From: Streptacidiphilus neutrinimicus | GTDB lineage: Bacteria; Actinomycetota; Actinomycetes; Streptomycetales; Streptomycetaceae | Direction of reading: 5' to 3' | DNA: 63,843 nucleotides | NCBI RefSeq assembly: GCF_000787815.1 | Contig: NZ_BBPO01000026.1 | Location: 1 to 63,843 of the forward strand | Shown: positions 1 through 63,843 of the stretch, piece by piece | Layout of the letters: every line of letters begins with the position of its first letter | Position numbering within the stretch: the first letter of the stretch is position 1 | Program-made: the position numbers and the translations under genes | The notes under the pieces: model-generated | Seen by the model: only the letters and a program-made list of their open reading frames with translations | What the model was told of the DNA's origin: nothing | Database searches by the model: none

Positions 1-62
1 AAGACGACGTGCCCGAGGGTGTCCGACGCCGCGGCCTTCCCGGGTGCGAGAGTGGTGGTCAC
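1..62 (-). CDS. N-terminal fragment of an unidentified protein
   Basis: A minus-strand reading frame begins with GTG at 62-60 and runs off the left edge. An AGGAG Shine-Dalgarno lies 6 bases upstream, and a good promoter sits about 35-60 bases before the start. Only about 20 residues are visible (MTTTLAPGKAAASDTLGHVV), too few to name a family. Its position beyond xdhC and a purine permease makes a purine or nitrogen metabolism role possible, but this is inference from neighbours only. Confidence 0.6.
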   Translation of the reverse strand, partial: MTTTLAPGKAAASDTLGHVV

Positions 63-95
63 GTTGCGCTCCTGAAGAACAAAGTCAACGTGCCG

Positions 96-123
96 ACACT
101 ATGCCTTTAAACTGTTAAGTCAA
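96..123 (-). promoter_or_regulatory. Promoter of the gene at the left edge
   Basis: On the minus strand TTGACT (123-118) and TAGTGT (101-96) are separated by 16 bases, a good match to the housekeeping sigma consensus, ending 34 bases before the GTG at 62. The segment is strikingly AT-rich for this genome (it contains TTAACAGTTTAAA), which fits a promoter or operator. Confidence 0.6.
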
Positions 124-174
124 AACGGCCAAAAACCAGGGGATGCTTGCGGGCTACGGCTTCAGTTCTTGAAG

Positions 175-1335
175 TCAGGCGATCCGGCGAGGTTCCTCGG
201 CCGTCGGCCGCGCGTCATGGTGGATCGGGCCGTCGTGGGCGCTGAGCGGGAGGCAGCCGCCGCCGCGGCGGTACGCGACGATCTCGGCGGCGACGGCCAC
301 CGCCGTCTCCTCCGGGGTGCGGGCGCCGAGGTCCAGGCCGATGGGGGAGCGCAGCCGCGTCAGCTCCACCTCGGTCAGGCCCGCCTCGCGCAGGCGGTCG
401 AGCCGCTCGTGGTGGGTTCGGCGCGAGCCCATCGCGCCGACGAAGCCGAGCGGCATCCGCAGCGCGCGCTCCAGCAGCGGGATGTCGAACTTGGCGTCAT
501 GGGTCAGCACGCACAGCGCGGTCCGCGCGTCCAGGCGACCGGCGGCGGCCTCCGCGTCCAGGTAGCGGTGCGGCCAGTCGACCACCACACGGTCCGCCTC
601 GGGGAAGCGGCGCTCGGTGGCGAAGACCGGGCGGGCGTCGCACACCGTCACGTGGTAGCCGAGGAACTTGCCCACCCGGACCACCGCGCCCGCGAAGTCG
701 ATGGCCCCGAAGACGATCATGCGCGGGGCGGGCACGTAGGACTCGACGAAGAAGACCGCCGCCGCATCGGAGTTGGGGTCGCAGGGACGGCCGTCGAGGG
801 CGAACGTCAGCTGACCGGTGCGGCCGGCGTCGAGCATGGCGCGGGCCTGGCGGACCGCGGCCCCTTCGAGCAGCGGCGCGGAGATGCTCCCGTGGTGGGT
901 GTCACCGGTGACGGCGACGGTGGCGCCGAGCAGTTCGGCCGGGCCGCTGACGCAGCGCACCAGGGCGACGGGGGTGCCCGAGCGGAGGTAGGCGACGCCC
1001 GCGTCCATGCCGTCGGAGGCCCCGGGGGCGACCGGCTGCACGAAGACGTCGATGATCCCGCCGCAGGTGAGGCCGACGGCGAAGGCGTCCTCGTCGCTGT
1101 AGCCGAAGCGGTGCAGCACCGGCTCGCCGCTCGCGAGTGCCTCCTGGCACAGCTGGTAGACGGCGCCCTCGACGCACCCGCCGGAGACGGAGCCCACAGC
1201 CTCACCGTCCGCGTCCACAGCCAGTGCGGCGCCCGGGTCGCGCGGGGCGCTCCCGGACACGGCGACGACGGTGGCCACGGCGAAGGGGCGTCCGGCGGCG
1301 TGCCAGGCGGCGAGCTGCTCGGCGATGTCCTGCAT
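175..1335 (-). CDS. xdhC: XdhC/CoxI family molybdenum hydroxylase maturation protein
   Basis: This 386-residue protein starts at ATG 1335, with AGGAG about 10 bases upstream. The N-terminal XdhC/CoxI domain holds conserved VSGSAPRDPGAALAV near residue 30 and GSVSGGCVEGAVY near residue 48. The C-terminal XdhC_C domain is a Rossmann fold around PRMIVFGAIDFAGA with a later FVGAMGSRRTHHERL motif. XdhC family members bind molybdenum cofactor and support its sulfuration and insertion into xanthine dehydrogenase-type enzymes. The structural genes lie upstream in the same direction, so this is very likely their dedicated chaperone. A strong hairpin separates it from the permease gene before it, so its expression may depend on read-through or on a promoter not recognised here. 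Confidence 0.92.
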   Translation of the reverse strand: MQDIAEQLAAWHAAGRPFAVATVVAVSGSAPRDPGAALAVDADGEAVGSVSGGCVEGAVYQLCQEALASGEPVLHRFGYSDEDAFAVGLTCGGIIDVFVQPVAPGASDGMDAGVAYLRSGTPVALVRCVSGPAELLGATVAVTGDTHHGSISAPLLEGAAVRQARAMLDAGRTGQLTFALDGRPCDPNSDAAAVFFVESYVPAPRMIVFGAIDFAGAVVRVGKFLGYHVTVCDARPVFATERRFPEADRVVVDWPHRYLDAEAAAGRLDARTALCVLTHDAKFDIPLLERALRMPLGFVGAMGSRRTHHERLDRLREAGLTEVELTRLRSPIGLDLGARTPEETAVAVAAEIVAYRRGGGCLPLSAHDGPIHHDARPTAEEPRRIA

Positions 1336-1366
1336 GGGAGGCGCTCCTACGGTTGCTACGGGTGGT

Positions 1367-1400
1367 GCCGGGCCGCCCTCCCGGTGGAGGGCGGCCCGGC
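1367..1400 (-). terminator. Hairpin terminator between permease and xdhC
   Basis: A perfect 15-bp inverted repeat (1367-1381 and 1386-1400, arm GCCGGGCCGCCCTCC) with a CGGT loop lies 6 bases downstream of the permease stop codon. No clear T tract follows, as is common in actinomycetes. It should terminate or attenuate permease transcripts ahead of xdhC. Confidence 0.8.
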
Positions 1401-1406
1401 GTCGGC

Positions 1407-2882
1407 TCAGTGGATCCCGAGCCAGAGCTTGATCGGATGCAGCGCGAAGTAAACGAGGAAGACCGCGGTCAGACCCCACATCAGCACGCCCGGCTCGCGC
1501 CAGCGGCCACGGCCGGCCTTGATGGCGCAGTAGGCGATGACGCCCGCGCCGACACCGGCGGTGATCGAGTAGGTGAACGGCATCAGGGCGATGGTGAGGA
1601 AGGCGGGGATCGCCACCTCCCGGTCGGCCCACTCGATGTGGCGGGCCTGGGCCAGCATCATCGAGCCGATGACGACCAGCGCGGCCGCCGCGACCTGGCC
1701 GGGCACCATGCCGGCCAGCGGGGTGAAGAACAGCATCGCCGCGAAGACCAGACCGGTGACGACGCTGGAGAAACCGGTCCGCGCGCCCTCGCCGACGCCC
1801 GTGGCCGACTCGATGAAGACCGTCTGCCCGGAGGCTCCGGCCACACCGCCGATGATGCCGCCGGTGCCGTCGACGAACAGCGCCTTGGACAGGCCCGGCA
1901 TCCGGCCCTGCTCGTCGGCCAGGCCCGCCTCGGTGCCGATGCCGATGATCGTCGCCATCGCGTCGAAGAATCCGGCCAGGACCAGCGCGAAGACGGCGAA
2001 ACCGGCGCTGAGCGCGCCCATGCCCTTGCTGCCGAACGCGCCGAACAGGTCGATGTGCCCGAGGAGCCCGAAGTCCGGTGAGGCGACCGGGTTCCCCGGC
2101 CACTTCGGCACCGAGATGCCCCAGGTGGCGTCGGGGATGTTCAGCGCGGCGTTGAGGATCAGCGACAGCACGGTGCCGACGACGATGCCGATCAGGATCG
2201 CGCCCGGGACCTTGCGGGTCTGCAGGATGAAGATGGTCAGCAGCGTGATCGCGAAGATCAGCACCGGCCAGCCCTGCAGGTTGTCGCTGACGCCCAGCTG
2301 CAGCGGGGTGTCGCTGTGGGCGGCGTCCGGGATGCGGGACACGAAGCCGGCGTTGACCAGGCCGATCAGCGCGATGAACAGGCCGATTCCGATGGTGATG
2401 GCGTGCTTGAGCGCCATCGGGATGCCGTTCATGATCTTCTCGCGCAGGCCGGTCACGACCAGCAGCACGATCGCGGCGCCGTAGATGACACAGAGGCCCA
2501 TGGCCTGCGGCCAGGTGACATGAGGCACCATCACCGCGGCAAGGGTGTTGGAGACGCTCAGACCGGCCGCCGCGGCGAGCGGCGCGTTGCCGACGATGCC
2601 GAGCAGGATGGTCGTGATCGCCGCGGCGACGGCCGTGGCGGTGGTGACCTGTGCGTGGCTGAGATGGTTCCCGTTCACGTCCGGTACGGACAGGATGATC
2701 GGGTTCAGCAACAGGATGTACGCCATCGCCATGAAGGTGGTGAGACCACCTCGGACCTCGCCCGCGATGGTGGAGCCGCGGGCGGTGATCTTGAAGAAGC
2801 TGTCGATGACGTTCTTCGGCTTCGGCGTGGGTCTGTCGGGGTCGGACGGAGAGACGCTGGGTTCCGTGGAGATCTGGGTCAC
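1407..2882 (-). CDS. NCS2/AzgA-type purine permease
   Basis: This is a multi-span inner membrane permease of 491 residues, read from GTG 2882 (GGGAG upstream). After a hydrophilic, proline-rich N-terminus come FFKITARGSTIAGEVRGGL and FMAMAYILLLNPIIL, the typical opening of AzgA-like guanine/hypoxanthine permeases, then about 12-13 hydrophobic segments. Conserved FDAMATIIGIGTEAGL and GASGQTVFIESATGVGEGAR match the substrate-binding helices of this family. It probably imports adenine, guanine or hypoxanthine by proton symport to feed the xanthine dehydrogenase genes just upstream. An in-frame extension to 3113 lacks a good ribosome site and is low-complexity, so the shorter start is preferred. 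Confidence 0.88.
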   Translation of the reverse strand: MTQISTEPSVSPSDPDRPTPKPKNVIDSFFKITARGSTIAGEVRGGLTTFMAMAYILLLNPIILSVPDVNGNHLSHAQVTTATAVAAAITTILLGIVGNAPLAAAAGLSVSNTLAAVMVPHVTWPQAMGLCVIYGAAIVLLVVTGLREKIMNGIPMALKHAITIGIGLFIALIGLVNAGFVSRIPDAAHSDTPLQLGVSDNLQGWPVLIFAITLLTIFILQTRKVPGAILIGIVVGTVLSLILNAALNIPDATWGISVPKWPGNPVASPDFGLLGHIDLFGAFGSKGMGALSAGFAVFALVLAGFFDAMATIIGIGTEAGLADEQGRMPGLSKALFVDGTGGIIGGVAGASGQTVFIESATGVGEGARTGFSSVVTGLVFAAMLFFTPLAGMVPGQVAAAALVVIGSMMLAQARHIEWADREVAIPAFLTIALMPFTYSITAGVGAGVIAYCAIKAGRGRWREPGVLMWGLTAVFLVYFALHPIKLWLGIH

Positions 2883-3083
2883 GGTTCCACTCCCAAGTTT
2901 CGAAGGGGGTTGGGGTGGGGCGGCCGGCCTGGGTGACCCGCTAGGTGGGGAAACAGGGGACGGTGCGGCGCGCTTCAGGGATGGTGCTGCCGGTGTGTCA
3001 CGGGCCTCGGCGAAGGCGTCGTGCCGGCTGGTGCGGGGTACATCGGTTTCTTTCTGTGCTGCTTTTTTGGTGCGTCGGGATGA

Positions 3084-3132
3084 CCCCGGGGCGGAGGCGG
3101 GAAGACCTGACATGGCTGTCCCCGCCCCGGGG
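3084..3132 (-). terminator. Inverted repeat after the xanthine dehydrogenase operon
   Basis: An 11-bp perfect inverted repeat (3084-3094 CCCCGGGGCGG with 3122-3132) spans a 27-base loop just beyond the stop codon of the molybdenum subunit gene. It is a plausible Rho-independent-type terminator, although the loop is long. Confidence 0.5.
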
Positions 3133-3149
3133 TGGTCTGGGGGATCCGC

Positions 3150-5507
3150 TTACTCCCCGGTGCCCGTCAGGTGCTCGGGCCGGACCGGTACCCGGTTCAG
3201 CGCGAGACCCGTGGCCTGGCGGATGGCCGCCACGACGGCGGGGGTGGACGAGAGGGTGGGCGCCTCGCCGACGCCGCGCAGCCCGTACGGGGCGTGCTCG
3301 TCGGCGAGTTCGAGCACCTCCACCGGCATCGGCGGGGTGTCCAGGATGGTCGGGATGAGGTAGTCGGTGAAGGACGGGTTCCTGACCTTGCCGTCCTTGA
3401 CGACGATCTCCTCCATGACCGCCAGGCCGAGCCCCTGGGTGGAGCCGCCCTGGATCTGGCCCACCACGGAGAGCGGGTTGAGCGCCTTGCCCACGTCCTG
3501 GGCGGCGGCCAGCTCGACCACCTTGACCAGGCCCAGCTCCACGTCCACGTCCACCACGGCGCGGTGGGCGCAGAAGGTGTACTGGACGTGGCCGAAGCCC
3601 TGCCCGGTCTCCTTGTCGAACGGGACGGTGGGACGGTGGTGGTGCTCACGGGTCAGGTCGATGGCGCTGTCGCCGAGCAGGTCCGCGATCGGGACCAGCG
3701 CGCCGGCGGAGGCGGAGACCACCTTGCCGCCGACCAGCGACAGGTCGTTGTACGTCCAGCCGTAGCGCTTGCGGCCGAGTGCCACCAGCTCGTTGCGGAC
3801 CGCCTCGCAGGCCAGCTTGACGGCGCCGCCGGTCATGTAGGTCTGCCGCGAGGCGGAGGTCGAACCGGCCGAGCCCACCTCGGTGTTGGCGGGGTGGATG
3901 GTGACCTGCTCGACCCCGAGCTCGGTGCGGGCGATCTGGCCGTGGACGGTGACGCCGCCCTGGCCGACCTCGGCCATGGCCGTGTGCACCATGGCGACCG
4001 GCTCGCCGCCGATGACCTCCAGGCGGACGCGGGCGGTCGAGTAGTCGTCGAAGCCCTCGGAGAAGCCGACGTTCTTGATGCCGACCGCGTAGCCGACGCC
4101 GCGCACGATGCCCTCGCCGTGCGAGGTGTTGGACAGCGCGCCGGGGATGTCGCGGACGTCCAGGTGCGTGGTGTCGAGCGCCGGCGGCAGCGGCAGTGCC
4201 TTGACGCGGCGCAGCAGGTCCGCGACCGGGGCCGGGGCGTCGATCTCCTGACCGGTCGGCATGATCGAGCCCTGCTCCACGGCATTGATCTGACGCAGCT
4301 CCACCGGGTCCATGCCGAGCTCGGCGGCCAGCTTGTCCATCTGCGCCTCGTAGGCGAAGCAGGCCTGGACCGCGCCGAAGCCGCGCATCGCGCCGCAGGA
4401 CGGGTTGTTGGAGTAGAGCGCGACGGCCAGCATGTTGACGTTCGGCACCTCGTAGGGGCCCATGCCCAGCGAGGCCGCGTTGCCGACGACCGCGGGGGAG
4501 GCGGAGGCGTAGGCGCCGCCGTCCAGCACGATCCGGGCGTCGCAGTAGACGAGCTTGCCGTCACGGGTCGCGCCGTGCTCGTAGGTCAGCTTCGCCGGGT
4601 GGCGGTGCACGTGCCCGAAGAAGGACTCCTCGCGGGAGTACACGATCTTGACGGGCTTGCCGGTGCGCTGCGCCAGCAGGCAGGCGTGGATCTGCATGGA
4701 CAGGTCCTCGCGACCGCCGAAGGCGCCGCCGACACCCGCGAGGGTGAGCCGGACCTTGTTCTCCGGCAGGCCCAGCACCGGCGCGATCTGTTCGCGGTCC
4801 ACGTGCAGCCACTGGGTGGCGATGTAGAGGTCGACGCCGCCGTCCTCGGCGGGCACCGCGAGGCCCGACTCCGGGCCGAGGAAGGCCTGGTCCTGCATGC
4901 CGACCACGTAGTCGCCCTTGATGACGACGTCCGCCATCGCGCGCACCTCGTCGGTGACGCCCTTGCCGGAGATCACCTTCTGCGAGTGGACGACGTTGCC
5001 GGAGGCGTGGCCCTTGTACTCGGCCGGCTCGTGCACGTACCCGTAGGTCTCCGGGTCGAGGCACTGCTCCTCGGTGGTGATGGTCGGCAGGATCTCGTAC
5101 TCGACCTTGATCTTGGCGAGCGCGCGGCGGGCCGTCTCCGGGTGGTCCGCGGCCACGATGGCGATGGCCTCGCCGTGGTAGCGGATCTTGCCCATGGCCA
5201 GCGCCGGCTGGTCCTTGATCTCCAGGCCGTAGAACTTCGAGCCCGGGATGTCGTCGTGGGTCATCACCGCCTGGACGCCGGGGTGCTTGACCGCCTCGGA
5301 GACGTCCACGGAGAGAATCCTGGCGTGGGCGTGCGGGGAACGCAGCGCCATGCCCCAGAGCATGTCCTCGTGCCACATGTCCGAGGAGTAGGCGAACTCG
5401 CCCTTGACCTTCAGGATGCCGTCGGGGCGCAGCGGCGAGCCGCCGATGCCGTCCGGATGGGCGGTGGTGATGCCCTGGAGGTTCTTCTCGGTGCGGATCG
5501 TGCTCAC
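3150..5507 (-). CDS. Xanthine dehydrogenase-type molybdopterin subunit
   Basis: This is the large catalytic subunit of a molybdenum hydroxylase (785 residues, GTG start at 5507 overlapping the 2Fe-2S gene by GTGA). The N-terminal part (GDPRPDGILKVKGEFAY-like start and RSPHAHARILSVD) is the Ald_Xan_dh_C domain; the rest is the molybdopterin-binding domain. Visible Mo-site motifs are GGAFGGREDLSMQ, CGAMRGFGAVQACFAYE and LRGVGEAPTLSS near residue 750, whose glutamate is the family's catalytic base. With the FAD and iron-sulfur subunits it would hydroxylate hypoxanthine and xanthine to urate. Substrate is inferred from the adjacent purine permease, XdhC and PucR; other hydroxylases of the family (nicotinate, aldehydes) cannot be excluded by sequence alone. 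Confidence 0.9.
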   Translation of the reverse strand: MSTIRTEKNLQGITTAHPDGIGGSPLRPDGILKVKGEFAYSSDMWHEDMLWGMALRSPHAHARILSVDVSEAVKHPGVQAVMTHDDIPGSKFYGLEIKDQPALAMGKIRYHGEAIAIVAADHPETARRALAKIKVEYEILPTITTEEQCLDPETYGYVHEPAEYKGHASGNVVHSQKVISGKGVTDEVRAMADVVIKGDYVVGMQDQAFLGPESGLAVPAEDGGVDLYIATQWLHVDREQIAPVLGLPENKVRLTLAGVGGAFGGREDLSMQIHACLLAQRTGKPVKIVYSREESFFGHVHRHPAKLTYEHGATRDGKLVYCDARIVLDGGAYASASPAVVGNAASLGMGPYEVPNVNMLAVALYSNNPSCGAMRGFGAVQACFAYEAQMDKLAAELGMDPVELRQINAVEQGSIMPTGQEIDAPAPVADLLRRVKALPLPPALDTTHLDVRDIPGALSNTSHGEGIVRGVGYAVGIKNVGFSEGFDDYSTARVRLEVIGGEPVAMVHTAMAEVGQGGVTVHGQIARTELGVEQVTIHPANTEVGSAGSTSASRQTYMTGGAVKLACEAVRNELVALGRKRYGWTYNDLSLVGGKVVSASAGALVPIADLLGDSAIDLTREHHHRPTVPFDKETGQGFGHVQYTFCAHRAVVDVDVELGLVKVVELAAAQDVGKALNPLSVVGQIQGGSTQGLGLAVMEEIVVKDGKVRNPSFTDYLIPTILDTPPMPVEVLELADEHAPYGLRGVGEAPTLSSTPAVVAAIRQATGLALNRVPVRPEHLTGTGE

Positions 5508-5992
5508 TGCGCCACCTCCGAGCTCGAACACTTGCGGGCCGAGGCGAGGCGGACGGCGTCCATGATCTTCTCGTAGCCGGTGCAGCGGCACAGGTTGCCC
5601 GAGAGGGCCTCGCGGATGTCGTTGTCGCTGGGCTGCGGGTTGCGCTCCAGCAGGTCGTGGGACTGCACCAGCAGACCCGGGGTGCAGAAGCCGCACTGGA
5701 CGGCGCCCGCGTCGACGAAGGCCTGCTGCACCTCGTCCAGGCTGCCCTGCGGGTCGGCCAGGCCCTCGACGGTGCGGACCTCGCGGTCCTGCACCTGGCC
5801 GGCCGCGACCAGACAGGAGCAGACCGGGGCGCCGTCGAGGTAGACGGTGCAGCTGCCGCACTCGCCCTGCTCGCAGGCGTTCTTGGAGCCGGGCAGGCCC
5901 AGACGCTCGCGCAGCATGAACAGGAGGCTCTCGCCCTCCCAGACGTCGTCCGCCTCGACCTCGCGGCCGTTGGCGGTGAAGGTCACCCTCAT
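5504..5992 (-). CDS. 2Fe-2S subunit of xanthine dehydrogenase
   Basis: This 162-residue electron-transfer subunit has both expected clusters: a plant-type ferredoxin site with Cys40, Cys45, Cys48 and Cys60 (NACEQGECGSC) and the all-alpha domain with Cys100, Cys103, Cys135 and Cys137 (QCGFCTPG and NLCRCTGYEKI). It passes electrons from the molybdenum centre to FAD. It starts at ATG 5992, overlapping the FAD subunit gene by 4 bases, and ends by overlapping the Mo subunit gene by 4 bases, so the three are translationally coupled. Confidence 0.94.
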   Translation of the reverse strand: MRVTFTANGREVEADDVWEGESLLFMLRERLGLPGSKNACEQGECGSCTVYLDGAPVCSCLVAAGQVQDREVRTVEGLADPQGSLDEVQQAFVDAGAVQCGFCTPGLLVQSHDLLERNPQPSDNDIREALSGNLCRCTGYEKIMDAVRLASARKCSSSEVAQ

Positions 5993-6894
5993 GCTGCGCT
6001 CCTCAGGGACTGCGTGTACTCGTTCCAGGTCCAGGTCAGGGTCCGCCGGGCCATGACCGCCAGCGCGTGACGGCGGTAGGCGGCGGTCCCGCGGACGTCG
6101 TCGATCGGGGAAGCCGCGGCGGCGACCAGCTCACCGAAGCGCTGGATCGCGGCCGGGCCGATCAGGCCGCCGGACTGCCACAGGCCGCGCTCGGCCAGCT
6201 CGCCGCCGATGAACTCCTCGGCGTCCACCGCGCGGCGCGGCGTGGGGGCGGCCGAGCCGATGCCCGTGCCGACCGTGCCGTTCTTGGGGTGGAGCGCGAT
6301 GCCGAAGGCGCACACCGCGATGACCATCGCGTTGCGGGTGCCGATCTTCGAGAACTGCTGCGGGCCGTCGGCCACGGGGATGCGGACGGCGCGGATCAGC
6401 TCGTCCGGCTCCAGGCTGTTGCGCTTGACGCCGACGTAGAACTCGTCGATCGGGATCAGCCGGGTGCCGCGTACCGACTCGGCCTCGACGAGGACGTCAC
6501 GGCCGGCGGCGAGCAATGCGGGGTGGGCGTCACCGGCGGGCGAGGCGCCCCCGAGGTTGCCGCCGACGCTGCCGCGGTTGCGGATCTGCGGCGAGCCGAC
6601 GGTGTTGCCGGCCAGGGAGAGCCCGGGCAGCTCCGTGCTCAGTTCGCGGGTGATCCGGGCGTACGGGACCGCGGCGCCGAGCCGGATCACCTCGCCCTCC
6701 TGGCCCTCGTAACGGCCGGACTCCCATGCGGTCAGCTCGCTGATCCGGTTCAGGTCCAACAGGGCGGACGGGCGGTGACGGTCGAAGTTGAGCTCGACCA
6801 TCACGTCCGTGCCGCCGGAGATCGGCAGCGCGGACGGGTGCTCGGCCTTCGCCGCGAGTGCCTCGTCCCAAGTGGCGGGCCGCAGGAACTCCAT
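5989..6894 (-). CDS. FAD-binding subunit of xanthine dehydrogenase
   Basis: First gene of the three-subunit operon, 301 residues from ATG 6894 with AGGAG 8 bases upstream. It has the CoxM/PCMH-type FAD-binding fold: PISGGTDVMVELNF near residue 27 and IRNRGSVGGNLGGASPAGD near residue 105, followed by the CO dehydrogenase flavoprotein C-terminal domain. It takes electrons from the 2Fe-2S subunit and passes them to NAD+ or another acceptor. An in-frame extension upstream to 7194 runs through the divergent promoter region and is not credible. Confidence 0.93.
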   Translation of the reverse strand: MEFLRPATWDEALAAKAEHPSALPISGGTDVMVELNFDRHRPSALLDLNRISELTAWESGRYEGQEGEVIRLGAAVPYARITRELSTELPGLSLAGNTVGSPQIRNRGSVGGNLGGASPAGDAHPALLAAGRDVLVEAESVRGTRLIPIDEFYVGVKRNSLEPDELIRAVRIPVADGPQQFSKIGTRNAMVIAVCAFGIALHPKNGTVGTGIGSAAPTPRRAVDAEEFIGGELAERGLWQSGGLIGPAAIQRFGELVAAAASPIDDVRGTAAYRRHALAVMARRTLTWTWNEYTQSLRSAA

Positions 6895-7138
6895 GCGGGT
6901 GACTCCTTCGGTGGGTACGACGAGCGTTGCGTGGGGAGGTGCATGGGGAGGTGTGAGCAGTACACAATTCGCAGGTGGTGTGGCGTCAGTCACTGATGGC
7001 ATGAGCCGCGCCGCCGAGCCCACCCGGATGGCTGTACGTTTCTCCAACGCGCGGCGAACGGCACGCGGCCTGCGGATGGAGCCCGGAGGCTTGTTCTCCG
7101 GTCGCGAAACGCGTGGGCGCGGTTGACACCCCGGGCCG

Positions 7139-7144
7139 TAGTGT
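7139..7144 (+). promoter_or_regulatory. -10 element for a probably leaderless M3 peptidase transcript
   Basis: TAGTGT lies 7 bases before the GTG at 7152 and no Shine-Dalgarno precedes that codon. This spacing is what a leaderless transcript would show. TTGACA is nearby (7123-7128) but only 10 bases from this box, too close to be its -35. Confidence 0.4.
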
Positions 7145-7151
7145 CTGAGCT

Positions 7152-9179
7152 GTGACAAACCCGACGGCCAACCCGTTCCTGCAGCCCAGCGCACTTCCCT
7201 TCGAGCTCCCGCCGTTCGCGGAGATCGAGGAGGCCCACTACCTGCCCGCCTTCGAGGCCGGTATGGCCGGGCAACTCGCGGAGATCGCCGCCATCACGGC
7301 GAACCCCGAAGCTGCGACCTTCGAGAACACCCTCGTCGCCCTCGAGCGCACCGGACAGCTGCTGCGCCGGGTGAGTCTGGTGTTCTTCAACAAAGTCTCC
7401 TCCGATTCCACGCCGGCGCTGCGCGAACTCGACACCGAGATCACCCCCCGCCTGGCCGCGCACACCGACGCGATCCAGCTCGACCCGGCTCTCTTCGCCC
7501 GTATCGACGCCGTCCACGCGCGCCGCGCGGAGCTCGACCTCGACCAGGCTGACCTGCGCCTGCTGGACCGCTGGCACTCCCGCTTCGTCCGCGGCGGCGC
7601 CCGCCTCGACGACGCCGGCCAGGCCCGCCTGCGCGAGCTCAACGCCGAGCTGGCCTCCCTGGGCACCACCTTCGAGACCAACCTGTTCGCCGCGACCCGC
7701 GCCGCCGCCCTGGTCCTCGACACCGCCGAGGAACTGGACGGCCTCCCCGACGGTGCGATCGCCGCCGCCGCGGAGAACGCCAAGGCGCTGGGCCACGACG
7801 GCCGGTACGTGCTCAGCCTGAAGAGCTTCAGCAACCAGACCGAGCTTGCCTCGCTCACCGACGCCGGGCTCCGCGCCCGCCTGCTGGAGGCCTCGCTCGG
7901 CCGCGGCCTCACCGAGAACGGTCCGCTCGCCGTCCGCATGGCCGAGCTGCGCGCCGAGCGCGCCCGCCTGCTCGGCTTCCCCTCGCACGCCGCGTACGAG
8001 GTCGCCGACCAGACGGCGGGCACCACCGACGCCGTCGAGTCGATGCTCGGCCGCCTCGTCGCCCCCGCCGTCGCGAACGCCGACCGCGAGGGCGCGGCGC
8101 TGGCGGCCTCCGCGGGTGTGCCCAGCGTCGCGGCGGCGGACTGGCAGTACCTCTCGGAGCGGGTCCGCAAGGAGCGCTACGAGATCGACGGCGCGCAGAT
8201 GCGCCCCTACCTGGAGCTCGAGTCCGTGCTCCACCGCGGCGTCTTCCACGCCGCCGGCCTGGTCTACGGCATCACCTTCCACGAGCGGCAGGACCTCGTC
8301 GCCCACCACCCCGACGCCCGCGTCTTCGAGGTTCGCGAGGCCGACGGCCGCCCGCTCGGCCTGTACATCGGCGACTACTACGCCCGCGAGTCCAAGCGCG
8401 GCGGCGCGTGGATGACGGAGTACGTGCAGCAGTCGCACCTGCTCGGCCAGCTGCCGGTGGTCACCAACGACCTCAACATCGCCAAGCCCCCGGCGGGCGA
8501 GCCGGCCCTGCTGAGCTGGGACGAGGTGCGCACGCTCTTCCACGAGTTCGGCCACGCGCTGCACGGGCTCTTCTCCGACGTGAGGTACCCCTCGCAGTAC
8601 ATGGAGGTGCCGCGCGACTTCATCGAGTACCCCTCCCAGGTCAACGAGATGTGGCAGGAGTGGCCCGAGGTCCTGGAGAACTACGCGCGCCACGTCGAGA
8701 CCGGCGAGCCGATGTCGCCCGAGCTGGTCGCCCGGGTCCGCGAGGCGCAGAACTTCGGCGAGGGGTTCCGCACCGTCGAGCAGTTGGCCGCGACCCTGCT
8801 GGACTGGGCCTGGCACACCACCCCCGAGGGTGAGGGTGCGGGCGACGCCGCCGCGTTCGAGACGGCGGCGCTGGAGCGGTACGGCCTGGCCCACCCGTCC
8901 ATCCCGCCGCGCTACCGCACCGGCTACTTCGCCCACGTCTTCGCGGGCGGCTACTACGCCGCGGGCTACTACGGCTACATCTGGTCCGAGGTCCTGGACG
9001 CGGACACGGTGGAGTGGTTCAAGCAGCCCGGCCGTCCGGTCCGCGAGAGCGGCGAGATCTTCCGCCGCACGCTGCTCAGCCCCGGCGGCAGCGTGGACCC
9101 CCTCACCGCCTTCGCCGCGTTCCGCGGCCGCGCCCCGGAGATCCAGCCACTGCTGAAGCGCCGCGGGCTCGAAGACTGA
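7152..9179 (+). CDS. dcp: M3 family metallopeptidase (peptidyl-dipeptidase Dcp-like)
   Basis: A 675-residue cytosolic zinc peptidase of the M3 family, matching the usual 670-700 residues. The thermolysin-like zinc motif FHEFGHALHGLFSD places the HEXXH near residue 464, and the following PRDFIEYPSQVNE carries the third ligand glutamate. The SQYMEVPRDFIE stretch and an IPPRYRTGYF-type C-terminus resemble peptidyl-dipeptidase Dcp more than oligopeptidase F. It would trim short peptides to dipeptides and free amino acids. No signal peptide is visible. The GTG start is chosen because the N-terminus (TNPFLQPSALPFELPPF in general form) is typical for the family; translation is probably leaderless. 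It is divergent from the xanthine dehydrogenase operon. Confidence 0.9.
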   Translation: MTNPTANPFLQPSALPFELPPFAEIEEAHYLPAFEAGMAGQLAEIAAITANPEAATFENTLVALERTGQLLRRVSLVFFNKVSSDSTPALRELDTEITPRLAAHTDAIQLDPALFARIDAVHARRAELDLDQADLRLLDRWHSRFVRGGARLDDAGQARLRELNAELASLGTTFETNLFAATRAAALVLDTAEELDGLPDGAIAAAAENAKALGHDGRYVLSLKSFSNQTELASLTDAGLRARLLEASLGRGLTENGPLAVRMAELRAERARLLGFPSHAAYEVADQTAGTTDAVESMLGRLVAPAVANADREGAALAASAGVPSVAAADWQYLSERVRKERYEIDGAQMRPYLELESVLHRGVFHAAGLVYGITFHERQDLVAHHPDARVFEVREADGRPLGLYIGDYYARESKRGGAWMTEYVQQSHLLGQLPVVTNDLNIAKPPAGEPALLSWDEVRTLFHEFGHALHGLFSDVRYPSQYMEVPRDFIEYPSQVNEMWQEWPEVLENYARHVETGEPMSPELVARVREAQNFGEGFRTVEQLAATLLDWAWHTTPEGEGAGDAAAFETAALERYGLAHPSIPPRYRTGYFAHVFAGGYYAAGYYGYIWSEVLDADTVEWFKQPGRPVRESGEIFRRTLLSPGGSVDPLTAFAAFRGRAPEIQPLLKRRGLED

Positions 9180-9196
9180 GGGTCGTGGCCACTCCA

Positions 9197-9312
9197 CAGG
9201 GGCGCGAGGAACTGCGCCACAAGCCACTTTGAGTGGTGAGTCCCCGAACGAGCAGGGCCCTCCGCACGGGGCGCTTGCTCGCGCAGTTCCTCGCCAGTTC
9301 CTCGCGCCCCTG
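9197..9312. repeat. Dispersed intergenic palindromic repeat, copy 1
   Basis: The left end reads CAGGGGCGCGAGGAACTGCGC and similar (9197-9217); the right end reads CAGTTCCTCGCGCCCCTG ending at 9312, so the ends form an inverted repeat about 75 bases apart. CAGTTCCTCG is duplicated in the right arm, and a further right-end fragment (CTCGCGCCCCTGAGGG) occurs at 9341-9356. Related copies lie at 12194, 54036 and 60895. From memory, similar sequences are very common between genes in Streptomyces; function is not established. Confidence 0.8.
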
Positions 9313-9413
9313 ATGGTGCAACCACAGGTCGCTTCGATTGCTCGCGCCCCTGAGGGTTCCGGTACCGTTCCCCGGAAGCCCATCCCTTTTGCCGAGTTTC
9401 GGAGGTACCCGAC

Positions 9414-10979
9414 GTGCGGATCGGTGCGCTGCTGGCCCCCGCCGCACCGCCGATGCGGCTGCTCGCCGGGAGCGACGAGCTCGACCGCGTGGTGACCGGC
9501 GTGATGACCACCGACCTGCGGGATCCGAGCCGGTACCTGCACGGTGGGGAGTTCGTGCTCACCGGGATGCTGTGGCGTTACGAGCCGGAGGACTCCGAGC
9601 GCTTCGTCCGCCATCTGGCCTCCGGCGGCGCCGCCGGCCTCGCCGCGGGCGAGGCCGAGGTCGGGCCCGTGCCGCAGGACCTGATCGACGCGTGCGAGCG
9701 GCACCGCATGCCGCTCTTCGCCGTCGGCGAGGACGTCGCCTTCGGCGCCGTCACCGAGTTCGTCAACCGGCAGGTCTCCGCCGACCGCGCGGCGGACCTC
9801 TCCGCGCTGGTCGAGCGCCACCGCATGCTCGTCTCCGCCGCCAGCGGCGCCGGCCTCGACGCCGTGCTGCAGCTTCTCGGCGGCGACGTGGACCTGGAGA
9901 GCTGGGTGCTCACCCCGACCGCCCGCATGGTCGCCGGCCCGGTCGAGGGGCTCGACGCCGCCGAGCGGGAGGCGCTGGTCCGCGCCCACCTGGAGGCGCA
10001 GCGCAGGCGCAGCACGCCCGCCAGCCGCACTCGCGTCGGCGAGCGTCAGTTCTCCCTGCTGCCCGTCCCGGGCGGGACGCCGCTCGCCCAGTGGCTGCTC
10101 GCCGTCGAGGGCGACATCACCGACTGGACCCCCAAGCGCCGCCAGCTCGCCGAGAACCTCGCCGGCCTGGTCTCCGCCGAGCGGGTCCGCCGCGACGAGG
10201 GCCGCACGCTGCGCACCCGGCTCGCCGACGAGATGATCACCCTGCTCCAGCGCGACGCCGCGCCGGACGAGCTGCAGCGCGCACTCGAAGCCGCGCACGC
10301 GATGAGCCGCGGCCCCGAACTGCCCCTGCCGCGCACCTGGGTGGTGGTCTCGGTGGCCGGTCAGGCCCTCGCCGAGGGGGAGGCCCGCGAGGCCGTCACC
10401 GAGGCGCTGACCGGTCTGGACGACCGTGCGCTGGTCGGCGACGACGCCGACGCGGCCGTGGTGGTGCTGCCGCAGCCGGAGGGGGAGCGGACCGCCTCCG
10501 AGGTGCTGGCCGAGCTGCTCGCGCCGCTCGAGTCGGGGCTCGGCCCGGACGGTCGGCTCACCGTGGGCGTCAGCGCCCCCGCCGACGGCGTCGGCGGCCT
10601 GCGCGGCGCGCTGGAGGAGGCCCGGCACGCCCGCCGCATCGCCTCCGCCCGCCTCGGCCGCCTGTGTGTCGCCGGACCCGAGGAGCTCGCCTCCCACGTG
10701 CTGCTCCTGGCGGCCGTTCCCGACGAGGTGCGCCGCGCCTTCCGCTCCCGGCTGCTGGACCGTGTGATCTCCTACGACCTGGAGCACCAGGCGGACCTCG
10801 TCCGCACCCTGGAGGCGTTCCTGCGCTACGACGGCTCCTGGACCCGCTGCGCCGCCGCGCTGCACGTCCACGTCAACACGCTGCGGTACCGGATCGGGCG
10901 GATCGAGGAGCTGACCGGTCGTGACCTCGCCCGCCTGGAGGACCGGGTGGACTTCTTCCTCGCGCTCGAACTGAGCTGA
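9414..10979 (+). CDS. PucR family transcriptional regulator
   Basis: This 521-residue protein starts at GTG 9414 with GGAGG 8 bases upstream. Residues 1-130 form the PucR N-terminal ligand domain (RIGALLAPAAPPMRLLAG, GGEFVLTGMLW), the middle is the regulatory GGDEF-like region, and residues 455-521 are the C-terminal helix-turn-helix of this family (FLRYDGSWTRCAAALHVHVN, LRYRIGRIEELTGRDL). PucR proteins control purine catabolism and related genes. Its proximity to xdh, xdhC and a purine permease, with only the M3 peptidase gene between, makes it the likely local regulator. It could equally govern other targets. Confidence 0.9.
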   Translation: MRIGALLAPAAPPMRLLAGSDELDRVVTGVMTTDLRDPSRYLHGGEFVLTGMLWRYEPEDSERFVRHLASGGAAGLAAGEAEVGPVPQDLIDACERHRMPLFAVGEDVAFGAVTEFVNRQVSADRAADLSALVERHRMLVSAASGAGLDAVLQLLGGDVDLESWVLTPTARMVAGPVEGLDAAEREALVRAHLEAQRRRSTPASRTRVGERQFSLLPVPGGTPLAQWLLAVEGDITDWTPKRRQLAENLAGLVSAERVRRDEGRTLRTRLADEMITLLQRDAAPDELQRALEAAHAMSRGPELPLPRTWVVVSVAGQALAEGEAREAVTEALTGLDDRALVGDDADAAVVVLPQPEGERTASEVLAELLAPLESGLGPDGRLTVGVSAPADGVGGLRGALEEARHARRIASARLGRLCVAGPEELASHVLLLAAVPDEVRRAFRSRLLDRVISYDLEHQADLVRTLEAFLRYDGSWTRCAAALHVHVNTLRYRIGRIEELTGRDLARLEDRVDFFLALELS

Positions 10980-11075
10980 GCCGCTGATCCGTTCGCGCGG
11001 GCCGAATCGCGTCGCGGGGCCGCGACGCGGGAGGATGGACGGCACCTGACAGCGTGAACACGGATCGGACGCGAG

Positions 11076-12176
11076 TTGAGCAGCGATTACGCCGAATACG
11101 TCCGCAGGACGGCCCTGCGTCTGCCGACGGTCGGCATCGACATCGGTGGGACGAAGATCGCCGCCGGGGTCGTCGACGGCGAGGGCCGCATCCTGGAGCA
11201 GCTGCGCACCGAGACGCCCCACAAGAGCAAGAGCCCCAAGGTCGTCGAGGACGTCATCACCGAGCTGGTGCTCGCGCTCGCCGACCGGCACGACGTCCAC
11301 GCGGTGGGCATCGGCGCGGCCGGGTTCGTCGACGCGCAGCGGTCGCGCGTCCTGTTCGCCCCTCACCTGAGCTGGCGCAACGAGCCGTTGCAGGAGGCAC
11401 TGAGCGACCGCCTCAAGCTCCCGGTCATCGTCGAGAACGACGCCAACGCCGCCGCCTGGGCGGAGTGGCGCTTCGGCGCGGGCGCGGGGGAGGAGCACCT
11501 GGTCATGGTGAACCTCGGTACGGGCATCGGCGGTGCGATCGTCCACGGCGGCCGGCTGGAGCGCGGCCGCTTCGGCATGGCGGGCGAGTTCGGCCACATG
11601 ACCGTGGTGCCGGGCGGCCACCGCTGCCCCTGCGGCAACCGCGGCTGCTGGGAGCAGTACTCCTCCGGCAACGCGCTGGTGCGCGAGGCGCGCGAGCTGG
11701 CGGCGGCGGAGTCCCCCGTCGCGCAGCCGCTGCTCGACCGGGTCGAGGGTGACGTCTCGGCCATCACCGGCCCGCTGGTCACGGAGGCGGCGCAGGCGGG
11801 CGACCCCTGCGCGGTGGAGCTGCTGCAGGAGATCGGCCAGTGGCTCGGCCTGGGGCTGGCCAATCTCGCGGCGGCGCTGGACCCGGGCCGGTTCGTGATC
11901 GGCGGCGGCGTCTCGGCGGCGGGCGAGCTGCTGCTCGCGCCGGCGCGCGAGGCGTACCGGCGCAACCTCACCGGCCGCGGATTCCGCCCGGAGGCGGAGA
12001 TCTTCGAGGCCGAGCTCGGCAACACGGCCGGCCTCATCGGCGCGGCCGACCTCGCCCGCGGTCGCGCCCGCCGCTTTCGCACGGTGAAGCGCGCGCGCGT
12101 CGAACGCGCCGAACGCGTCTCCCGCACGGGCGTCGGCCGCCGCCGCACCCAGTGGTGGACCCCACTGGAACGCTGA
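11076..12176 (+). CDS. ROK family sugar kinase (glucokinase-like)
   Basis: A 366-residue ROK protein. The phosphate-binding DIGGTKIAAGVVD is near residue 22, VENDANAAAWAEWRFGAG near 125, NLGTGIGGAIV near 149, and the zinc-binding ROK signature CPCGNRGCWEQYSSG near 187. No DNA-binding domain precedes it, so it is an enzyme rather than a ROK repressor, probably phosphorylating glucose or a similar hexose with ATP. The start is TTG at 11076, the only start codon upstream of the P-loop in this frame, with a weak GGACG ribosome site. The last 35 residues are very arginine-rich and go beyond the usual family end, an oddity of unknown meaning. Confidence 0.85.
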   Translation: MSSDYAEYVRRTALRLPTVGIDIGGTKIAAGVVDGEGRILEQLRTETPHKSKSPKVVEDVITELVLALADRHDVHAVGIGAAGFVDAQRSRVLFAPHLSWRNEPLQEALSDRLKLPVIVENDANAAAWAEWRFGAGAGEEHLVMVNLGTGIGGAIVHGGRLERGRFGMAGEFGHMTVVPGGHRCPCGNRGCWEQYSSGNALVREARELAAAESPVAQPLLDRVEGDVSAITGPLVTEAAQAGDPCAVELLQEIGQWLGLGLANLAAALDPGRFVIGGGVSAAGELLLAPAREAYRRNLTGRGFRPEAEIFEAELGNTAGLIGAADLARGRARRFRTVKRARVERAERVSRTGVGRRRTQWWTPLER

Positions 12177-12193
12177 CGGTCAGCTGCACGACC

Positions 12194-12397
12194 GGGGGCG
12201 CGAGGCTCAGCCGATGTGCGGCTCCGCCGCGCGGGCGCGAGCAACGCACCCGGTGCGGAAGGCCCTGCTGCTGGGGGACCGTCCGCACGCCGGTGGCTTG
12301 TCGCGCCGGGTCTCGCGCCCCTGGAGGGTGCGACCAAGCGCGGGAGCAAGCCTGCGGGCTTGTCGCGCCCAGGCGGCGGAGCCGCGTATCGGCTGAG
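12194..12397. repeat. Dispersed palindromic repeat, copy 2 (long composite form)
   Basis: This copy has the GGGGGCGCGAGG left end at 12194 and an internal CTCGCGCCCCTGGAGG end near 12313. It also carries a second, outer inverted repeat: 12206-12230 (CTCAGCCGAT, then GCGGCTCCGCCGC) pairs with 12373-12397, 23 of 25 positions matching. The gap 12177-12430 holds no gene. Confidence 0.75.
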
Positions 12398-12430
12398 TCG
12401 CCCGCTGAGCAGCGCAACTCGTTGACCTCA

Positions 12431-12459
12431 TTGACCGCGCTACAGTCGCGACATATCGT
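12431..12459 (+). promoter_or_regulatory. Promoter of the DUF1707 gene
   Basis: TTGACC (12431-12436), a 17-base spacer and TATCGT (12454-12459) form a near-consensus housekeeping promoter, 38 bases before the GTG start at 12498. Confidence 0.7.
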
Positions 12460-12497
12460 GTTGCTACCGCCGTCGTCGACCTCAGGAGCATGCCGTC

Positions 12498-13112
12498 GTG
12501 AACGAGCCCGCACCGCTTCCCGCGTCCAGCGAGGGGCAGGGCCCGGCCCTGCGGGCCGGGGATGTCGATCGTGACCGGGTCGCCGCCGTGCTGGCGGACG
12601 CGCTCGCGACGGGGCATCTCGATCCCGACGAGCACGCGCAGCGGCTGGAGGCCGCGTACGGGGCGCGGACGCTGGCCGAGCTGCATCCGCTGACGCTGGA
12701 CCTGCCGGTCTCGGCCACGGAGCTGCAGCCGGTCGTGCCGCCGAGCACGCAGCCGGTGACGGCGCTGTTCAGCAAGGTGCGGCGGGGTGGGCAGTGGCCG
12801 GTGCCGCCGACGAGTGTGGTGCGGGCGCGCTGGGGCAAGCTCGTGATCGACCTGCGGCACGCGGTCTTCACGCGGCGCGAGGTGGTGATCGAGGCGGACG
12901 CCTTCTGCGGCTTGATCGAGCTGGTGCTCCCGCCGCACGTCCGCGTCTACGACGAGGGCAGCGCACTGTTCTCCAAGCGGGCTCTGTCGAGCCGGACGGA
13001 CGAGACGCAGTCGGACGGCCCGACGGTGCGGATCACCGGCCGCGCGGTCTTCGGGCAGGTCCGTGTGCGGCGTGCCGGCGACGCCGGATACCCGTGGCGG
13101 GAGTGGCGCTGA
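12498..13112 (+). CDS. DUF1707 (SHOCT-like) domain protein with LiaF-like C-terminus
   Basis: A 204-residue cytosolic protein started at GTG 12498 (AGGAG 10 bases upstream). Residues 18-70 are a DUF1707 domain: LRAGDVDRDRVAAVLADAL, GHLDPDEHAQRLEAAYGART, LAELHPLTLDLP. Residues 100-200 form a beta-rich region (ARWGKLVIDLRHAVF, EADAFCGLIELVLPP, VRITGRAVFGQVRVR) resembling the LiaF/DUF2154 C-terminal fold of envelope-stress proteins. The family's function is unclear; DUF1707 is common in actinomycetes and often paired with membrane segments, which are absent here. Confidence 0.8.
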   Translation: MNEPAPLPASSEGQGPALRAGDVDRDRVAAVLADALATGHLDPDEHAQRLEAAYGARTLAELHPLTLDLPVSATELQPVVPPSTQPVTALFSKVRRGGQWPVPPTSVVRARWGKLVIDLRHAVFTRREVVIEADAFCGLIELVLPPHVRVYDEGSALFSKRALSSRTDETQSDGPTVRITGRAVFGQVRVRRAGDAGYPWREWR

Positions 13113-13137
13113 GCCGGGCGGGGGAGGCGCCGGGCGC

Positions 13138-13629
13138 TCAGCCGAGGGCGCGCTGCATCAGGACGGTGTCGATCCACCGGCCGTGCTTGAACCCCACCTC
13201 CCGCAGCCGTCCCGCCGGCTCGAAGCCGAAGCGGCGGTGCAGCGCGGCGGAGGCGTCGCTCCCGGAGTCCGCGATCACCGCCACCAACTGCCTCAGCTCG
13301 GTGTGCTCGCAGGCCGTCAGCAGCGCGTCCAGCAGGGCGCTGCCCAGGCCCAGGCCGGTACGGCCGGGGGCGAGGTAGATCGAGTCCTCGCCGGTGTGCC
13401 GGTAGGCGGCCTTGGGCCGGTACCGGTTCACGTAGGCGTACCCGGCCACCTCGCCGTCGACCTCCGCGACGAGGAACGGCAGGCCGAGGGCGGCCAGCTC
13501 CCGCGCCTTCGCACCCCAGTCGGCCTCCGTGGGCGGCACCTCGTCGAAGGTGACCACCGTCTCCCGCACGTAGTGGGCGTAGACCGCGGCGACCGCCGCG
13601 AGATCGGCGGGTGCGGCGGGACGGATCAC
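13138..13629 (-). CDS. GNAT acetyltransferase, phosphinothricin acetyltransferase-like
   Basis: A 163-residue GNAT enzyme read from GTG 13629, with GAGGAG 9 bases upstream. The N-terminus IRPAAPADLAAVAAVYAHYV and TVVTFDEVPPTEADW, the acetyl-CoA loop LAPGRTGLGLGSALLDALL, and the C-terminus FEPAGRLREVGFKHGRW are the hallmarks of the PAT/MddA group. Such enzymes acetylate phosphinothricin, methionine sulfone or sulfoximine, or related amino acid analogues. The actual substrate cannot be read from sequence. Confidence 0.88.
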   Translation of the reverse strand: MIRPAAPADLAAVAAVYAHYVRETVVTFDEVPPTEADWGAKARELAALGLPFLVAEVDGEVAGYAYVNRYRPKAAYRHTGEDSIYLAPGRTGLGLGSALLDALLTACEHTELRQLVAVIADSGSDASAALHRRFGFEPAGRLREVGFKHGRWIDTVLMQRALG

Positions 13630-13790
13630 CGGTGCGGCTCCTCGTGGTTCCGACGGGACGACGGCTTCGAGCAGGCTAGCCTCACGACCACGAAGCTGGG
13701 TACCGCCGCCTTCGCGCTGGACGAGATCGCCCCCGGCACGGCGTACGAGCGCCTGGAGCCGGGGGCGTCGGTGGACCTCTGGGCGGGGGC

Positions 13791-14429
13791 TCAGTCGGCG
13801 GCTGTCAGCAGCGGGCGCAGCATCCCGCTCTGCAGCCGCACCACCAGCGGCGGCGCGTAGCGGCGCGCGGCCAGGGTGGCGGGGATCGCCACCACGGTGC
13901 CCACGACCAGGCCGACGACCACGTCGTGCGGGTAGTGCGCACCGACCCACACGCGGGAGAAGGCCATGAACAGCGCCAGCACCGCGGCGATGATCCCGAT
14001 CCTGCGGTCGAGGATCCACAGCGCCGCGGCGGAGGCGGCGGCGATGGTCGAGTGGTTGCTCGGGAAGGACCAGTCGCCCACGCCGGGGCAGGGCTGCAGG
14101 GTGACCGTGTGGGCGATCGCCTGACATGGTCGGACCTCGGTGAAGACGCTCTTGAGGAGGTCGTTCACCACGTAGGCGAGGACGACGGCCACCGGCACGG
14201 AGAGCGCCGTCGCCATCGCCGCGGCGCTGCGCGCCCGGCGGGCCTGCCACCAGCCCCAGATCATCAGCAGGGCGAAGACGCCCAGGCCCAGGGTGGCGTA
14301 GAAGGAGACCAGGTCGTCCAGCCAGTGCGGCGCGCTCTGCGCCTGCCGGGTGAACCAGGTGTACAGGCCGCCGTCGATGGGGGCCCCGTTCAGTGCGAGG
14401 TCGTTCACGGTGTTCAAGGGGGTGGTCAC
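13791..14429 (-). CDS. PAP2 superfamily membrane phosphatase
   Basis: A 212-residue integral membrane phosphatase. The three PAP2 signature motifs are present: KSVFTEVRPCQ, PSNHSTIAAA and SRVWVGAHYPHDVVVG, with about five membrane segments. It probably dephosphorylates undecaprenyl pyrophosphate or phosphatidic acid on the outer face of the membrane. GTG 14429 overlaps the stop of the upstream DedA-type gene (GTGA), indicating an operon. DedA and PAP2 proteins are both linked to lipid-carrier recycling, so joint action on undecaprenyl phosphate is a reasonable inference. Confidence 0.88.
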   Translation of the reverse strand: MTTPLNTVNDLALNGAPIDGGLYTWFTRQAQSAPHWLDDLVSFYATLGLGVFALLMIWGWWQARRARSAAAMATALSVPVAVVLAYVVNDLLKSVFTEVRPCQAIAHTVTLQPCPGVGDWSFPSNHSTIAAASAAALWILDRRIGIIAAVLALFMAFSRVWVGAHYPHDVVVGLVVGTVVAIPATLAARRYAPPLVVRLQSGMLRPLLTAAD

Positions 14430-15082
14430 TCCGCGGAGGCGCTGCTCTTGCGGGAGCGCATCAGTTCGAGGCCGATCGGGATGACCGAGAGGACGACGAT
14501 CAGACCGATGATCGGCAGCAGGTACTTGTCGATGTCCGGGATGCTGGAGCCGAGCGCGTAGCCGGCCAGGGTCACGCCCACCGACCAGAGCAGGCCGCCG
14601 ACGACCTGCCACAGGGTGAAGGTCTTCACCGGCACGTTGAGGGCGCCGGCCATCGGGTTGAGGACGGTGCGCACGACGGGGATGAAGCGCGCCAGCACGA
14701 TCGCCTTCGCGTGGCCGTACTTGGCCAGGATCTCCTCGGCCCGGTCGGCGCCCGCGAGCAGGTGCTTGTTGCTGGTGCGCGCGAGCAGCGCCTTGCCGCC
14801 CTTGTGCCCGATCAGGTAGCCGACCTGGGCGCCGAGCAGCGCGCCGACGGCGGCGCAGACCAGCACCGCGCCGAGGTTCAGGTGCACCCCGTTCTTGCTG
14901 GTGGTGCAGAGCAGGCCGGCGGTGAACAGCAGCGAGTCGCCGGGCAGGAAGAAGCCGACCAGCAGGCCGGTCTCCGCGAAGAGCACGACCAGGATGCCGA
15001 GAGCGCCGAAGGCGGCTAGCAGCGAGTTCGCGTCGAGGATGTTCACCGCGAGCTGGTGCACGCCCGTGGGGTCGGGGGCCAT
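14426..15082 (-). CDS. DedA family membrane protein (SNARE-associated/VTT domain)
   Basis: A 218-residue membrane protein starting at ATG 15082 (GGAGG 10 bases upstream). The VTT/DedA domain is evident: FAETGLLVGFFLPGDSLLF near residue 36, GAQVGYLIGHKGG near 84, and ARFIPVVRTVLNPMAGAL near 132 with the conserved R-x4-R-type residues. DedA proteins contribute to membrane lipid homeostasis and several act as undecaprenyl phosphate flippases. First gene of a two-gene operon with the PAP2 phosphatase; divergent from a BlaI-type regulator. Confidence 0.9.
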   Translation of the reverse strand: MAPDPTGVHQLAVNILDANSLLAAFGALGILVVLFAETGLLVGFFLPGDSLLFTAGLLCTTSKNGVHLNLGAVLVCAAVGALLGAQVGYLIGHKGGKALLARTSNKHLLAGADRAEEILAKYGHAKAIVLARFIPVVRTVLNPMAGALNVPVKTFTLWQVVGGLLWSVGVTLAGYALGSSIPDIDKYLLPIIGLIVVLSVIPIGLELMRSRKSSASAE

Positions 15083-15126
15083 GGGGTTCGATCCTCCTGC
15101 GATAGTGGCTGCGAATCGTTTATCGT

Positions 15127-15159
15127 CTACATGCGTGTAGTCGTTCCGTGTCACTGTAG
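15127..15159. promoter_or_regulatory. Candidate BlaI-type operator between DedA and BlaI genes
   Basis: CTACA-TGCG-TGTAG (15127-15140) is a perfect short dyad and a further TGTAG lies at 15155-15159. MecI/BlaI-type repressors recognise TACA/TGTA half-sites, and the BlaI-family gene starts 48 bases downstream. The site probably serves autoregulation and control of the divergent DedA-PAP2 operon. Confidence 0.55.
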
Positions 15160-15206
15160 TGGATGGAACCGCGGAATCACGAAGACGACGGAAGGGTGGC
15201 TCGCAC

Positions 15207-15575
15207 GTGGCGACGGAGGGGCAGCGGCGGCATCCGGGTGAGCTGGAGTCGAGCGTGCTGACCGTGCTGTGGGCGGCGGCGGGGCCGATGACGCCGGCCG
15301 AGATCCAGCGGTCGCTGGGTGGCGGCCTGGCCCGGACCACCGTCAATACGATCCTCTCGCGACTGCACGAAAAGGGGGTCGTGGAGCGCACCCGAAGCGG
15401 TCGCGCGTTCGCCTACGCGCCCGCGCGTGAGGTCGCCGACGCGCCGGGCCTCGCGGCGCGCCGGATGCGCAGCGAGCTCGACAAGCAGCAGGACCGCGAG
15501 ACCGTGCTCGCGCGCTTCGTCTCCGGGTTGAGCGACGAGGACGAGGAACACCTGCGCCGCCTGCTGGGCGATTGA
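15207..15575 (+). CDS. BlaI/MecI/CopY family transcriptional regulator
   Basis: A 122-residue winged-helix repressor. Residues 8-75 hold the DNA-binding domain: LESSVLTVLWAAAGPMTPAE, TTVNTILSRLHEKGVVER and RSGRAFAYAPAR. The C-terminal third (ARFVSGLSDEDEEHLRRLL) is the usual dimerisation region. The start GTG 15207 is chosen because GAAGGGTGG lies at suitable distance; an upstream GTG would add a basic, non-conserved tail. Members normally sit next to an M56 BlaR-type protease, which is absent here; an M56 gene without a BlaI partner occurs about 35 kb away. Confidence 0.88.
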   Translation: MATEGQRRHPGELESSVLTVLWAAAGPMTPAEIQRSLGGGLARTTVNTILSRLHEKGVVERTRSGRAFAYAPAREVADAPGLAARRMRSELDKQQDRETVLARFVSGLSDEDEEHLRRLLGD

Positions 15576-15622
15576 ACCGCCGGGGCTGAACCGCCGGGCC
15601 CCTTCCCGTGGAAGATGGGCCC

Positions 15623-16039
15623 ATGACGATGCGCACCCGCACCTTCGAACTCACCACCGGGCACCGCGAGACGGTCGTCGACCTCACCGAGCGCTGCCGG
15701 TCCTTCCTCGAGGAGGTGTCCGCCGGCGCGGACGGCCTGCTCAACGTCTTCGTGCCGCACGCCACCGCGGGCGTCGCCGTGATCGAGACCGGCGCCGGCA
15801 GCGACGACGACCTGCTGGCCGCGCTGCGGGAGCTGCTCCCGGCCGACGACCGCTGGCGTCACCGGCACGGCTCGCCCGGCCACGGCCGCGACCACGTGCT
15901 GCCCGGGCTGGTCGCCCCGCACGCGACGCTGCCCGTGGTGGACGGGCGCATGGCGCTCGGCACCTGGCAGTCGGTGGTGCTGGTGGACACCAACGGGGAC
16001 AACCCCGTGCGCACCGTCCGGCTGAGCTTCCTGGCGTGA
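15623..16039 (+). CDS. YjbQ family protein (UPF0047)
   Basis: A 138-residue soluble protein of the YjbQ family. Signature segments are FVPHATAGVAVIETG, HRHGSPGHGRDHVLPGLVAP and LGTWQSVVLVDTNGD. The conserved His/Glu/Asp residues line a presumed active or metal site. Some members show weak thiamine phosphate synthase activity, but the physiological role is unsettled. ATG 15623 is preferred; the ribosome site is weak. It follows the BlaI-type gene by 47 bases and could be co-transcribed. Confidence 0.85.
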   Translation: MTMRTRTFELTTGHRETVVDLTERCRSFLEEVSAGADGLLNVFVPHATAGVAVIETGAGSDDDLLAALRELLPADDRWRHRHGSPGHGRDHVLPGLVAPHATLPVVDGRMALGTWQSVVLVDTNGDNPVRTVRLSFLA

Positions 16040-16171
16040 CGCCCGGGACGGCCACGGCGCGAAGCGGCTCCCCGTGTTATTGAATGAGATGTGCGGTCAG
16101 GCATCTCGGGGCCCCGTCACACGGGCAGAACAGAGCCCCGGCTCCGCGCCGGGGATCGCTGAGGGAGCCGC

Positions 16172-18283
16172 ATGGACTCCACACCCTCTCCCTCGTCCTC
16201 CTCGCCGTTCGACCTGGTCAGCAGCGCCTTGGAGCGCGACCTCTCAGGCGGCGGTGCGAGCGCGCCCGAAGATCCGGCCAACGGCCGTCAGGACCAGATC
16301 CTCGGCGCGGTCAGCCTGGACCGGGAGCTGCGGATCACTCGCTGCAGTCTGAACGCCCCCGTGTTCGCCGGTCTGCACGCCGGGGTGGGGAGCCCTTTCG
16401 TCGATCTCCTTCCCCCCGGGGACGTGCCGACGGTCACCCGGCGGTTGCACCAGGTGCTTCAGACCGGCGAGGCGCACGTCGCCCGGATCCAGCGGCTGCG
16501 GCGCGACGACGGGTCGGAGCTGGTCGTCTCGATGAGCGTGCTGCCCGCCGCGGCGCCCCAGGAGGGCCTGACCGTCTCCCTGATCGCCATGGCCACGCGG
16601 CTGCACCTGTACGCGGCCGAGACCGCGATCGGCACCTCGCTGGACATCGGCGAGACCGCGCAGGCCCTGGCCCAGTCCCTGCTGGCGTGGGGGGACGTGG
16701 CCGCCGTCGACCTCGACTACGCCGTGTGGACGGGTGAGGGGATCACCGGCCACGGCGAGGGGCGCATCCGGCTGCGGCGCGCCGCCCTGGTGCCGGACCG
16801 GGCGTGGCCCGAGGGCTACGTGACCCCGGGCGACGATCTGCCGGGCGACGCGAGCCGTCTGCTGGCGCTGGCGGTCCTGCGGGACGACACGCCGCAGGCC
16901 GTCGTCATCCCGGACCGGGAGGCGCTGGAGCGGGTGTTCGGCGGCGCGCAGGTGATGCGGGCCCTGGTGCCCGTGGACCGGTCGGCGGGTGTGGCGTGCA
17001 TTCCGCTGGTCCTCGCCGGCGAGCCGCCGGTCGTGCTGGGCGTGGCGGAGGTCTGGCGACGGGCGGACCGTCCGTTTCGCGACAGCGAGCTGTTCGACCT
17101 GCAGGAACTCGTGGCCAGGACGGCCCATCACGTCGACCTGGCCCGTCAGCACCAGCGCGAGCACACGCAGGTGCTGGCGCTGCAGCGCCGCCTGCTGCCC
17201 CGGACCGGTGGCGACACGGTCGAGATCGCCAGCGTCTACCAGCCGACCACCCCCGACAGCGCGGGCGTCGGCGGCGACTGGGTGAACAGCTTTCCGCTCC
17301 CGGACGGCCGGACCGCGCTGGTCGTCGGTGACGTCGTCGGCCACGGGCTGGGAGCCGCCGCGATCATGGGCCAGCTGAGCATGGAGGCCCGCGCGCTGCT
17401 GTCCGCCGGGCTGGCCCCCGACGAGGTGCTGGAGCACCTGGACGAGACCGTGACGCTGCTGGACGACGCGGACTCCGGGCTCGCGGCGGGCTACAGCGCC
17501 CTGGGCTCGACCTGCTGCATCGCCCTCTACGACCCGGTCAGCCACCAGGTGGCGCTGTCGAGCGCCGGCCATCTGCCCCCGGTCCTGCTCTCGCCGGACG
17601 GGCACGCGCAGCAGCTCGCGGTGCGGCCGCACCCCGGCCTCGGCGCCGAGTTCGCGCTGCGCGAGCCGTTCGACGTGCACACCTTCGACACGCCCCCGGG
17701 CTCCCTGTTGGCGCTGTACACGGACGGCCTGGTGGAGGACCCGGCCGTGTCGATCGACGAGGGCATCGGCAGGCTGTCGGCGGCCGTGTCCACCGTCCAC
17801 CCGTGGGAGGACCTGCAGCAGGCCGCCCGCCGCGTGGTCGCCGCGCTCGCGCCCGCCCGTCGGCGCGACGACGTGACGCTGCTGCTCGCGCGGATGATCG
17901 GCTACCGCAAGGGGGACACGACGACCTGGCGGCTGCCCGCCCGCCCCGACGCTCCGGCCCGTGCCCGCGCGCGGATCGCTGCGCTGTTGCGGCAGTGGGG
18001 CGCCGCGGACGACACCACGGAAACGGTGCTGCTGCTGGTCAGCGAGCTGGTCGCGAACGCGGTGCGCCACGCCACCGGGCCCGTCACGGTCCGGGTGATC
18101 AGGGCCGGGCACGGCCTGCTGTGCGAGGTGGGCGACACCGGGAACGGCAGGCCGCGGCTGAGCCGGGGCGGCCTCCTCGACGAGGGCGGCCGCGGGCTGC
18201 AGATCGTGCACCGGCTCACCACCCGGTGGGGGGTGCGCTGGACGGACACCGGCAAGGTGGTGTGGGCGGAGGTCGCGAAGTGA
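16172..18283 (+). CDS. SpoIIE-type PP2C phosphatase with GAF and anti-sigma-factor-like ATPase domains
   Basis: A 703-residue signalling protein from ATG 16172 (GAGGGAG upstream). Order: a PAS-like region (residues 40-150), a GAF-like region (160-330), a SpoIIE PP2C domain (345-560; SAGVGGDWVNSFPLPDGRTA, VVGDVVGHGLGAAAIMGQ, LALYTDGLVE, RRDDVTLLLAR) and a C-terminal HATPase domain (575-703; VSELVANAVRHATG, GRGLQIVHRLTTRWG). Such proteins dephosphorylate anti-anti-sigma factors while the RsbW-like kinase end phosphorylates or sequesters a partner, coupling an input signal to sigma factor release. No partner genes are adjacent. No membrane segment is visible. Confidence 0.92.
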   Translation: MDSTPSPSSSSPFDLVSSALERDLSGGGASAPEDPANGRQDQILGAVSLDRELRITRCSLNAPVFAGLHAGVGSPFVDLLPPGDVPTVTRRLHQVLQTGEAHVARIQRLRRDDGSELVVSMSVLPAAAPQEGLTVSLIAMATRLHLYAAETAIGTSLDIGETAQALAQSLLAWGDVAAVDLDYAVWTGEGITGHGEGRIRLRRAALVPDRAWPEGYVTPGDDLPGDASRLLALAVLRDDTPQAVVIPDREALERVFGGAQVMRALVPVDRSAGVACIPLVLAGEPPVVLGVAEVWRRADRPFRDSELFDLQELVARTAHHVDLARQHQREHTQVLALQRRLLPRTGGDTVEIASVYQPTTPDSAGVGGDWVNSFPLPDGRTALVVGDVVGHGLGAAAIMGQLSMEARALLSAGLAPDEVLEHLDETVTLLDDADSGLAAGYSALGSTCCIALYDPVSHQVALSSAGHLPPVLLSPDGHAQQLAVRPHPGLGAEFALREPFDVHTFDTPPGSLLALYTDGLVEDPAVSIDEGIGRLSAAVSTVHPWEDLQQAARRVVAALAPARRRDDVTLLLARMIGYRKGDTTTWRLPARPDAPARARARIAALLRQWGAADDTTETVLLLVSELVANAVRHATGPVTVRVIRAGHGLLCEVGDTGNGRPRLSRGGLLDEGGRGLQIVHRLTTRWGVRWTDTGKVVWAEVAK

Positions 18284-18346
18284 CGCCTCCGCCGGGGCGG
18301 GGGGCGGGCAGGGCCGGCCCGGCCCCGGCGGCCGTCCGGGTCCGCG

Positions 18347-19531
18347 CTAGAGCCACTGGCCTTCCAGGGCGGTCGCGGTGAGGCCAGGAGCCGCCGCGAA
18401 CAGGACGGCGCGACTTCCCGGGCTCTGTCCGGCGTCGTGCGCCCGCCGCATGATGTCGAACACGGCGGCGCCGCCGCGGTTGCCGCTGGCGTAGCTCTGC
18501 CGGCTGTGGTCGAGCAGCCCGGACGGCCAGCTCTCCGGCATGGTCTGCTCCATGTACTCCAGCACCCGGGTCCCGCCGGGGTGCGCCAGCAGCACGTCGG
18601 GGTGCCAGGCCTCCGCGTCGTCCTGGTAGCGGACGCGCAGCCACTCCCACATCGCGGTGACCGTCTCCTGCACCGCGCGCGGGCCGCGGCGGTCCATCAC
18701 GAAGTGGGTGCCGTCCTCGCGGGTGTCCAGGCGGTGCAGGTCCTGGGTGCCGGGCAGCGTGTGGTGCCACGCGGAGTCCACCCGCAGCACCGACTCGGGC
18801 CGCTCTCGGCCGGTGACCACCACCGCGACCGCGGTGTCCGCGAACAGCAGCCGGACGATCAGGGACTCCAGGGTGTCGTCCGCGGGCTGGTAGGTGGTGC
18901 TCAGCGCCTCCGAGATCACGACCAGGACCACCCGGTCGGGGTCGGCCGCCACCAGGTCCGCCGCCAGCGCCAGGGAGCGGGTCCCCGCTATGCATGCCCA
19001 CTGCGTGGCGGGCAGCAGCAACGTGTCGTCGCGAAGCGAGAGACGGTTGGCCAGCGCGACGTCCAGGCCCGGCAGCGCCGGGGTGGTGGAGTGACTGGTG
19101 ATCAGGCAGTCGACGTCGGCGGCGTCCAGCCCGGCGATCTGCAGGGCCCCGCGCGCCGCGCGCTCCCCGTAGGACCGCACGGCCTCCCAGGCCGGCGCGG
19201 TGCGCTCCCGGACGGTCTGCGGCGTGGGCAGCGCCTCGAGGGCGGCGATGACGCGCTCCGCCTCCGGTCGGCTGAACCCGTCGCGCTCCAGGGCCTCTTG
19301 GGCCGGGCCGACGCCGACGGCCCGCAGGCCGCCGGCGCCGCCTGGGGCGACGGCGGCCTCGAGCGGGAGCATCCACCCGCGGGTCTCGATGCCCGTGCTC
19401 GCCGCGATGCCGTCGATCCGCGGGGCCCACGCCGCGTCGGGATGCCGGTCGCGCACCTCGGCGACGATCTGGCTGGTCTCAACGGCGTGCTCGCCGTGGA
19501 TCACGGCAGGAGGACAGAGGTAAGCGGCCAT
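18347..19531 (-). CDS. Divergent type III polyketide synthase
   Basis: A 394-residue thiolase-fold enzyme of the chalcone/stilbene synthase superfamily. The catalytic triad can be placed at Cys180 (LLPATQWACIAGT), His317 (LLAHPGGTRVLEYMEQ) and Asn351 (SYASGNRGGAAVFD). Around the cysteine it reads QWACIAGT rather than the QLGCAAG or GLGCVGG typical of germicidin synthase or RppA, so it lies away from the characterised Streptomyces groups. It should condense an acyl-CoA starter with malonyl-CoA units to a pyrone, resorcinol or quinone precursor. ATG 19531 (AAGGTG upstream) is preferred to ATG 19558. No tailoring gene is adjacent. Confidence 0.82.
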   Translation of the reverse strand: MAAYLCPPAVIHGEHAVETSQIVAEVRDRHPDAAWAPRIDGIAASTGIETRGWMLPLEAAVAPGGAGGLRAVGVGPAQEALERDGFSRPEAERVIAALEALPTPQTVRERTAPAWEAVRSYGERAARGALQIAGLDAADVDCLITSHSTTPALPGLDVALANRLSLRDDTLLLPATQWACIAGTRSLALAADLVAADPDRVVLVVISEALSTTYQPADDTLESLIVRLLFADTAVAVVVTGRERPESVLRVDSAWHHTLPGTQDLHRLDTREDGTHFVMDRRGPRAVQETVTAMWEWLRVRYQDDAEAWHPDVLLAHPGGTRVLEYMEQTMPESWPSGLLDHSRQSYASGNRGGAAVFDIMRRAHDAGQSPGSRAVLFAAAPGLTATALEGQWL

Positions 19532-19825
19532 GCTGGGGCACCTTTTCAGGGGGGACATGGGTTCGCGGCCAAGAGGGCGCCGACGGGCGCCACTTCGGGA
19601 GGCGCGGTTCCCCTCGAGAATGCACGCAAAACGGACATTTACGCTGTGACGTAGACAACTTGGGCGGCCTCAAAATATGTGACGCGGCGCACGTTGCCCG
19701 GTCCCACGCGGATCGTGCGCCTCTCCTTGCTCGGCTGACTCCCACTCATCCGACGATCTGTCAGGAGTCGTCAGCCAAAAGGCCGCACTTGTCAAAACGC
19801 TGGCATGAACACTTCCCCGGGTGTG

Positions 19826-19839
19826 TTACCGACTGGTAA
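19826..19839. promoter_or_regulatory. Candidate operator upstream of the GDSL lipase gene
   Basis: TTACC-GACT-GGTAA is a perfect 5-bp dyad with a 4-base spacer, 73 bases before the lipase start, in an AT-richer stretch. The shape fits a TetR-type dimer site; no regulator is adjacent. The rest of the 380-base gap (19532-19912) shows AT-rich patches suited to two divergent promoters but no further gene. Confidence 0.35.
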
Positions 19840-19912
19840 AAAGTTCGACGACGCGCGTCGACCTGTCCCCACCCCTGACCAGTCGTGCACCACCACCACA
19901 AGTGGAGGTTCC

Positions 19913-20719
19913 ATGCGCAGCCCCGCGTCCAGACGACTGCTGGCGAGCGCCCTCGCCGCGGGCGCCCTGATCACCGGCGCCCTCGCCGCGGCCCCCACCG
20001 CGCAGGCGTCGACGGGCGGCTACGTCGCCCTCGGCGACTCCTACTCCTCCGGAGTGGGCAGCGGCAGCTACATCTCCTCCAGCGGCTCCTGCGAGCGCAG
20101 CACGCTCGCCTACCCCTACCTGTGGCAGCAGGCCCACGCACCCTCCAGCTTCAGCTTCCAGGCCTGCTCCGGCGCGACCACCGCGGACGTGCTGAGCGGT
20201 CAGCTCTCCACGCTGAACAGCGGCACCTCCGAGGTCAGCATCACCATCGGCGGCAACGACGCGGGTTTCTCCTCCACCATGGAGACCTGCGTCCTCGAGG
20301 GCACCAGCGCGTGCGTGTCCGCGGTGAACTCGGCCGAGAACTTCATCAACACCCAGCTCGGCGCCAAGCTCGACGCCGTCTACTCGGCCATCCGCTCCGC
20401 CGCGCCCAACGCGCACGTCGTCGTGCTCGACTACCCCCACCTCTACGCGGTCCCCGGGGACTGCCTCTTCGGAATCAGCGACACCAGCCGGTCCGCGATC
20501 AACGGCGCGGCCGACGACCTGGCCTCGGTCACCGCCAAGGAGGTCGCGAAGTACGGCAACTTCAGCTTCGCCGACGTCCGCAGCGCCTTCTCCGGCCACG
20601 AGATCTGCACCGACTCGCAGTGGCTGCACAGCACCACGCTGCCGATAGACGAGTCCTACCACCCCACCGCCGCCGGGCAGTCGGGCGGCTACCTCCCGGT
20701 GTTCAGCGCCCACGCGTGA
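19913..20719 (+). CDS. Secreted SGNH/GDSL lipase-esterase
   Basis: A 268-residue secreted hydrolase, the same length as known Streptomyces extracellular GDSL lipases. A signal peptide (MRSPASRR, then an Ala/Leu-rich core, likely cut after APTAQA near residue 32) precedes block I VALGDSYSSG with nucleophile Ser43, block III IGGNDAGF, and block V DESYHPTA with the catalytic Asp/His. Six cysteines of the mature part would form three disulfides, as in related lipases. It should cleave fatty esters outside the cell. The ribosome site GGAGG lies 5 bases before ATG 19913; an upstream in-frame ATG would spoil the signal peptide. Confidence 0.93.
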   Translation: MRSPASRRLLASALAAGALITGALAAAPTAQASTGGYVALGDSYSSGVGSGSYISSSGSCERSTLAYPYLWQQAHAPSSFSFQACSGATTADVLSGQLSTLNSGTSEVSITIGGNDAGFSSTMETCVLEGTSACVSAVNSAENFINTQLGAKLDAVYSAIRSAAPNAHVVVLDYPHLYAVPGDCLFGISDTSRSAINGAADDLASVTAKEVAKYGNFSFADVRSAFSGHEICTDSQWLHSTTLPIDESYHPTAAGQSGGYLPVFSAHA

Positions 20720-20729
20720 CCGCTCGTAG

Positions 20730-20735
20730 CACAAT
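20730..20735 (+). promoter_or_regulatory. -10-like element for the VOC gene
   Basis: CACAAT lies exactly 6 bases before ATG 20742, and the same arrangement (CACAAT, 6 bases, GTG) precedes the gene at 31455. Neither gene has a strong Shine-Dalgarno, consistent with leaderless transcription. Confidence 0.4.
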
Positions 20736-20741
20736 GAGCGG

Positions 20742-21149
20742 ATGACCGATCATCTCCCGCTGGTTCACCACGTCGAGTTGTGGACGGACGACCTGGCCCT
20801 CGCCGAACGACAGTGGGGGCCGGTGCTGACCGCGCTGGGCTGCGAGCCGTACCAGCACTGGCAGGACGGCCGCAGCTGGCGGGCCGGCGGGAGTTACGTC
20901 GTCATCGAGCAGTCGCCCGCGCTGCGGCCCGGAGGCCACGACCGGATGCGGGCGGGGATCAACCACCTGGCGCTGCGGGCCCCCGGGCGGGCCCGCAGCG
21001 TCGCGCTGCGTGACCTGGCGCTGTCCGCCGGGTGGAGTGAGCGCGTGGACACCGGACGGGCGCTGCACCTGATCGACGGCCAGGGTTTTGAGCTGGAGCT
21101 GGTCTACGACGAGCAGCCGGAGGAGACCGCTACGCCCGCTACGTCGTGA
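20742..21149 (+). CDS. VOC (glyoxalase/bleomycin resistance fold) family protein
   Basis: A 135-residue single VOC-domain protein. The HHVELWTDDLALAERQWGP start, MRAGINHLALRAP in the middle and DGQGFELELVYDE at the end correspond to the paired beta-alpha-beta-beta-beta modules, with metal-ligand positions at His, His and Glu. VOC proteins may be dioxygenases, epimerases, glyoxalases or antibiotic-binding proteins; nothing here fixes the substrate. Its 3-prime end overlaps the convergent acyl-CoA synthetase gene by 11 bases. Confidence 0.8.
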   Translation: MTDHLPLVHHVELWTDDLALAERQWGPVLTALGCEPYQHWQDGRSWRAGGSYVVIEQSPALRPGGHDRMRAGINHLALRAPGRARSVALRDLALSAGWSERVDTGRALHLIDGQGFELELVYDEQPEETATPATS

Positions 21150-22995
21150 GCTGGACCGCCGGGGCGGCGGCCGCGTCCGCGTAGAGGGCCTCGATGTCGG
21201 CCGCGCAGGCGCGGGCGATGGCCCGGCGGCGCAGCTTCAGTGACGGCGTCAGCAGGCCCGCCTGCTCGGTGAACTCGATCGCGAGGATGCGGAAGGCGCG
21301 GACCGACTCGGCGCGCGAGACCGCCGTGTTGGCCGTCACCACCGCGCGCTGGAGCTCGGCGTGGAGCTCGGGGTCGGTCGCGGCCTCGATCGGGCTCAGC
21401 GGCGAGCGGCCGCGCACCCGCAGCCAGTGCTCGACGGCCTCGGGGTCGAGGGTGATCAGCGCGGCGATGAACGGGCGGTCGTCGCCGACGAGGACGCAGT
21501 GCGCCACCAGCGGGTGGGTGCGGATCCGGTCCTCCAGCACCACCGGCGAGACGCTCTTGCCGCCGCTGGTGACCAGGATCTCCTTCTTGCGCCCGGTGAT
21601 GTGCAGGTAGCCGAGCCGGTCCAGGTGGCCGAGGTCCCCGGTGGCCAGCCAGCCGCCGCGCAGCGTGCGGCCGGTGGACTCGGTGTCGTGCAGGTAGCCC
21701 TGGAAGACCTGGCCGCCGGAGATCCAGATCTCGCCGTCCTCGGCGATCAGCACGCTGGTGCCCGGGATCGGCTGGCCGACGGTGCCGAAGCGGACCCTCT
21801 CCTGCGGGTTGGCGGTCGCGGCGGCCGTGGTCTCGGTCAGGCCGTAGCCCTCCAGCACGGTGACGCCCGCGCCGCGGAAGAACAGCGCCTGTTCGCGGCT
21901 CATCGCCGAGCCGCCCGACATCGCGAAGCGCAGCCGTCCGCCCAGCACCGCGCGGACCTTGCCGTAGACGAGGGACTCGTAGAGCTGGTGCTGCATCCGC
22001 AGCGCGGCCGACGGACCCGGCCCCTCGTCGAAGGCCTGACGCTCCAGCGCCTCGGCGTAGCGCACCGCCACCTGGTACGCCTTCTCGAAGGCGGAGGCCC
22101 GTCCGGACCGCTCGGCGCGTTCTCTGGCTCTTCGGAGCATCTTCTCGAAGACGTACGGAACGGCGAGCAGGAAGGTCGGCCGGAACGCTGCGAGGGTGGG
22201 CAGCAGCTGGGTCGGCGAGGTGCTCGGCTCGTGCCCGAGCTTGATCCCGCCGCGCACGGCGGTCACCTGGATCATGCGCCCGAACACGTGGGCCAGCGGC
22301 AGGAAGAGCAGCGTCGCGGGCTGCTCGCCGCCGCGTCCGCTGAAGACCTCGTCGTAGCGGGCCAGCAGGTTGTCGCACTCGGCGAGGAAGTTGCCGTGGG
22401 TGATCACGCAGCCCTTGGGGCGGCCGGTGGTCCCCGAGGTGTAGATGACGGTCGCGACCGTCTCCGCGACGACGGCCTGCCGGTGCTGGTTCACGTACTC
22501 GTCCGGCATGCCCTGCCCGGCCATCGCCAGCTGGGCGAGGGCTCCGGAGTCCAGCTGCCAGATGTGCCGCAGCTCCTCCAGGGTGTCGCAGACCGAGCCG
22601 ACGGTCATGGCGTGGTCCTCGTGCTCCACCACGCAGGCCACCGCGCAGGTGTCGGCGAGGATCCAACGCAGCTGCTCGGCGGAGGAGGTCGGGTAGACCG
22701 GCACCGGCTGGGCGCCGAGCGACCAGAGGGCGTAGTCGAGGACGGTCCACTCGTAGCGGGTGCGGGACATCATGGCGACCCGGTCGCCGAAGCGGATTCC
22801 CTGCGCGAGCAGGCCCTTGGCGACGGCCAGCACCTCGTCGCGGAACTCCTCGGCGGTCACGTCCGCCCAGACGTCTCCCTGACGCCGGGCCAGGACGGCT
22901 TTCTGCGGTGTCTCCTCAGCGGTCCGGTAGACGGACTCGGCCAGCCCCTCCGCCTTGGGGCACCGCGCCAGCGCCGGAACACTGAACTCGCGCAC
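21139..22995 (-). CDS. Long-chain fatty acid-CoA ligase (AMP-forming)
   Basis: A 618-residue member of the ANL superfamily. The P-loop-like IYTSGTTGRPKGCVITHGNF near residue 187, EGYGLTETTAAAT near 385, GGWLATGDLGHLDRLGYLHI near 458 and TGRKKEILVTSGGKSVSP near 476 are the A3, A5, A7 and A8-A10 core motifs. It activates fatty acids to acyl-AMP and then acyl-CoA, resembling the FadD15-like actinobacterial group. It starts at GTG 22995, with GGGAGGG upstream. It lies tail to tail with the VOC gene and two genes from a secreted lipase that could supply its substrate. Confidence 0.92.
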   Translation of the reverse strand: MREFSVPALARCPKAEGLAESVYRTAEETPQKAVLARRQGDVWADVTAEEFRDEVLAVAKGLLAQGIRFGDRVAMMSRTRYEWTVLDYALWSLGAQPVPVYPTSSAEQLRWILADTCAVACVVEHEDHAMTVGSVCDTLEELRHIWQLDSGALAQLAMAGQGMPDEYVNQHRQAVVAETVATVIYTSGTTGRPKGCVITHGNFLAECDNLLARYDEVFSGRGGEQPATLLFLPLAHVFGRMIQVTAVRGGIKLGHEPSTSPTQLLPTLAAFRPTFLLAVPYVFEKMLRRARERAERSGRASAFEKAYQVAVRYAEALERQAFDEGPGPSAALRMQHQLYESLVYGKVRAVLGGRLRFAMSGGSAMSREQALFFRGAGVTVLEGYGLTETTAAATANPQERVRFGTVGQPIPGTSVLIAEDGEIWISGGQVFQGYLHDTESTGRTLRGGWLATGDLGHLDRLGYLHITGRKKEILVTSGGKSVSPVVLEDRIRTHPLVAHCVLVGDDRPFIAALITLDPEAVEHWLRVRGRSPLSPIEAATDPELHAELQRAVVTANTAVSRAESVRAFRILAIEFTEQAGLLTPSLKLRRRAIARACAADIEALYADAAAAPAVQLTT

Positions 22996-23251
22996 GTGGT
23001 CTTTTCCCTCCCTGCCCCCCGAGGCGCGGGCGGCCGAACTCGAAAGTTACCTCTCGGAAACAGAGAGTGGCCAGAGTGCGTCCACCTGCTTCACCGGACT
23101 TCCACCCCGCGCGACCACCCTCTGCAACTTGCGGAGATATGTGCCGGTTGTTCGGTTTCGGTGCGCGAGATGTGATGACATGTGGCGAAGATCAGACGAA
23201 ATATGCGTTCGATGAGGCGGGCGACGCTCGAACTGGTACATGCGCAAGTAG

Positions 23252-23257
23252 TAGAGT
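23252..23257 (+). promoter_or_regulatory. -10 element upstream of the conservon
   Basis: TAGAGT lies 34 bases before ATG 23292, with a weak TCGAAC 18 bases upstream. The 296-base gap 22996-23291 also contains several AT-richer patches but no recognisable gene. Confidence 0.4.
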
Positions 23258-23291
23258 CGCGGCGTTTCTGCCGGGCCCACAAGAGGAACCC

Positions 23292-25967
23292 ATGCGACTC
23301 CGCCGCAGATCCATCCGCGCGAAGATCACCGCGTTGCTGCTGGTACCGCTCGTCGCGTTGACCGGCCTCTGGGCCTACACCTCGGTGGTGTCCGCTACCC
23401 AGGTGTGGGGCCTGCTCAAGGTCGTCGACGACTACAAGTGGTACGGCGCACCCGCGGACGCCCTCTCCCGGGCCCTCCAGGACGAGCGCCGCGCCGCGGT
23501 CTCCTTCGCCGCGACCAGGATCGACGGCAGGACCGTGCCGGCCTCGGTGCTGGCGCCGCTCCAGGCCGCGGAGGCCAGGACGGACGCCGCCGCGGCAATG
23601 TTCGAGGCGCACGCGAACGACGCCGGCCATCGCAAGGACCTCAACGCCCCGTCCCAGGACGCGGTGCGGACGATCCTCGACCAGGTGAACGCGCTCAAGG
23701 TGGAGCGCACCGCGGTCCAGCAGCACTACCTGGACTGGTTCAGCGTGTACGTCTGGTACACGAACATCCAGGACCCCTTCTTCGACCTGCGCCTGGGCCT
23801 GAGCGACATCCCCGCCGGCGACCTCGCCCGCACCGCGCAGAACCTCGTCGAGCTGGTCCGCGCCCGCGAGTACATCTCCCGTGAGGACGCCCTGGAGGAG
23901 GGCACGCACCTCCAGCCCGACCTCAGTGCCGTCCAGTTCCAGGAGATGCTCTCCACCTCCGCCACCGAGCAGCTCCTGCTGCGCGTCCACATCACCCAGC
24001 TGCCCCCGCAGCTGGCCTCCCTCTACCAGGACTTCGCCGACAGCTCCGACTACTCCGAGCTCAACGCCCTGGAGGACTACTCCGGGCAGCTCGGCGAGTC
24101 CCAGCACATCAGCCGGCTCAACTACGCGCAGTGGCGCGAGACCGCCGACCGGGTGCTGAACCGGCTCAGCGACCTCGACCAGCAGTCCGCCACCATCGCC
24201 GGCCAGCAGGGGCGCGACTACGCGGTCGGCGTCCTGTGGCGCGACGGCATCGCCGGCGCGCTCGGTCTGCTCGCGGTCGTCGCGACGGTCTTCATCTCGG
24301 TGCGCATCGGCCGCCGCCTGGTGCGCGAGCTGGTCCAGCTGCGCAACGGCGCCTTCGACCTGGCCGGAGTGCGCCTGCCCTCCGTCATGCGGCGGCTGCG
24401 CGAGGGCGAGAAGGTCGACGTCGCCGTCGAGGCCCCGCCGCTCACCGCGCCCGACGAGCCCGGCCACGGACCGACCGCGCCCGACGAACTGGCCCAGCTC
24501 GGCCGCGCCTTCAACGCCGTGCAGCGCGCCGCCATCGAGGCCGCCGTCGAGCAGGCCGAACTGCGCCGCGGCGTCTCCGCCGTCTTCGTCAACCTCGCCC
24601 GCCGCAGCCAGGCGCTGCTGCATCGCCAGCTCTCCCTCCTCGACGAGATGGAGCGGCGCGCCGAGGACCCGGAGGAGCTGGAGGACCTGTTCCGGCTCGA
24701 CCACCTGACCACCCGTATGCGCCGCCACGCCGAGGGCCTGATCATCCTCTCCGGCTCGGCGCCCGGCCGCTCCTGGCGGCGGCCCGTGCGCATCCTCGAC
24801 GTGGTCCGCGCCGGCGTCGGCGAGATCGAGGACTACGCCCGCGTCCGCGTCCACCGGATGCCGCCCGTCGCCGTCGTCGGCGGCGCCGTCTCCGACCTCG
24901 TCCACCTGCTGGCCGAACTGGTCGAGAACGCCACCGTGTTCTCGCCCCCGAGCACCCAGGTGCGGATCGTCGGCGAGGAGGTCGCGCACGGTTTCGTGCT
25001 CGAGATCGACGACCGCGGCCTCGGTATGGGCGACGAGGCGCTGTCCGCCGCCAACGACCGTCTCGCCACCGGAGGCGACTTCGACCTCGGCGACACCGAC
25101 CGCCTCGGGCTCTTCGTCATCAGCCGCCTGGCCGCCCGTCACCAGATCCGGGTCTCGCTGCGGCGCTCCCCCTACGGCGGCACCACGGCCGTGGTGCTGC
25201 TGCCGCACGAGCTGCTGACCCCGGCCGCGCCGCGCCCGGGCGACGCCACCGGGACCGGCACCGCGTCCGTGTCCGGCGCGGAGTCCGGCGCCGCCTCGGG
25301 CGAGTACGCGCTGCCCGCCTCGCTCACCCGCGGACTGCGCGACGCCCCGCCGGAGACCGGCCGCGCCTCCGGCAGCCGCCTCGCGTCCACCCCGCGCGCC
25401 TATCCGGGCCGCCTGGGCGGACCGCGCCCGCACACCCCCGACGAGTCCACCGGCGGCGGCCTGCCGCGCCGGCGTCCCAACCCCGCTCTGCAAGCGGTGC
25501 GTCAGGAGGTCCTGGCGGACGAGGTGCTGGTCGAGGAGGTGCTCAACGTCGAGGTCCTCGACGAGGGAGGCCTCGGCGCCCTCACGACGACGGGGCCGGT
25601 CCCCGGCGTCGAGGTGATCGACGCCGAGGTGCTGAGCGAGGAGGACCTCGCCGTCGAGCTGCTGCCCGCCGTCGAGGACAGCCGGGTCGGGCACCCGGAG
25701 CGGACCGCCCACGGCGGCGCCGGAACCCTCCCGCCCGCGCTGCCGCGCCGGGTGCGGCAGGCGAACCTGGCGCCGCAACTGCGTCGCAGCGGGGACGCCC
25801 CCGCGCAGCCGGAGACGCCGCGCGCGGATCGCACGCCCGAGCAGGCGCGCGCGACCTTCGCCTCGTTCCAGCGCGGCCTGCAGCGCGGGCGCACCCAGCC
25901 CACCCACCCCACCGATGACCACTCCGGCGAGAACACAGATCCGACTGCGGAAGGAACCACCCGATGA
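23292..25967 (+). CDS. cvnA: Conservon sensor histidine kinase-like protein (CvnA)
   Basis: An 891-residue membrane sensor. Membrane helix 1 (residues 10-33), an extracytoplasmic NIT-type nitrate/nitrite-sensing-like domain (40-310), helix 2 (318-338), a HAMP-like linker, a DHLTTRMRRHAEGLIILS helix, and an HATPase domain (LLAELVENATVFSPP, IDDRGLGMGDEAL, DTDRLGLFVISRLAARH). The long C-terminal tail (650-891) is Pro/Ala-rich with repeated acidic EVL segments, as in conservon kinases. CvnA proteins recruit a roadblock protein, DUF742 protein and small GTPase at the membrane, forming an assembly likened to a eukaryotic G-protein receptor. The ribosome site AGAGGAA precedes ATG 23292. The stop overlaps the next gene (ATGA). 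Confidence 0.9.
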   Translation: MRLRRRSIRAKITALLLVPLVALTGLWAYTSVVSATQVWGLLKVVDDYKWYGAPADALSRALQDERRAAVSFAATRIDGRTVPASVLAPLQAAEARTDAAAAMFEAHANDAGHRKDLNAPSQDAVRTILDQVNALKVERTAVQQHYLDWFSVYVWYTNIQDPFFDLRLGLSDIPAGDLARTAQNLVELVRAREYISREDALEEGTHLQPDLSAVQFQEMLSTSATEQLLLRVHITQLPPQLASLYQDFADSSDYSELNALEDYSGQLGESQHISRLNYAQWRETADRVLNRLSDLDQQSATIAGQQGRDYAVGVLWRDGIAGALGLLAVVATVFISVRIGRRLVRELVQLRNGAFDLAGVRLPSVMRRLREGEKVDVAVEAPPLTAPDEPGHGPTAPDELAQLGRAFNAVQRAAIEAAVEQAELRRGVSAVFVNLARRSQALLHRQLSLLDEMERRAEDPEELEDLFRLDHLTTRMRRHAEGLIILSGSAPGRSWRRPVRILDVVRAGVGEIEDYARVRVHRMPPVAVVGGAVSDLVHLLAELVENATVFSPPSTQVRIVGEEVAHGFVLEIDDRGLGMGDEALSAANDRLATGGDFDLGDTDRLGLFVISRLAARHQIRVSLRRSPYGGTTAVVLLPHELLTPAAPRPGDATGTGTASVSGAESGAASGEYALPASLTRGLRDAPPETGRASGSRLASTPRAYPGRLGGPRPHTPDESTGGGLPRRRPNPALQAVRQEVLADEVLVEEVLNVEVLDEGGLGALTTTGPVPGVEVIDAEVLSEEDLAVELLPAVEDSRVGHPERTAHGGAGTLPPALPRRVRQANLAPQLRRSGDAPAQPETPRADRTPEQARATFASFQRGLQRGRTQPTHPTDDHSGENTDPTAEGTTR

Positions 25968-26371
25968 CAGCCACGACGAAGCCGTCCGGCGACCTCAACT
26001 GGCTTCTGGACGACATGGTCCGGCGGGTGCCCGCGATCCGGCACGCCGTGGTGCTGTCCAGCGACGGTCTCGCCACCGGCGCCTCCGGCGAGCTGGCCCG
26101 GGAGGACACCGAGCACCTCGCGGCCGTCGCCTCCGGCTTCCACAGCCTCGCCAAGGGCGCCAGCCGCCACTTCCAGGCCGGGGACGTCCGGCAGACCATG
26201 GTCGAGCTCGACCAGGCCTTCCTCTTCGTCACCGCGGCCGGGGACGGCAGCTGCCTCGCCGTGCTCAGCGAGTCGGACGCCGACGTCGGCCTGATCGCCT
26301 ACGAGATGGCCCTGTTGGTCCGCCGCGTCGGCGAACACCTCGGCACGGACCCGCGGGGCTCGGCGGGGTGA
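25964..26371 (+). CDS. cvnB: Roadblock/LC7 domain protein (CvnB)
   Basis: A 135-residue roadblock/LC7 protein, second member of the conservon. DLNWLLDDMVRRVPAIRHAV, VLSSDGLATGASGELAR and MVELDQAFLFVTAAGDGSCL are the characteristic segments of these actinomycete dimers. Roadblock proteins bind small GTPases and can act as activating or scaffold factors. ATG 25964 overlaps the cvnA stop by 4 bases; the stop is within the start region of the DUF742 gene. Confidence 0.93.
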   Translation: MTATTKPSGDLNWLLDDMVRRVPAIRHAVVLSSDGLATGASGELAREDTEHLAAVASGFHSLAKGASRHFQAGDVRQTMVELDQAFLFVTAAGDGSCLAVLSESDADVGLIAYEMALLVRRVGEHLGTDPRGSAG

Positions 26372-26376
26372 GACCG

Positions 26377-26820
26377 ATGTCGGGGGAGCAGGACGGCTTC
26401 GACGGCGTCGACGGTTTCGAGGAGGAGCCGGACGACGCCCTCGCCGACCACTACGCCGAGGAGGCGGAACTCGGCCAGCTGGTGCGCCCGTACACCCTCA
26501 CCCGCGGGCGCACCCGCCACGCCGTCTCCGAGGCGTTCGATCTGGTCACCCAGATCAGCCCCGCGCCGCGGGAGTCCGGCGGCGCGGACGAGGAGGCCCA
26601 GGACCCCGAGCACGAGGCGATCCTGGAGCTGGTGCGCGTGCGCACGCTCTCCGTCGCCGAGCTCGCCGCCGATCTCGACCTGCCGCTCGGGGTGGTCAGG
26701 ATCCTTCTCGGCGACCTGTTCGAGGCCGAGTTGATCGAGGTCACCCGACCCGTCCCGGCGGCGGAACTGCCGCACGTCGACATCCTGCGCGAGGTGATCC
26801 GGGGCCTGCGCGCGCTCTGA
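26377..26820 (+). CDS. cvnC: DUF742 protein (CvnC)
   Basis: A DUF742 protein of 147 residues, third member of the conservon. The acidic N-terminus precedes the domain core LVRPYTLTRGRTR, LVRVRTLSVAELAADLDLPL, GVVRILLGDLFEAELIEV and HVDILREVIRGLRAL, which looks like a winged-helix fold. ATG 26377 has GGGGTGAG 5 bases upstream; GTG 26368, overlapping the cvnB stop, is an alternative that adds three residues. In other conservons the GTPase gene follows immediately; here two other genes intervene. Confidence 0.9.
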   Translation: MSGEQDGFDGVDGFEEEPDDALADHYAEEAELGQLVRPYTLTRGRTRHAVSEAFDLVTQISPAPRESGGADEEAQDPEHEAILELVRVRTLSVAELAADLDLPLGVVRILLGDLFEAELIEVTRPVPAAELPHVDILREVIRGLRAL

Positions 26821-26935
26821 GACGCGCGCACGCCAGCGGATCATCTGTTCGCCTCCAAGCCGACGGGCCTCCCCCGGACGGGTCATTCGCGTGCCCTCGC
26901 GGGCTGGTCGGCCGGGCGCTGGGCAGCTTCGCGGC

Positions 26936-27322
26936 ATGGAGCCACGGATCTGTCCGCCACCCCCCGTCCCGGTCGTCCCGCCGGTGCGGCCGGGAGGCCC
27001 GCACACGCCGCCACAGCCGCCGCCCTTCCCGCCCGCGCTGCGCTGCGCGTACGTTCATCCGCGTCCGCCCGCGCACCCGCACCCGCGCCCGCTCCTGCGT
27101 GCGCCGGCGGCGCGGCCCACCCCCGTGCACGTCCAGCCGCCACCTCCGGCCCCCGTCCACACGCACGCCGCCACCGCAGTGCCGCGCCCGCTGCCGGCCC
27201 CCGAGGCGGCCCCTCAGCCCGCCGCTCCCGAGGCCGCGTTCGTCTACGTGGCCATCACCATCCCGGCCCTGGTCGCCGCAGGAACCGGCGCCTTCCACCA
27301 ACTCTTCGGAAGGGGACGCTGA
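26936..27322 (+). CDS. Proline-rich protein with a C-terminal membrane segment
   Basis: A 128-residue protein of unknown function. About 95 residues are Pro, His, Ala and Arg-rich low-complexity sequence (repeats such as PPPPVPVVPP and HPRPPAHPHPRP), followed by one hydrophobic segment AFVYVAITIPALVAAGTGAF and a short basic end. This is the layout of a tail-anchored protein with a flexible cytoplasmic part. No Shine-Dalgarno is evident before ATG 26936, so the start is uncertain. It directly abuts the DUF4239 gene and lies inside the conservon. Confidence 0.6.
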   Translation: MEPRICPPPPVPVVPPVRPGGPHTPPQPPPFPPALRCAYVHPRPPAHPHPRPLLRAPAARPTPVHVQPPPPAPVHTHAATAVPRPLPAPEAAPQPAAPEAAFVYVAITIPALVAAGTGAFHQLFGRGR

Positions 27323-28060
27323 GTGGACCTCGGCTTCCTGTTCGCCGCGATCGTCGGCCTGTGCCTCGCGGTGTTCGTCCTCGCCCTCTTCGGCCGCACC
27401 GCCCGCTCGCGCGAGGGCAGCTTCTCCGGCAGCGCCCTCGCCTTCCTCGGCTCGGCCTCCCTGTCCTCCTTCGTGCTCATCGCCGCCTTCCTCATCGCGG
27501 GCTCCTGGTCCAACCTCAACACCGCGCGCGGCCACACCCTCGACGAGGCCCGCGCCCTCAACGCCGCGTACACGGACGCCGACGCGCGCACCCGCCCGCT
27601 GCTGCACGCCTACGTGACCTCCGTGATCCACGACGAGTGGGCCGCCATGGCCAAGGGCCAGGCGAGCCCGGTGTCCTGGCAGCGGCTCGACGCCGTCCGC
27701 GCCCAGGTCCTCGCGGAACCGGCCTCCGCCGACCGCGAGCAGGAGCTCACCGACCTGGGCGGCGTCTACACCACCCGGCAGGTCCGCCTGGCCGACTCCT
27801 CGGCGGCGATGCCGTGGCCGCTGTATCCCGCACTGGTCTGCACGGGACTGCTGGTGCTCCTGTACGCCCCGATCGCGGGCCTGACCTTCCACCGGCGCGA
27901 GGCGGTGGCCCTGGGCCTGGTCGGGGCGGTGGTCGGCTTCGGGGTCTGGATGGTGCTGCACATGACCCACCCGTACACCGGCCCGGTCCACGTGACACCG
28001 GTGGCCTACACACAATCCCTGCAACGCTTCACGCAGTTGGCGGGCACGGCGCCGAAGTAG
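27323..28060 (+). CDS. DUF4239 (bestrophin-like) membrane protein
   Basis: A 245-residue membrane protein beginning with GTG directly after the previous stop (AAGGGGA upstream). Two N-terminal helices (residues 4-24 and 38-60), a soluble central part with LNTARGHTLDEARALNAAYT, and two C-terminal helices (170-220) match DUF4239, a bestrophin-like family. The central helical region with YVTSVIHDEWAAMAKG is typical. Function in bacteria is not established; channel-like roles are guessed from fold. Its place between cvnC and the GTPase gene suggests a membrane partner of the conservon. Confidence 0.8.
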   Translation: MDLGFLFAAIVGLCLAVFVLALFGRTARSREGSFSGSALAFLGSASLSSFVLIAAFLIAGSWSNLNTARGHTLDEARALNAAYTDADARTRPLLHAYVTSVIHDEWAAMAKGQASPVSWQRLDAVRAQVLAEPASADREQELTDLGGVYTTRQVRLADSSAAMPWPLYPALVCTGLLVLLYAPIAGLTFHRREAVALGLVGAVVGFGVWMVLHMTHPYTGPVHVTPVAYTQSLQRFTQLAGTAPK

Positions 28061-28115
28061 CGGGGCGGTGCGCGCGAGATCGGGGGTGCGGTTCCGCTCC
28101 CCGCCGGATATTGCC

Positions 28116-28121
28116 TATGAT
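28116..28121 (+). promoter_or_regulatory. -10 box for a leaderless GTPase transcript
   Basis: TATGAT, an excellent -10 match, lies 6 bases before GTG 28128; no Shine-Dalgarno is present. A weak TTCCGC lies 18 bases further upstream. The conservon GTPase therefore seems to have its own promoter. Confidence 0.55.
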
Positions 28122-28127
28122 GCGCCC

Positions 28128-28709
28128 GTGATGCGTGGCACGAAGGGGGACGGCTCGTTCGTCGCCGTCAAGATCCTGGTCGCGGGCGGCTTCGGCGCGG
28201 GCAAGACGACGCTGGTCGGGGCCGTCAGTGAGATCCGCCCGTTGCGGACGGAGGAACGACTGAGCGCGGCGGGGCGACCCGTCGACGACACGCACGGGGT
28301 GGAGGGCAAGACCACCACGACCGTCGCCATGGACTTCGGCCGGATCGACATCCGGGAGGGCCTGGCGGTCTACCTCTTCGGCACCCCCGGCCAGGACCGG
28401 TTCTGGTTCGTCTGGGACGAGCTGGCCCAGGGGGCGCTCGGCGCCGTGGTGCTCGCCGACACCCGGCGGCTGGAGGACTGCTTCCCGTCCGTCGACTACT
28501 TCGAACGGCGCGGCATCCCGTTCGTCGTGGCCGTCAACTGCTTCGAGGGAGCCGAGCTCTACCCGGCGGACCAGGTGCGCGACGCGCTCGACCTGGGCGG
28601 GCACGTGCCGGTCGTGCTCTGTGACGCGCGGGAGCGGGACTCGGTCAAGGAGGTCCTCGTGCATGTGGTCGAACTGGCGCTGACCGAGCGGGAGTCCGTC
28701 TACAGCTGA
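28128..28709 (+). CDS. cvnD: Conservon small GTPase (CvnD)
   Basis: A 193-residue Ras-like GTP-binding protein. G1/P-loop AGGFGAGKTTLVG near residue 19, switch region TEERLSAAGRPVDDT, GVEGKTTTTVAMDFGRI, G3-like LFGTPGQDRFWFVWDEL, and a G4-like FVVAVNCFEGA in place of NKxD, as usual for this family. CvnD GTPases interact with the roadblock protein at the membrane kinase. GTG 28128 or the adjacent ATG 28131 may be used. It is separated from cvnABC by two genes but shares their direction. Confidence 0.9.
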   Translation: MMRGTKGDGSFVAVKILVAGGFGAGKTTLVGAVSEIRPLRTEERLSAAGRPVDDTHGVEGKTTTTVAMDFGRIDIREGLAVYLFGTPGQDRFWFVWDELAQGALGAVVLADTRRLEDCFPSVDYFERRGIPFVVAVNCFEGAELYPADQVRDALDLGGHVPVVLCDARERDSVKEVLVHVVELALTERESVYS

Positions 28710-28726
28710 GCAAGGCGCTCGGGGCG

Positions 28727-30490
28727 TCAGCGGTGCGGCGAGAGCCGGAGCCGCGCGTTGGTGACGGTCATCGGCGGGTCCGTCAGGACCGTCAGCAGCG
28801 TCGGCCCGGCCGGGTTGGGCGCCAGCGGGGCGCCGACGCGGCGCAGCACGTAGACGGCGCTGCCGTGCGCCGGGACGGCGGCGGGGCCGGAGACGACCCG
28901 CCAGCCGGTGTCGGGCCAGGCGCTGACGCTGACGGCGAAGGCGGGCCTGAGCGGCGCCGCGCCGGTGTTGCGCACGGTCGCGGTGATCCGGTCGAGGCCG
29001 GTGAGGCGGGGGGAGTGCTTGGCCTGCGGGCCGGAGGCGGTCGCGGCGAGCCGCAGCGGCGACGGCGTGAGGACGGCCGTCAGCAGCAGGGCGAGGGCGG
29101 GCGCCGCCAGCAGCGGCGGCAGGGCGAGGCGCACCGCCCGGGAACGCAGCGGGGCGGGCCGCCAGGTCCAGGCGGCGGCGAACAGGGCGCGTTCGTTGCA
29201 GGCCAGGGCGACCAGCCAGAGCGGGACCAGCAGCACGAAGTACGTCTCGGTGGAGCGCGTGGAGAGGAAGAAGGCGGGCCAGGGCAGCAGCGCCAGCGCG
29301 GGACCCAGCCGCGCCGGCCAGAGCACCAGCGCCACGAGCGTGGCCAGCAGCGCCGCGGCCGCCGCGGTCGAGTAGAGACCGACGGCGCCGCTGCCGGAGG
29401 TGATCCAGAGACTGATGTCGATCGGGCCGAGCCCCTGCGGCGACGCGTGCTGCGTCAGCACGGTCAGCACGCCCGGCAGCCAGGCGCGGCGGTCGACGAC
29501 TACGAACGGCAGGTTGACCAGCAGGAAGACCCCTGCGGTCAGGGCGGCGTACCGGCCCGTCACCAGGAGGGCGGGGCGCCGGCGGCCGAACTCGCCGCGC
29601 CGCAGCAGCAGCACGCCGAGCAGGAGGAACACCGTCAGGAACCAAGCGAGTTGGTGCGCGGCGTCGGCCACGCCGAGACAGCAGGCCGAGACGACGCCCT
29701 GCCGGCCCAGCCGTCCCCCGGCGCCGATCCGGCTCCAGCCCGCCAGCACGACCACGAGGAAGGGCAGTGTCAGGAACACCGGGTAGCCGTCGCGGGCGTA
29801 CAGGAACGTCCAGCTCATCGCGAACACCAGCACCGTCGCGCCGGGCCGCAGCGCGGGCGGCAGCAGCCGGAACATCAGCGCGGCCGCGACGACCAGCGCG
29901 GCCAGGCACCACAAGCCGGTCACCGGCAGCCACGCCGGCGCCGGGAGCAGCCCGTGCGCGGTGAACGGCGCGGTCAGCAGCACGCTCAGCGGCGGGTAGC
30001 CGAAGGTGTCCGCGGTGCCGCCGTTCATCAGCGGCGTCATGCCGACGTGGAACACCCGCACCGTGTCGGTGAAGTGGACGCCGTAGACGTGTCCGCCGGC
30101 CACGAGCGACCGTGCCGCCATGGTCACCAGCGCGGCCTCGTCGTCGTGGTACGTCGGTACGCGGGTCCCGGTCGCGTAGGCCGTATGCAGCCCGAGCCGG
30201 ACGACGGCCGCGAGGAGCACCGCCACGTCCAGCCGGCGCAGCCCGCGGTCGTCGCGGGCCACGGCGACCAGCAGGGCGAGCACCAGCAGTGCCCCGTACA
30301 GCAGACCGAAGCCGACGCTGAGGTAGACACGCGAGACCGCCTCGTCGCGCAGCAGGGTCGGCAGTCCTTGGAACAGCGCGACCACAGCGAGGAGGGACAG
30401 GACGCGATGGGCGAGCGTCGGCGAGACCGCCGCCGACCGCACCGGCGTGGAACGGTCCGCGTGGCGGTCCGTCAGGGCACGAGTCGTCAT
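28727..30490 (-). CDS. Polytopic GT-C-like glycosyltransferase or related membrane protein
   Basis: A 587-residue protein with about 10-11 hydrophobic helices. An acidic motif TYHDDEAALV in the first outer loop (about residue 115) recalls the Asp motif of lipid-linked GT-C glycosyltransferases, and the helix arrangement resembles the GT87 mannosyltransferases of actinobacteria. The last 100 residues form an extracytoplasmic beta-rich domain (ITATVRNTGAAPLRPAFAVS, GWRVVSGPAAVPAHG). A polyprenyl-sugar donor would be expected, but substrate and even activity are inference. ATG 30490 has no clear ribosome site; TACGGT 10 bases upstream suggests a very short leader. Confidence 0.6.
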   Translation of the reverse strand: MTTRALTDRHADRSTPVRSAAVSPTLAHRVLSLLAVVALFQGLPTLLRDEAVSRVYLSVGFGLLYGALLVLALLVAVARDDRGLRRLDVAVLLAAVVRLGLHTAYATGTRVPTYHDDEAALVTMAARSLVAGGHVYGVHFTDTVRVFHVGMTPLMNGGTADTFGYPPLSVLLTAPFTAHGLLPAPAWLPVTGLWCLAALVVAAALMFRLLPPALRPGATVLVFAMSWTFLYARDGYPVFLTLPFLVVVLAGWSRIGAGGRLGRQGVVSACCLGVADAAHQLAWFLTVFLLLGVLLLRRGEFGRRRPALLVTGRYAALTAGVFLLVNLPFVVVDRRAWLPGVLTVLTQHASPQGLGPIDISLWITSGSGAVGLYSTAAAAALLATLVALVLWPARLGPALALLPWPAFFLSTRSTETYFVLLVPLWLVALACNERALFAAAWTWRPAPLRSRAVRLALPPLLAAPALALLLTAVLTPSPLRLAATASGPQAKHSPRLTGLDRITATVRNTGAAPLRPAFAVSVSAWPDTGWRVVSGPAAVPAHGSAVYVLRRVGAPLAPNPAGPTLLTVLTDPPMTVTNARLRLSPHR

Positions 30491-30744
30491 GGCGAGGCCG
30501 ACCGTAGCCGACCGCGCGCGGCCCCACCTGCCGAGACGGCGACGCTACGCGAACGAGTGACAGCGCGGGCGGAGGCGTTCGCCCGTCCGGCCGAACGGCG
30601 CGTACGCGCTCGGCGGTTCGGCGAGAAGGAGGCGGAATGCCACCCCCCGGCGCCAAACCCCCTGCGCTACCCGCACAATGGTTCTTCACGGGAGCGACAC
30701 AGCACGGAGTGCGGCAGACCACGGAAGGCGGTGACGGTACGGAC

Positions 30745-31431
30745 ATGGGCGACGCGGTGATCGGCGGATCGGATGTGGTTCCGCTGCGGCCCACGCGGCT
30801 GACGGTGCCGACGTGGCGACGCCTGCTCGGCCTCGCCATCACTCTGGCGGCGTTCGCGGCGGTCGCCTTCGTCGGCCAGGCCGTCGGCTGGCTGACGGCG
30901 GCCCAGTCCTCGGCGCGCGCGGCTCAGGCCGCCGACGGCCGGGCCCACCTGCTGGTGCTGGCGCTGCGCCAGCTCGCCCCGAACGGTGAGCCGGCCGAGG
31001 CGCGGTTCGCCCAGGTGGGCGGCGGGCTGGGCGCGGTGCTGATGCGGGACGACCCCCGCGGCGCGGCGGGGATGCTGCTGACCGTCCAGATCACCGCGCA
31101 GGCGACCACCGGCGCGTTCGGCGGCCGCCACGAGGTCAACGTGGCCCGCTGCTACGCGGTCGACTGGCGACCGCCGGAGGTGTCGAACCCGACATCGGTG
31201 CGCTGCCCGGGCGTGCCCGAGATCCCGGACGGCATGGAGGGCGCCGGACAGCTGGCCCAGGACCTCAACACGATCGGCGGCCTGGGCACCGGCAGGTACG
31301 TCGCCGCAGGCGTGAACGGCGCCTGCGCCTTCGGGGTCCAGAGCAGAAACGGTTTTCTCGCCTGGCCCGCCCCGTCGCTCACCCCCTGCGACGCCTCCCA
31401 CGCCGCGGCCGCCGCAGCCGTCCGGGACTGA
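30745..31431 (+). CDS. Membrane-anchored protein of unknown function
   Basis: A protein of about 228 residues that I do not recognise. One membrane segment (LLGLAITLAAFAAVAFVGQA, near residues 28-50) follows a short basic cytoplasmic start, leaving about 175 residues outside. The outer part has four cysteines (VARCYAVDW, SVRCPGVPE, NGACAFG, LTPCDAS) that could form two disulfides. The start at ATG 30745 is a choice; an upstream in-frame ATG at 30637 would add 36 low-complexity residues. The 254-base gap before it holds no other gene. Confidence 0.55.
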   Translation: MGDAVIGGSDVVPLRPTRLTVPTWRRLLGLAITLAAFAAVAFVGQAVGWLTAAQSSARAAQAADGRAHLLVLALRQLAPNGEPAEARFAQVGGGLGAVLMRDDPRGAAGMLLTVQITAQATTGAFGGRHEVNVARCYAVDWRPPEVSNPTSVRCPGVPEIPDGMEGAGQLAQDLNTIGGLGTGRYVAAGVNGACAFGVQSRNGFLAWPAPSLTPCDASHAAAAAAVRD

Positions 31432-31454
31432 CCCGGCTGGGACACAATGATCGG

Positions 31455-34292
31455 GTGAGCGGCCGGGGTCTCGAAGAGGAACTGCGGGGCGCCCTGCGTG
31501 GTGAGGTGGACTTCGGGGCCGCCCAGCGCGGGGTCTACGCGTACGACGCGTCGAACTACCGGCAGGTGCCGCTCGGGGTCGTGAAGCCCGCGTCGCGCGA
31601 CGACGTGCGGGCCGCCGTCGCGCTCGCGGGGGCGCACGGCGTGCCGGTGGTGGCGCGTGGGGCGGGCACCAGCATCGGCGGACAGGCGATCAGCCCGGGC
31701 GCGCTGGTGCTGGACCTCCGGGCCGGGCTCGGCGGGCTCGCCGAGGACGCGGTCGACCCTCGCGCACGCACCGCGCGGGTGCGGCCGGGGACGGTGCTGG
31801 ACGAGTTGCAGCGCGCCGCCGCGCCGTACGGGCTGCGGTTCGGGCCGGACCCGTCCACGCACAGCCGCTGCACCCTCGGCGGCATGATCGGCAACGACTC
31901 CTGCGGCGCGCACTCCGTCGCGTACGGGCGGACCTCCGACAACGTCCGGTCACTGGACCTGCTGCTCGCCGACGGAACCGAGCTCACCGTGCACGGGCCG
32001 CGCACGGCCGCCGAGCGGCAGGCGATGGCGCGCGAGCCCGGCCGGGCCGGGGAGCTCTACCGGGAACTCCACGAGCTCACCGAGGCCAATCTCATGACGC
32101 TGCGTCAGGCGTTTCCCGCGCTGCCGCGCCGCGGCTCCGGCATCGCGCTCGACGCGCTGCTGCCCGAGCGCGGCTTCGACCTCGTCCGGGCGCTGGTCGG
32201 CACGGAGGGGACCTGCGCCCTCGTGCTCGGGGCGACCGTCGACCTCGTCCCGCGCCCGAGCCGGACCGAGCTGGTGGTCGCCGGGTACGCCGACGAGACG
32301 GCCGCCGCCCAGGCCGTCGTCGAGCTGCTGCCGCTCGGGCCGTTGACGGCGGAGGGGATGGGCGCCGACCTGATCCGGTCCGACGCGGCCCGCGCGCGGC
32401 TGCCCAAGGGCGGCGGGTGGCTGTTCCTGGAGGCCGAGGCGGGCGACCACGCCCGCGCGCTCGAGCGGGCCGTGCGCGGGCAGGGCGCGGAGCTGACCGT
32501 CGTCGCCGACGCGGCCGGGCAGCGGGCGCTGTGGCGGGTGCGCGAGGCCGCCGCGGGGACCGCGACGCGGGGGCCGGACGGGCAGGAGGCGTGGCCCGGC
32601 TGGGAGGACTCCGCCGTGCCGCCGCAGCGCCTCGCGCCCTACCTGCGCGACCTGCGCGCACTCACCGCCGAGCACGGCCTGCACGGCACGCCGTTCGGGC
32701 ACTTCGGCGAGGGCTGCCTGCACCTGCGGCTGGACTTCCCGCTGGACACCCCGGCCGACGGACGCTTCCGGGGCTTCCTGACCGAGGCGGCCGCGCTGGC
32801 GGTGCGCCACGGCGGCTCGCTCTCCGGCGAGCACGGCGACGGCCAGGCCCGCGCCGAGTTGCTGGGCCTGATGTACCCGCCCGAGGTGCTCGCGCTCTTC
32901 GCCCGCTTCAAGGCCCTCTTCGACCCGGCGCACCTGCTCAACCCGGGCGACCTGACCCGGCCGCGCCCGATCGACGCGGATCTGCGCCAGCCGGGCCTGC
33001 CGCGCGCGCTGCCGCTGGCCGACGGCGCCCGCCGCTGCGTGGGCGTCGGCGCGTGCGTCGCGGACGACCCGGCCGCGGTGATGTGCCCGAGCTACGCCGC
33101 CACCCGCGACGAGCGGCACTCCACCCGCGGCCGCGCACGCCTGCTCGGGGAGCTGCTGCGCGGCACGGTGACGGGGGAGGGGCCGATCACGGACGGCTGG
33201 CGCTCGCGCGAGGTGCTGAGCGCGCTGGACCTCTGCCTGTCCTGCAAGGGCTGCGCGAGCGACTGCCCGGTCCATGTCGACATGGCGACCTACAAGTCCG
33301 AGTTCCTGCACCGGCACTACCGCCGTCGCCTGCGGCCGCGGGTGCACTACGCGCTCGGCGGCCTGCCGCGTCTGCTCCGGCTGCTGCACGCCGTCCCGGG
33401 CGCGGGCTGGGCGGCGCGGCTCGCCCTGCGCGTGCGACCGCTCGCGACCGTGGCCCGCGTCCTGGCGGGAACGGCCCCGGAGCGGCCGCTCCCGGCGGTC
33501 CCGGCCCGGTCGTTCGCCGGCTCCTACCGGCCGCCCGCCTCCGGTCGGCCGGTGCTGCTCTGGCCGGACACCTTCGGCAACCACCTCGACCCCGACGTGC
33601 TGCACGCCGGCGCGGCCGTGCTGACGCGGCTGGGCTTCCGGCCGCTGCTGCCGCCGCGCCCGGTCTGCTGCGGCCTGACCTACGTGAGCACCGGCCGTCT
33701 CGACGCGGCCCGCCGGACCATGGCCCGCACCCTCGGCGTGCTCGCCCAGGTGCCCGCCGAGCTGCCGGTCGTGGTGCTGGAGCCGAGCTGCGCCGCGGCG
33801 CTGCGCGAGGAGCTGCCCCGGCTGCTGCCCGACGACCCGCGGGCCGCCGGCCTCGCGGCCCGCGTGCGCACCTTCGCCGAGTTCCTGGACGAGCAGGCGC
33901 CGCTCGACCGGATGCCTCGAGCGGCCGCCGGGCTGCGCGAGGCGCTGGCGCAGACGCACTGTCACCAGCACGCCGTGCTGGGCACCGCCGCCGACGAGCG
34001 GGTGGCGGCGCGGGCGGGGCTGGACGTACGGCGGCTGCCGCCGTCCTGCTGCGGCCTGGCCGGGAACTTCGGGTTCGAGCGGGGGCACCATCAGGTCTCC
34101 CTTGCGTCGGCGGAGCGGGTGCTGCTGCCGGCGCTGCGCGCGGAACCGGGAGCGCGCGTCCTGGCGGACGGATTCAGCTGCCGTACCCAGATCGCCCAGC
34201 TCGGCGACGGCCGCAAGGCCTTGCATCTCGCGCAGTTGCTGCGGGAGGTGCTGGAGGGGGCAGTGCGACCTGAGGGGGATCCGGCTCCGTAG
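31455..34292 (+). CDS. Fused FAD-linked oxidase and 4Fe-4S/CCG-domain dehydrogenase (D-2-hydroxyacid type)
   Basis: A 945-residue fusion. The N-terminal half is a GlcD-type FAD-binding domain (VPVVARGAGTSIGGQAIS, GGMIGNDSCGAHSVAYGRTS, GTPFGHFGEGCLHLRLDFP, SLSGEHGDGQAR). The middle carries two ferredoxin-like cysteine clusters (RRCVGVGACVAD, LDLCLSCKGCASDCPVH). The C-terminal part has two CCG domains (VCCGLTYVSTG, PSCCGLAGNFGFE). E. coli YdiJ, a D-2-hydroxyglutarate dehydrogenase, has this architecture; D-lactate or glycolate are other options. Electrons would pass through Fe-S centres to the quinone pool. GTG 31455 is preceded by CACAAT at 6 bases, suggesting a leaderless transcript. Confidence 0.85.
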   Translation: MSGRGLEEELRGALRGEVDFGAAQRGVYAYDASNYRQVPLGVVKPASRDDVRAAVALAGAHGVPVVARGAGTSIGGQAISPGALVLDLRAGLGGLAEDAVDPRARTARVRPGTVLDELQRAAAPYGLRFGPDPSTHSRCTLGGMIGNDSCGAHSVAYGRTSDNVRSLDLLLADGTELTVHGPRTAAERQAMAREPGRAGELYRELHELTEANLMTLRQAFPALPRRGSGIALDALLPERGFDLVRALVGTEGTCALVLGATVDLVPRPSRTELVVAGYADETAAAQAVVELLPLGPLTAEGMGADLIRSDAARARLPKGGGWLFLEAEAGDHARALERAVRGQGAELTVVADAAGQRALWRVREAAAGTATRGPDGQEAWPGWEDSAVPPQRLAPYLRDLRALTAEHGLHGTPFGHFGEGCLHLRLDFPLDTPADGRFRGFLTEAAALAVRHGGSLSGEHGDGQARAELLGLMYPPEVLALFARFKALFDPAHLLNPGDLTRPRPIDADLRQPGLPRALPLADGARRCVGVGACVADDPAAVMCPSYAATRDERHSTRGRARLLGELLRGTVTGEGPITDGWRSREVLSALDLCLSCKGCASDCPVHVDMATYKSEFLHRHYRRRLRPRVHYALGGLPRLLRLLHAVPGAGWAARLALRVRPLATVARVLAGTAPERPLPAVPARSFAGSYRPPASGRPVLLWPDTFGNHLDPDVLHAGAAVLTRLGFRPLLPPRPVCCGLTYVSTGRLDAARRTMARTLGVLAQVPAELPVVVLEPSCAAALREELPRLLPDDPRAAGLAARVRTFAEFLDEQAPLDRMPRAAAGLREALAQTHCHQHAVLGTAADERVAARAGLDVRRLPPSCCGLAGNFGFERGHHQVSLASAERVLLPALRAEPGARVLADGFSCRTQIAQLGDGRKALHLAQLLREVLEGAVRPEGDPAP

Positions 34293-34406
34293 CCGCTTGC
34301 AGCAACCACCACAAGGCTCTGACCGGCCGCGCGGCATTCTGGTGCCGCGCGGCCGCCGTCGTCTCGCGGCAACACCGTGGACACGCGCAGGTAACGATCC
34401 CGCCGT

Positions 34407-34427
34407 CTTGCAGAAAATTGCTGCAAG
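34407..34427. promoter_or_regulatory. LacI-type operator upstream of malE
   Basis: CTTGCAG-N7-CTGCAAG is a perfect 7-bp dyad immediately upstream of the presumed malE -35 region. A half-related CTTGCAGCAA occurs at 34296-34305. LacI/GalR-type repressors control maltose genes in Streptomyces, and two such regulators are encoded downstream. Confidence 0.7.
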
Positions 34428-34430
34428 GAC

Positions 34431-34460
34431 TTTCCAGTGCGCTCACACCGCTGTTACGTT
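34431..34460 (+). promoter_or_regulatory. Presumed malE promoter
   Basis: TTTCCA (34431-34436), 18 bases, TACGTT (34455-34460). The -35 is a moderate match only. The LacI-type dyad ends 3 bases upstream, so repressor binding would hinder polymerase. Confidence 0.45.
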
Positions 34461-34518
34461 CCTCCCCAAGCCCAGCGGCAGTGCGGCTCTGGGCATCCCA
34501 CCCCTGAAGGAGTGCACA

Positions 34519-35805
34519 ATGCGTCGTGGCATTGCGGCGGCCGTTCTGGCGACGGCGATAGCGGTTTCTGCAAGCGCTTGCGGTTCCTCCGGCGGGACCG
34601 CCTCCGGCAGCTCTGCCAGCGGCCCGGTCACCATCACCTGGTGGGACACCTCGGACGCCACCAACGAGGCCCCGACCTACAAGGCCCTGGTCGCCCAGTT
34701 CGAGCAGGCCAACCCGAGCATCAAGGTCGACTACGTCAGCGTGCCGTTCGCCAACGCGCAGACGAAGTTCACCGCCGCCGCTGCCGCCGGCAAGGGCGCC
34801 CCGGACGTGCTCCGCTCCGACGTGGGCTGGCTCGCCGGCTTCGCCCAGCAGGGCTTCCTGGTCCCGCTCGACGGCACCGCCGCCTCCGCCGAGAAGTCCT
34901 CCTTCGAGCCGCAGCTGATCCAGCAGGCCACCTACCAGGGCAAGCTCTACGGCATGCCCGAGGTCACCGACACCCTGGGCCTGATGTACAACAAGGCGCT
35001 CTTCACCAAGGCCGGCATCACCGCCGCCCCGAAGACCTGGGACGAGCTGAAGGCCGACGCCGCGCTGGTCAAGCAGAAGGACGGCGTCGACGGCTTCGCC
35101 TTCAACCCGGCCTCGTACTACGCCATGCCGTTCCTGTACGGCGAGGGCACCGACATGCTGGACGCGTCGAGCAAGAAGCTGGAGTTCAACTCCGCCGCCG
35201 CGATCAAGGGCATGAACACCCTCAAGGACCTGGTCTCGGCCCCCGGCGTCTCCAAGCTGGACACCACGCCGAACGGCTACACCAACATCATGGACGCCTT
35301 CGAGAGCGGCAAGGTCGCCTCGATCATCCAGGGCCCGTGGGAGACCAGCAACGTCTTCAAGGGCGCCGCCTTCGCCGACAAGACCAACCTGGGTGTCGCG
35401 GCCGTCCCGGCCGGCTCCGCCGGCAAGGCCGGCGCCCCGATCGGCGGTCACAACCTGGTCGCCTACGCGGGCTCGGACGCCGCCCACCAGGCCGCCGCGG
35501 AGAAGTTCATCGCCTTCATGACCTCCGCCGCGTCGCAGGTCACGACCGCGACCAAGAACGACACGCTCCCGACCCGTCAGGACGCCTACACCTCGGCCGT
35601 CACGTCCAACCCGGGCATCGCCGACTTCCAGGCCATCCTGAGCGCTGGTGTGCCGCGTCAGCCCGTCGCCCACTACAGCGACCTGTACGGCCCGTTCGGC
35701 ACCGAGCTGACCAAGATGCTGAGCGGTCAGGAGACCGTCCAGCAGGCGATGAGCAACACCACGATCCAGGCCCAGAAGCTGCTGCCGGACTACGCCGCGC
35801 AGTGA
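34519..35805 (+). CDS. malE: Maltose/maltodextrin-binding lipoprotein
   Basis: A 428-residue extracellular solute-binding lipoprotein of family 1. A signal peptide ends with lipobox-like VSASACGSS, placing the lipid-modified cysteine near residue 21. The mature protein opens with VTITWWDTSDATNEAP and includes KGAPDVLRSDVGWLAGFAQQ and IIQGPWETSNVF, typical of MalE. It captures maltose or maltodextrins at the cell surface for MalFG. AAGGAG lies 7 bases before ATG 34519. A 12-bp palindrome GCAAGCGCTTGC is embedded in the signal peptide codons (34570-34581). Confidence 0.92.
   Translation: MRRGIAAAVLATAIAVSASACGSSGGTASGSSASGPVTITWWDTSDATNEAPTYKALVAQFEQANPSIKVDYVSVPFANAQTKFTAAAAAGKGAPDVLRSDVGWLAGFAQQGFLVPLDGTAASAEKSSFEPQLIQQATYQGKLYGMPEVTDTLGLMYNKALFTKAGITAAPKTWDELKADAALVKQKDGVDGFAFNPASYYAMPFLYGEGTDMLDASSKKLEFNSAAAIKGMNTLKDLVSAPGVSKLDTTPNGYTNIMDAFESGKVASIIQGPWETSNVFKGAAFADKTNLGVAAVPAGSAGKAGAPIGGHNLVAYAGSDAAHQAAAEKFIAFMTSAASQVTTATKNDTLPTRQDAYTSAVTSNPGIADFQAILSAGVPRQPVAHYSDLYGPFGTELTKMLSGQETVQQAMSNTTIQAQKLLPDYAAQ
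34570..34581. promoter_or_regulatory. Second LacI-family-like palindrome inside malE
   Basis: GCAAGCGCTTGC is a perfect 12-bp palindrome with the CG centre typical of LacI-family operators, lying within codons 18-21 of malE. It may be an auxiliary operator allowing looping with the site at 34407, or chance from the SASACG codons. Confidence 0.4.
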
Positions 35806-35812
35806 TCCCCGT

Positions 35813-35854
35813 GCCGGCCGACTGCCTCCTTGAGGGTGGGGGCGGTCGGCCGGC
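35813..35854 (+). terminator. Hairpin between malE and malF
   Basis: GCCGGCCGAC (35813-35822) pairs with GTCGGCCGGC (35845-35854); the intervening bases extend the stem further (GCCTCC with GGGGGC). It lies 7 bases after the malE stop. Such a partial terminator or mRNA-stabilising hairpin is usual in sugar ABC operons and would raise binding protein over permease levels. Confidence 0.7.
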
Positions 35855-35938
35855 CGTCCCGCGTCGTCCCCGGCAGTCGCTCCCCAGCGCTGCCCCCAGC
35901 TGTGCTTTCCCAGTTCTGACGTGCGAAGAGGTGTCAGC

Positions 35939-36943
35939 ATGACCGTGGCCGCGCCGGCGGAAGCCGCCACGCCACGCCGGTCCGAGGAGCCGCGGCGCCG
36001 CACAGGCCCGCTGCGCCGGATCCGGCGTTCCTACGACCAGTTCTGGTACGCCTGGGCGATGTGCGCCCCGGTCGTGGTGATCCTCGGTGTCCTGGTCGGC
36101 TATCCGCTGGTCCTCGGCATCATGTACACCTTCACCGACGCGACCAGCCTCAACGTCGGCCACACGATCGGGGTCAACAAGATCCCCGACACGTTCAGCT
36201 GGGTCGGGCTGAAGCAGTACGTCGACATCCTGTCCGGGCCGGACAACCAGTTCTGGCCCCACTTCTGGTGGACCATCATCTGGACCGTCAGCTGTGTGGC
36301 GATCACCGTCTCGCTGGGCCTCGGCCTCGCCGTGCTGCTCAACCGGCAGGTGCGCGGCCGCACCTTCTACCGGGTGCTGCTGGTGCTGCCGTGGGCGGTG
36401 CCGACCTTCGTCACCATCTTCTCCTGGCGGCTGCTGCTCTCCGACGGCGGCGCGGTCAACCACCTCCTCGGCGCCCTCGGCCTCGGTCAACCCGAATGGC
36501 TGAGCAACCCGTTGTGGCAGAAGATCGCCGCGATCGGGGTCAACGTCTGGGTCGGCGTCCCGTTCATGATGATCTCCATGCTGGGCGGCCTGCAGTCCAT
36601 CCCGGCCGAGCTCTACGAGGCCGCCGAGATGGACGGCGCGACGCCCTGGCAGCGGTTCCGGCACGTCACCCTGCCCGGCCTGCGCCCGGTCAGCAGCACG
36701 CTGATCCTGCTCGGCGTGATCTGGACCTTCAACCAGTTCAACGTCATCTTCCTGCTGTTCGGCTCGACCAACGGCGACAGCGTCCAGATCCTGGTCACCT
36801 ACTCCTACCGGCTCTTCTTCGGCCAGAACCCGATGGACTACGCCGGCGCCGCGACGGTCGGCGTGCTGTGCCTGTCCATTCTCATCGTCTTCACCGAGTT
36901 CTACCGGCGCTGGATCCGGCGCATGCAAGGAGCGCAGGCATGA
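35939..36943 (+). CDS. malF: Maltose ABC transporter permease
   Basis: A 334-residue permease with about six membrane helices and no large periplasmic loop. The ATPase-contact EAA loop reads ELYEAAEMDGATPWQRFRHV near residue 222. It forms a heterodimer with MalG to translocate maltose delivered by MalE. ATG 35939 has AGAGG 8 bases upstream. No ATPase gene occurs in the cluster; Streptomyces maltose systems borrow the shared ATPase MsiK encoded elsewhere. Confidence 0.92.
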   Translation: MTVAAPAEAATPRRSEEPRRRTGPLRRIRRSYDQFWYAWAMCAPVVVILGVLVGYPLVLGIMYTFTDATSLNVGHTIGVNKIPDTFSWVGLKQYVDILSGPDNQFWPHFWWTIIWTVSCVAITVSLGLGLAVLLNRQVRGRTFYRVLLVLPWAVPTFVTIFSWRLLLSDGGAVNHLLGALGLGQPEWLSNPLWQKIAAIGVNVWVGVPFMMISMLGGLQSIPAELYEAAEMDGATPWQRFRHVTLPGLRPVSSTLILLGVIWTFNQFNVIFLLFGSTNGDSVQILVTYSYRLFFGQNPMDYAGAATVGVLCLSILIVFTEFYRRWIRRMQGAQA

Positions 36944-37827
36944 GCCAGACACCCCAGGTCGACAAGGGCAGCCAGGCCGCCAAGAAGAGCCGCGGCCGGG
37001 GCAAGCGGGGCCCGCTCGCCTCCGTGGGACTGCACTCCGTGCTCGCGATCGCGGCCTTCATCGCCGCGTTCCCGGTGGCCTGGGTCGCCTACGTCTCCCT
37101 CGGCCCCGGCGAGTACGACTACCAGCACCCGCAGCGGATCGCCGCGCACCCGTCGCTCTCCAACTACGACCACGTGCTGAACCACACGGACTTCTTCACC
37201 TGGCTCGGCAACTCCACCATCGTCGCGCTCGGCACCACCGTCGTCGGCGTGCTGGTCGCCGCCAGCGCGGGCTACGCCGTCTCCCGGATCCGGTTCCTGG
37301 GCCGCGGCAGCCTGATGTACACCTTCCTGCTGACCCAGATGTTCCCGGTGTCGGTGCTGATCGTGCCGCTGTACAAGATCCTGGCCAACACCAAGCTGCT
37401 CGACACCTACCCCGGCCTGATCCTGGTCTACTGCACCACGGCCGTCCCGTACTGCGCCTGGCTGCTCAAGGGCTACTTCGACACCATCCCGGTGGAGATC
37501 GACGAGGCCGGCCGGATCGACGGGCTCAGCCCCTTCGGCACCTTCTGGCGGCTGATCCTGCCGCTGGCCCGGCCGGGGCTGGCGGTGGCGGCGTTCTACA
37601 CCTTCCTCACCGCCTGGGGCGAGGTCGCCTTCGCGTCCTACTTCCTGCTCTCCCCGGACAAGTTCACCCTCGCCGTGGGCCTGCAGCAGTTCGTCAGCCA
37701 GTACAACTCGCAGTGGAACTACCTGGCCGCGACGGGCGTGCTGATCGCCATCCCGGCCGCCGCCTTCTTCTACCTGGTCCAGAAGCACCTGGTGACCGGC
37801 CTCACCGCCGGCGGGACCAAGGGCTGA
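36940..37827 (+). CDS. malG: Maltose ABC transporter permease
   Basis: A 295-residue permease, partner of MalF; ATG 36940 overlaps the malF stop by 4 bases and AAGGAG lies 8 bases upstream. After a Lys/Arg-rich cytoplasmic start come six helices. The EAA loop reads EIDEAGRIDGLSPFGTFWRL near residue 186, and YLVQKHLVTGLTAGGTKG is the typical MalG C-terminus. Confidence 0.93.
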   Translation: MSQTPQVDKGSQAAKKSRGRGKRGPLASVGLHSVLAIAAFIAAFPVAWVAYVSLGPGEYDYQHPQRIAAHPSLSNYDHVLNHTDFFTWLGNSTIVALGTTVVGVLVAASAGYAVSRIRFLGRGSLMYTFLLTQMFPVSVLIVPLYKILANTKLLDTYPGLILVYCTTAVPYCAWLLKGYFDTIPVEIDEAGRIDGLSPFGTFWRLILPLARPGLAVAAFYTFLTAWGEVAFASYFLLSPDKFTLAVGLQQFVSQYNSQWNYLAATGVLIAIPAAAFFYLVQKHLVTGLTAGGTKG

Positions 37828-37904
37828 TCGAGCCGACTCCCCGGCCCCGCCCATAATCTGACCACCAGTCACTTCTCCCGCAGCTCTCGCACCCAAGGGA
37901 TCCC

Positions 37905-39620
37905 ATGACCCAGCATCTCGTCGTTCCGGCCCAGCCCGCCCGCAGTGGTGGAGACGAGCCCGCGCCGCAGAGAACCGGTTGGTGGCGTGACGCGGTGATC
38001 TACCAGGTCTATCCGCGCAGCTTCGCCGACGCGAACGGCGACGGCATGGGCGACCTCGCGGGCATCCGCGCGCGCCTGCCCTACCTGCGCGACCTGGGAG
38101 TGGACGCGGTCTGGCTCTCCCCGTTCTACGCCTCACCGCAGGCCGACGCGGGCTACGACGTCTCCGACTACCGCCGGGTCGACCCGATGTTCGGCGACCT
38201 GGCCGACGCCGCCGGGCTGATCGAGGACGCGCACGGGCTGGGCCTGCGGGTCATCTTCGACCTGGTGCCCAACCACTGCTCGGACCAGCACGAGTGGTTC
38301 CAGCAGGCGCTGCGCGAGGGCCCCGGCTCCGCGCTGCGCAAGCGGTTCCACTTCCGTGCGGGCAAGGGCGAGAACGGCGAACTGCCGCCCAACGACTGGG
38401 AGTCCATCTTCGGCGGGCCGGCCTGGACCCGGGTCACCGAGCCGGACGGCACGGCCGGGGAGTGGTACCTGCACCTGTTCGCGCCCGAGCAGCCGGACTT
38501 CGACTGGGAGCACCCGGCCGTCGCCGACGAGTTCCGCTCCATCCTGCGCTTCTGGCTGGACCTCGGCGTCGACGGCTTCCGCATCGACGTCGCCCACGGC
38601 CTGGTCAAGGCCAAGGGCCTGCCCGACCTCGGCGTCCACGACCAGCTGAAGCTGCTCGGCAACGACAGCATGCCCTTCTTCGACCAGGACGGGGTCCACG
38701 AGATCTACCGCTCGTGGCGGCCGATCCTGGACGAGTACCCGGGGGAGCGCATCTTCGTCGCCGAGGCGTGGACCCCGACGGTGGCCCGCACCGCCAACTA
38801 CGTCCGCTCCGACGAGCTGCACCAGGCCTTCAACTTCCAGTACCTGGCCACCCCGTGGGTCGCCGAGAAGCTGCGCGAGGTGGTCGACCTGACCCTGGAG
38901 GCGATGCGCCCCGTGGGCGCGCCCGCCACCTGGGTGCTCTCCAACCACGACGTGACGCGGCACGCGACCCGGTTCGCCAACCCGCCGACCGAGGCCACCC
39001 AGATCCGCACCCCCGGCGACCGCGCGCTCGGCCTGCGCCGCGCCCGCGCCGCCACTCTGCTGATGCTGGCCCTGCCCGGCTCCGCCTACGTCTACCAGGG
39101 CGAGGAGCTGGGCCTGCCGGACGTCACCGACCTGCCCGACGAGGTGCGCCAGGACCCGTCCTTCCTCCGCGCCAGCGGCCAGGACGGCTTCCGCGACGGC
39201 TGCCGCGTCCCGATCCCGTGGTCCGGCGCCCAGGCGCCGTACGGCTTCGGCCCCGCCGCGGGCGGCCCGAGCTGGCTGCCGCAGCCGGCCGACTGGGTTG
39301 AGCTCAGCGTCGAGGTGCAGTCCGGCGACCCGACCTCGACGCTGGAGCTGTACCGCTCCGCGCTGGCGATCCGGGCCGCGCACCCGGCGCTCGGCGCGGG
39401 TGACGGCGTCGAGTGGCTGGACGCTCCCGCCGGGGCGCTGGCCTTCCGCCGGAGCCACGCGGACGGTGCCTTCGTCTGCGTGGCCAACACCGGCTCCTCG
39501 CCCGTCCGGCTGCCGCTGCCCGTGCCTGGTCGGCTGCTGCTCACCTCGGGCGAGGAGCCGGTCCGGACGGGCGAGGAGACGGTGGTCCCGGCCGACACGA
39601 CCGTCTGGTGGTCCGTCTGA
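37905..39620 (+). CDS. aglA: GH13 alpha-glucosidase
   Basis: A 571-residue intracellular glycoside hydrolase family 13 enzyme without signal peptide. Conserved regions: DLVPNHCSDQH (I), GFRIDVAH with the nucleophile Asp near residue 229 (II), FVAEAW with the acid/base Glu near 287 (III) and LSNHDVTRHATR with the stabilising Asp near 349 (IV). YQGEELGLPDV and the oligo-1,6-glucosidase-like N-terminus WWRDAVIYQVYPRSFADANG place it among alpha-glucosidases/trehalose-maltose hydrolases. It would cleave imported maltose to glucose. AAGGGA precedes ATG 37905; it follows malG by 77 bases and is probably in the same regulon. Confidence 0.9.
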   Translation: MTQHLVVPAQPARSGGDEPAPQRTGWWRDAVIYQVYPRSFADANGDGMGDLAGIRARLPYLRDLGVDAVWLSPFYASPQADAGYDVSDYRRVDPMFGDLADAAGLIEDAHGLGLRVIFDLVPNHCSDQHEWFQQALREGPGSALRKRFHFRAGKGENGELPPNDWESIFGGPAWTRVTEPDGTAGEWYLHLFAPEQPDFDWEHPAVADEFRSILRFWLDLGVDGFRIDVAHGLVKAKGLPDLGVHDQLKLLGNDSMPFFDQDGVHEIYRSWRPILDEYPGERIFVAEAWTPTVARTANYVRSDELHQAFNFQYLATPWVAEKLREVVDLTLEAMRPVGAPATWVLSNHDVTRHATRFANPPTEATQIRTPGDRALGLRRARAATLLMLALPGSAYVYQGEELGLPDVTDLPDEVRQDPSFLRASGQDGFRDGCRVPIPWSGAQAPYGFGPAAGGPSWLPQPADWVELSVEVQSGDPTSTLELYRSALAIRAAHPALGAGDGVEWLDAPAGALAFRRSHADGAFVCVANTGSSPVRLPLPVPGRLLLTSGEEPVRTGEETVVPADTTVWWSV

Positions 39621-39621
39621 G

Positions 39622-40713
39622 ATGACCCCTCCCGCACAGGGTGGCCGGCCGACACAGGTCGCCGCCCAGCCGGTCCTCCCGCAGGCGCCGGCCCGGCTGG
39701 CGGACATCGCCGTCCAGGCCGGGGTGAGCGAGGCGACCGTCTCGCGCGTGCTCAACGGCAAGGCGGGCGTCTCCGGCACCACCCGGCAGACCGTGCTGGC
39801 CGCCCTCGACGTGCTCGGCTACGACCGCCCGGTCAAGCTGCGCCAGCGCAGCGCCGGACTGATCGGGCTGATCATCCCGGAGCTCAGCAACCCCATCTTC
39901 CCGGCGCTGGCCCAGGTGATCGAGCAGGTGCTGACCCGGCACGGGTACACGCCCGTGCTGTGCACGCAGACGCCGGGCGGCTCGACCGAGGACGAGCTCG
40001 TCGAGCTGCTCGTCGAACGCGGCGTCACCGGCATCGTCTTCGTCTCCGGTCTGCACGCCGACACCAGCGCCGACCACGAGCGCTACGCCCGGCTCGCCGG
40101 GCGCGGCGTGCCGTTCGTGCTGATCGACGGCTTCAGCGAGCGCATCGACGCCTCCTTCGTCTCGCCCGACGACCGGGCCGCGATGTGGATGGCGATCCGG
40201 CACCTCGCCGAACTCGGGCACGAGAAGGTCGGGTTGGCCGTCGGGCCGACGCGCTTCGTGCCCGTGGCACGGAAGCTCAGCGGCTTCACCGAGGCCGCGC
40301 AGGAGCTGCTCGGCCTCTCGGCGGAGGCCGCGCAGGGCCTGGTGCAGCACTCGCTGTTCACGGTCGAGGGCGGACACGCCGCCGGGACGCGCCTGCTGGA
40401 CAAGGGCTGCACCGCGATCGTCTGCGGCAGCGACCTGATGGCCTTCGGCGTCATCCGCGCCGCCCGGCAGCGCGGCCTCGAAGTCCCCGGCGACGTCTCG
40501 GTGGTGGGCTTCGACGACTCCCCGCTCATCGCCTTCGCCGACCCGCCGCTCACCACCATCCGCAAGCCCGTCGAGGCCATGGGCCAGGCGGCGGTGGACG
40601 CGTTGCTGGAGGAGATCAGCGGAACGCCCGCGCACCGCGCGGAGTTCGTCTTCCAGCCCGAGCTCGTCGTGCGCGGCTCGACGGGGGCCGGACCCTCGTC
40701 CGGCGGGCGTTGA
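39622..40713 (+). CDS. LacI family transcriptional regulator (paralogue 1)
   Basis: A 363-residue LacI/GalR repressor. After a 27-residue non-conserved start comes the helix-turn-helix LADIAVQAGVSEATVSRVL and hinge, then the periplasmic-binding-like effector domain (RSAGLIGLIIPELSNPIFPA, VVGFDDSPLIAFADPPL). Most likely the maltose repressor acting on the dyads at malE, in the role of Streptomyces MalR. ATG 39622 follows the alpha-glucosidase stop by one base; the ribosome site is weak. It is strikingly similar to the second LacI gene at 41942, with long stretches identical. Confidence 0.92.
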   Translation: MTPPAQGGRPTQVAAQPVLPQAPARLADIAVQAGVSEATVSRVLNGKAGVSGTTRQTVLAALDVLGYDRPVKLRQRSAGLIGLIIPELSNPIFPALAQVIEQVLTRHGYTPVLCTQTPGGSTEDELVELLVERGVTGIVFVSGLHADTSADHERYARLAGRGVPFVLIDGFSERIDASFVSPDDRAAMWMAIRHLAELGHEKVGLAVGPTRFVPVARKLSGFTEAAQELLGLSAEAAQGLVQHSLFTVEGGHAAGTRLLDKGCTAIVCGSDLMAFGVIRAARQRGLEVPGDVSVVGFDDSPLIAFADPPLTTIRKPVEAMGQAAVDALLEEISGTPAHRAEFVFQPELVVRGSTGAGPSSGGR

Positions 40714-41930
40714 TGTCCTACCGCGCCCTGTTCGCGCCACGCGGCGCGGTCGGCTTCACGCTGGCCGTGCTCGTGGCGCGGTTCCCCTCGGGGATGGCCT
40801 CGCTGGCCGCGACCCTGCTGGTCACCTCGCTGCACGGCTCCTACAGCCTGGCCGGGCTCGGCGGCGCGGCGGCCCTGGTCACCGTCGCCCTCGCGGGGCC
40901 CTGGCAGGCCCGGCTGGTGGACCGCCACGGCCAGTCCCGCGTGGCCGTCCCGGCGGTCGTGGTGGCCACGCTGGGCGGTCTCGGCGTGCTCACGGCGCTG
41001 GAACTGCACGCGCCGACCTGGGTCTACCTGCTGGCCTGCGCGGTCAGCGGCCTCGGGCCCAACACCGGCTCGCTGGCCCGCGCCCGCTGGGCGTTCCTGC
41101 ACCGCGGCGACGAGGCGGTGCTGCACACCGCCTACGCCTACGAGGGCGTCGTCGACGAGCTCTGCTTCGTCCTCGGCCCGCTGGCCGCGACCGCGCTCGC
41201 GACGGGCTGGTCCGCGCCGGCCGGCTACCTGACGGCCGGTCTGCTCTCCCTGGTCGGCGTCCTCGCCCTGGCCACCCGGCGCGGCACCGAACCGCCCCCG
41301 GCGGGGCACGCGGCGTCGGCGTCGGGGCGCGGAGTGCTGCGCGCGCCGGGCGTCGCGGCGCTCGTGCTGATGCTGACGGCCACCGGCGCGGTCTTCGGCA
41401 CCATGGAGATCACCACGATCGGCTTCGCCCAGGCCCACGGTCACACGGCCGCGGCCGGCGCGGTGCTGGCCTGCTACGCGCTCGGTTCGGCGCTCTCCGG
41501 CGTCCTGCTGGGCCTGTGGAAGCCGCGCGGCCGGGCGGTCGTCCGGCTGCGCTGGGCGCTGGCCGCGATGGCGGTGACGCTCGCTCCGCTGCCGCTGTGC
41601 GGCGGGCTGGCGCAGGTCGCGGCGATGCTGCTGGTCGCGGGCTTCGCGACGGCGCCGACCATGTCCACGAGCATGGGCCTGGTCGCCGAACTCGTCCCCG
41701 CCGAGCGCCTCACGGAGGGCTTCACCTGGACCACGACCGGTCTGCTGGTCGGCATCTCGGGCGGCACCGCGGCGGGCGGCTGGCTGGTCGACCACACCCC
41801 AGCCGGCACCGGCTACCACGTCCCGGCCGTCGCCGCCCTCGTCGCGCTGGCCCTCTCGGCCCGGCTCCCGCGCCGATCCGTCCTCTCCTGCCTGGACGAA
41901 ACAGCAGGCGAACGGTTGTCCGTGCAATAG
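40713..41930 (+). CDS. MFS transporter
   Basis: A 405-residue major facilitator protein with about 12 helices. ATG 40713 overlaps the LacI stop by one base. Sequences such as FPSGMASLAATLLVTSLHGS, GPWQARLVDRHGQSR and MSTSMGLVAELVPAERLTEG resemble small actinomycete efflux-type MFS proteins. Substrate is unknown; a sugar exporter or drug efflux role is possible. It lies between two nearly identical LacI regulators. Confidence 0.88.
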   Translation: MSYRALFAPRGAVGFTLAVLVARFPSGMASLAATLLVTSLHGSYSLAGLGGAAALVTVALAGPWQARLVDRHGQSRVAVPAVVVATLGGLGVLTALELHAPTWVYLLACAVSGLGPNTGSLARARWAFLHRGDEAVLHTAYAYEGVVDELCFVLGPLAATALATGWSAPAGYLTAGLLSLVGVLALATRRGTEPPPAGHAASASGRGVLRAPGVAALVLMLTATGAVFGTMEITTIGFAQAHGHTAAAGAVLACYALGSALSGVLLGLWKPRGRAVVRLRWALAAMAVTLAPLPLCGGLAQVAAMLLVAGFATAPTMSTSMGLVAELVPAERLTEGFTWTTTGLLVGISGGTAAGGWLVDHTPAGTGYHVPAVAALVALALSARLPRRSVLSCLDETAGERLSVQ

Positions 41931-41941
41931 GCTTCGGTGCC

Positions 41942-42967
41942 GTGAACACAGCGCGGTTGGCGGACATCGCGGCACAGGCGGGGGTCAGTGAGGCCACCGT
42001 CTCCCGTGTGCTGAACGGAAAGCCCGGAGTGGCGGCGGCGACCCGGCAGTCGGTCCTCGCCGCCCTCGACGTGCTCGGCTACGAGCGCCCCACGCGCCTG
42101 CGCCAGCGCAGCGCCGGGCTGATCGGGTTGATCACGCCCGAGCTGAGCAATCCCATCTTCCCCGCGTTGGCCCAGGTCATCGAGCAGGTGCTGACCCGCT
42201 ACGGCTACACGCCCGTGCTCTGCACGCAGACGCCGGGCGGCTCGACCGAGGACGAGCTCGTCGAGATGCTCGTGGAACGGGGCGTCACCGGCATCGTCTT
42301 CGTCTCCGGCCTGCACGCCGACACGACGGCCGACACGGCCCGCTACGACCGGCTGCAGGGCCAGGGCGTGCCCTTCGTGATGATCAACGGCTACAGCGAG
42401 AAGGTCGCCGCGCCGTTCATCAGCCCCGACGACCGCGCCGCGATGTGGATGGCGGTCCGGCACCTGGCCGGGCTCGGCCACGAGCGCGTCGGCCTCGCCG
42501 TCGGCCCCTCCCGCTTCGTCCCGGTCCTGCGGAAGGAGGAGGGCTTCGTCGCCGCGACCGGCGAGGTCCTCGGCCTCTCGGAGGAGCGCAGCCGCGATCT
42601 CATCCAGCACTCCCTCTTCACCGTCGAGGGCGGCCAGGCGGCGGCCAACGTGCTGCTGGACAAGGGCTGCACGGCGATCGTCTGCGGCAGCGACCTGATG
42701 GCCTTCGGCGCGATCCGCGGCGCGCGTGCGCGCGGCCTCTCCGTCCCGAAGGACATCTCCGTGGTGGGCTTCGACGACTCCCCGCTGATCGCCTTCGCCG
42801 ACCCGCCGCTCACCACCATCCGCCAGCCCGTCGAGGCGATGGGCGCCGCCGCGGTCAACGTCCTCCTGGAGGAGATCGGCGGCAACCCGGCCCAGCGCGG
42901 CGAGTTCGTCTTCCAACCCGAACTCGTCGTCCGCGGCTCCACGGGCGCGCTCAACCCCACTGCGTGA
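41942..42967 (+). CDS. LacI family transcriptional regulator (paralogue 2)
   Basis: A 341-residue LacI repressor starting at GTG 41942. The helix-turn-helix LADIAAQAGVSEATVSRVL differs from paralogue 1 by one residue in 19, and effector-domain segments such as YTPVLCTQTPGGSTEDELVE are identical. Differences cluster in the ligand-side loops (FVMINGYSEKVAAPFISPDD against FVLIDGFSERIDASFVSPDD). Both therefore probably bind the same operators but may respond to different sugars. No Shine-Dalgarno; TAGGCT 8 bases upstream suggests a leaderless or very short leader transcript. Confidence 0.92.
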   Translation: MNTARLADIAAQAGVSEATVSRVLNGKPGVAAATRQSVLAALDVLGYERPTRLRQRSAGLIGLITPELSNPIFPALAQVIEQVLTRYGYTPVLCTQTPGGSTEDELVEMLVERGVTGIVFVSGLHADTTADTARYDRLQGQGVPFVMINGYSEKVAAPFISPDDRAAMWMAVRHLAGLGHERVGLAVGPSRFVPVLRKEEGFVAATGEVLGLSEERSRDLIQHSLFTVEGGQAAANVLLDKGCTAIVCGSDLMAFGAIRGARARGLSVPKDISVVGFDDSPLIAFADPPLTTIRQPVEAMGAAAVNVLLEEIGGNPAQRGEFVFQPELVVRGSTGALNPTA

Positions 42968-43710
42968 GCTTCTCCGCCGACGCCCGCCGCGTCCGCGACC
43001 CCGGCCTGCCCCTGGCATGGCGTCACACGGCCCTGCGCTGCGCGGTGACCTGTTACCGCCCGATGGGCTACCGGGCGACCTGGGCCTTTCTGGAGACCGC
43101 GGGAGATCTGCGCAGGGACCAGGACGCGCTGCTGCGGGCGCTGGAGCGGCTGGAGCTCAGCAGCGCGGCGTGGCTCGCCGAGGAAGCGGCGTTCGCCGTC
43201 CTACGGCGCGAGGAGAAGCGCGGGCGGCATCGGCGCTCGCCCACGGCGGCGCAGTGGCTCAGGCATCGCGGGTACCGCTGGCCCGGGCCGGAGGGCCACG
43301 CGGCGATGCTCGGCGAGGTGGGGAGGCTGTGGGCGCCCCACGCGGGCCCCTTCCCTTCCGTGCCGGCGGCGGAGAAGGCGGATCTGGTCGAGTTGGACGC
43401 GACGGTTGCGGGCTGCGTTTCCAGCTACCTGGGCGCGGGCGGTGCCCTCGACGCCGGGCGGGCGGCTCTGCTGTGGCGCGTCCTGCCGCGGCTTCGCGGG
43501 ACGACGGCGCGCTGGGGCCTGGAGCCGCAGCGCGCCGCGGCCTACGCGTGCTTTCGCCGTCTCGGATGGATGGCGGAACTCATGCTGAACGACAGGTGGT
43601 TGCAGACGGCCGGAGGGGCCGGGGCTGCAACCACCTGTGTCGGTGCGGGGCGTGTCAGTGGTGCTGGGCCTTACAGGCCTTCGGCGTCGATGCCGAGGGA
43701 GCGGAGGTAG
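42964..43710 (+). CDS. Hypothetical protein coupled to LacI paralogue 2
   Basis: A predicted 248-residue soluble basic protein that I do not recognise. GTG 42964 overlaps the LacI stop (GTGA). Helical segments such as LLRALERLELSSAAWLAEEA and LWRVLPRLRGTTARWG follow a tryptophan-rich N-terminus. The last 40 residues run through a strong hairpin (43592-43638) and overlap the convergent chelatase-like gene by 40 bases, so the functional protein may end near LNDRWLQT. Confidence 0.55.
   Translation: MSFSADARRVRDPGLPLAWRHTALRCAVTCYRPMGYRATWAFLETAGDLRRDQDALLRALERLELSSAAWLAEEAAFAVLRREEKRGRHRRSPTAAQWLRHRGYRWPGPEGHAAMLGEVGRLWAPHAGPFPSVPAAEKADLVELDATVAGCVSSYLGAGGALDAGRAALLWRVLPRLRGTTARWGLEPQRAAAYACFRRLGWMAELMLNDRWLQTAGGAGAATTCVGAGRVSGAGPYRPSASMPRERR
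43592..43638. terminator. Strong hairpin at the 3-prime end of the hypothetical gene
   Basis: ACAGGTGGTTGCAG (43592-43605) pairs perfectly with 43625-43638 over a 19-base GC-rich loop. It sits between convergent genes and could serve both directions, though it lies inside the annotated end of the plus-strand gene. Confidence 0.65.
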
Positions 43711-44516
43711 AGGCCGAGGGCGAGACGGGCCACGGCCGGGTAGGCGCCGATCGGCTCGGCCGCCGCGCAGTCGATGGCCTCGGCGACGGCCTTGACGGCC
43801 TCGGCGGAGACCTCGGGGCCGAGGAGGTAGGGGGCCAGGGCCGGCTGGGTGCAGCCCGTGTCGCGCAGGTGGGTGACCGCCGCCGCGACGGACTCCGCGG
43901 AGTCGAGGGAGGCCGCGACGACCGGGACGGCCAGGCGCGCGGCCAGCAGCACCGCGGTGACCTCGGCCAGCTCCAGCGCCTCGGGGCCGCCCGTGCCCGC
44001 CAGGACGATGCCGTCGGCGGAGGTGTTGATGGCGAACAGGCGCGCGCGGTCCGCGCGCGCGAGGCCGGCCTCGCTGAGCCGCACATGGACGGCCTCGGCG
44101 AGCAGCGGGTGCGGGCCGAGGGTGTCCGTCGGCGTGACGGTCCCGAACGCCGCCAGGACGGCGTCCAGCTCCGTGGAGGGGCCGGGGGACAGGGGGACGA
44201 CGATCGGGGTCGTCCCGGCCTCCACCGCGGCCGTCAGCGCGTCGGTGAGGCCGACGCAGGTGTAGGGGCCGTCCTCCTCGCCCGCCGTCAGGTACGCGGG
44301 GGAGACCTCGATGCCCGGCTGCTCGAGCCGGATCAGCGTGGCGATCTCCTCGGCCAGCTGCCGGGCCTCGGTCGAGGGGTGTGCGGGGACCGCGAGCAGC
44401 AGCCCGGGCGCGCCTTCGGGCAGCTCGGGGCGCTCGGGGCGGCGGTGGCGCCCCTTGGCGGGGGCGCTGGGGGTACGGACGGGCAGCGGCGTGCTGGGAG
44501 TCGCGGCAGTGCTCAT
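43671..44516 (-). CDS. Sirohydrochlorin chelatase (CbiX)-like protein, atypical active site
   Basis: A 281-residue protein with two CbiX-like halves. Each half has the expected alternation (LAEEIATLIRLEQPGIEVSP, AYLTAGEEDGPYTCVGLTDA, IVVPLSPGPST; then VPVVAASLDSAESVAAAV, QPALAPYLLGPEV). In ordinary class II chelatases the first strand ends in GHGS; here it reads AVPAHPSTEA, and the usual second-half histidine is also not obvious. It may be a degenerate paralogue or bind another ligand. The N-terminal 35 residues are Pro/Arg-rich. No Shine-Dalgarno; TACGAT 8 bases before ATG 44516 suggests leaderless transcription. Confidence 0.65.
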   Translation of the reverse strand: MSTAATPSTPLPVRTPSAPAKGRHRRPERPELPEGAPGLLLAVPAHPSTEARQLAEEIATLIRLEQPGIEVSPAYLTAGEEDGPYTCVGLTDALTAAVEAGTTPIVVPLSPGPSTELDAVLAAFGTVTPTDTLGPHPLLAEAVHVRLSEAGLARADRARLFAINTSADGIVLAGTGGPEALELAEVTAVLLAARLAVPVVAASLDSAESVAAAVTHLRDTGCTQPALAPYLLGPEVSAEAVKAVAEAIDCAAAEPIGAYPAVARLALGLYLRSLGIDAEGL

Positions 44517-44618
44517 GGGGGACGATCGTAGGTCATCCGTTCGCCCGAAGGGAGGCGGGTGGCCTTATACCGGCCGTTTGAACCGTGTGGGCGTGAGCAG
44601 CGTCACATAGATGGAAGC

Positions 44619-44643
44619 GACACACGATTACTGACTGTGTGTC
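44619..44643. promoter_or_regulatory. Dyad upstream of the small ORF
   Basis: GACACAC (44619-44625) and GTGTGTC (44637-44643) form a perfect 7-bp dyad with an 11-base AT-rich spacer, ending 13 bases before the small ORF start. It could be an operator or part of the leader. Confidence 0.4.
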
Positions 44644-44656
44644 ACGGGGGAGTTCC

Positions 44657-44791
44657 ATGCTGTCGATCATGAGCGCCCAATTTGGCGCCCCGGAGTGCAC
44701 CGGTAGCCGAGAGCGACAACAGTCCGCCCGGATTTGCCCGTTTCGGGCGGTCAACTCCCTGTGCTGTAAAGGAATGTGTCACCTCATGTAA
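44657..44791 (+). CDS. Small ORF, 44 residues, cysteine-containing
   Basis: ATG 44657 is preceded at 5 bases by GGGGGAG, one of the best ribosome sites in the window, and the frame closes at TAA 44789-44791. The peptide is MLSIMSAQFGAPECTG..., with four cysteines, two adjacent (SLCCKGMCHLM end). It does not show strong third-position GC bias. It lies at the head of the DUF397/ATPase/XRE cluster. It could be a real peptide, a leader peptide or chance. I know of no family for it. Confidence 0.4.
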   Translation: MLSIMSAQFGAPECTGSRERQQSARICPFRAVNSLCCKGMCHLM

Positions 44792-44816
44792 ACGCATGTG
44801 CACACGCATAAGCACC

Positions 44817-44832
44817 TGCACGTGCACGTGCA
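44817..44832. promoter_or_regulatory. Overlapping TGCACGTGCA sites upstream of the DUF397 gene
   Basis: TGCACGTGCACGTGCA contains two overlapping copies of the palindrome TGCACGTGCA, 70 bases before the DUF397 start. The same motif recurs in front of and at the start of the ATPase gene (45873-45959), suggesting one shared regulator, most simply the XRE protein of the cluster. Confidence 0.6.
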
Positions 44833-44901
44833 CAGGCGATATCATCACCGGCAGTGAGACCGCTGCATGGTGCACCGCTCGCACGATCCGGGGAGATACC
44901 T

Positions 44902-45138
44902 ATGCGTCGCATCCACAACGGCATCGCCGCCACGGAACTTGAGGGAGTGGTCTGGCAGAAGGCTCGGATGAGCAACTCGCAGGGCAACTGCGTCGAGCTG
45001 GCGCGGCTGGCCGACGGGGACGTCGCGGTGCGCAACTCCCGCTTCCCCGACGGTCCGGCGCTGATCTACACCAAAGCGGAGATCGTGGCCCTGCTCCACG
45101 GGGTCAAGGCCGGGGAGTTCGACCACCTGGCCGAGTGA
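44902..45138 (+). CDS. DUF397 small protein
   Basis: A 78-residue DUF397 protein from ATG 44902 (GGGGAG 7 bases upstream). WQKARMSNSQGNCVELARL and DVAVRNSRFPDGPALIYTKA are the typical family sequence. In Streptomyces these small proteins pair with Scr1-type XRE regulators and RsbW-like ATPases (whiJ and abaA loci) and are thought to antagonise the DNA-binding partner. Here the ATPase and XRE genes follow within 1.1 kb. Confidence 0.93.
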   Translation: MRRIHNGIAATELEGVVWQKARMSNSQGNCVELARLADGDVAVRNSRFPDGPALIYTKAEIVALLHGVKAGEFDHLAE

Positions 45139-45160
45139 GCCGTTGTGGTGCACCTATGAG

Positions 45161-45190
45161 GAAGGCCCGGGAGCGCGCTCCTGGGCCTTC
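45161..45190 (+). terminator. Terminator after the DUF397 gene
   Basis: GAAGGCCCGGGAGC (45161-45174) pairs with 45177-45190 through a GU-tolerant 13-bp stem and is followed by TCTTC. A strong intrinsic-type terminator 22 bases beyond the stop. Confidence 0.8.
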
Positions 45191-45258
45191 TCTTCGTCCG
45201 CTATCTCTTCAAGCGCTGCATGGCTGCCGCCCTCGTCGCTGTCGTCCCGCCCGCGCCG

Positions 45259-45888
45259 TCAGGCGCGGGCGCGGAGTTCGAAGACCGCCCAGACGACCTT
45301 GCCCACCGCGATCGGGTGCCAGCCCCAGGACTGGCTGAAGGACTCGACCAGATGCAACCCGCGGCCGGACTCCGCTATCCAGTCGGCCTCGCGCGGAACC
45401 GGGCCGCGCTCGCTCGGGTCGCTCACCGCGCAGACCACCTGCGGATCGTTGCGCACCAGGCTCAACCGGATCAGCGGGGAAGGGAGTTCGGCGCCGGCGT
45501 CGACCGCGGCGTCCATCCGGTCGCCGATCGGGCTCGTCATCCCGCGCCGCGGCCAGGAACCGCGTTGCTCGGGCACCACCGAGGGCAGGCCGTAACGCAG
45601 AGCGTTCGTCACCAGTTCGCTGGCCACCAGGGCGACGTCGTCGAAGAGCTCGCCGAGCTCCCATCGGTTGAGCGTCAGCCGGGTGAACTCGCGTGCCGTG
45701 CGGACCGACTCGTGACGCGGTGCCAGCGCACAGCTCACGATCGACTCACGGTCCGCTGCCACCGCCGGGCTCAGGCCCATGAAGAGCTCCTCCCATGCGG
45801 GCGCGGCCCCGTCCGCGGTGGGCGTGCGGGGCGGAATCTCGGCGTTCTCGGCGGATTGCCTCGGGGCGTGCAGGTGCACGTGCACCAT
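45259..45888 (-). CDS. RsbW/AbaA-like ATP-binding regulatory protein
   Basis: A 209-residue HATPase-domain protein of the anti-sigma factor kinase type. N-box VALVASELVTNALRYG and G-box IAESGRGLHLVESFSQSWGW are clear; VGKVVWAVFELRARA is the usual end. These proteins accompany whiJ-like regulators in Streptomyces. ATG 45888 is chosen because AGAGGA lies just upstream and third-position GC stays near 90 percent from there; ATG 45780, with GGAGGAG 7 bases upstream, is a serious alternative that would put all TGCACGTGCA sites in the leader. The first codons after 45888 encode MVHVHLH because they overlap the palindrome. Confidence 0.85.
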   Translation of the reverse strand: MVHVHLHAPRQSAENAEIPPRTPTADGAAPAWEELFMGLSPAVAADRESIVSCALAPRHESVRTAREFTRLTLNRWELGELFDDVALVASELVTNALRYGLPSVVPEQRGSWPRRGMTSPIGDRMDAAVDAGAELPSPLIRLSLVRNDPQVVCAVSDPSERGPVPREADWIAESGRGLHLVESFSQSWGWHPIAVGKVVWAVFELRARA

Positions 45889-45959
45889 GGTCCTCTTCGC
45901 ATACGTCAGATGCAAGAGTGGATTCACGTGCATTCGCATTGCTTGCAGATGCACGTGCA
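45873..45959. promoter_or_regulatory. Operator cluster at the ATPase gene
   Basis: GGTGCACGTGCACC (45873-45886, perfect 14-bp palindrome), TCACGTGCA (45924-45932) and TGCACGTGCA (45950-45959) lie in the AT-richer start region of the ATPase gene. Centre-to-centre spacings are about 48 and 27 bases. They match the sites upstream of the DUF397 gene. Confidence 0.6.
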
Positions 45960-46027
45960 GATTCCCGTGCAGAGTGTCATCATGTGATTGCACAGCGCGA
46001 TGGCCAGGGCATGTCCTCGCGCCAATC

Positions 46028-46057
46028 TTGACCTACGTGTGAACAACCGGGCACGAT
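46028..46057 (+). promoter_or_regulatory. Promoter of the XRE regulator
   Basis: TTGACC (46028-46033), 18 bases, CACGAT (46052-46057), 67 bases before ATG 46125. Confidence 0.5.
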
Positions 46058-46124
46058 GCGCGCCCGGACAGTGCCGGACAGTGGCAGACTGGCCCCTGTA
46101 GCCAGCGGGTGGAGGTTCGACGGA

Positions 46125-46988
46125 ATGACCACGGTTCAGCCGGGGGGCGGGTCGATGGTCCGCCGCATCCTCCTCGGCTCCCAGCTTCGTCGTCTGCGAG
46201 AGGCGAAGGGCATCTCCCGAGAGGACGCCGGCTACACGATCAGGGCTTCCGAGTCGAAGATCAGCCGCATGGAGTTGGGGCGCGTCAGCTTCAAGGAGCG
46301 GGACGTCGTGGATCTGCTCAGTCTGTACGGTGTCGACGAGTCCGAGCGGGGCCAACTTCTCACGCTGGTACGCGAGGCCAACCAGAACGGCTGGTGGCAC
46401 AGCTTCAGCGACGCCATGCCGAACTGGTTCCAGACCTACGTCGGCCTCGAGGAGTCCGCCGCGCTGATCCGCACCTACGAGGTGCAGTTCATCCCCGGCC
46501 TGCTGCAGACCGCCGACTACGCGCGCTCCATCATGGGCCTCAACCGGCCCCATATGGCGAGCGAGGAGATCGAGCACCGCGTCGACCTCCGGATGCGCCG
46601 TCAGCGCATGATCACCGAGGGCACCGGCCCGCGCCTGTGGGCCGTCATCGACGAGGCGGCGCTGCGCCGCCCCATCGGCGGCCGGGACGTGATGCGGGCT
46701 CAGGTCCAGCACCTGATCGAGGTCTCCGAACTGCCCAACATCGTCCTGCAGGTGATGCCGTTCCGGTTCGGCGGCCACGCCGCCGAGACGGGCGCGTTCT
46801 CGATCCTGCGCTTCCCCGAGCAGGACCTGCCCGACGTGGTCTACCTGGAGCAGCTCACGAGTGCGCTGTACCTCGACAAGCGCGACGACGTCGACGCGTA
46901 CATCCAGGTGATGGAGCGGCTCAGCGTCGACAGCCTCACCCCCGAGCAGACGGTCGAGCTGCTGTCGGGTCTGCTCAAGGAGGCCTGA
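46125..46988 (+). CDS. XRE family regulator of the Scr1/WhiJ type
   Basis: A 287-residue DNA-binding protein from ATG 46125 (GGAGG 11 bases upstream). An XRE helix-turn-helix occupies residues 14-70 (LGSQLRRLREAKGISREDAG, ASESKISRMELGRVSFKERD), followed by the Scr1/DUF5753 domain (WWHSFSDAMPNWFQTYVGLE, IRTYEVQFIPGLLQTADYAR, LPNIVLQVMPFRFGGHAAET). WhiJ is the best known relative and represses sporulation genes until relieved by its DUF397 partner. It is divergent from the ATPase gene and is the natural candidate for binding TGCACGTGCA. Confidence 0.93.
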   Translation: MTTVQPGGGSMVRRILLGSQLRRLREAKGISREDAGYTIRASESKISRMELGRVSFKERDVVDLLSLYGVDESERGQLLTLVREANQNGWWHSFSDAMPNWFQTYVGLEESAALIRTYEVQFIPGLLQTADYARSIMGLNRPHMASEEIEHRVDLRMRRQRMITEGTGPRLWAVIDEAALRRPIGGRDVMRAQVQHLIEVSELPNIVLQVMPFRFGGHAAETGAFSILRFPEQDLPDVVYLEQLTSALYLDKRDDVDAYIQVMERLSVDSLTPEQTVELLSGLLKEA

Positions 46989-47022
46989 GCAGACCCGAGA
47001 GCCGACCTGGTCCGCCTGAGGC

Positions 47023-47658
47023 TCAGCCCCGGGCGGGCGCGTGGGGCGCGCGGGGGCCCAGCGCGGTGTCAAGGCCGTACCGGGCGAAGAGGTCGGCGCG
47101 GATCAGCTCCGGCGGCGCCTCCGCGCCCGGCAGCAGCATGCCGATGCACGCGCCCATCAGCGCGCTGCGCAGCACCGCGTGCTCGGCGCCGGGGTCGGTG
47201 GAGCCGCGTCGCCGCAGCACCTCCTGAAGCAGCCGGCCCAGCTCCCGCTGCTCCTCGTCCTGCACGAAGACGCCGTCCAGCGGCGCCAGGATCAGCGACA
47301 GGTGCGCGCGCATCAGCGTCGGCCGGTCCACGGCCAGGCCGGTTACCGCGTCGATCGCGGTGGCCAGCCACAGGTCCGGGTCCTGCGAGAAGTGCGGGGT
47401 CGCCGGGTCGTCGAGCGGGCGCAGCGCGGCGGCCAGGGTCAGGTGCATGTGCCGGTGCATCGCCGTCTGCAGCAGGAAGCGCTTGCCGGGGAAGTAGTAG
47501 GACACCAGGCCGCGCGCGACGCCGGCCCGCTCGGCGATGTCACCGAGGGTCACCTTGTTGAAGCCACGCCGGTCCACGAGCTCCACGGCCGCCTGCATGA
47601 TGCGCTCGCGGGACCGGGCCCGCATGACTTCGTTGACTGCCGCCCGCCGTGGTGACAT
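47023..47658 (-). CDS. TetR family transcriptional regulator
   Basis: A 211-residue TetR repressor from ATG 47658 (GGGAG upstream). The helix-turn-helix is at residues 15-60 (RERIMQAAVELVDRRGFNKV, TLGDIAERAGVARGLVSYYF). The ligand domain contains a large insertion-free helical region ending HAPARG. Target unknown; the DMT permease and a pseudogene lie on its other side. Confidence 0.92.
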   Translation of the reverse strand: MSPRRAAVNEVMRARSRERIMQAAVELVDRRGFNKVTLGDIAERAGVARGLVSYYFPGKRFLLQTAMHRHMHLTLAAALRPLDDPATPHFSQDPDLWLATAIDAVTGLAVDRPTLMRAHLSLILAPLDGVFVQDEEQRELGRLLQEVLRRRGSTDPGAEHAVLRSALMGACIGMLLPGAEAPPELIRADLFARYGLDTALGPRAPHAPARG

Positions 47659-47769
47659 GGTGCTCCCGCGCTCATTGGCCTGGCGTCAATATACGCGCGG
47701 GTCACAGGCGGTTCGCGGGCGCGGGGGCCCGCGCGGCCGGCCCTCCCACGCCCCGCACGGAGCAGCGCG

Positions 47770-47961
47770 TACGAGCAGGAGCCGGCCTTCCCGCTGACCC
47801 CGGTCGGCCACGTCGTCGGTGGTCGCGTCGTCGGTGGTCACGTCGTCGGTGGCCGCGACGGGGTCCGCGAGGACGGGCCGCTGGTCGGCATCTTCGCGCG
47901 ACGCGGCAGGAACCCGCACCGGCAGGCACAGCAGGCGGGTCGCCCGGGCTCGCCGGCCTGA
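47770..47961 (+). pseudogene. Decayed trmO (TsaA-like tRNA methyltransferase) remnant
   Basis: The plus frame reads YEQEPAFPLTPVGHVVGGR, then VVGGHVVGGRDGVREDG, PLVGIFARRGRNPHRQ and a stop. LTPVGHVVGGR is the usual N-terminus of TrmO-type proteins and VGIFAxRGxN is their conserved internal motif, here brought together by loss of about 70 residues between. The HVVGGR segment is triplicated (15-base repeat GTCGTCGGTGGTC). No start codon is available in frame after the stop at 47653. TrmO N6-methylates threonylcarbamoyladenosine in some tRNAs. The rest of the 47659-48025 gap holds no gene. Confidence 0.55.
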
Positions 47962-48025
47962 GCCGGCCGGCGGATCGACGCCGCTGATCGGCGGCGGTCG
48001 CCGTGGGCCGGTCGGGCCGTGCCCG

Positions 48026-48931
48026 TCAGCGCGTGCCCGTCATCTCCCGCTCCTCGGCGGCCTGGCGGCGCATCGCCTCCAGGCAGGCGTCCGGGAGGGC
48101 CGGGTGGCGGCCGATGACGACGACGCCGAGGACGATGCAGGCCAGGCCGAAGGCCTCGCCCGCGAGGGCCACGGGGGTGAGCACGAGACGGTCGCCGAGG
48201 AAGCCGACGCCGCAGGCGATGCCCGCCAGCGGCTGGGCCGCGGTCAGCGCGGGCAGGGACATCTTCAACGGCGCGGACTCGAACGCGCTCTGGACGAGGA
48301 TCAGCCCGACGATCCCGATCAGGACGACCGCGTACGGCTGCCAGCCGCGCAGCAGCAGCGCCAGGCCCCCGTGGTCCAGCCGCAGGCCCGCCGTGCGCGT
48401 CAGGGCGTCCTGGAGGCCGTACAGCAGGCCCGCCGCGAGGGCGAGCAGGGTCGCCTCCCGGACCCGGGGCAGGCGCTTGGCCAGGGACACCAGGAGCAGG
48501 GCCAGGCCCGCGACGATCCCGAAGACCAGCCAGTGTCTCAGCGCGCCCTTCTCCGTCCCGCCGCCGGTCGGCGCGCCGCTGAGGATGAACACCGTCACCC
48601 CCGCCGCGAGCAGCAGGACGCCGCCCCAACCGGAGGCGCCCAGGGTCTGCCGCGTGATCCGCCGGGCGAGGGCCATCGCGAACAGCAGGTTCGTCGCCAG
48701 CAGCGGCTCGACAAGGGAGATCCGCCCGGCGTTCAGCGCCAGCGCGCTGAGCACCTGGCCGCAGACCATCAGGACGATCCCGAGCAGCCATTCGCGTGAC
48801 CGCATCAGCCCGAGCAGCAGGCGGTAGGAGAGCAACTGCTCGCGCGGGGCGCGCTGGGCCGCGTGCTGCTGCAGGACGAACCCCAGCCCGAGCAGACAGG
48901 CCGCGCCTACGCCGAGAAGAAACACCGTCAC
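48026..48931 (-). CDS. DMT superfamily membrane protein
   Basis: A 301-residue membrane protein with about 9-10 helices of drug/metabolite transporter type (LLGLGFVLQQHAAQRAP, LSALALNAGRISLVEPLLAT, LPALTAAQPLAGIACGVGF). The two repeats of the EamA/NIPA-like fold are visible. GTG 48931 with GGGGG 8 bases upstream is preferred to GTG 48955. Substrate unknown. Confidence 0.82.
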   Translation of the reverse strand: MTVFLLGVGAACLLGLGFVLQQHAAQRAPREQLLSYRLLLGLMRSREWLLGIVLMVCGQVLSALALNAGRISLVEPLLATNLLFAMALARRITRQTLGASGWGGVLLLAAGVTVFILSGAPTGGGTEKGALRHWLVFGIVAGLALLLVSLAKRLPRVREATLLALAAGLLYGLQDALTRTAGLRLDHGGLALLLRGWQPYAVVLIGIVGLILVQSAFESAPLKMSLPALTAAQPLAGIACGVGFLGDRLVLTPVALAGEAFGLACIVLGVVVIGRHPALPDACLEAMRRQAAEEREMTGTR

Positions 48932-49032
48932 GGGGAAGCCCCCACAGAGAGTCACGAGCCGTCAGCAGTGGCCCCTCGCCCGAAGCGTAGCGCGCGTTGC
49001 TGGGAATGGCCTCGGAGACGCCGAAGGCGAAC

Positions 49033-49070
49033 GGGGAGGGTGCGGCGCGCGGCCGGGCCGCACCCTCCCC
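49033..49070 (-). terminator. Terminator downstream of the SDR gene
   Basis: GGGGAGGGTGCGGC (49033-49046) pairs perfectly with 49057-49070 over a 10-base loop, 18 bases beyond the SDR stop on the minus strand. Confidence 0.8.
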
Positions 49071-49087
49071 GCGCGTCCCGGCTGTCC

Positions 49088-49915
49088 CTAGGCCTCGAAG
49101 GCCGTCGCCCGCGCCGTCTTCTCCCAGGCGGCGATCTCCGCCCGGACGGAGTCCAGGTGGGTGACGACGGCGTCCACCGCGTCGCCGCCCAGGGGCAGGT
49201 GCAGCGGCGTGCTGGGGGCGTCCAGGGCGGCGAGGACGGCTGCCGCGGCCTTCGCCGGATCGCCCGGCTGGGTGCCCGAGCCGCCGTTGACCGCGGCGCG
49301 AGTGGCGCCCACCGTGGCGCGGTAGTCGTCGATCTCGGCGCTCATGGAGGCGTTGCCGAACAGACCTGTGCGGAACGCGCCCGGCTCGACGACGAGGACC
49401 TTGACGCCCAGTGGCGCCACCTCGGCCGCCAGCGCCTCGGAGAAGCCCTCCAGGGCGAACTTGGTCGCGCTGTACGCGGAGAAGCCCGCGAGGGACATCT
49501 GGCCGCCCATGCTGCTCAGCTGGACGATCGCCCCGGAGCGGCGCGCGCGCATGTGCGGGAGCACGGCGCGGACCAGCTCCGCGGGGCCGAAGAAGTGGAG
49601 CTCGAAGAGATCGCGCAGCTCCTCGTCCGTGGTCTCCTCGGCCGCGCCCACATGGGTGCGGCCGGCGTTGTTGACCAGCACGTCGATCCGCCCGTGACGG
49701 GCCGCCACCTCGTCCACCACGGACGCCGCGGCGCCACGGTCGGTGACGTCCAGCCGCAGCGCCTCGACGCGACCGGGATGCGCGGCGAGAAGATCCGCCA
49801 GCGCCTCCGGACGCCGCGCCGTGGCCACCACGGTGTCACCCGCGCCGAGCGCCGCCTCGGCGAAGGCGCGCCCGAAACCGCTGTTGGCCCCGGTGATCAG
49901 CCAGACCCTGTCCAT
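49088..49915 (-). CDS. Short-chain dehydrogenase/reductase
   Basis: A 275-residue classical SDR. Cofactor motif ITGANSGFGRAFAEAAL, NNAG within DVLVNNAGRTHVG, catalytic Ser in VQLSSMGGQM and YxxxK in SAYSATKFALEGFSEAL. It would be an NAD(P)-dependent oxidoreductase; the substrate cannot be read. ATG 49915 has AGGAG 5-6 bases upstream. Confidence 0.9.
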   Translation of the reverse strand: MDRVWLITGANSGFGRAFAEAALGAGDTVVATARRPEALADLLAAHPGRVEALRLDVTDRGAAASVVDEVAARHGRIDVLVNNAGRTHVGAAEETTDEELRDLFELHFFGPAELVRAVLPHMRARRSGAIVQLSSMGGQMSLAGFSAYSATKFALEGFSEALAAEVAPLGVKVLVVEPGAFRTGLFGNASMSAEIDDYRATVGATRAAVNGGSGTQPGDPAKAAAAVLAALDAPSTPLHLPLGGDAVDAVVTHLDSVRAEIAAWEKTARATAFEA

Positions 49916-50008
49916 CCCCACTCCTCACGCAGCCGACGCTCCTCGTCGATCGTGCCCGAACGAGAGCGCGGGTGTCCCGGGAACGGGGAGATCGAAGCCG
50001 ACGCGCGG

Positions 50009-50950
50009 CTACAGGGCCGTCAGGCCCGGGGTGAGGGACAGCAGGACGGGGGCCAGCGGCAGCGCCAGCGCCGTCAGGGTGAGGGCGAGGCGTCGCCAGG
50101 CCGGGAGCCGGGGCGCGCTCGCCAGCAGGCGGTCGACGCGGGTGGGTATCTGCGCCAGCGGGTGCGTGCAGGTGCTCTCGGGATTGAGCTCGACCAGCGC
50201 GATCGCCGTGGCCAGCCGGCCGTGGCGGCGGGCCGCGGAGTCGTCCGCGGCGAGCTCGACCAGCCGGCCCACCTCGTCGCGGAACTGGGCGAACAGCCGC
50301 ACCGCGGGGAAGCCCGCGGCCAGCGCCTCGGCCGCGCTCAGCAGCCAGTGGTGGCGGGCCCGGACATGCCCGCGCTCGTGGGCGAGCAGCGCGGCGAGCT
50401 CGCGGTCGCTGAGGCGCTGCAGCGCGCCCGTCGTGACGACCATGCGCGGCACCGGGCCCGGCAGCGCCCAGGCGCGGGGCTCCTGGCTCTCCAGCACGAC
50501 CAGCTGCTCGGACGGTTCGGCGCTCGCGCTCGGTCGCAGCTCGGGGTGGAGGTCCGGCGCCTGCCGGGCCAGCTGACGGCGCTGCCGGCGGCGGACGGCG
50601 CGGGCACCCGCGAGCTCGTAGGCGAGCGCGAGCGCTGTGCGGACGGCGCCGAGTGCGAAGACGAAGGCCGCGGCGATCGCCCAGGGCCGGGCCGAGGGGA
50701 AGCCGTACGCCGCCTCCACGCCGGCCGGCGCACCCGCGAAGACCAGCGACCTGACGTCGGGCCAGGCGGCCGCGACCGCGAGGACCAGCGCGCAGGCGCA
50801 GCACAGCAGGACGGCGACGACGGTGCACTGCCACGCCCACAGGGCGACCACGGGCTCCCGGACCGTCCAGCGGGCGCGCGCCAGTGCGCGCGGGCCGAGC
50901 AGGGCCAGCACCGCGCCGAGCGCGACGAGTCCGGGCAAGGCTGCTCCCAC
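50009..50950 (-). CDS. M56 family (BlaR1-like) membrane metallopeptidase
   Basis: A 313-residue membrane protease. Four hydrophobic segments flank a cytoplasmic catalytic domain with the zinc motif LLAHERGHVRARHHWLL (HEXXH) and LVELAADDSAARRHG downstream. M56 proteases of actinomycetes often accompany BlaI-type repressors, which they cleave on signal; no BlaI gene is beside this one. GTG 50950 has GAGGAG 9 bases upstream. The DUF5134 gene lies just upstream in the same direction. Confidence 0.88.
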   Translation of the reverse strand: MGAALPGLVALGAVLALLGPRALARARWTVREPVVALWAWQCTVVAVLLCCACALVLAVAAAWPDVRSLVFAGAPAGVEAAYGFPSARPWAIAAAFVFALGAVRTALALAYELAGARAVRRRQRRQLARQAPDLHPELRPSASAEPSEQLVVLESQEPRAWALPGPVPRMVVTTGALQRLSDRELAALLAHERGHVRARHHWLLSAAEALAAGFPAVRLFAQFRDEVGRLVELAADDSAARRHGRLATAIALVELNPESTCTHPLAQIPTRVDRLLASAPRLPAWRRLALTLTALALPLAPVLLSLTPGLTAL

Positions 50951-51092
50951 CGCTGCGGCTCCTCAAGGCAGGACAGGACGCACGCATAGGTGCGTCCGGC
51001 CTCAACCTATGCCCTGGCCCGGCACAGCGGAATCGCTTTGCGCAAGAGTGACGCAGGACACGATTCGAGCGGCGAAAGGCCCGCCGACCAGG

Positions 51093-51698
51093 TCACATCA
51101 GAGCCAGCATGGTGGCCATGGACAGCCCCATGACGACCCGGCAGGCATCGGGCAGCGCGGGTGCGCGCCAGAGCGACCGCGCGGGCCCGCCCGCCGGTCC
51201 GCCCGCCGGAGCGATCAGCCGCAGGCCGGCCGTCACGGACACGGCGACGCAGGCCACCAGGAGCGCACCCGTCAGCAGCGGCACCCCGCGTGCGGGCGCC
51301 CCGGCCATTCCCGCCATCCCGGCCATGCCTGACATCCCCGCCGTCCCGCTCGCGCTCGCCGTGCCGTGCGGCGCGGCGGCCGTCACGACCGTCATGTAGA
51401 CCATCGCGCCGTGCCCGACGAGGTGGTAGGCGTGATGGGCGCGGTGCCCCGCGGCGAGCGCGCCGAGCACGAGCGAGGCGAGGGCCGCCGACCCGTAGAC
51501 GGCCACCCCCACACCCGTAGGGGTGGCCAGACCGGCCGCCATCGCGGCCATGCCCAGGCCCATCACCGCCTCGGTGGCGTCCGCGGCCCGGTGCGCGGGC
51601 GGCGCGGTGCGCCGCACGCAGAGCCGGACGGCGCAGTAGGCCCCGGCGCCTCCGCAGAGCAGCACCAGCAGCCACGCGATCACCTCGGCACCGCCCAT
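51093..51698 (-). CDS. DUF5134 membrane protein
   Basis: A 201-residue membrane protein with about five helices. Repeated MGLGMAAMAAG-type helices, the His-rich HRAHHAYHLVGHGAMVYM and a Met/Gly-rich loop (GMSGMAGMAGMAGAP) are typical of DUF5134. Function is unknown; the Met and His residues could bind a metal, but that is a guess. ATG 51698; 142 bases separate it from the M56 gene. The gap 51699-52070 contains a 24-bp palindrome but no gene. Confidence 0.75.
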   Translation of the reverse strand: MGGAEVIAWLLVLLCGGAGAYCAVRLCVRRTAPPAHRAADATEAVMGLGMAAMAAGLATPTGVGVAVYGSAALASLVLGALAAGHRAHHAYHLVGHGAMVYMTVVTAAAPHGTASASGTAGMSGMAGMAGMAGAPARGVPLLTGALLVACVAVSVTAGLRLIAPAGGPAGGPARSLWRAPALPDACRVVMGLSMATMLALM

Positions 51699-51862
51699 GC
51701 GCGCCCCCGTTCTCCCCGTCACGCTCCAGCGCGCGGCAGTAACGACGCCGTCACTGTGACGCGGTGTCACGGGAACGCGACAGGGCGCTCCGGGGGCGCA
51801 AGGGCGCAGAAAGCGGACGTTCCGCGCCACTCGCCTCCTTCTCAGGGCCGACCCCGAGACGC

Positions 51863-51886
51863 CACATACTCCATATGGAGTATGTG
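51863..51886. promoter_or_regulatory. Perfect 24-bp palindrome
   Basis: The left half CACATACTCCAT is followed without spacer by its exact complement. It is AT-rich against a very GC-rich background and lies between the divergent DUF5134 and glycosyltransferase genes (165 and 185 bases from their starts). A dimeric repressor site, for example of PadR, TetR or BlaI type, is the likely meaning; no regulator is adjacent. Confidence 0.7.
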
Positions 51887-52070
51887 AGGCCTGCGCGTAC
51901 CCGACGCGACTACGGATGAGGGGTCGGTAGTTCATCCTGGGGGCGCTCTTGCGGCGCGGTTGCGGTCAATAGCGTGGAACCGTCCGCTTGTGTCGCCGCA
52001 GCGCCGCCGCCACCATCGGGGCCGACGCCGCGTCGACGCGCCACCGAAACGACCGGGGACCGCCGACACC

Positions 52071-53273
52071 ATGGGCCGACTGATCCGACTTCCGCTGCAG
52101 CGCCGTACCGCACCCGGGCGTGGCACCCCGCGTGCCGTGATCGTCTCGGCGAGCGTGGGAGCGGGACACGACGCGGTGGCAAAGGAGCTGGAGGTCCGCC
52201 TCCTCGAGGCCGGCCTCAACGTCGACCGCCACGACTTCCTCGACCTGCTGCCCGGCGGCAGCGGCAAGCTCTTCGTGGGCACCTACCACACCATGCTCGA
52301 ACGGGCTCCCTGGACCTGGAAGCTGCTCTACGGCGGCCTGGACAACCCCCGGATGATGAGCGGCCAGGCGGCCCTGTTCACCTGGCTGGCCGGCCGGGCC
52401 ATGCGCCGGGCCGTGAAGGACGACACCGCGATCGTCGTCTCCACCTACCCGCTCGCCAGCCAGGTCCTCGGCCGGCTGCGCAAGAACGGCAAGGTGAGCC
52501 AGCGGGTGCACACCTACCTGACCGACTTCTCGGTGCACCGCCTGTGGGCCTCACCGCACGTTGACTCGCACGTGGCCGTGCACAACGTCCCCGCTGAGCA
52601 GGCCGAGCAGATCGACTGCCAGGACGTGAAGGTCGTCACGCCCCTGGTCGACCGCCGGTTCCGCCCGGTCAGCAAGGCGTCCCGGGCCGCCGCGCGCCGG
52701 CGCTGGGGCCTGTCGCACGACGCGAAGATCGCCCTGCTCGTCGGCGGCTCCTGGGGCGCGGGTGAGCTGGAACACACCGTCGCCGACGTCGAGGCGGCCG
52801 ACTCGCGCTTCACCTGCGTCGTGGTCTGCGGCCGCAACGAGGCCCTGCGCAAGCGCCTGGAGGCCGCCGGGGTCACCGCGCTGGGCTGGGTCGACGACAT
52901 GCCGAGCCTGATGCACGCCGCCGACGTGCTGGTCCAGAACGCGGGTGGCATCACCGTGTTGGAGGCCGTCGCCTCCGGCATCCCCGTGGTCACCTACCGC
53001 TCCATCCCCGGCCACGGCCTGACCAACGCGGCCGCGCTCGACAAGGCCGGTGTCGCCCCCTGGGCGCGCACCCACGCCGAACTGGCCCCGCTGCTGGACC
53101 GGGCCGTGCGCTCCGCGTCCGCGGTCCCCGCCCCCTGGGGCGTCGACCCGGTGGCCCTGCTGCTGGAGACCGCCGGTCTCGGTCACCTGGTCGCGTCGGC
53201 GCCCGGCGTGGTGGTCCCGCTGGGCCCGGCGATGGAGGCGATGGACTCGATGGAGATGGAGAACGCGCGATGA
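52071..53273 (+). CDS. MGDG synthase/UgtP-like glycosyltransferase (GT28 fold)
   Basis: A 400-residue GT-B glycosyltransferase. The N-terminal MGDG synthase domain starts with VIVSASVGAGHDAVAKELEV and FVGTYHTMLERAPWTWKLLY; the C-terminal donor domain holds ALLVGGSWGAGELE, ALGWVDDMPSLMHAADVLVQ and NAGGITVLEAVASGIPVVTY. Such enzymes add glucose or galactose to diacylglycerol. The acceptor here is likely a membrane lipid. ATG 52071 has only a weak ribosome site. It is coupled to the deacetylase gene. Confidence 0.85.
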   Translation: MGRLIRLPLQRRTAPGRGTPRAVIVSASVGAGHDAVAKELEVRLLEAGLNVDRHDFLDLLPGGSGKLFVGTYHTMLERAPWTWKLLYGGLDNPRMMSGQAALFTWLAGRAMRRAVKDDTAIVVSTYPLASQVLGRLRKNGKVSQRVHTYLTDFSVHRLWASPHVDSHVAVHNVPAEQAEQIDCQDVKVVTPLVDRRFRPVSKASRAAARRRWGLSHDAKIALLVGGSWGAGELEHTVADVEAADSRFTCVVVCGRNEALRKRLEAAGVTALGWVDDMPSLMHAADVLVQNAGGITVLEAVASGIPVVTYRSIPGHGLTNAAALDKAGVAPWARTHAELAPLLDRAVRSASAVPAPWGVDPVALLLETAGLGHLVASAPGVVVPLGPAMEAMDSMEMENAR

Positions 53274-53995
53274 ACCGCGTCGTCAAGACGGCCGCTGGGA
53301 TCGCCGGCGGTCTGGCCCTGGCCCACGCCGCGCCGGCGCTCACCTCGATCCAGCCGCTGGAGCCGCTGCGCACCAAGCTCTTCCCGCACTACGCCGGCCA
53401 GGGCCTGGAGAGCCACATCGCGCTGAGCTTCGACGACGGCCCCGACCCGATCTCCACCCCGCGGTTCCTGCGGCTGCTGGAGAAGCGCGACGTCAAGGCC
53501 ACGTTCTTCCTGCTCGGTTTCATGCTGGAACGCGACCCCGGCCTCGGCAAGGAGATCGTCGCGGCCGGTCACGAGATCGCCGTCCACGGCTACCTGCACC
53601 GTCCGATGGTGGTCCGCACGCCGCGCGCCACCCGGGACGACCTCACCCGCGCCCGCGATCTCGTCGCGGAGGCGACGGGTGTCGCCCCCCGCTGGTACCG
53701 CCCGCCGTACGGCATCGCCACCACGGCCGCGCTGACCAGCGCCCGTAGCCTCGGCATGACGCCGATCCTGTGGACCTCCTGGGGCGCGGACTGGCGCGCC
53801 GGCGCGACGGGCACGTCCGTGTACCAGACGGTCACCCGCAACCTTCGCGGTGGCGGCACGATCCTCCTGCACGACTCGGACTGCACCTCAGCCCCCGCCT
53901 CCTGGACCGCCACCCTCGCCGCGCTCCCGCGCCTGCTGGACCACTGCGAGGAGCAGGGCTGGTCCGTCGGCCCGGTCGGCGAGCACGGGATCTGA
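53270..53995 (+). CDS. Polysaccharide deacetylase (NodB domain) with N-terminal anchor
   Basis: A 241-residue CE4-type protein; ATG 53270 overlaps the glycosyltransferase stop by 4 bases. A short hydrophobic N-terminus (AAGIAGGLALAHAAPAL) could be a signal or anchor. NodB motifs: LSFDDGPDP (motif 1 with both Asp), HEIAVHGYLHRP (motif 2, HxxxH with a GY variation), RPPYGIATTAAL (motif 3), ILWTSWGADW (4) and ILLHDSD (5). It would deacetylate an N-acetylated glycan outside the membrane, perhaps a product of its partner. Confidence 0.88.
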   Translation: MNRVVKTAAGIAGGLALAHAAPALTSIQPLEPLRTKLFPHYAGQGLESHIALSFDDGPDPISTPRFLRLLEKRDVKATFFLLGFMLERDPGLGKEIVAAGHEIAVHGYLHRPMVVRTPRATRDDLTRARDLVAEATGVAPRWYRPPYGIATTAALTSARSLGMTPILWTSWGADWRAGATGTSVYQTVTRNLRGGGTILLHDSDCTSAPASWTATLAALPRLLDHCEEQGWSVGPVGEHGI

Positions 53996-54035
53996 CCTTC
54001 GGTCCTTCGGACGTTGCCCCCGGACGTTGCCCCGT

Positions 54036-54141
54036 CCAGGGGCGCGAGGAACTGCGCGACAGGCCACTCACCAGGTCGAGCACCGAACGCGCAGGGCCAT
54101 CCGCGCAGGGTGGTTACTCGCGCAGTTCCTCGCGCCCCTGG
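54036..54141. repeat. Dispersed palindromic repeat, copy 3
   Basis: CCAGGGGCGCGAGGAACTGC at the left and CGCAGTTCCTCGCGCCCCTG at the right form nearly perfect inverted ends about 65 bases apart. The right arm overlaps the last codons and stop of the convergent exonuclease gene. Confidence 0.85.
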
Positions 54142-54710
54142 GGGAGCGCAACTGAGCGGACTTTCTGAAGCGTTCCGTCCGTCAGGATCAGTGCGGCGAT
54201 GTTCCAGGCGTCGTCCGCGCCGGAGTGGTGGCGGCCTTCCAGGGGGAGGCCGGCGAGGGCCAGGGCCTGCGCCATGCCCGGGCGCTTGCGCAGGCCGTTG
54301 GCCTCGGTGAAGACCGCCTTGGCGTTCGTGTGCCGTGAGCCGAACGGATACGCGGCGCCCGTCGCCTCGCACTGGCGGGTGAACTGGTGACGGTCGTAGT
54401 CGCCCCAGCTCGCCCACGGCCGCGCCCCGGCCGCCTGCTCCTTGGCCAGCCACCGGCAGGCCTCCGCGAAGGAGAGCCCGTCGTCGACCTCGTCCTGTGT
54501 CAGCCCGGTCAGTTCGGTGCAGAACGCGCTCACCCGCGACCGCTCCGGTCGCACCAGCAGGCGGTGCTTGGCCAGCCGTTCGCCGCGGGCGAGGTCGACG
54601 ACGGTGAGGCCGATCTCGATGATCTCGTTGACCTGGCCCGGCGGCGGCTCGCCGTCCCAGCAGGTCGCCTCGACGTCGACGACGTTCAGCAGCTCCGAGC
54701 CCTCGTTCAT
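54114..54710 (-). CDS. DEDDh 3-5 prime exonuclease (ERI1/KapD-like)
   Basis: A 198-residue exonuclease fold. DEDDh residues: Asp and Glu in NVVDVEATCWD (Exo I), Asp in SWGDYDRHQF (Exo II), and His/Asp in RHHSGADDAWNIA (Exo III). IIEIGLTVVDLARGE is typical of this RNase T-like group. It would trim RNA or DNA 3-prime ends. The last 10 residues (LPQGREELRE) and the stop are encoded by the palindromic repeat, so the original C-terminus has been replaced. No Shine-Dalgarno; TACCGT just upstream suggests leaderless transcription. Confidence 0.85.
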   Translation of the reverse strand: MNEGSELLNVVDVEATCWDGEPPPGQVNEIIEIGLTVVDLARGERLAKHRLLVRPERSRVSAFCTELTGLTQDEVDDGLSFAEACRWLAKEQAAGARPWASWGDYDRHQFTRQCEATGAAYPFGSRHTNAKAVFTEANGLRKRPGMAQALALAGLPLEGRHHSGADDAWNIAALILTDGTLQKVRSVALPQGREELRE

Positions 54711-54840
54711 ACGGGGGACGGTAGCCGCTCAGCGGGCGATGCGCCGGTCGTTTTTCGCGCGCGGGAACAGGCGCCAGATGAGGACGCTCGCGCCCCCACA
54801 CGTTCCCCACCGTGGTCAGTGTCCCCCACCACCCTGCGGA

Positions 54841-55596
54841 TCAGAGCCGTCCGGCGTCGCTGAGCCGGCTCAGGAACCGCCGCGTGCGCTCGTGCTGCGG
54901 ATCGCCGAAGACCTGCGCCGAGGTGCCCCGCTCCAGGATGACCCCGTCGGCCAGGAAGCAGACCTGGTCGGCGACATCGCGTGCGAAGGCCATCTCGTGG
55001 GTGGCCAGCACCATGGTGCGGCCCTGCTCCTTGAGGTCGCGGACGACGGAGAGGACCTCGGTGACCAGCTCCGGGTCCAGCGCCGCGGTGATCTCGTCGA
55101 GCAGCAGCACGCGCGGCTCCGAGACGATCGCGCGGACCAGCGCCACGCGCTGCTGCTGGCCGCCGGAGAGCCGATCGGGGTACTCCCTCGCCTTGGCGGC
55201 GAGCCCGAGCCGGTCCAGCAGCTCTGTCGCCCGCCGCTCGGCCTCGGCCCGCCGGACGCCGTGGACCCGGCGCGGGCCGAGCGTGATGTTGTCCAGCACG
55301 TTCAGGTGCGGGAAGAGGTTGTAGGCCTGGAAGACCACGCCGATCCGGCGCCGGACCGCGTCCGCGTCGACGCGCGGGTCGGTGACGTCCTCGCCGTCGA
55401 GCCAGATCGCGCCGTCGTCGATCTCCTCCAGCAGGTTGGCGCAGCGCAGCAGCGTGGACTTGCCCGAACCGGAGGCGCCGATCAGCACGGTGACGCTGTG
55501 TTCGGGCACCTCCAGACTGACGTCGTCCAGGACGACCTGCTCGCCGAAGGCCTTTCGGACCGACTCGAAGCGCAGGACCGGATCGGTCGCGGTCAT
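54841..55596 (-). CDS. Polar amino acid ABC transporter ATPase
   Basis: A 251-residue ABC ATPase of the GlnQ/HisP class. Walker A IGASGSGKSTLLRC near residue 39, Q-loop VFQAYNLFPHLNVL, signature RLSGGQQQRVALVRAI, Walker B VLLLDEITAALDPE and H-loop VLATHEMAFA. Walker B has Ile where Pro is usual (LDEPTSALD). ATG 55596 overlaps the permease stop by 4 bases. It powers uptake through the adjacent permease. Confidence 0.93.
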   Translation of the reverse strand: MTATDPVLRFESVRKAFGEQVVLDDVSLEVPEHSVTVLIGASGSGKSTLLRCANLLEEIDDGAIWLDGEDVTDPRVDADAVRRRIGVVFQAYNLFPHLNVLDNITLGPRRVHGVRRAEAERRATELLDRLGLAAKAREYPDRLSGGQQQRVALVRAIVSEPRVLLLDEITAALDPELVTEVLSVVRDLKEQGRTMVLATHEMAFARDVADQVCFLADGVILERGTSAQVFGDPQHERTRRFLSRLSDAGRL

Positions 55597-56513
55597 ACGA
55601 TGCCTCCCTGGGCGCGCCGCCGGTCCATTCGCCTCGTCAGCCAGTCGGCGTAGCGGGTCATCGGGATGGTGAGGATCACGAAGCCGAGACCGGCGACGAC
55701 CAGCGGCGTGTAGTTGAAGCTGCCCGCGACCATGATGTGCGCGGCGGCGACGGCGTCGATCGCGCCGCCGATGTAGACGAGTCCGGTGTCCTTCTGCAGC
55801 GAGGCCATGTCGTTGACCAGTGCCGGGACGACGCGGCGGATGGCCTGCGGCAGGACCACGAAGCGCATGGTCTGGGTGTAGGTCAGGCCCAGCGAGCGGG
55901 CGGCGGCCCGCTGGCTCGGGTGGACCGACTCGATGCCGGCGCGGTAGACCTCCGCGACGTACGCCGAATAGTTGATCACCAGCGCGGTCCCGCCCAGGAT
56001 GATCGGGTCGTTGGTGACCCCCTGGAGCTGCAGTGCCGGAACGCCGAAGACGATCAGCAGCAGCAGGATGATCAGCGGAAAGCCGCGGAAGAAGTCCACG
56101 TACGCCGTGGCGAGCAGCCGCACCGGCAGGAAGACGGGCCCGCGCAGGGTCCGGGCAGCCGCGATCACCAGGCCGAGGACCAGGATGGTCGGCCCGCAGA
56201 CCGCGAGCAGCTCCAGGTTGAGCACGAAGCCGTGCAGCACGGGGGAGAGTGCCGCCCGGGCGTAGTGGGGGCTGAGGAAGGTCTTCTGCGTCACCGGCCA
56301 GCCGGGGGAGCCGGTGACGACGATGAAGAGCACGGTCGCCACCGCCAGGGTGCTGGCGGCGGCGATCAGCGCGGAGCGCCGGGTCCGCGAGCGGCGGTAG
56401 GCCTCGCGGGCCAGCCGCCGCTCGGACGGCTGGTACGGCGCGCGCCCCATGACGGGGTCGGCGCTCACCTCGGCTCCGCTCACCTCGGCTCCGCTCACCT
56501 CAGACGCGCTCAC
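55593..56513 (-). CDS. Polar amino acid ABC transporter permease
   Basis: A permease of up to 306 residues with about five helices. TAYVDFFRGFPLIILLLLIV, YSAYVAEVYRAGIESVHPSQ and AARSLGLTYTQTMRFVVLPQ (EAA loop) are typical of the GlnP family. GTG 56513 overlaps the binding-protein stop (GTGA). Three further in-frame GTG codons at 56498, 56483 and 56468 occur in a 15-base tandem repeat, each preceded by a GGAG-like ribosome site or close to one, so the N-terminus is ambiguous. Confidence 0.9.
   Translation of the reverse strand: MSASEVSGAEVSGAEVSADPVMGRAPYQPSERRLAREAYRRSRTRRSALIAAASTLAVATVLFIVVTGSPGWPVTQKTFLSPHYARAALSPVLHGFVLNLELLAVCGPTILVLGLVIAAARTLRGPVFLPVRLLATAYVDFFRGFPLIILLLLIVFGVPALQLQGVTNDPIILGGTALVINYSAYVAEVYRAGIESVHPSQRAAARSLGLTYTQTMRFVVLPQAIRRVVPALVNDMASLQKDTGLVYIGGAIDAVAAAHIMVAGSFNYTPLVVAGLGFVILTIPMTRYADWLTRRMDRRRAQGGIV
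56463..56501. repeat. 15-base tandem repeat at the permease start
   Basis: On the minus strand the unit GGAGCCGAGGTGAGC occurs twice plus 9 bases. Each unit contains GGAG, a 5-base gap and an in-frame GTG. Slippage here would change the permease N-terminus by five residues (SGAEV) without breaking the frame. Confidence 0.8.
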
Positions 56514-57412
56514 TTCAGGACGGGCGCGGAGTCGGCGGCCGGCAGCCACTGCTTGGCCAGCTGGTCGAGGGTGCCGTCGGCCTGGAGCGCGTCGACGGCC
56601 CGGGAGACGCAGGAGGTCAGCGTGCTGCCCTTGCCCAGCACCAGGCCGAACTGCTCCGGCCTGCCGTCGGACGTGGCCGCGCCGGAGGGGAACTGGCCGA
56701 CGATCCTGGCGTCGGTGACCTGGGCGGAGGTGATGTAGAAGGCGGTCGGCAGGTCCACCACGATCGCGTCGACCTGGTGGTTCTTCAGCGCGGCGCTGGC
56801 CTCGTCGGTGGTGTCGAAGACGGCGGGCTGGGTGCTCGGCCGGACCACCTTCTGCACGACGGTGAGGCCGGTGGTGCCGACCTGGGCGCCGATCTTCGCG
56901 CCCTTGAGCCCGGCGACGGTGGTGGCGCCCGCGTACGTGGAGTCCTTGAGCGTGATCACGGCCTGGCGCACGTCGTAGTAGCCGGAGGAGAAGTCCACGG
57001 CGTTGCGGCGCTCGTCGGTGATCGAGACCTCGTTGACGTCGAAGTCGAACTTCTTCTGCCCGGGGGCGACGACGCTGTTGAACGGCGCCACGACCCAGGT
57101 CACCTTCGAGGTGTCGTAGCCGAGCCGCTTGGCGACGGCGTAGGCGACCGCGGACTCGAAGCCCTTGCCGTCGGAGGGCTTGTTGTTGTCGAACCAGGGG
57201 TCGTAGGCCGGGTCGTCGGTGCCGACGGTGAGCCTGCCCGAGGTCAGCGTGGGCAGCGCCCCCTTGGTGCAGGTGGCGGCGGAGCCGGAGGCGCCCGAGG
57301 GAGAGCCGCTCGCGTTGCTGCTCGACTGGGGCGCACAGCCGGAGGCGAGCACCAGGACGGCCGCGCCGGCGGCGGCGCTGAGCAGGCGAGAGGTCTTGAG
57401 CAGGGCGTTCAC
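56510..57412 (-). CDS. Polar amino acid ABC transporter substrate-binding lipoprotein
   Basis: A 300-residue family 3 binding lipoprotein. Signal peptide with lipobox LASGC (Cys26), then a Ser/Gly linker and the type II binding fold: LTVGTDDPAYDPWF, DGKGFESAVAYAVAKRLGYD, FDFDVNEVSITDERRNAVDF. GTG 57412 has GGGAG 6-7 bases upstream. First gene of the SBP-permease-ATPase operon. Confidence 0.93.
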   Translation of the reverse strand: MNALLKTSRLLSAAAGAAVLVLASGCAPQSSSNASGSPSGASGSAATCTKGALPTLTSGRLTVGTDDPAYDPWFDNNKPSDGKGFESAVAYAVAKRLGYDTSKVTWVVAPFNSVVAPGQKKFDFDVNEVSITDERRNAVDFSSGYYDVRQAVITLKDSTYAGATTVAGLKGAKIGAQVGTTGLTVVQKVVRPSTQPAVFDTTDEASAALKNHQVDAIVVDLPTAFYITSAQVTDARIVGQFPSGAATSDGRPEQFGLVLGKGSTLTSCVSRAVDALQADGTLDQLAKQWLPAADSAPVLK

Positions 57413-57573
57413 GGTGACTCCCGGGTGGACGACAAGTGGCGGCAGCCTACCGACCGGTTGTCACAGGAGAGTGAAGCGGCTGCTCCGGATCCGAGGCCGT
57501 CTCATATCCCGGACGAATGTCGCTGACGGTGACCGGCGGTGACTATCGCCACTCCAGCGGTTGCAGTCCCCTC

Positions 57574-57601
57574 TTGAACAACAGAACCTTCTGTATATAC
57601 G
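57574..57601 (+). promoter_or_regulatory. Promoter of the DUF6421 operon
   Basis: TTGAAC (57574-57579), 16 bases, TATACG (57596-57601) in an AT-rich island (CTGTATATACGG), about 40 bases before ATG 57642. A well-formed housekeeping-type promoter. Confidence 0.6.
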
Positions 57602-57641
57602 GTGGCAGCACCACAGTTTCTTTCGTTCAGGCAGGGTCCTC

Positions 57642-59051
57642 ATGGAAAATCTCTCGTCGACGCTCCCCACGGCAGACAAATCCACTGCGGATCTCGCCGG
57701 GCACCCGGCCTGGCTCCGCCTCAAGGCCGCGGTCGAGGCGCTCCGTCCGCTGCAGTCCAAGGACGGCTCGATCGACCTCAACTCCCGTGGCGCGTCCACC
57801 AAGGAGGAGGCCGACGCGCAGCTGTCGGTGATCACCGAGGCGATCGGTGAGCTGGCCCCGCTGTTCCCGCACGACAAGGCGTACCTCGACGCCGTCGTGC
57901 TGGACCTGATGCGCTGGGCCGCCTCCGGCTACGCCACCCCTGACTTCCTCGACTCGCTGCTGGCCTTCCAGCCCGCAGAGCAGCGTGTGGACGGCCTCGC
58001 CCACCTGGTCGTCTTCCCGATGTACACCCAGAACGGCAACCCGGACCGCAACCTCGAGGCGGTGCTGCTGCATGTCGTGTGGCCCGAGTGGCTGAGCGAG
58101 CTCGAGCGCACCCGCTACGACAACCCGATGTTCGTGCCGATCACCTTCGTGGACTTCACGGCCGGTTACGACACCAACTCCGCCGTGCTCTTCCCGGAGA
58201 CCGTGTCGGTGCGCGAGGTGCCGGAACGTTTCACCTGGGGCGGCATCTTCTGCGACCGCGAGGCCGCCCGCTTCCGCGCCGTCTCCACCGCCGCCGTGAA
58301 GACCCTCGGCCTGGCGATCCCGGACGACGCCGCCGCGCTCCTCTCCGACCAGCAGCTCGCCCAGGAGACCTTCGTCCTGTGGGACCTGGTCCACGACCGC
58401 ACCCACAGCCACGGCGACCTGCCGTTCGACCCCTTCATGATCAAGCAGCGCAGCCCCTTCTGGATGTACGGGCTGGAGGAGCTCCGCTGTGACCTGACGG
58501 CCTTCAAGGCCGCCGTCGAGCTGGAGGCCGAGGGCCACGAGCAGGGCCGCAACGTCCAGTACGCGGTCCTCTTCGACCGGATGTTCCGCTTCCCCGTCTC
58601 CGGCGGCCGCGTCCGCAACTACGACGGCCTCGGCGGCCAGCTGCTCTTCGCGTACCTGCACAAGCACGACGCGCTGCGCTGGACCGACAACAAGCTGCAC
58701 ATCGACTGGCAGCGCGCCCCGCAGGTCACCAACGCCCTGTGCGCCGAGATCGAGCAGCTCTACCGCGACGGCATCGACCGTCCCAAGACGGCCCACTGGC
58801 TGGCCGCCTACGAGCTGGTCTCCCGGTACCTGACCCCGCACCCCGCGTCCACCTGGGCCAAGGGCGCCGACGCGCTGCCCTTCGCCGAGCACAGCGACGC
58901 CAAGGCGCTGAACAAGGCGCTGTGCGACGCCGTGCTTCCGGACGAGTTCCCCCTCAGCATGTTCTTCGAGGCGCTGTCCAAGAAGCTGTCCGGCGTCATC
59001 GCCTCCACCACCGGCATCACCGGCACGACCGCCCTGGAGAACGCAGCGTGA
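57642..59051 (+). CDS. DUF6421 family protein
   Basis: A 469-residue soluble protein of unknown function, which I recall as an actinomycete family named DUF6421. Notable is a cluster of potential metal ligands near residues 250-285: LVHDRTHSHGDLPFD followed by YGLEELRCDLTAFK. The spacing of His, His, Glu and Asp suggests a mononuclear metalloenzyme, but no catalytic role is known. Other conserved-looking blocks are LVVFPMYTQNGNPDRN, VPITFVDFTAGYDTNSAVLF and RNYDGLGGQLLFAYLHKHDA. ATG 57642 has AGGG 6-8 bases upstream. The stop overlaps the next gene (GTGA), so all three genes of this operon are coupled. Confidence 0.8.
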   Translation: MENLSSTLPTADKSTADLAGHPAWLRLKAAVEALRPLQSKDGSIDLNSRGASTKEEADAQLSVITEAIGELAPLFPHDKAYLDAVVLDLMRWAASGYATPDFLDSLLAFQPAEQRVDGLAHLVVFPMYTQNGNPDRNLEAVLLHVVWPEWLSELERTRYDNPMFVPITFVDFTAGYDTNSAVLFPETVSVREVPERFTWGGIFCDREAARFRAVSTAAVKTLGLAIPDDAAALLSDQQLAQETFVLWDLVHDRTHSHGDLPFDPFMIKQRSPFWMYGLEELRCDLTAFKAAVELEAEGHEQGRNVQYAVLFDRMFRFPVSGGRVRNYDGLGGQLLFAYLHKHDALRWTDNKLHIDWQRAPQVTNALCAEIEQLYRDGIDRPKTAHWLAAYELVSRYLTPHPASTWAKGADALPFAEHSDAKALNKALCDAVLPDEFPLSMFFEALSKKLSGVIASTTGITGTTALENAA

Positions 59052-59788
59052 GTACCGAGAACCTTTCGAAGGCCGACCTGAAGGGCCGCGTCGTCGCGGT
59101 CGCCGGTGCGACCGGCATGGCCGGGCGGGCGGCCGTGCTGCGCCTGGCCCAGGCCGGCGCGACCGTCGCCTGCGGCGACATCGATGCCCGCCGCCTCGAC
59201 GAGCTGATGGACTCGGTGCGCCGCGCCGTCCCCGGCGCGATCGTCGTCGGCCAGGTCGTCGACCTGCTGGACCCGCAGGCCGCCCGCGACTGGGCCGACC
59301 ACATCGAGGCCGAGCTCGGCCGCGTCGACGGCCTGGTGCACCTGGTCGGCGGCTGGCGCGGCAGCAAGACCTTCGCCGACACCGACCTGGCCGACTGGGA
59401 CTTCCTGCACGACATGCTCGTGCGGACCCTCCAGCACACCAGCCTCGGCTTCCTCGAGGCGCTGCAGCGCAGCGACGACGCCCGCTTCGCGATCATCTCC
59501 GCGGCCGGCGCGCACAAGCCGACCGGCGGCAACGCCGCCTACGCCACGGCCAAGGCCGCCGCTGAGGCCTGGACGCTGGCGATGGCCGACTCGCTGAAGG
59601 AGACCTCGGCCGCGGCTGCCATCCTGGTGGTCAAGGCGCTCGTCTCCCCGGAGATGCGCGCGGAGAAGCCGAACGCCAAGTTCGCCGGGTTCACCGAGAC
59701 GGCCGACCTCGCCGAGCAGATCGTCTCCCTGTGGGCCCGCCCCGCCGACGAAGTGAATGGAACGCACCTGTGGCTGACGCCCCAGTGA
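59048..59788 (+). CDS. SDR family oxidoreductase of the DUF6421 operon
   Basis: A 246-residue SDR. Cofactor motif VAVAGATGMAGRAAVLRLAQ, VDGLVHLVGGWRGSK in place of the NNAG motif, catalytic Ser in IISAAGAHKP and YATAKAAAEAW as YxxxK. The C-terminus is typical (NGTHLWLTPQ). GTG 59048 overlaps the DUF6421 stop and the stop overlaps the aldolase start. Substrate unknown; likely a hydroxy or keto intermediate shared with its neighbours. Confidence 0.88.
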   Translation: MSTENLSKADLKGRVVAVAGATGMAGRAAVLRLAQAGATVACGDIDARRLDELMDSVRRAVPGAIVVGQVVDLLDPQAARDWADHIEAELGRVDGLVHLVGGWRGSKTFADTDLADWDFLHDMLVRTLQHTSLGFLEALQRSDDARFAIISAAGAHKPTGGNAAYATAKAAAEAWTLAMADSLKETSAAAAILVVKALVSPEMRAEKPNAKFAGFTETADLAEQIVSLWARPADEVNGTHLWLTPQ

Positions 59789-60867
59789 ACGACGCCGTGA
59801 CCGACACCCAGACCGCGGCCAAGCGCCGCCACGACCCCTCCGTGCGCGGGTTCGCCAGCGACAACTACGCCGGCATCCACCCGGAGGTCCTGGCGGCCCT
59901 GGCCGTGGCCAACGACGGCCACCAGATCTCCTACGGCGAGGACGACTACACCGCCCACCTGCAGGACCTCTTCAAGGCCCACTTCGGCGAGCGGGCCCAG
60001 GCCTACCCCGTCTTCAACGGCACCGGCGCCAACGTCACCGCCCTCCAGGCGCTGCTGCCGCGCTGGGGCGCGGTCGTCACCGCCGCGACCGCCCACATCA
60101 ACGTGGACGAGGGCGGCGCGCCCGAGAAGATGGGCGGCATCAAGCTGCTCACCGTGGTCACCCCGGACGGCAAGCTCACCCCCGAGCTGATCGACCAGCA
60201 GGCCTGGGGCTTCGGCGACGAGCACCGGGCGCAGCCGCTCGCGGTCTCGATCACCCAGTCCACCGAGCTCGGCACCTGCTACACCCCCGACGAGATCCGC
60301 GCGATCTGCGACCACGCCCACCAGCTGGGCATGCTCGTCCACGTCGACGGCTCCCGCCTGGCGAACGCCGCGGCGACGCTGGGCCTGCCGTTCCGCGCGT
60401 TCACCACCGACGCGGGCGTGGACGTGCTGAGCTTCGGCGGCACGAAGAACGGCCTGATGCTGGGCGAGTGCGTGGTCGTGCTCAACCCGGACGCGGTCAG
60501 GAACATCACGTTCCTGCGCAAGACCTCGATGCAGCTGGCCTCCAAGATGCGCTTCATCTCGGTTCAGTTCGAGGCGCTGCTGGCCGGCGACCTGTGGCTG
60601 CGGAACGCGTCGCACGCCAACGCGATGGCCAAGCGTCTGGAGAAGGCCGTCGCGTCGATCGACGGCGTCACCGTGGTCCGTCCGGTCCAGGCCAACGCGG
60701 TCTTCGCGCTCCTCCCGCGTGAGGTGAGCGAGCGGCTGCAGAAGCGGTTCCGCTTCTACTTCTGGAACGAGCACACCGGCGAGGTCCGCTGGATGTGCAG
60801 CTTCGACACCACGGAGGCGGACATCGACGCCTTCGCCTCCGCGATCCGCGAGGAAATGGTCCGCTAG
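59785..60867 (+). CDS. Low-specificity threonine aldolase-like PLP enzyme
   Basis: A 360-residue fold-type I PLP enzyme of the beta-eliminating lyase/threonine aldolase family. RGFASDNYAGIHPEVLAAL, YGEDDYTAHLQDLFKAHFGE, VFNGTGANVTALQ, LVHVDGSRLANAAATLG, and the PLP lysine in LSFGGTKNGLMLGE (near residue 222). It would cleave a beta-hydroxy amino acid to glycine and an aldehyde, or the reverse. GTG 59785 overlaps the SDR stop; GTG 59770 is an alternative. Confidence 0.9.
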   Translation: MNDAVTDTQTAAKRRHDPSVRGFASDNYAGIHPEVLAALAVANDGHQISYGEDDYTAHLQDLFKAHFGERAQAYPVFNGTGANVTALQALLPRWGAVVTAATAHINVDEGGAPEKMGGIKLLTVVTPDGKLTPELIDQQAWGFGDEHRAQPLAVSITQSTELGTCYTPDEIRAICDHAHQLGMLVHVDGSRLANAAATLGLPFRAFTTDAGVDVLSFGGTKNGLMLGECVVVLNPDAVRNITFLRKTSMQLASKMRFISVQFEALLAGDLWLRNASHANAMAKRLEKAVASIDGVTVVRPVQANAVFALLPREVSERLQKRFRFYFWNEHTGEVRWMCSFDTTEADIDAFASAIREEMVR

Positions 60868-60894
60868 CCGCTCCCGCAGGTAGCTGCCCTACCT

Positions 60895-61008
60895 CAGGGG
60901 CGCGAGGAACTGCGCGACAAGCCACCCAGTGTGGTGAGTCGCCGCACGAGGAGGGCCGTCCGCACAGGGCGGTCGCTCGCGCGCAGGCGGCGGAGCCTCG
61001 CGCCCCTG
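60895..61008. repeat. Dispersed palindromic repeat, copy 4
   Basis: Left end CAGGGGCGCGAGGAACTGCG, right end CCTCGCGCCCCTG preceded by GCAGGCGGCGGAG, a motif also found in copy 2. It fills most of the gap between the aldolase and the next gene. Confidence 0.82.
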
Positions 61009-61097
61009 GGCGTTTCCGGGTTGCACAAGTGCGGCTTGGGGCCACGGCAAGGGGATTGGCCGTGGTGCGGAGGGGGCGGGGCGGGGACGATGGCGGG

Positions 61098-62177
61098 ATG
61101 GACCTTGACCTCGTCGCTCGGGAGTTCGCGCCCGAGACCGTGTATCTCAATACCGCCGGCATGGGCCTGCCGCCCGCGAGGACCGTCGCGGCGCTCGCCG
61201 AGGCGGTCGCCGCGCAGGCGGCCGGGCAGGCGGATGTCGTGGGGTACGACCGGCCCGTGAACGAGGCGCGGCGCGCCTTCGCGCGGATCGCCGGGGTGGA
61301 CGAGCGGCAGGTGGCCATCGGGGCCACGACCGCGGAGCACGTCGGCGTCGTCGCCGCGGCCCTGCCGGACGGCGCGGAAGTGCTGGTCGCCGCAGGCGAG
61401 TTCACGTCCGTCACCGCCCCGTTCCAGCACCGGCCGGGGCTGCGGGTGCGCGTCGCGCCGCTGGAGCGGCTGGCGGAGGCCGTCACCGAGGGGACCGCGC
61501 TCGTCGCGGTGAGCGTCGTGCAGTCCGCGGACGGGCGGCTCGTCGACCTCGGCGCGGTGCGGGAGGCGACCCGCAGAGTCGGCGCGCGGCTGCTGCTCGA
61601 CGCCACGCAGGCGGCGGGCTGGCTGCCGCTCGCGCCGCACGCGGCCGACGCGGACTACCTCGTGTGCGGCGGGTACAAGTGGCTGCTCACGCCGCGCGGT
61701 GTCGCCTTCCTGGCCGTCGCCGAGGAGGCGATGCCGGGCCTGCGGCCGATCGCGCCGGGCTGGTACGCGGGCGAGGACCCGTGGGCGGCCTGCTACGACC
61801 GGGTCGAGCTCGCCCGGTCCGCGCGGCGGTTCGACCACGGACCGGCCTGGCTGCCGTTCATCGGGGCCGCGCGGTCGCTCGCGCTGATCGAGGAGCTGAC
61901 CCCGGCGCTGATCGGCGCCCACGACCGGACGCTGGCCGCCCGCTGCCGCGAGGGCCTGCGGGCGCTCGGGCACCGGCCGGTGGAGGCGGACTCCGCGATC
62001 GTCTCCGTCTCCGGGCTGGGCGACGTCGCCCCGAAGCTGTCCGAGGAGGGCGTCAAGGTCAGCGCGCGGGCGGGCGGTCTGCGGATCGCGTTCCACCTCT
62101 ACAACACCGAGGCGGAGGTGGATCGGCTGCTCGGCTACATGCCGCCGGCCACCCGCAGCACCGCGCCGGTGGCGTAA
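61098..62177 (+). CDS. Class V aminotransferase-fold PLP enzyme
   Basis: A 359-residue PLP enzyme of the cysteine desulfurase/class V family. TVYLNTAGMGLPPARTVAAL near residue 14, AIGATTAEHVGVVAAALPDG, LLLDATQAAGWLPLA and the PLP lysine in LVCGGYKWLLTPRGVAFL (near 194). No cysteine loop typical of a desulfurase is seen, so an aminotransferase, lyase or isopenicillin N epimerase-like role is more likely. ATG 61098 with GGCGGG upstream. Overlaps the convergent SDR gene by 43 bases. Confidence 0.82.
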   Translation: MDLDLVAREFAPETVYLNTAGMGLPPARTVAALAEAVAAQAAGQADVVGYDRPVNEARRAFARIAGVDERQVAIGATTAEHVGVVAAALPDGAEVLVAAGEFTSVTAPFQHRPGLRVRVAPLERLAEAVTEGTALVAVSVVQSADGRLVDLGAVREATRRVGARLLLDATQAAGWLPLAPHAADADYLVCGGYKWLLTPRGVAFLAVAEEAMPGLRPIAPGWYAGEDPWAACYDRVELARSARRFDHGPAWLPFIGAARSLALIEELTPALIGAHDRTLAARCREGLRALGHRPVEADSAIVSVSGLGDVAPKLSEEGVKVSARAGGLRIAFHLYNTEAEVDRLLGYMPPATRSTAPVA

Positions 62178-62875
62178 CTCGCGTCGGGGGAGAAGAACCA
62201 GGCGACGGCGCCGGCGATCTCCTCCGGCTGCGCGCAGCGGCCGAGCGGGATGTTCGGGGCCCGCTTGGCCGGGCGCTCCGGGTCGGGGTGGAAGTCCGTC
62301 CACACCGTGCCCGGGGCCACGCAGTTGACGCGGACGCCCAGCGGGCCGAGCTCCTTGGCCAGCCCGACCGTCATCGCGTCCACGGCGGCCTTCGCGGCGG
62401 CGTAGTGGACGTACTCGCCGGGGCTGCCGAGCGTGGCCGCGCCGGAGGAGATGTTGACGATGGCCCCCTGGGCGCCGGACGCGGTCATGGCCCGCACGGC
62501 CTCGCGGGCGCACAGCAGGTACCCGGTCACGTTCACGTCCACGGAGCGGCGGAGGCCCTCCGGGTCGGCCTCGGCCAGCGGCCCGTAGGGCCCGGGCACG
62601 CCCGCGTTGTTGACCAGACCGGTCACCGGGCCGAGACCGGCCTCCCCGGCGGCGGCGAACAGCCGCTCCACGTCGCCCTGGTGGGTCGTGTCCGCCTGCA
62701 CCGTGACGCAGCGGCGGCCCTCGGCGCGCACCCGCGCGGCGACGTCCTCGGCCGCGTCCCTGTCCGCCCGGTAACCGAGGACCAGGTCGTGGCCCTCCCG
62801 GGCCAGGCGCAGTGCGACCGCGGCCCCGATGCCCCGGCCGGCCCCGGTGATGACGGTGACCCTCGCGTCGGTCAA
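62135..62875 (-). CDS. SDR family oxidoreductase (FabG-like)
   Basis: A 246-residue classical SDR. TVITGAGRGIGAAVALRLA, LVNNAGVPGPYGPL, IVNISSGAATLG with catalytic Ser, YVHYAAAKAAVDAMTVGLAK with YxxxK, and FFSPDASYATGAVLRVAGGM as the usual C-terminus. The start is TTG 62875 with GGGGGA upstream; no ATG or GTG is suitably placed. Divergent from a toxin-antitoxin operon. Confidence 0.88.
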   Translation of the reverse strand: MTDARVTVITGAGRGIGAAVALRLAREGHDLVLGYRADRDAAEDVAARVRAEGRRCVTVQADTTHQGDVERLFAAAGEAGLGPVTGLVNNAGVPGPYGPLAEADPEGLRRSVDVNVTGYLLCAREAVRAMTASGAQGAIVNISSGAATLGSPGEYVHYAAAKAAVDAMTVGLAKELGPLGVRVNCVAPGTVWTDFHPDPERPAKRAPNIPLGRCAQPEEIAGAVAWFFSPDASYATGAVLRVAGGM

Positions 62876-62907
62876 GACTTCCCCCAGAGTTCCCGATGAC
62901 TCTGCTG

Positions 62908-62931
62908 CCGTACAGCACGGCTGCTGTACGG
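62908..62931. promoter_or_regulatory. Operator of the toxin-antitoxin operon
   Basis: CCGTACAGCA and TGCTGTACGG form a perfect 10-bp inverted repeat with a CGGC spacer. The right arm overlaps TACGGT (62927-62932), a -10 box 7 bases before ATG 62940. Binding would block transcription, as in autoregulated TA operons. Confidence 0.75.
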
Positions 62932-62939
62932 TACCCATC

Positions 62940-63161
62940 ATGTCGAAGCACATCACCATCCGGGTGGACGAGGAGTTCCACGCCCGGCTGGCGGCGCGGG
63001 CGGCGGCCGAGGGGACGACGATCACGGCCCTGGTCACCGCGGCCGCGCGACGCGAGCTCGACCCGGACCGGCAGCGGTTCCTTGAGGCGGCGGCCGAGTT
63101 CAACAACCCGGAGAACTGGGCGTACTTCCAGGAGCGGTTCGGCGGGAAGAAGTCCGCGTGA
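62940..63161 (+). CDS. Antitoxin-like ribbon-helix-helix protein
   Basis: A 73-residue protein. KHITIRVDEEFHARLAARAA and TTITALVTAAARRELDPD form an Arc/MetJ-type ribbon-helix-helix; the acidic, aromatic tail (FNNPENWAYFQERFGG) would wrap the toxin. The upstream perfect dyad fits autoregulation. No Shine-Dalgarno, so probably leaderless. GTGA overlap with the toxin gene. Confidence 0.8.
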   Translation: MSKHITIRVDEEFHARLAARAAAEGTTITALVTAAARRELDPDRQRFLEAAAEFNNPENWAYFQERFGGKKSA

Positions 63162-63547
63162 AGGTGGACGGGGTGAAGGCCGACGAGGCGTGGGCCTGGA
63201 ACGTGCTGGCGCATCACCTGCCGTCCGACCCGACGGTGTGGGATCCGTCCGCGATCAGCGCGGCGATCGCCCGGCACGCCAGCGACGTCATCCTCATCGC
63301 CGACGAGCCTCCGCGCGACGTCCACTGGCGCGCCGCCGCGTTGCTGCACACGCTCTCGGTGTGCCCGCCGCTCGACTCGCCGATGAACGAGTTCTACGCG
63401 GCCACCCTGACCCGCTCCTACCTGGCGATGGCGGGCGTCAAGCCGCTGCCGAACAGCTTCGCGCTCGCGGATCTCGTCGAGCACGCCAAGGAGGGGCGCA
63501 ACGACGTCTTCGCGACGGCCGAGGCGCTGCGCAAGCTGACCGACTGA
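63158..63547 (+). CDS. Fic/Doc-like toxin candidate
   Basis: A 129-residue helical protein coupled to the antitoxin gene by GTGA overlap. The region WRAAALLHTLSVCPPLDSPM, then NEFYAATLTRSYLAMAG resembles the small actinomycete proteins I recall as Fic-family toxins, aligning with the Doc motif HPFRDGNKR. The Fic catalytic His and GNxR are not present in standard form (SPMNEFYAA in their place), so AMP/phosphate transfer activity may be altered or absent. Assignment rests on operon layout and weak similarity. Confidence 0.6.
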   Translation: MKVDGVKADEAWAWNVLAHHLPSDPTVWDPSAISAAIARHASDVILIADEPPRDVHWRAAALLHTLSVCPPLDSPMNEFYAATLTRSYLAMAGVKPLPNSFALADLVEHAKEGRNDVFATAEALRKLTD

Positions 63548-63574
63548 GGACCGACCGAGGACCGGCGGACGGCT

Positions 63575-63595
63575 CGCCCCGCTGACCCCGGGGCG
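63575..63595 (+). terminator. Hairpin after the toxin gene
   Basis: CGCCCCG (63575-63581) pairs with CGGGGCG (63589-63595) over a 7-base loop, 28 bases after the toxin stop. Confidence 0.5.
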
Positions 63596-63641
63596 ACACT
63601 TCACCGAATCGACCGGGGGCGCAGCGTGGTCATGCGCGCGG

Positions 63642-63725
63642 TGCGGCCCGCTCGCGGACGCCGGGGACGCGCACGCGCCGCTGGACGCCGGCCGGGTCCA
63701 GGGCAAGCTCGTCCTGACGGTCTGA
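63642..63725 (+). pseudogene. 3-prime relic of a zinc-type alcohol dehydrogenase/quinone oxidoreductase gene
   Basis: The plus frame ending at TGA 63723-63725 reads CGPLADAGDAHAPLDAGR then VQGKLVLTV. This is the characteristic C-terminus of MDR alcohol dehydrogenases (PLADA..AH..L..G...GK.VLTV). Upstream in frame the sequence loses resemblance, and no start is present, so only about 27 residues survive. Confidence 0.5.
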
Positions 63726-63749
63726 CCGTCCGGCGGATCCGCGGGGCGC

Positions 63750-63843
63750 CTAGCGGAAGTGCACGAGGATCCGACCCGGGTTCCTCGGATCCTCCTCGTG
63801 GCGGGCGTACAGCTTGCGGATGTGCTTCTGGTCGAGGAAGGCG
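63750..63843 (-). CDS. C-terminal fragment of an unidentified protein
   Basis: The minus frame ends at TAG 63752-63750 and runs off the right edge. The visible end is AFLDQKHIRKLYARHEEDPR then NPGRILVHFR. GC bias supports coding. Too short to identify. Confidence 0.5.
   Translation of the reverse strand, partial: AFLDQKHIRKLYARHEEDPRNPGRILVHFR

Follow-up and report, generated by a model that had tools for sequence, protein, structure and literature searches.

A Streptacidiphilus conservon split between cvnC and cvnD by two membrane-protein genes, with a candidate leaderless start for its GTPase gene

Layout of the interrupted conservon

We analyzed a 63,843-nt stretch of Streptacidiphilus neutrinimicus DNA (assembly GCF_000787815.1, contig NZ_BBPO01000026.1, positions 1 to 63,843, forward strand; hereafter, the window), in which a six-gene locus occupies positions 23292..28709. 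Open reading frames and a Pfam scan of the window proteins place cvnA, cvnB, cvnC, a proline-rich gene, a DUF4239 gene and cvnD in this order, all on the (+) strand. The product of cvnA (23292..25967) is predicted to be a histidine-kinase-like sensor, with an NIT domain (PF08376, E 1.3e-25) flanked by two transmembrane (TM) segments predicted from hydropathy, and a HATPase_c domain (PF02518, E 1.7e-10). It is followed by cvnB (25964..26371), which encodes a Roadblock/LC7 protein (PF03259, E 7.5e-26), and cvnC (26377..26820), which encodes a DUF742 protein (PF05331, E 3.8e-33). An earlier note on this DNA had described these three genes as coupled by overlaps; this is true of cvnA and cvnB, which share 4 nt, whereas a 5-nt gap separates cvnB from cvnC.

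The proline-rich gene (26936..27322) encodes a 128-aa protein, 30.5% of it proline, that has a single hydrophobic segment near the C terminus (about residues 102-120). The stop of this gene directly abuts the GTG start of the DUF4239 gene (TGA-GTG; 27323..28060), whose product has four predicted TM segments. The last gene, cvnD, encodes a Ras-like small GTPase (PF03029, E 2.2e-32) and runs from a GTG at 28128 or an ATG at 28131 to 28709, with a TATGAT -10-like box at 28116..28121, six nt before the GTG. All four core families of the conservon, the actinobacterial G protein system cvnA-D, are thus present in conservon order, as judged by Pfam and by a CvnB+C+D tree, but their contiguity is broken, as 1307 nt holding two genes lie between the cvnC stop and GTG 28128. 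The interrupted conservon that had been proposed here is therefore confirmed in its gene order, common strand and families, as are the exact abutment of the inserted genes and the position of the box. CvnD is 51-75% identical to the products of six further cvnD loci of the same genome. Past cvnD lies a long open reading frame on the opposite strand (28727-30490).

Recurrence of the split

The earlier note would have regarded the link as coincidental had this order been unique to one genome and the inserted genes been expressed separately. Among 14 genomes of the soil genus Streptacidiphilus, all 14 carry the DUF4239 gene with cvnD downstream, and cvnC is also visible in 13, the remaining contig stopping within the proline-rich gene. 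We therefore reject uniqueness to this genome; the split order is a trait of the genus. The same recurrence, in one contig in three of the 14 genomes, already refutes an assembly artefact, to which we assign virtually no probability. In S. carbonis, cvnC and the proline-rich/DUF4239 pair are separated by an oppositely oriented amine-oxidase gene.

To place the split among other conservons, cvnB-cvnD pairs were built from tables of 61 family genomes. At least 74 of at least 95 pairs lie 405-961 nt apart, while at least 21 are separated by 1754 nt or more, one of them an artefact of two tandem conservons (genome G009). Different, unrelated genes occupy the cvnC-cvnD junction in ten genomes outside the genus, including members of a related conservon clade. 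These data indicate that the cvnC-cvnD overlap has been broken more than once among conservons. In the CvnB+C+D tree, which includes 5 of the 14 split loci, the split conservon groups with uninterrupted, overlapping conservons of the G015, g11 and g14 genomes, with supports of 90/88 and 91/85 that fall under the tool's starred level; the sequence of one comparison locus (L112) was also inspected. Since its neighbors in the tree are uninterrupted and overlapping, the split looks derived.

The start of cvnD

Of 46 other conservon loci, a comparison set chosen by hand that includes ten picked for being interrupted, 24 could start cvnD inside the final 20 nt of cvnC. At the corresponding site in S. 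neutrinimicus (26801..26820), the triplet is GGG. Comparison of cvnC tails showed the start codon to be absent from 10 of the 10 readable loci among L003-L016, plus L045 (S. carbonis) and L051. Six loci that have a small gap but no interruption (L096, L097, L099, L100, L102 and L119) have lost the tail start too, while L113 and L118 retain an ATG there that was not counted as a usable cvnD start; loss of the tail start is therefore a mark of uncoupling generally, not of this insert.

A TANNNT box 6-7 nt upstream of the cvnD GTG is present in 14/14 Streptacidiphilus loci and in 0/46 of the other conservon loci, so that all 14 show the arrangement expected of a leaderless gene, with a -10 box just before the start codon. 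Such a box precedes just 4 of the 3257 ATG/GTG triplets of the window, and its spacing to the GTG is kept across the 14 genomes even though its distance from the DUF4239 stop ranges from 4 to 65 nt. The box thus looks like the GTPase gene's own promoter.

Both the rarity of the box and its preserved spacing argue against a single transcript running from cvnA through the inserted pair to cvnD, with TATGAT being incidental. That reading accords with the shared direction and short gaps of the six genes and with a sigma-70 scan that returned no full promoter between 22900 and 28900, but we consider it quite unlikely. A terminator scan of the same interval gave one terminator-like site, against a shuffle mean of 1.1. 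Because the tail start is lost and the box is found in 14/14 versus 0/46 loci, independent, leaderless expression of the cvnD GTPase is well supported by sequence, consistent with the suggestion in the earlier note that the interruption might mark independent control of this gene.

No leaderless-type box was found upstream of the proline-rich reading frame in 13/13 motif-matching loci (L016 gave no match, and L007 offers only 158 nt of upstream sequence), and in 10 of these 13 the sequence upstream of DUF4239, over up to 900 nt, lacks any TANNNT. The pair may therefore share the cvnABC transcript.

The inserted pair and its relation to the conservon

The proline-rich protein, whose ATG start was chosen because it is kept in a four-genome DNA alignment, has no Pfam match. 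The earlier note called it a proline-rich tail-anchored protein, which agrees with its composition and C-terminal hydrophobic segment. Its short C-terminal tail contains two arginines and no acid, making either orientation possible, and it may not be a cytoplasmic tail-anchored scaffold.

The DUF4239 protein belongs to PF14023 (Bestrophin-like in Pfam; E 2e-27), scoring 96.7 bits against a cut-off of 32. Bestrophins are pentameric ion channels. A structural model of the protein (confidence 62.5) is somewhat like bestrophin channels such as the Klebsiella homologue and VCCN1, giving moderate support to the name, but at ~10% identity and with no Foldseek match at an E of 0.001 or less; many structural matches carry no more than "membrane protein" and a mutation in their titles and probably belong to the same Klebsiella bestrophin series. 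PDB sequence searches returned no match for DUF4239 (profile) or CvnD. A positive-inside count places the large DUF4239 loop outside, in conflict with bestrophin topology, which would place the corresponding loop inside.

We also considered whether the pair might be a true accessory part of the conservon, in which a bestrophin-like channel or a membrane receptor would either answer to CvnD or act on it. Precedent exists in CvnE (P450) and CvnF (GAF), extra genes that follow cvnA-D and, according to PMC13343842, overwhelmingly accompany a CvnA lacking a sensory domain. Here, however, the extra genes precede cvnD, one is multi-TM, a scan of the inserted proteins matched them to neither the P450 nor the GAF family, and CvnA carries an NIT domain, unlike most CvnA proteins with accessory partners in that paper. 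Linkage retained in 14/14 genomes, the lack of a box for the pair in most loci and the resemblance of the DUF4239 model to bestrophins would fit such a partnership. Yet the pair occurs without conservon neighbors in Kitasatospora-type genomes: no cvn genes lie in its 1.5-kb flanks at 14/14 loci (L064-L077), or in 6-kb flanks at L047-L050, from the same genomes as four of those 14. When nine Streptacidiphilus DUF4239 proteins are compared with four of Kitasatospora type, 134 columns are invariant in both sets and just 3 show fixed differences, and hence there is no sign of a new interface. The S. carbonis amine-oxidase gene, on the opposite strand between cvnC and the pair, likewise speaks against a partnership, which we regard as unlikely. 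The suggestion in the earlier note that the two genes may contribute a channel-like membrane component or a scaffold was not substantiated, given the pair's existence apart from conservons and the unrelated genes at the junction in other lineages. That Streptacidiphilus has evolved its own equivalent of G-protein-gated ion channels, in which CvnD supplied from its leaderless promoter would gate a bestrophin-fold DUF4239 channel with its proline-rich partner, seems very unlikely; a G-protein-linked channel is less likely than an inserted module.

DUF4239 as a general conservon partner was likewise rejected, as 0/45 other loci from DUF4239 searches (a few of them duplicates, and mostly with 1.5-kb flanks) had a cvn match nearby; the class-level search that supplied some of these found 12/296 genomes. 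DUF4239 genes are present in 116/121 family genomes, so chance conservon neighbors are expected, and one such gene about 6 kb from a conservon (G034) was taken as chance. In Kitasatospora-type genomes, a 367-aa multi-TM protein is encoded near the pair; it has no Pfam or NCBIfam match and a predicted structure with pLDDT 37, and it may be channel-like, to judge from its hydropathy and a single short stretch of sequence. Literature searches returned no paper combining Streptacidiphilus and conservon or DUF4239 and Streptomyces, and DUF4239 appeared in none of the matches listed for "Bestrophin-like"/DUF4239.

Our preferred explanation, which we hold to be moderately probable, is that a pre-formed two-gene membrane module lodged at the cvnC-cvnD junction of one conservon, a breakable site, in the ancestor or stem of Streptacidiphilus. 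In the unsplit state, a cvnD start inside cvnC would couple GTPase synthesis to CvnC, as their overlap suggests. The split would have removed this start codon, undoing the coupling, and cvnD would have acquired a leaderless promoter 6-7 nt ahead of its GTG, so that the GTPase may now be produced independently of its partners CvnB and CvnC. The module itself probably retains its own membrane role, separate from the conservon, although its retention throughout the genus could reflect selection for linkage.

These findings caution that genes inside a conservon are not automatically conservon partners. Loss of an internal start codon together with gain of a new start signal provides a clear sequence signature for a GTPase leaving its partners' control, and the existence of split and unsplit conservons makes the question of GTPase dosage testable in these poorly understood signaling systems.

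Recurrence of the split conservon in Streptacidiphilus

ORF coordinates and Pfam matches confirmed that the six genes of the split conservon all lie on the + strand, as an earlier note had described: cvnA (23292-25967; NIT and HATPase_c), cvnB (25964-26371; Roadblock), cvnC (26377-26820; DUF742), a Pro-rich ORF with no Pfam match (26936-27322), a DUF4239 gene (27323-28060; Bestrophin-like, PF14023) and the GTPase gene cvnD (28128 or 28131 to 28709; PF03029). Of the overlaps said to couple the first three genes, that of cvnA and cvnB stands, with 4 nt shared, while cvnB and cvnC do not overlap. Accessory genes CvnE and CvnF are placed after cvnA-D, and are overwhelmingly associated with sensor-less CvnA, in one report (PMC13343842). 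Our literature search found no paper combining Streptacidiphilus and conservon, and none combining DUF4239 and Streptomyces.

The gene order, which the earlier note had proposed to look for in related genomes, is kept across the genus. A DUF4239 orthologue was found in 14/14 Streptacidiphilus genomes (71-100% identity; mean column identity 79%), with cvnD downstream in all 14 (in two frames in one, locus L012) and cvnC upstream of the Pro-rich/DUF4239 pair in 13, the 14th contig stopping within the Pro-rich gene. A search by CvnD recovered six more conservon loci in the genome that the window comes from, none with a gene-sized cvnC-cvnD gap (34-94 nt separate the matches).

We also surveyed cvnB-cvnD spacing in 61 family genomes (129 cvnD matches and at least 150 cvnB matches). 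Among the matches listed, 95 cvnB-cvnD pairs were formed and 34 cvnD matches had no cvnB partner; spacing was 405-961 nt in 74 of these pairs and at least 1754 nt in 21. One wide pair, in family genome G009, was rejected as two tandem conservons joined. That leaves 20 real wide pairs among the matches listed, 10 from the 22 Streptacidiphilus pairs and 10 from the other 73; those in Streptacidiphilus are the split conservon, one for every genome of the 10 sampled.

In the genome carrying L012 and L046, the cvnB and cvnD matches each fall in two frames, and cvnA is fragmented in L046. These are perhaps sequencing errors, since completeness of that genome is given as 76%.

The cvnC-cvnD junction and the start of cvnD

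For comparison, 46 other conservon loci were read base by base, one without cvnC in view and ten picked for being interrupted. In 24 of the 46, cvnD could start exactly 20 nt within the end of cvnC; the cvnC tail is then typically ATC-AAT-GGN, with the ATG spanning the last two codons serving as the cvnD start. The 24 include the nearest tree relatives of the split conservon (L112, L091-L093 and L108-L111). In the split conservon, the codon ahead of Gly is CGG, CAG or GCG, and the internal ATG is therefore gone. It is lost in 10/10 readable loci of the Streptacidiphilus set L003-L016 (the L012 tail is unreadable and L007 is without cvnC), as well as in L045 and L051, which belong to the same genomes as L014 and L010, respectively. 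The gap from cvnC to the pair in L051 is similar in size to that in L045.

A TANNNT box (TATGAT, TAGGAT, TAAGAT or TAGGGT) lies 6 or 7 nt ahead of a GTG at cvnD in all 14 Streptacidiphilus split conservons, 4-65 nt past the DUF4239 stop, versus 0/46 other conservon loci; the same box and spacing precede 4 of 3257 ATG/GTG triplets in the window. The lost internal start together with the kept box is the strongest result of this analysis. As far as sequence can indicate, it favors leaderless, independent expression of the GTPase, one of the possibilities raised in the earlier note being independent control of that gene.

The same junction is occupied in a separate conservon clade of 20 tree rows (L080-L090, L094-L099 and L117-L119), ten genomes of which carry genes unrelated to the pair between cvnC and cvnD: a glycosyl hydrolase 3 protein (L083, L084, L088), a hydantoinase/oxoprolinase fusion (L085-L087), a 325- to 329-aa protein with no Pfam family at 0.001 (L080-L082, L082 with many more genes) or several genes including a DUF5753/HTH_31 regulator (L089). 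The internal start is lost in all ten (L080-L089), and their cvnD retains an overlap-like copy of the start, preceded by a GGAGAAGAGATC-like (ribosome-binding) stretch. Because overlapping loci (L095, L098) sit among the interrupted ones on the tree, the junction seems to have been broken more than once in this clade. Loss also occurs in six uninterrupted loci with small gaps (L096, L097, L099, L100, L102 and L119), and L113 and L118 keep an ATG at the internal-start place that was not counted as a usable cvnD start. L096 and L097, close kin of the oxoprolinase-cargo loci, have neither cargo nor overlap and may be remnants left by the loss of an insert. Given such unrelated cargo in other conservons, location at this junction alone is no sign of conservon function.

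The Pro-rich/DUF4239 pair within and away from conservons

An ORF whose product has a hydrophobic segment at its C terminus lies immediately 5' of DUF4239 in 14/14 Streptacidiphilus loci and in 14/14 of L064-L077, which represent genome G015 and 13 genomes of a group that includes Kitasatospora and S. tateyamensis. Pro content is at least 25% in 11 of the latter 14 ORFs, the rest being short pieces of 44-48 aa. The preceding ORF is also found in more distant loci (L017, with 16% Pro, L078 and L079), and is clear in just one (L159) of 12 remote DUF4239 loci (L149-L160). No cvn genes were found in the flanks of the pair in L064-L077, or in its 6-kb flanks in L047-L050. With these conservon-free copies, the pair has no general tie to conservons and is probably older than its conservon linkage.

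Within 1.5 kb downstream of the pair, 10 of the 14 loci L064-L077 encode a multi-TM protein of 366 aa with no family assignment; in L048 (same genome as L068) it is ~3.5 kb away, and it is absent from the 13.5 kb surrounding the G015 module. All 14 Streptacidiphilus genomes have a relative (8 at 72-73% and 6 at 47-50% identity), encoded elsewhere than at the split conservon. In one of them, a 50% relative adjoins a different conservon in divergent orientation (L147, 2349-6741).

A direct link between pair and conservon, such as a channel gated by CvnD, would fit the linkage kept throughout the genus and the fact that no leaderless-type box was seen ahead of the pair. It is the less likely reading, as the pair also stands free of conservons, linked and unlinked DUF4239 groups show few fixed differences (3, against 134 columns that are invariant in both), and in S. 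carbonis an amine-oxidase gene of opposite orientation (L045, 3422-5326) separates cvnC from the Pro-rich gene.

We favor a working in which CvnA, with its NIT sensor, would act together with CvnB and CvnC in the manner of other conservons, such joint action being reported for Cvn8 and Cvn9. The Pro-rich/DUF4239 pair would probably be a separate membrane unit, and CvnD would be supplied by its own predicted promoter, so that its level need not track those of CvnB and CvnC.
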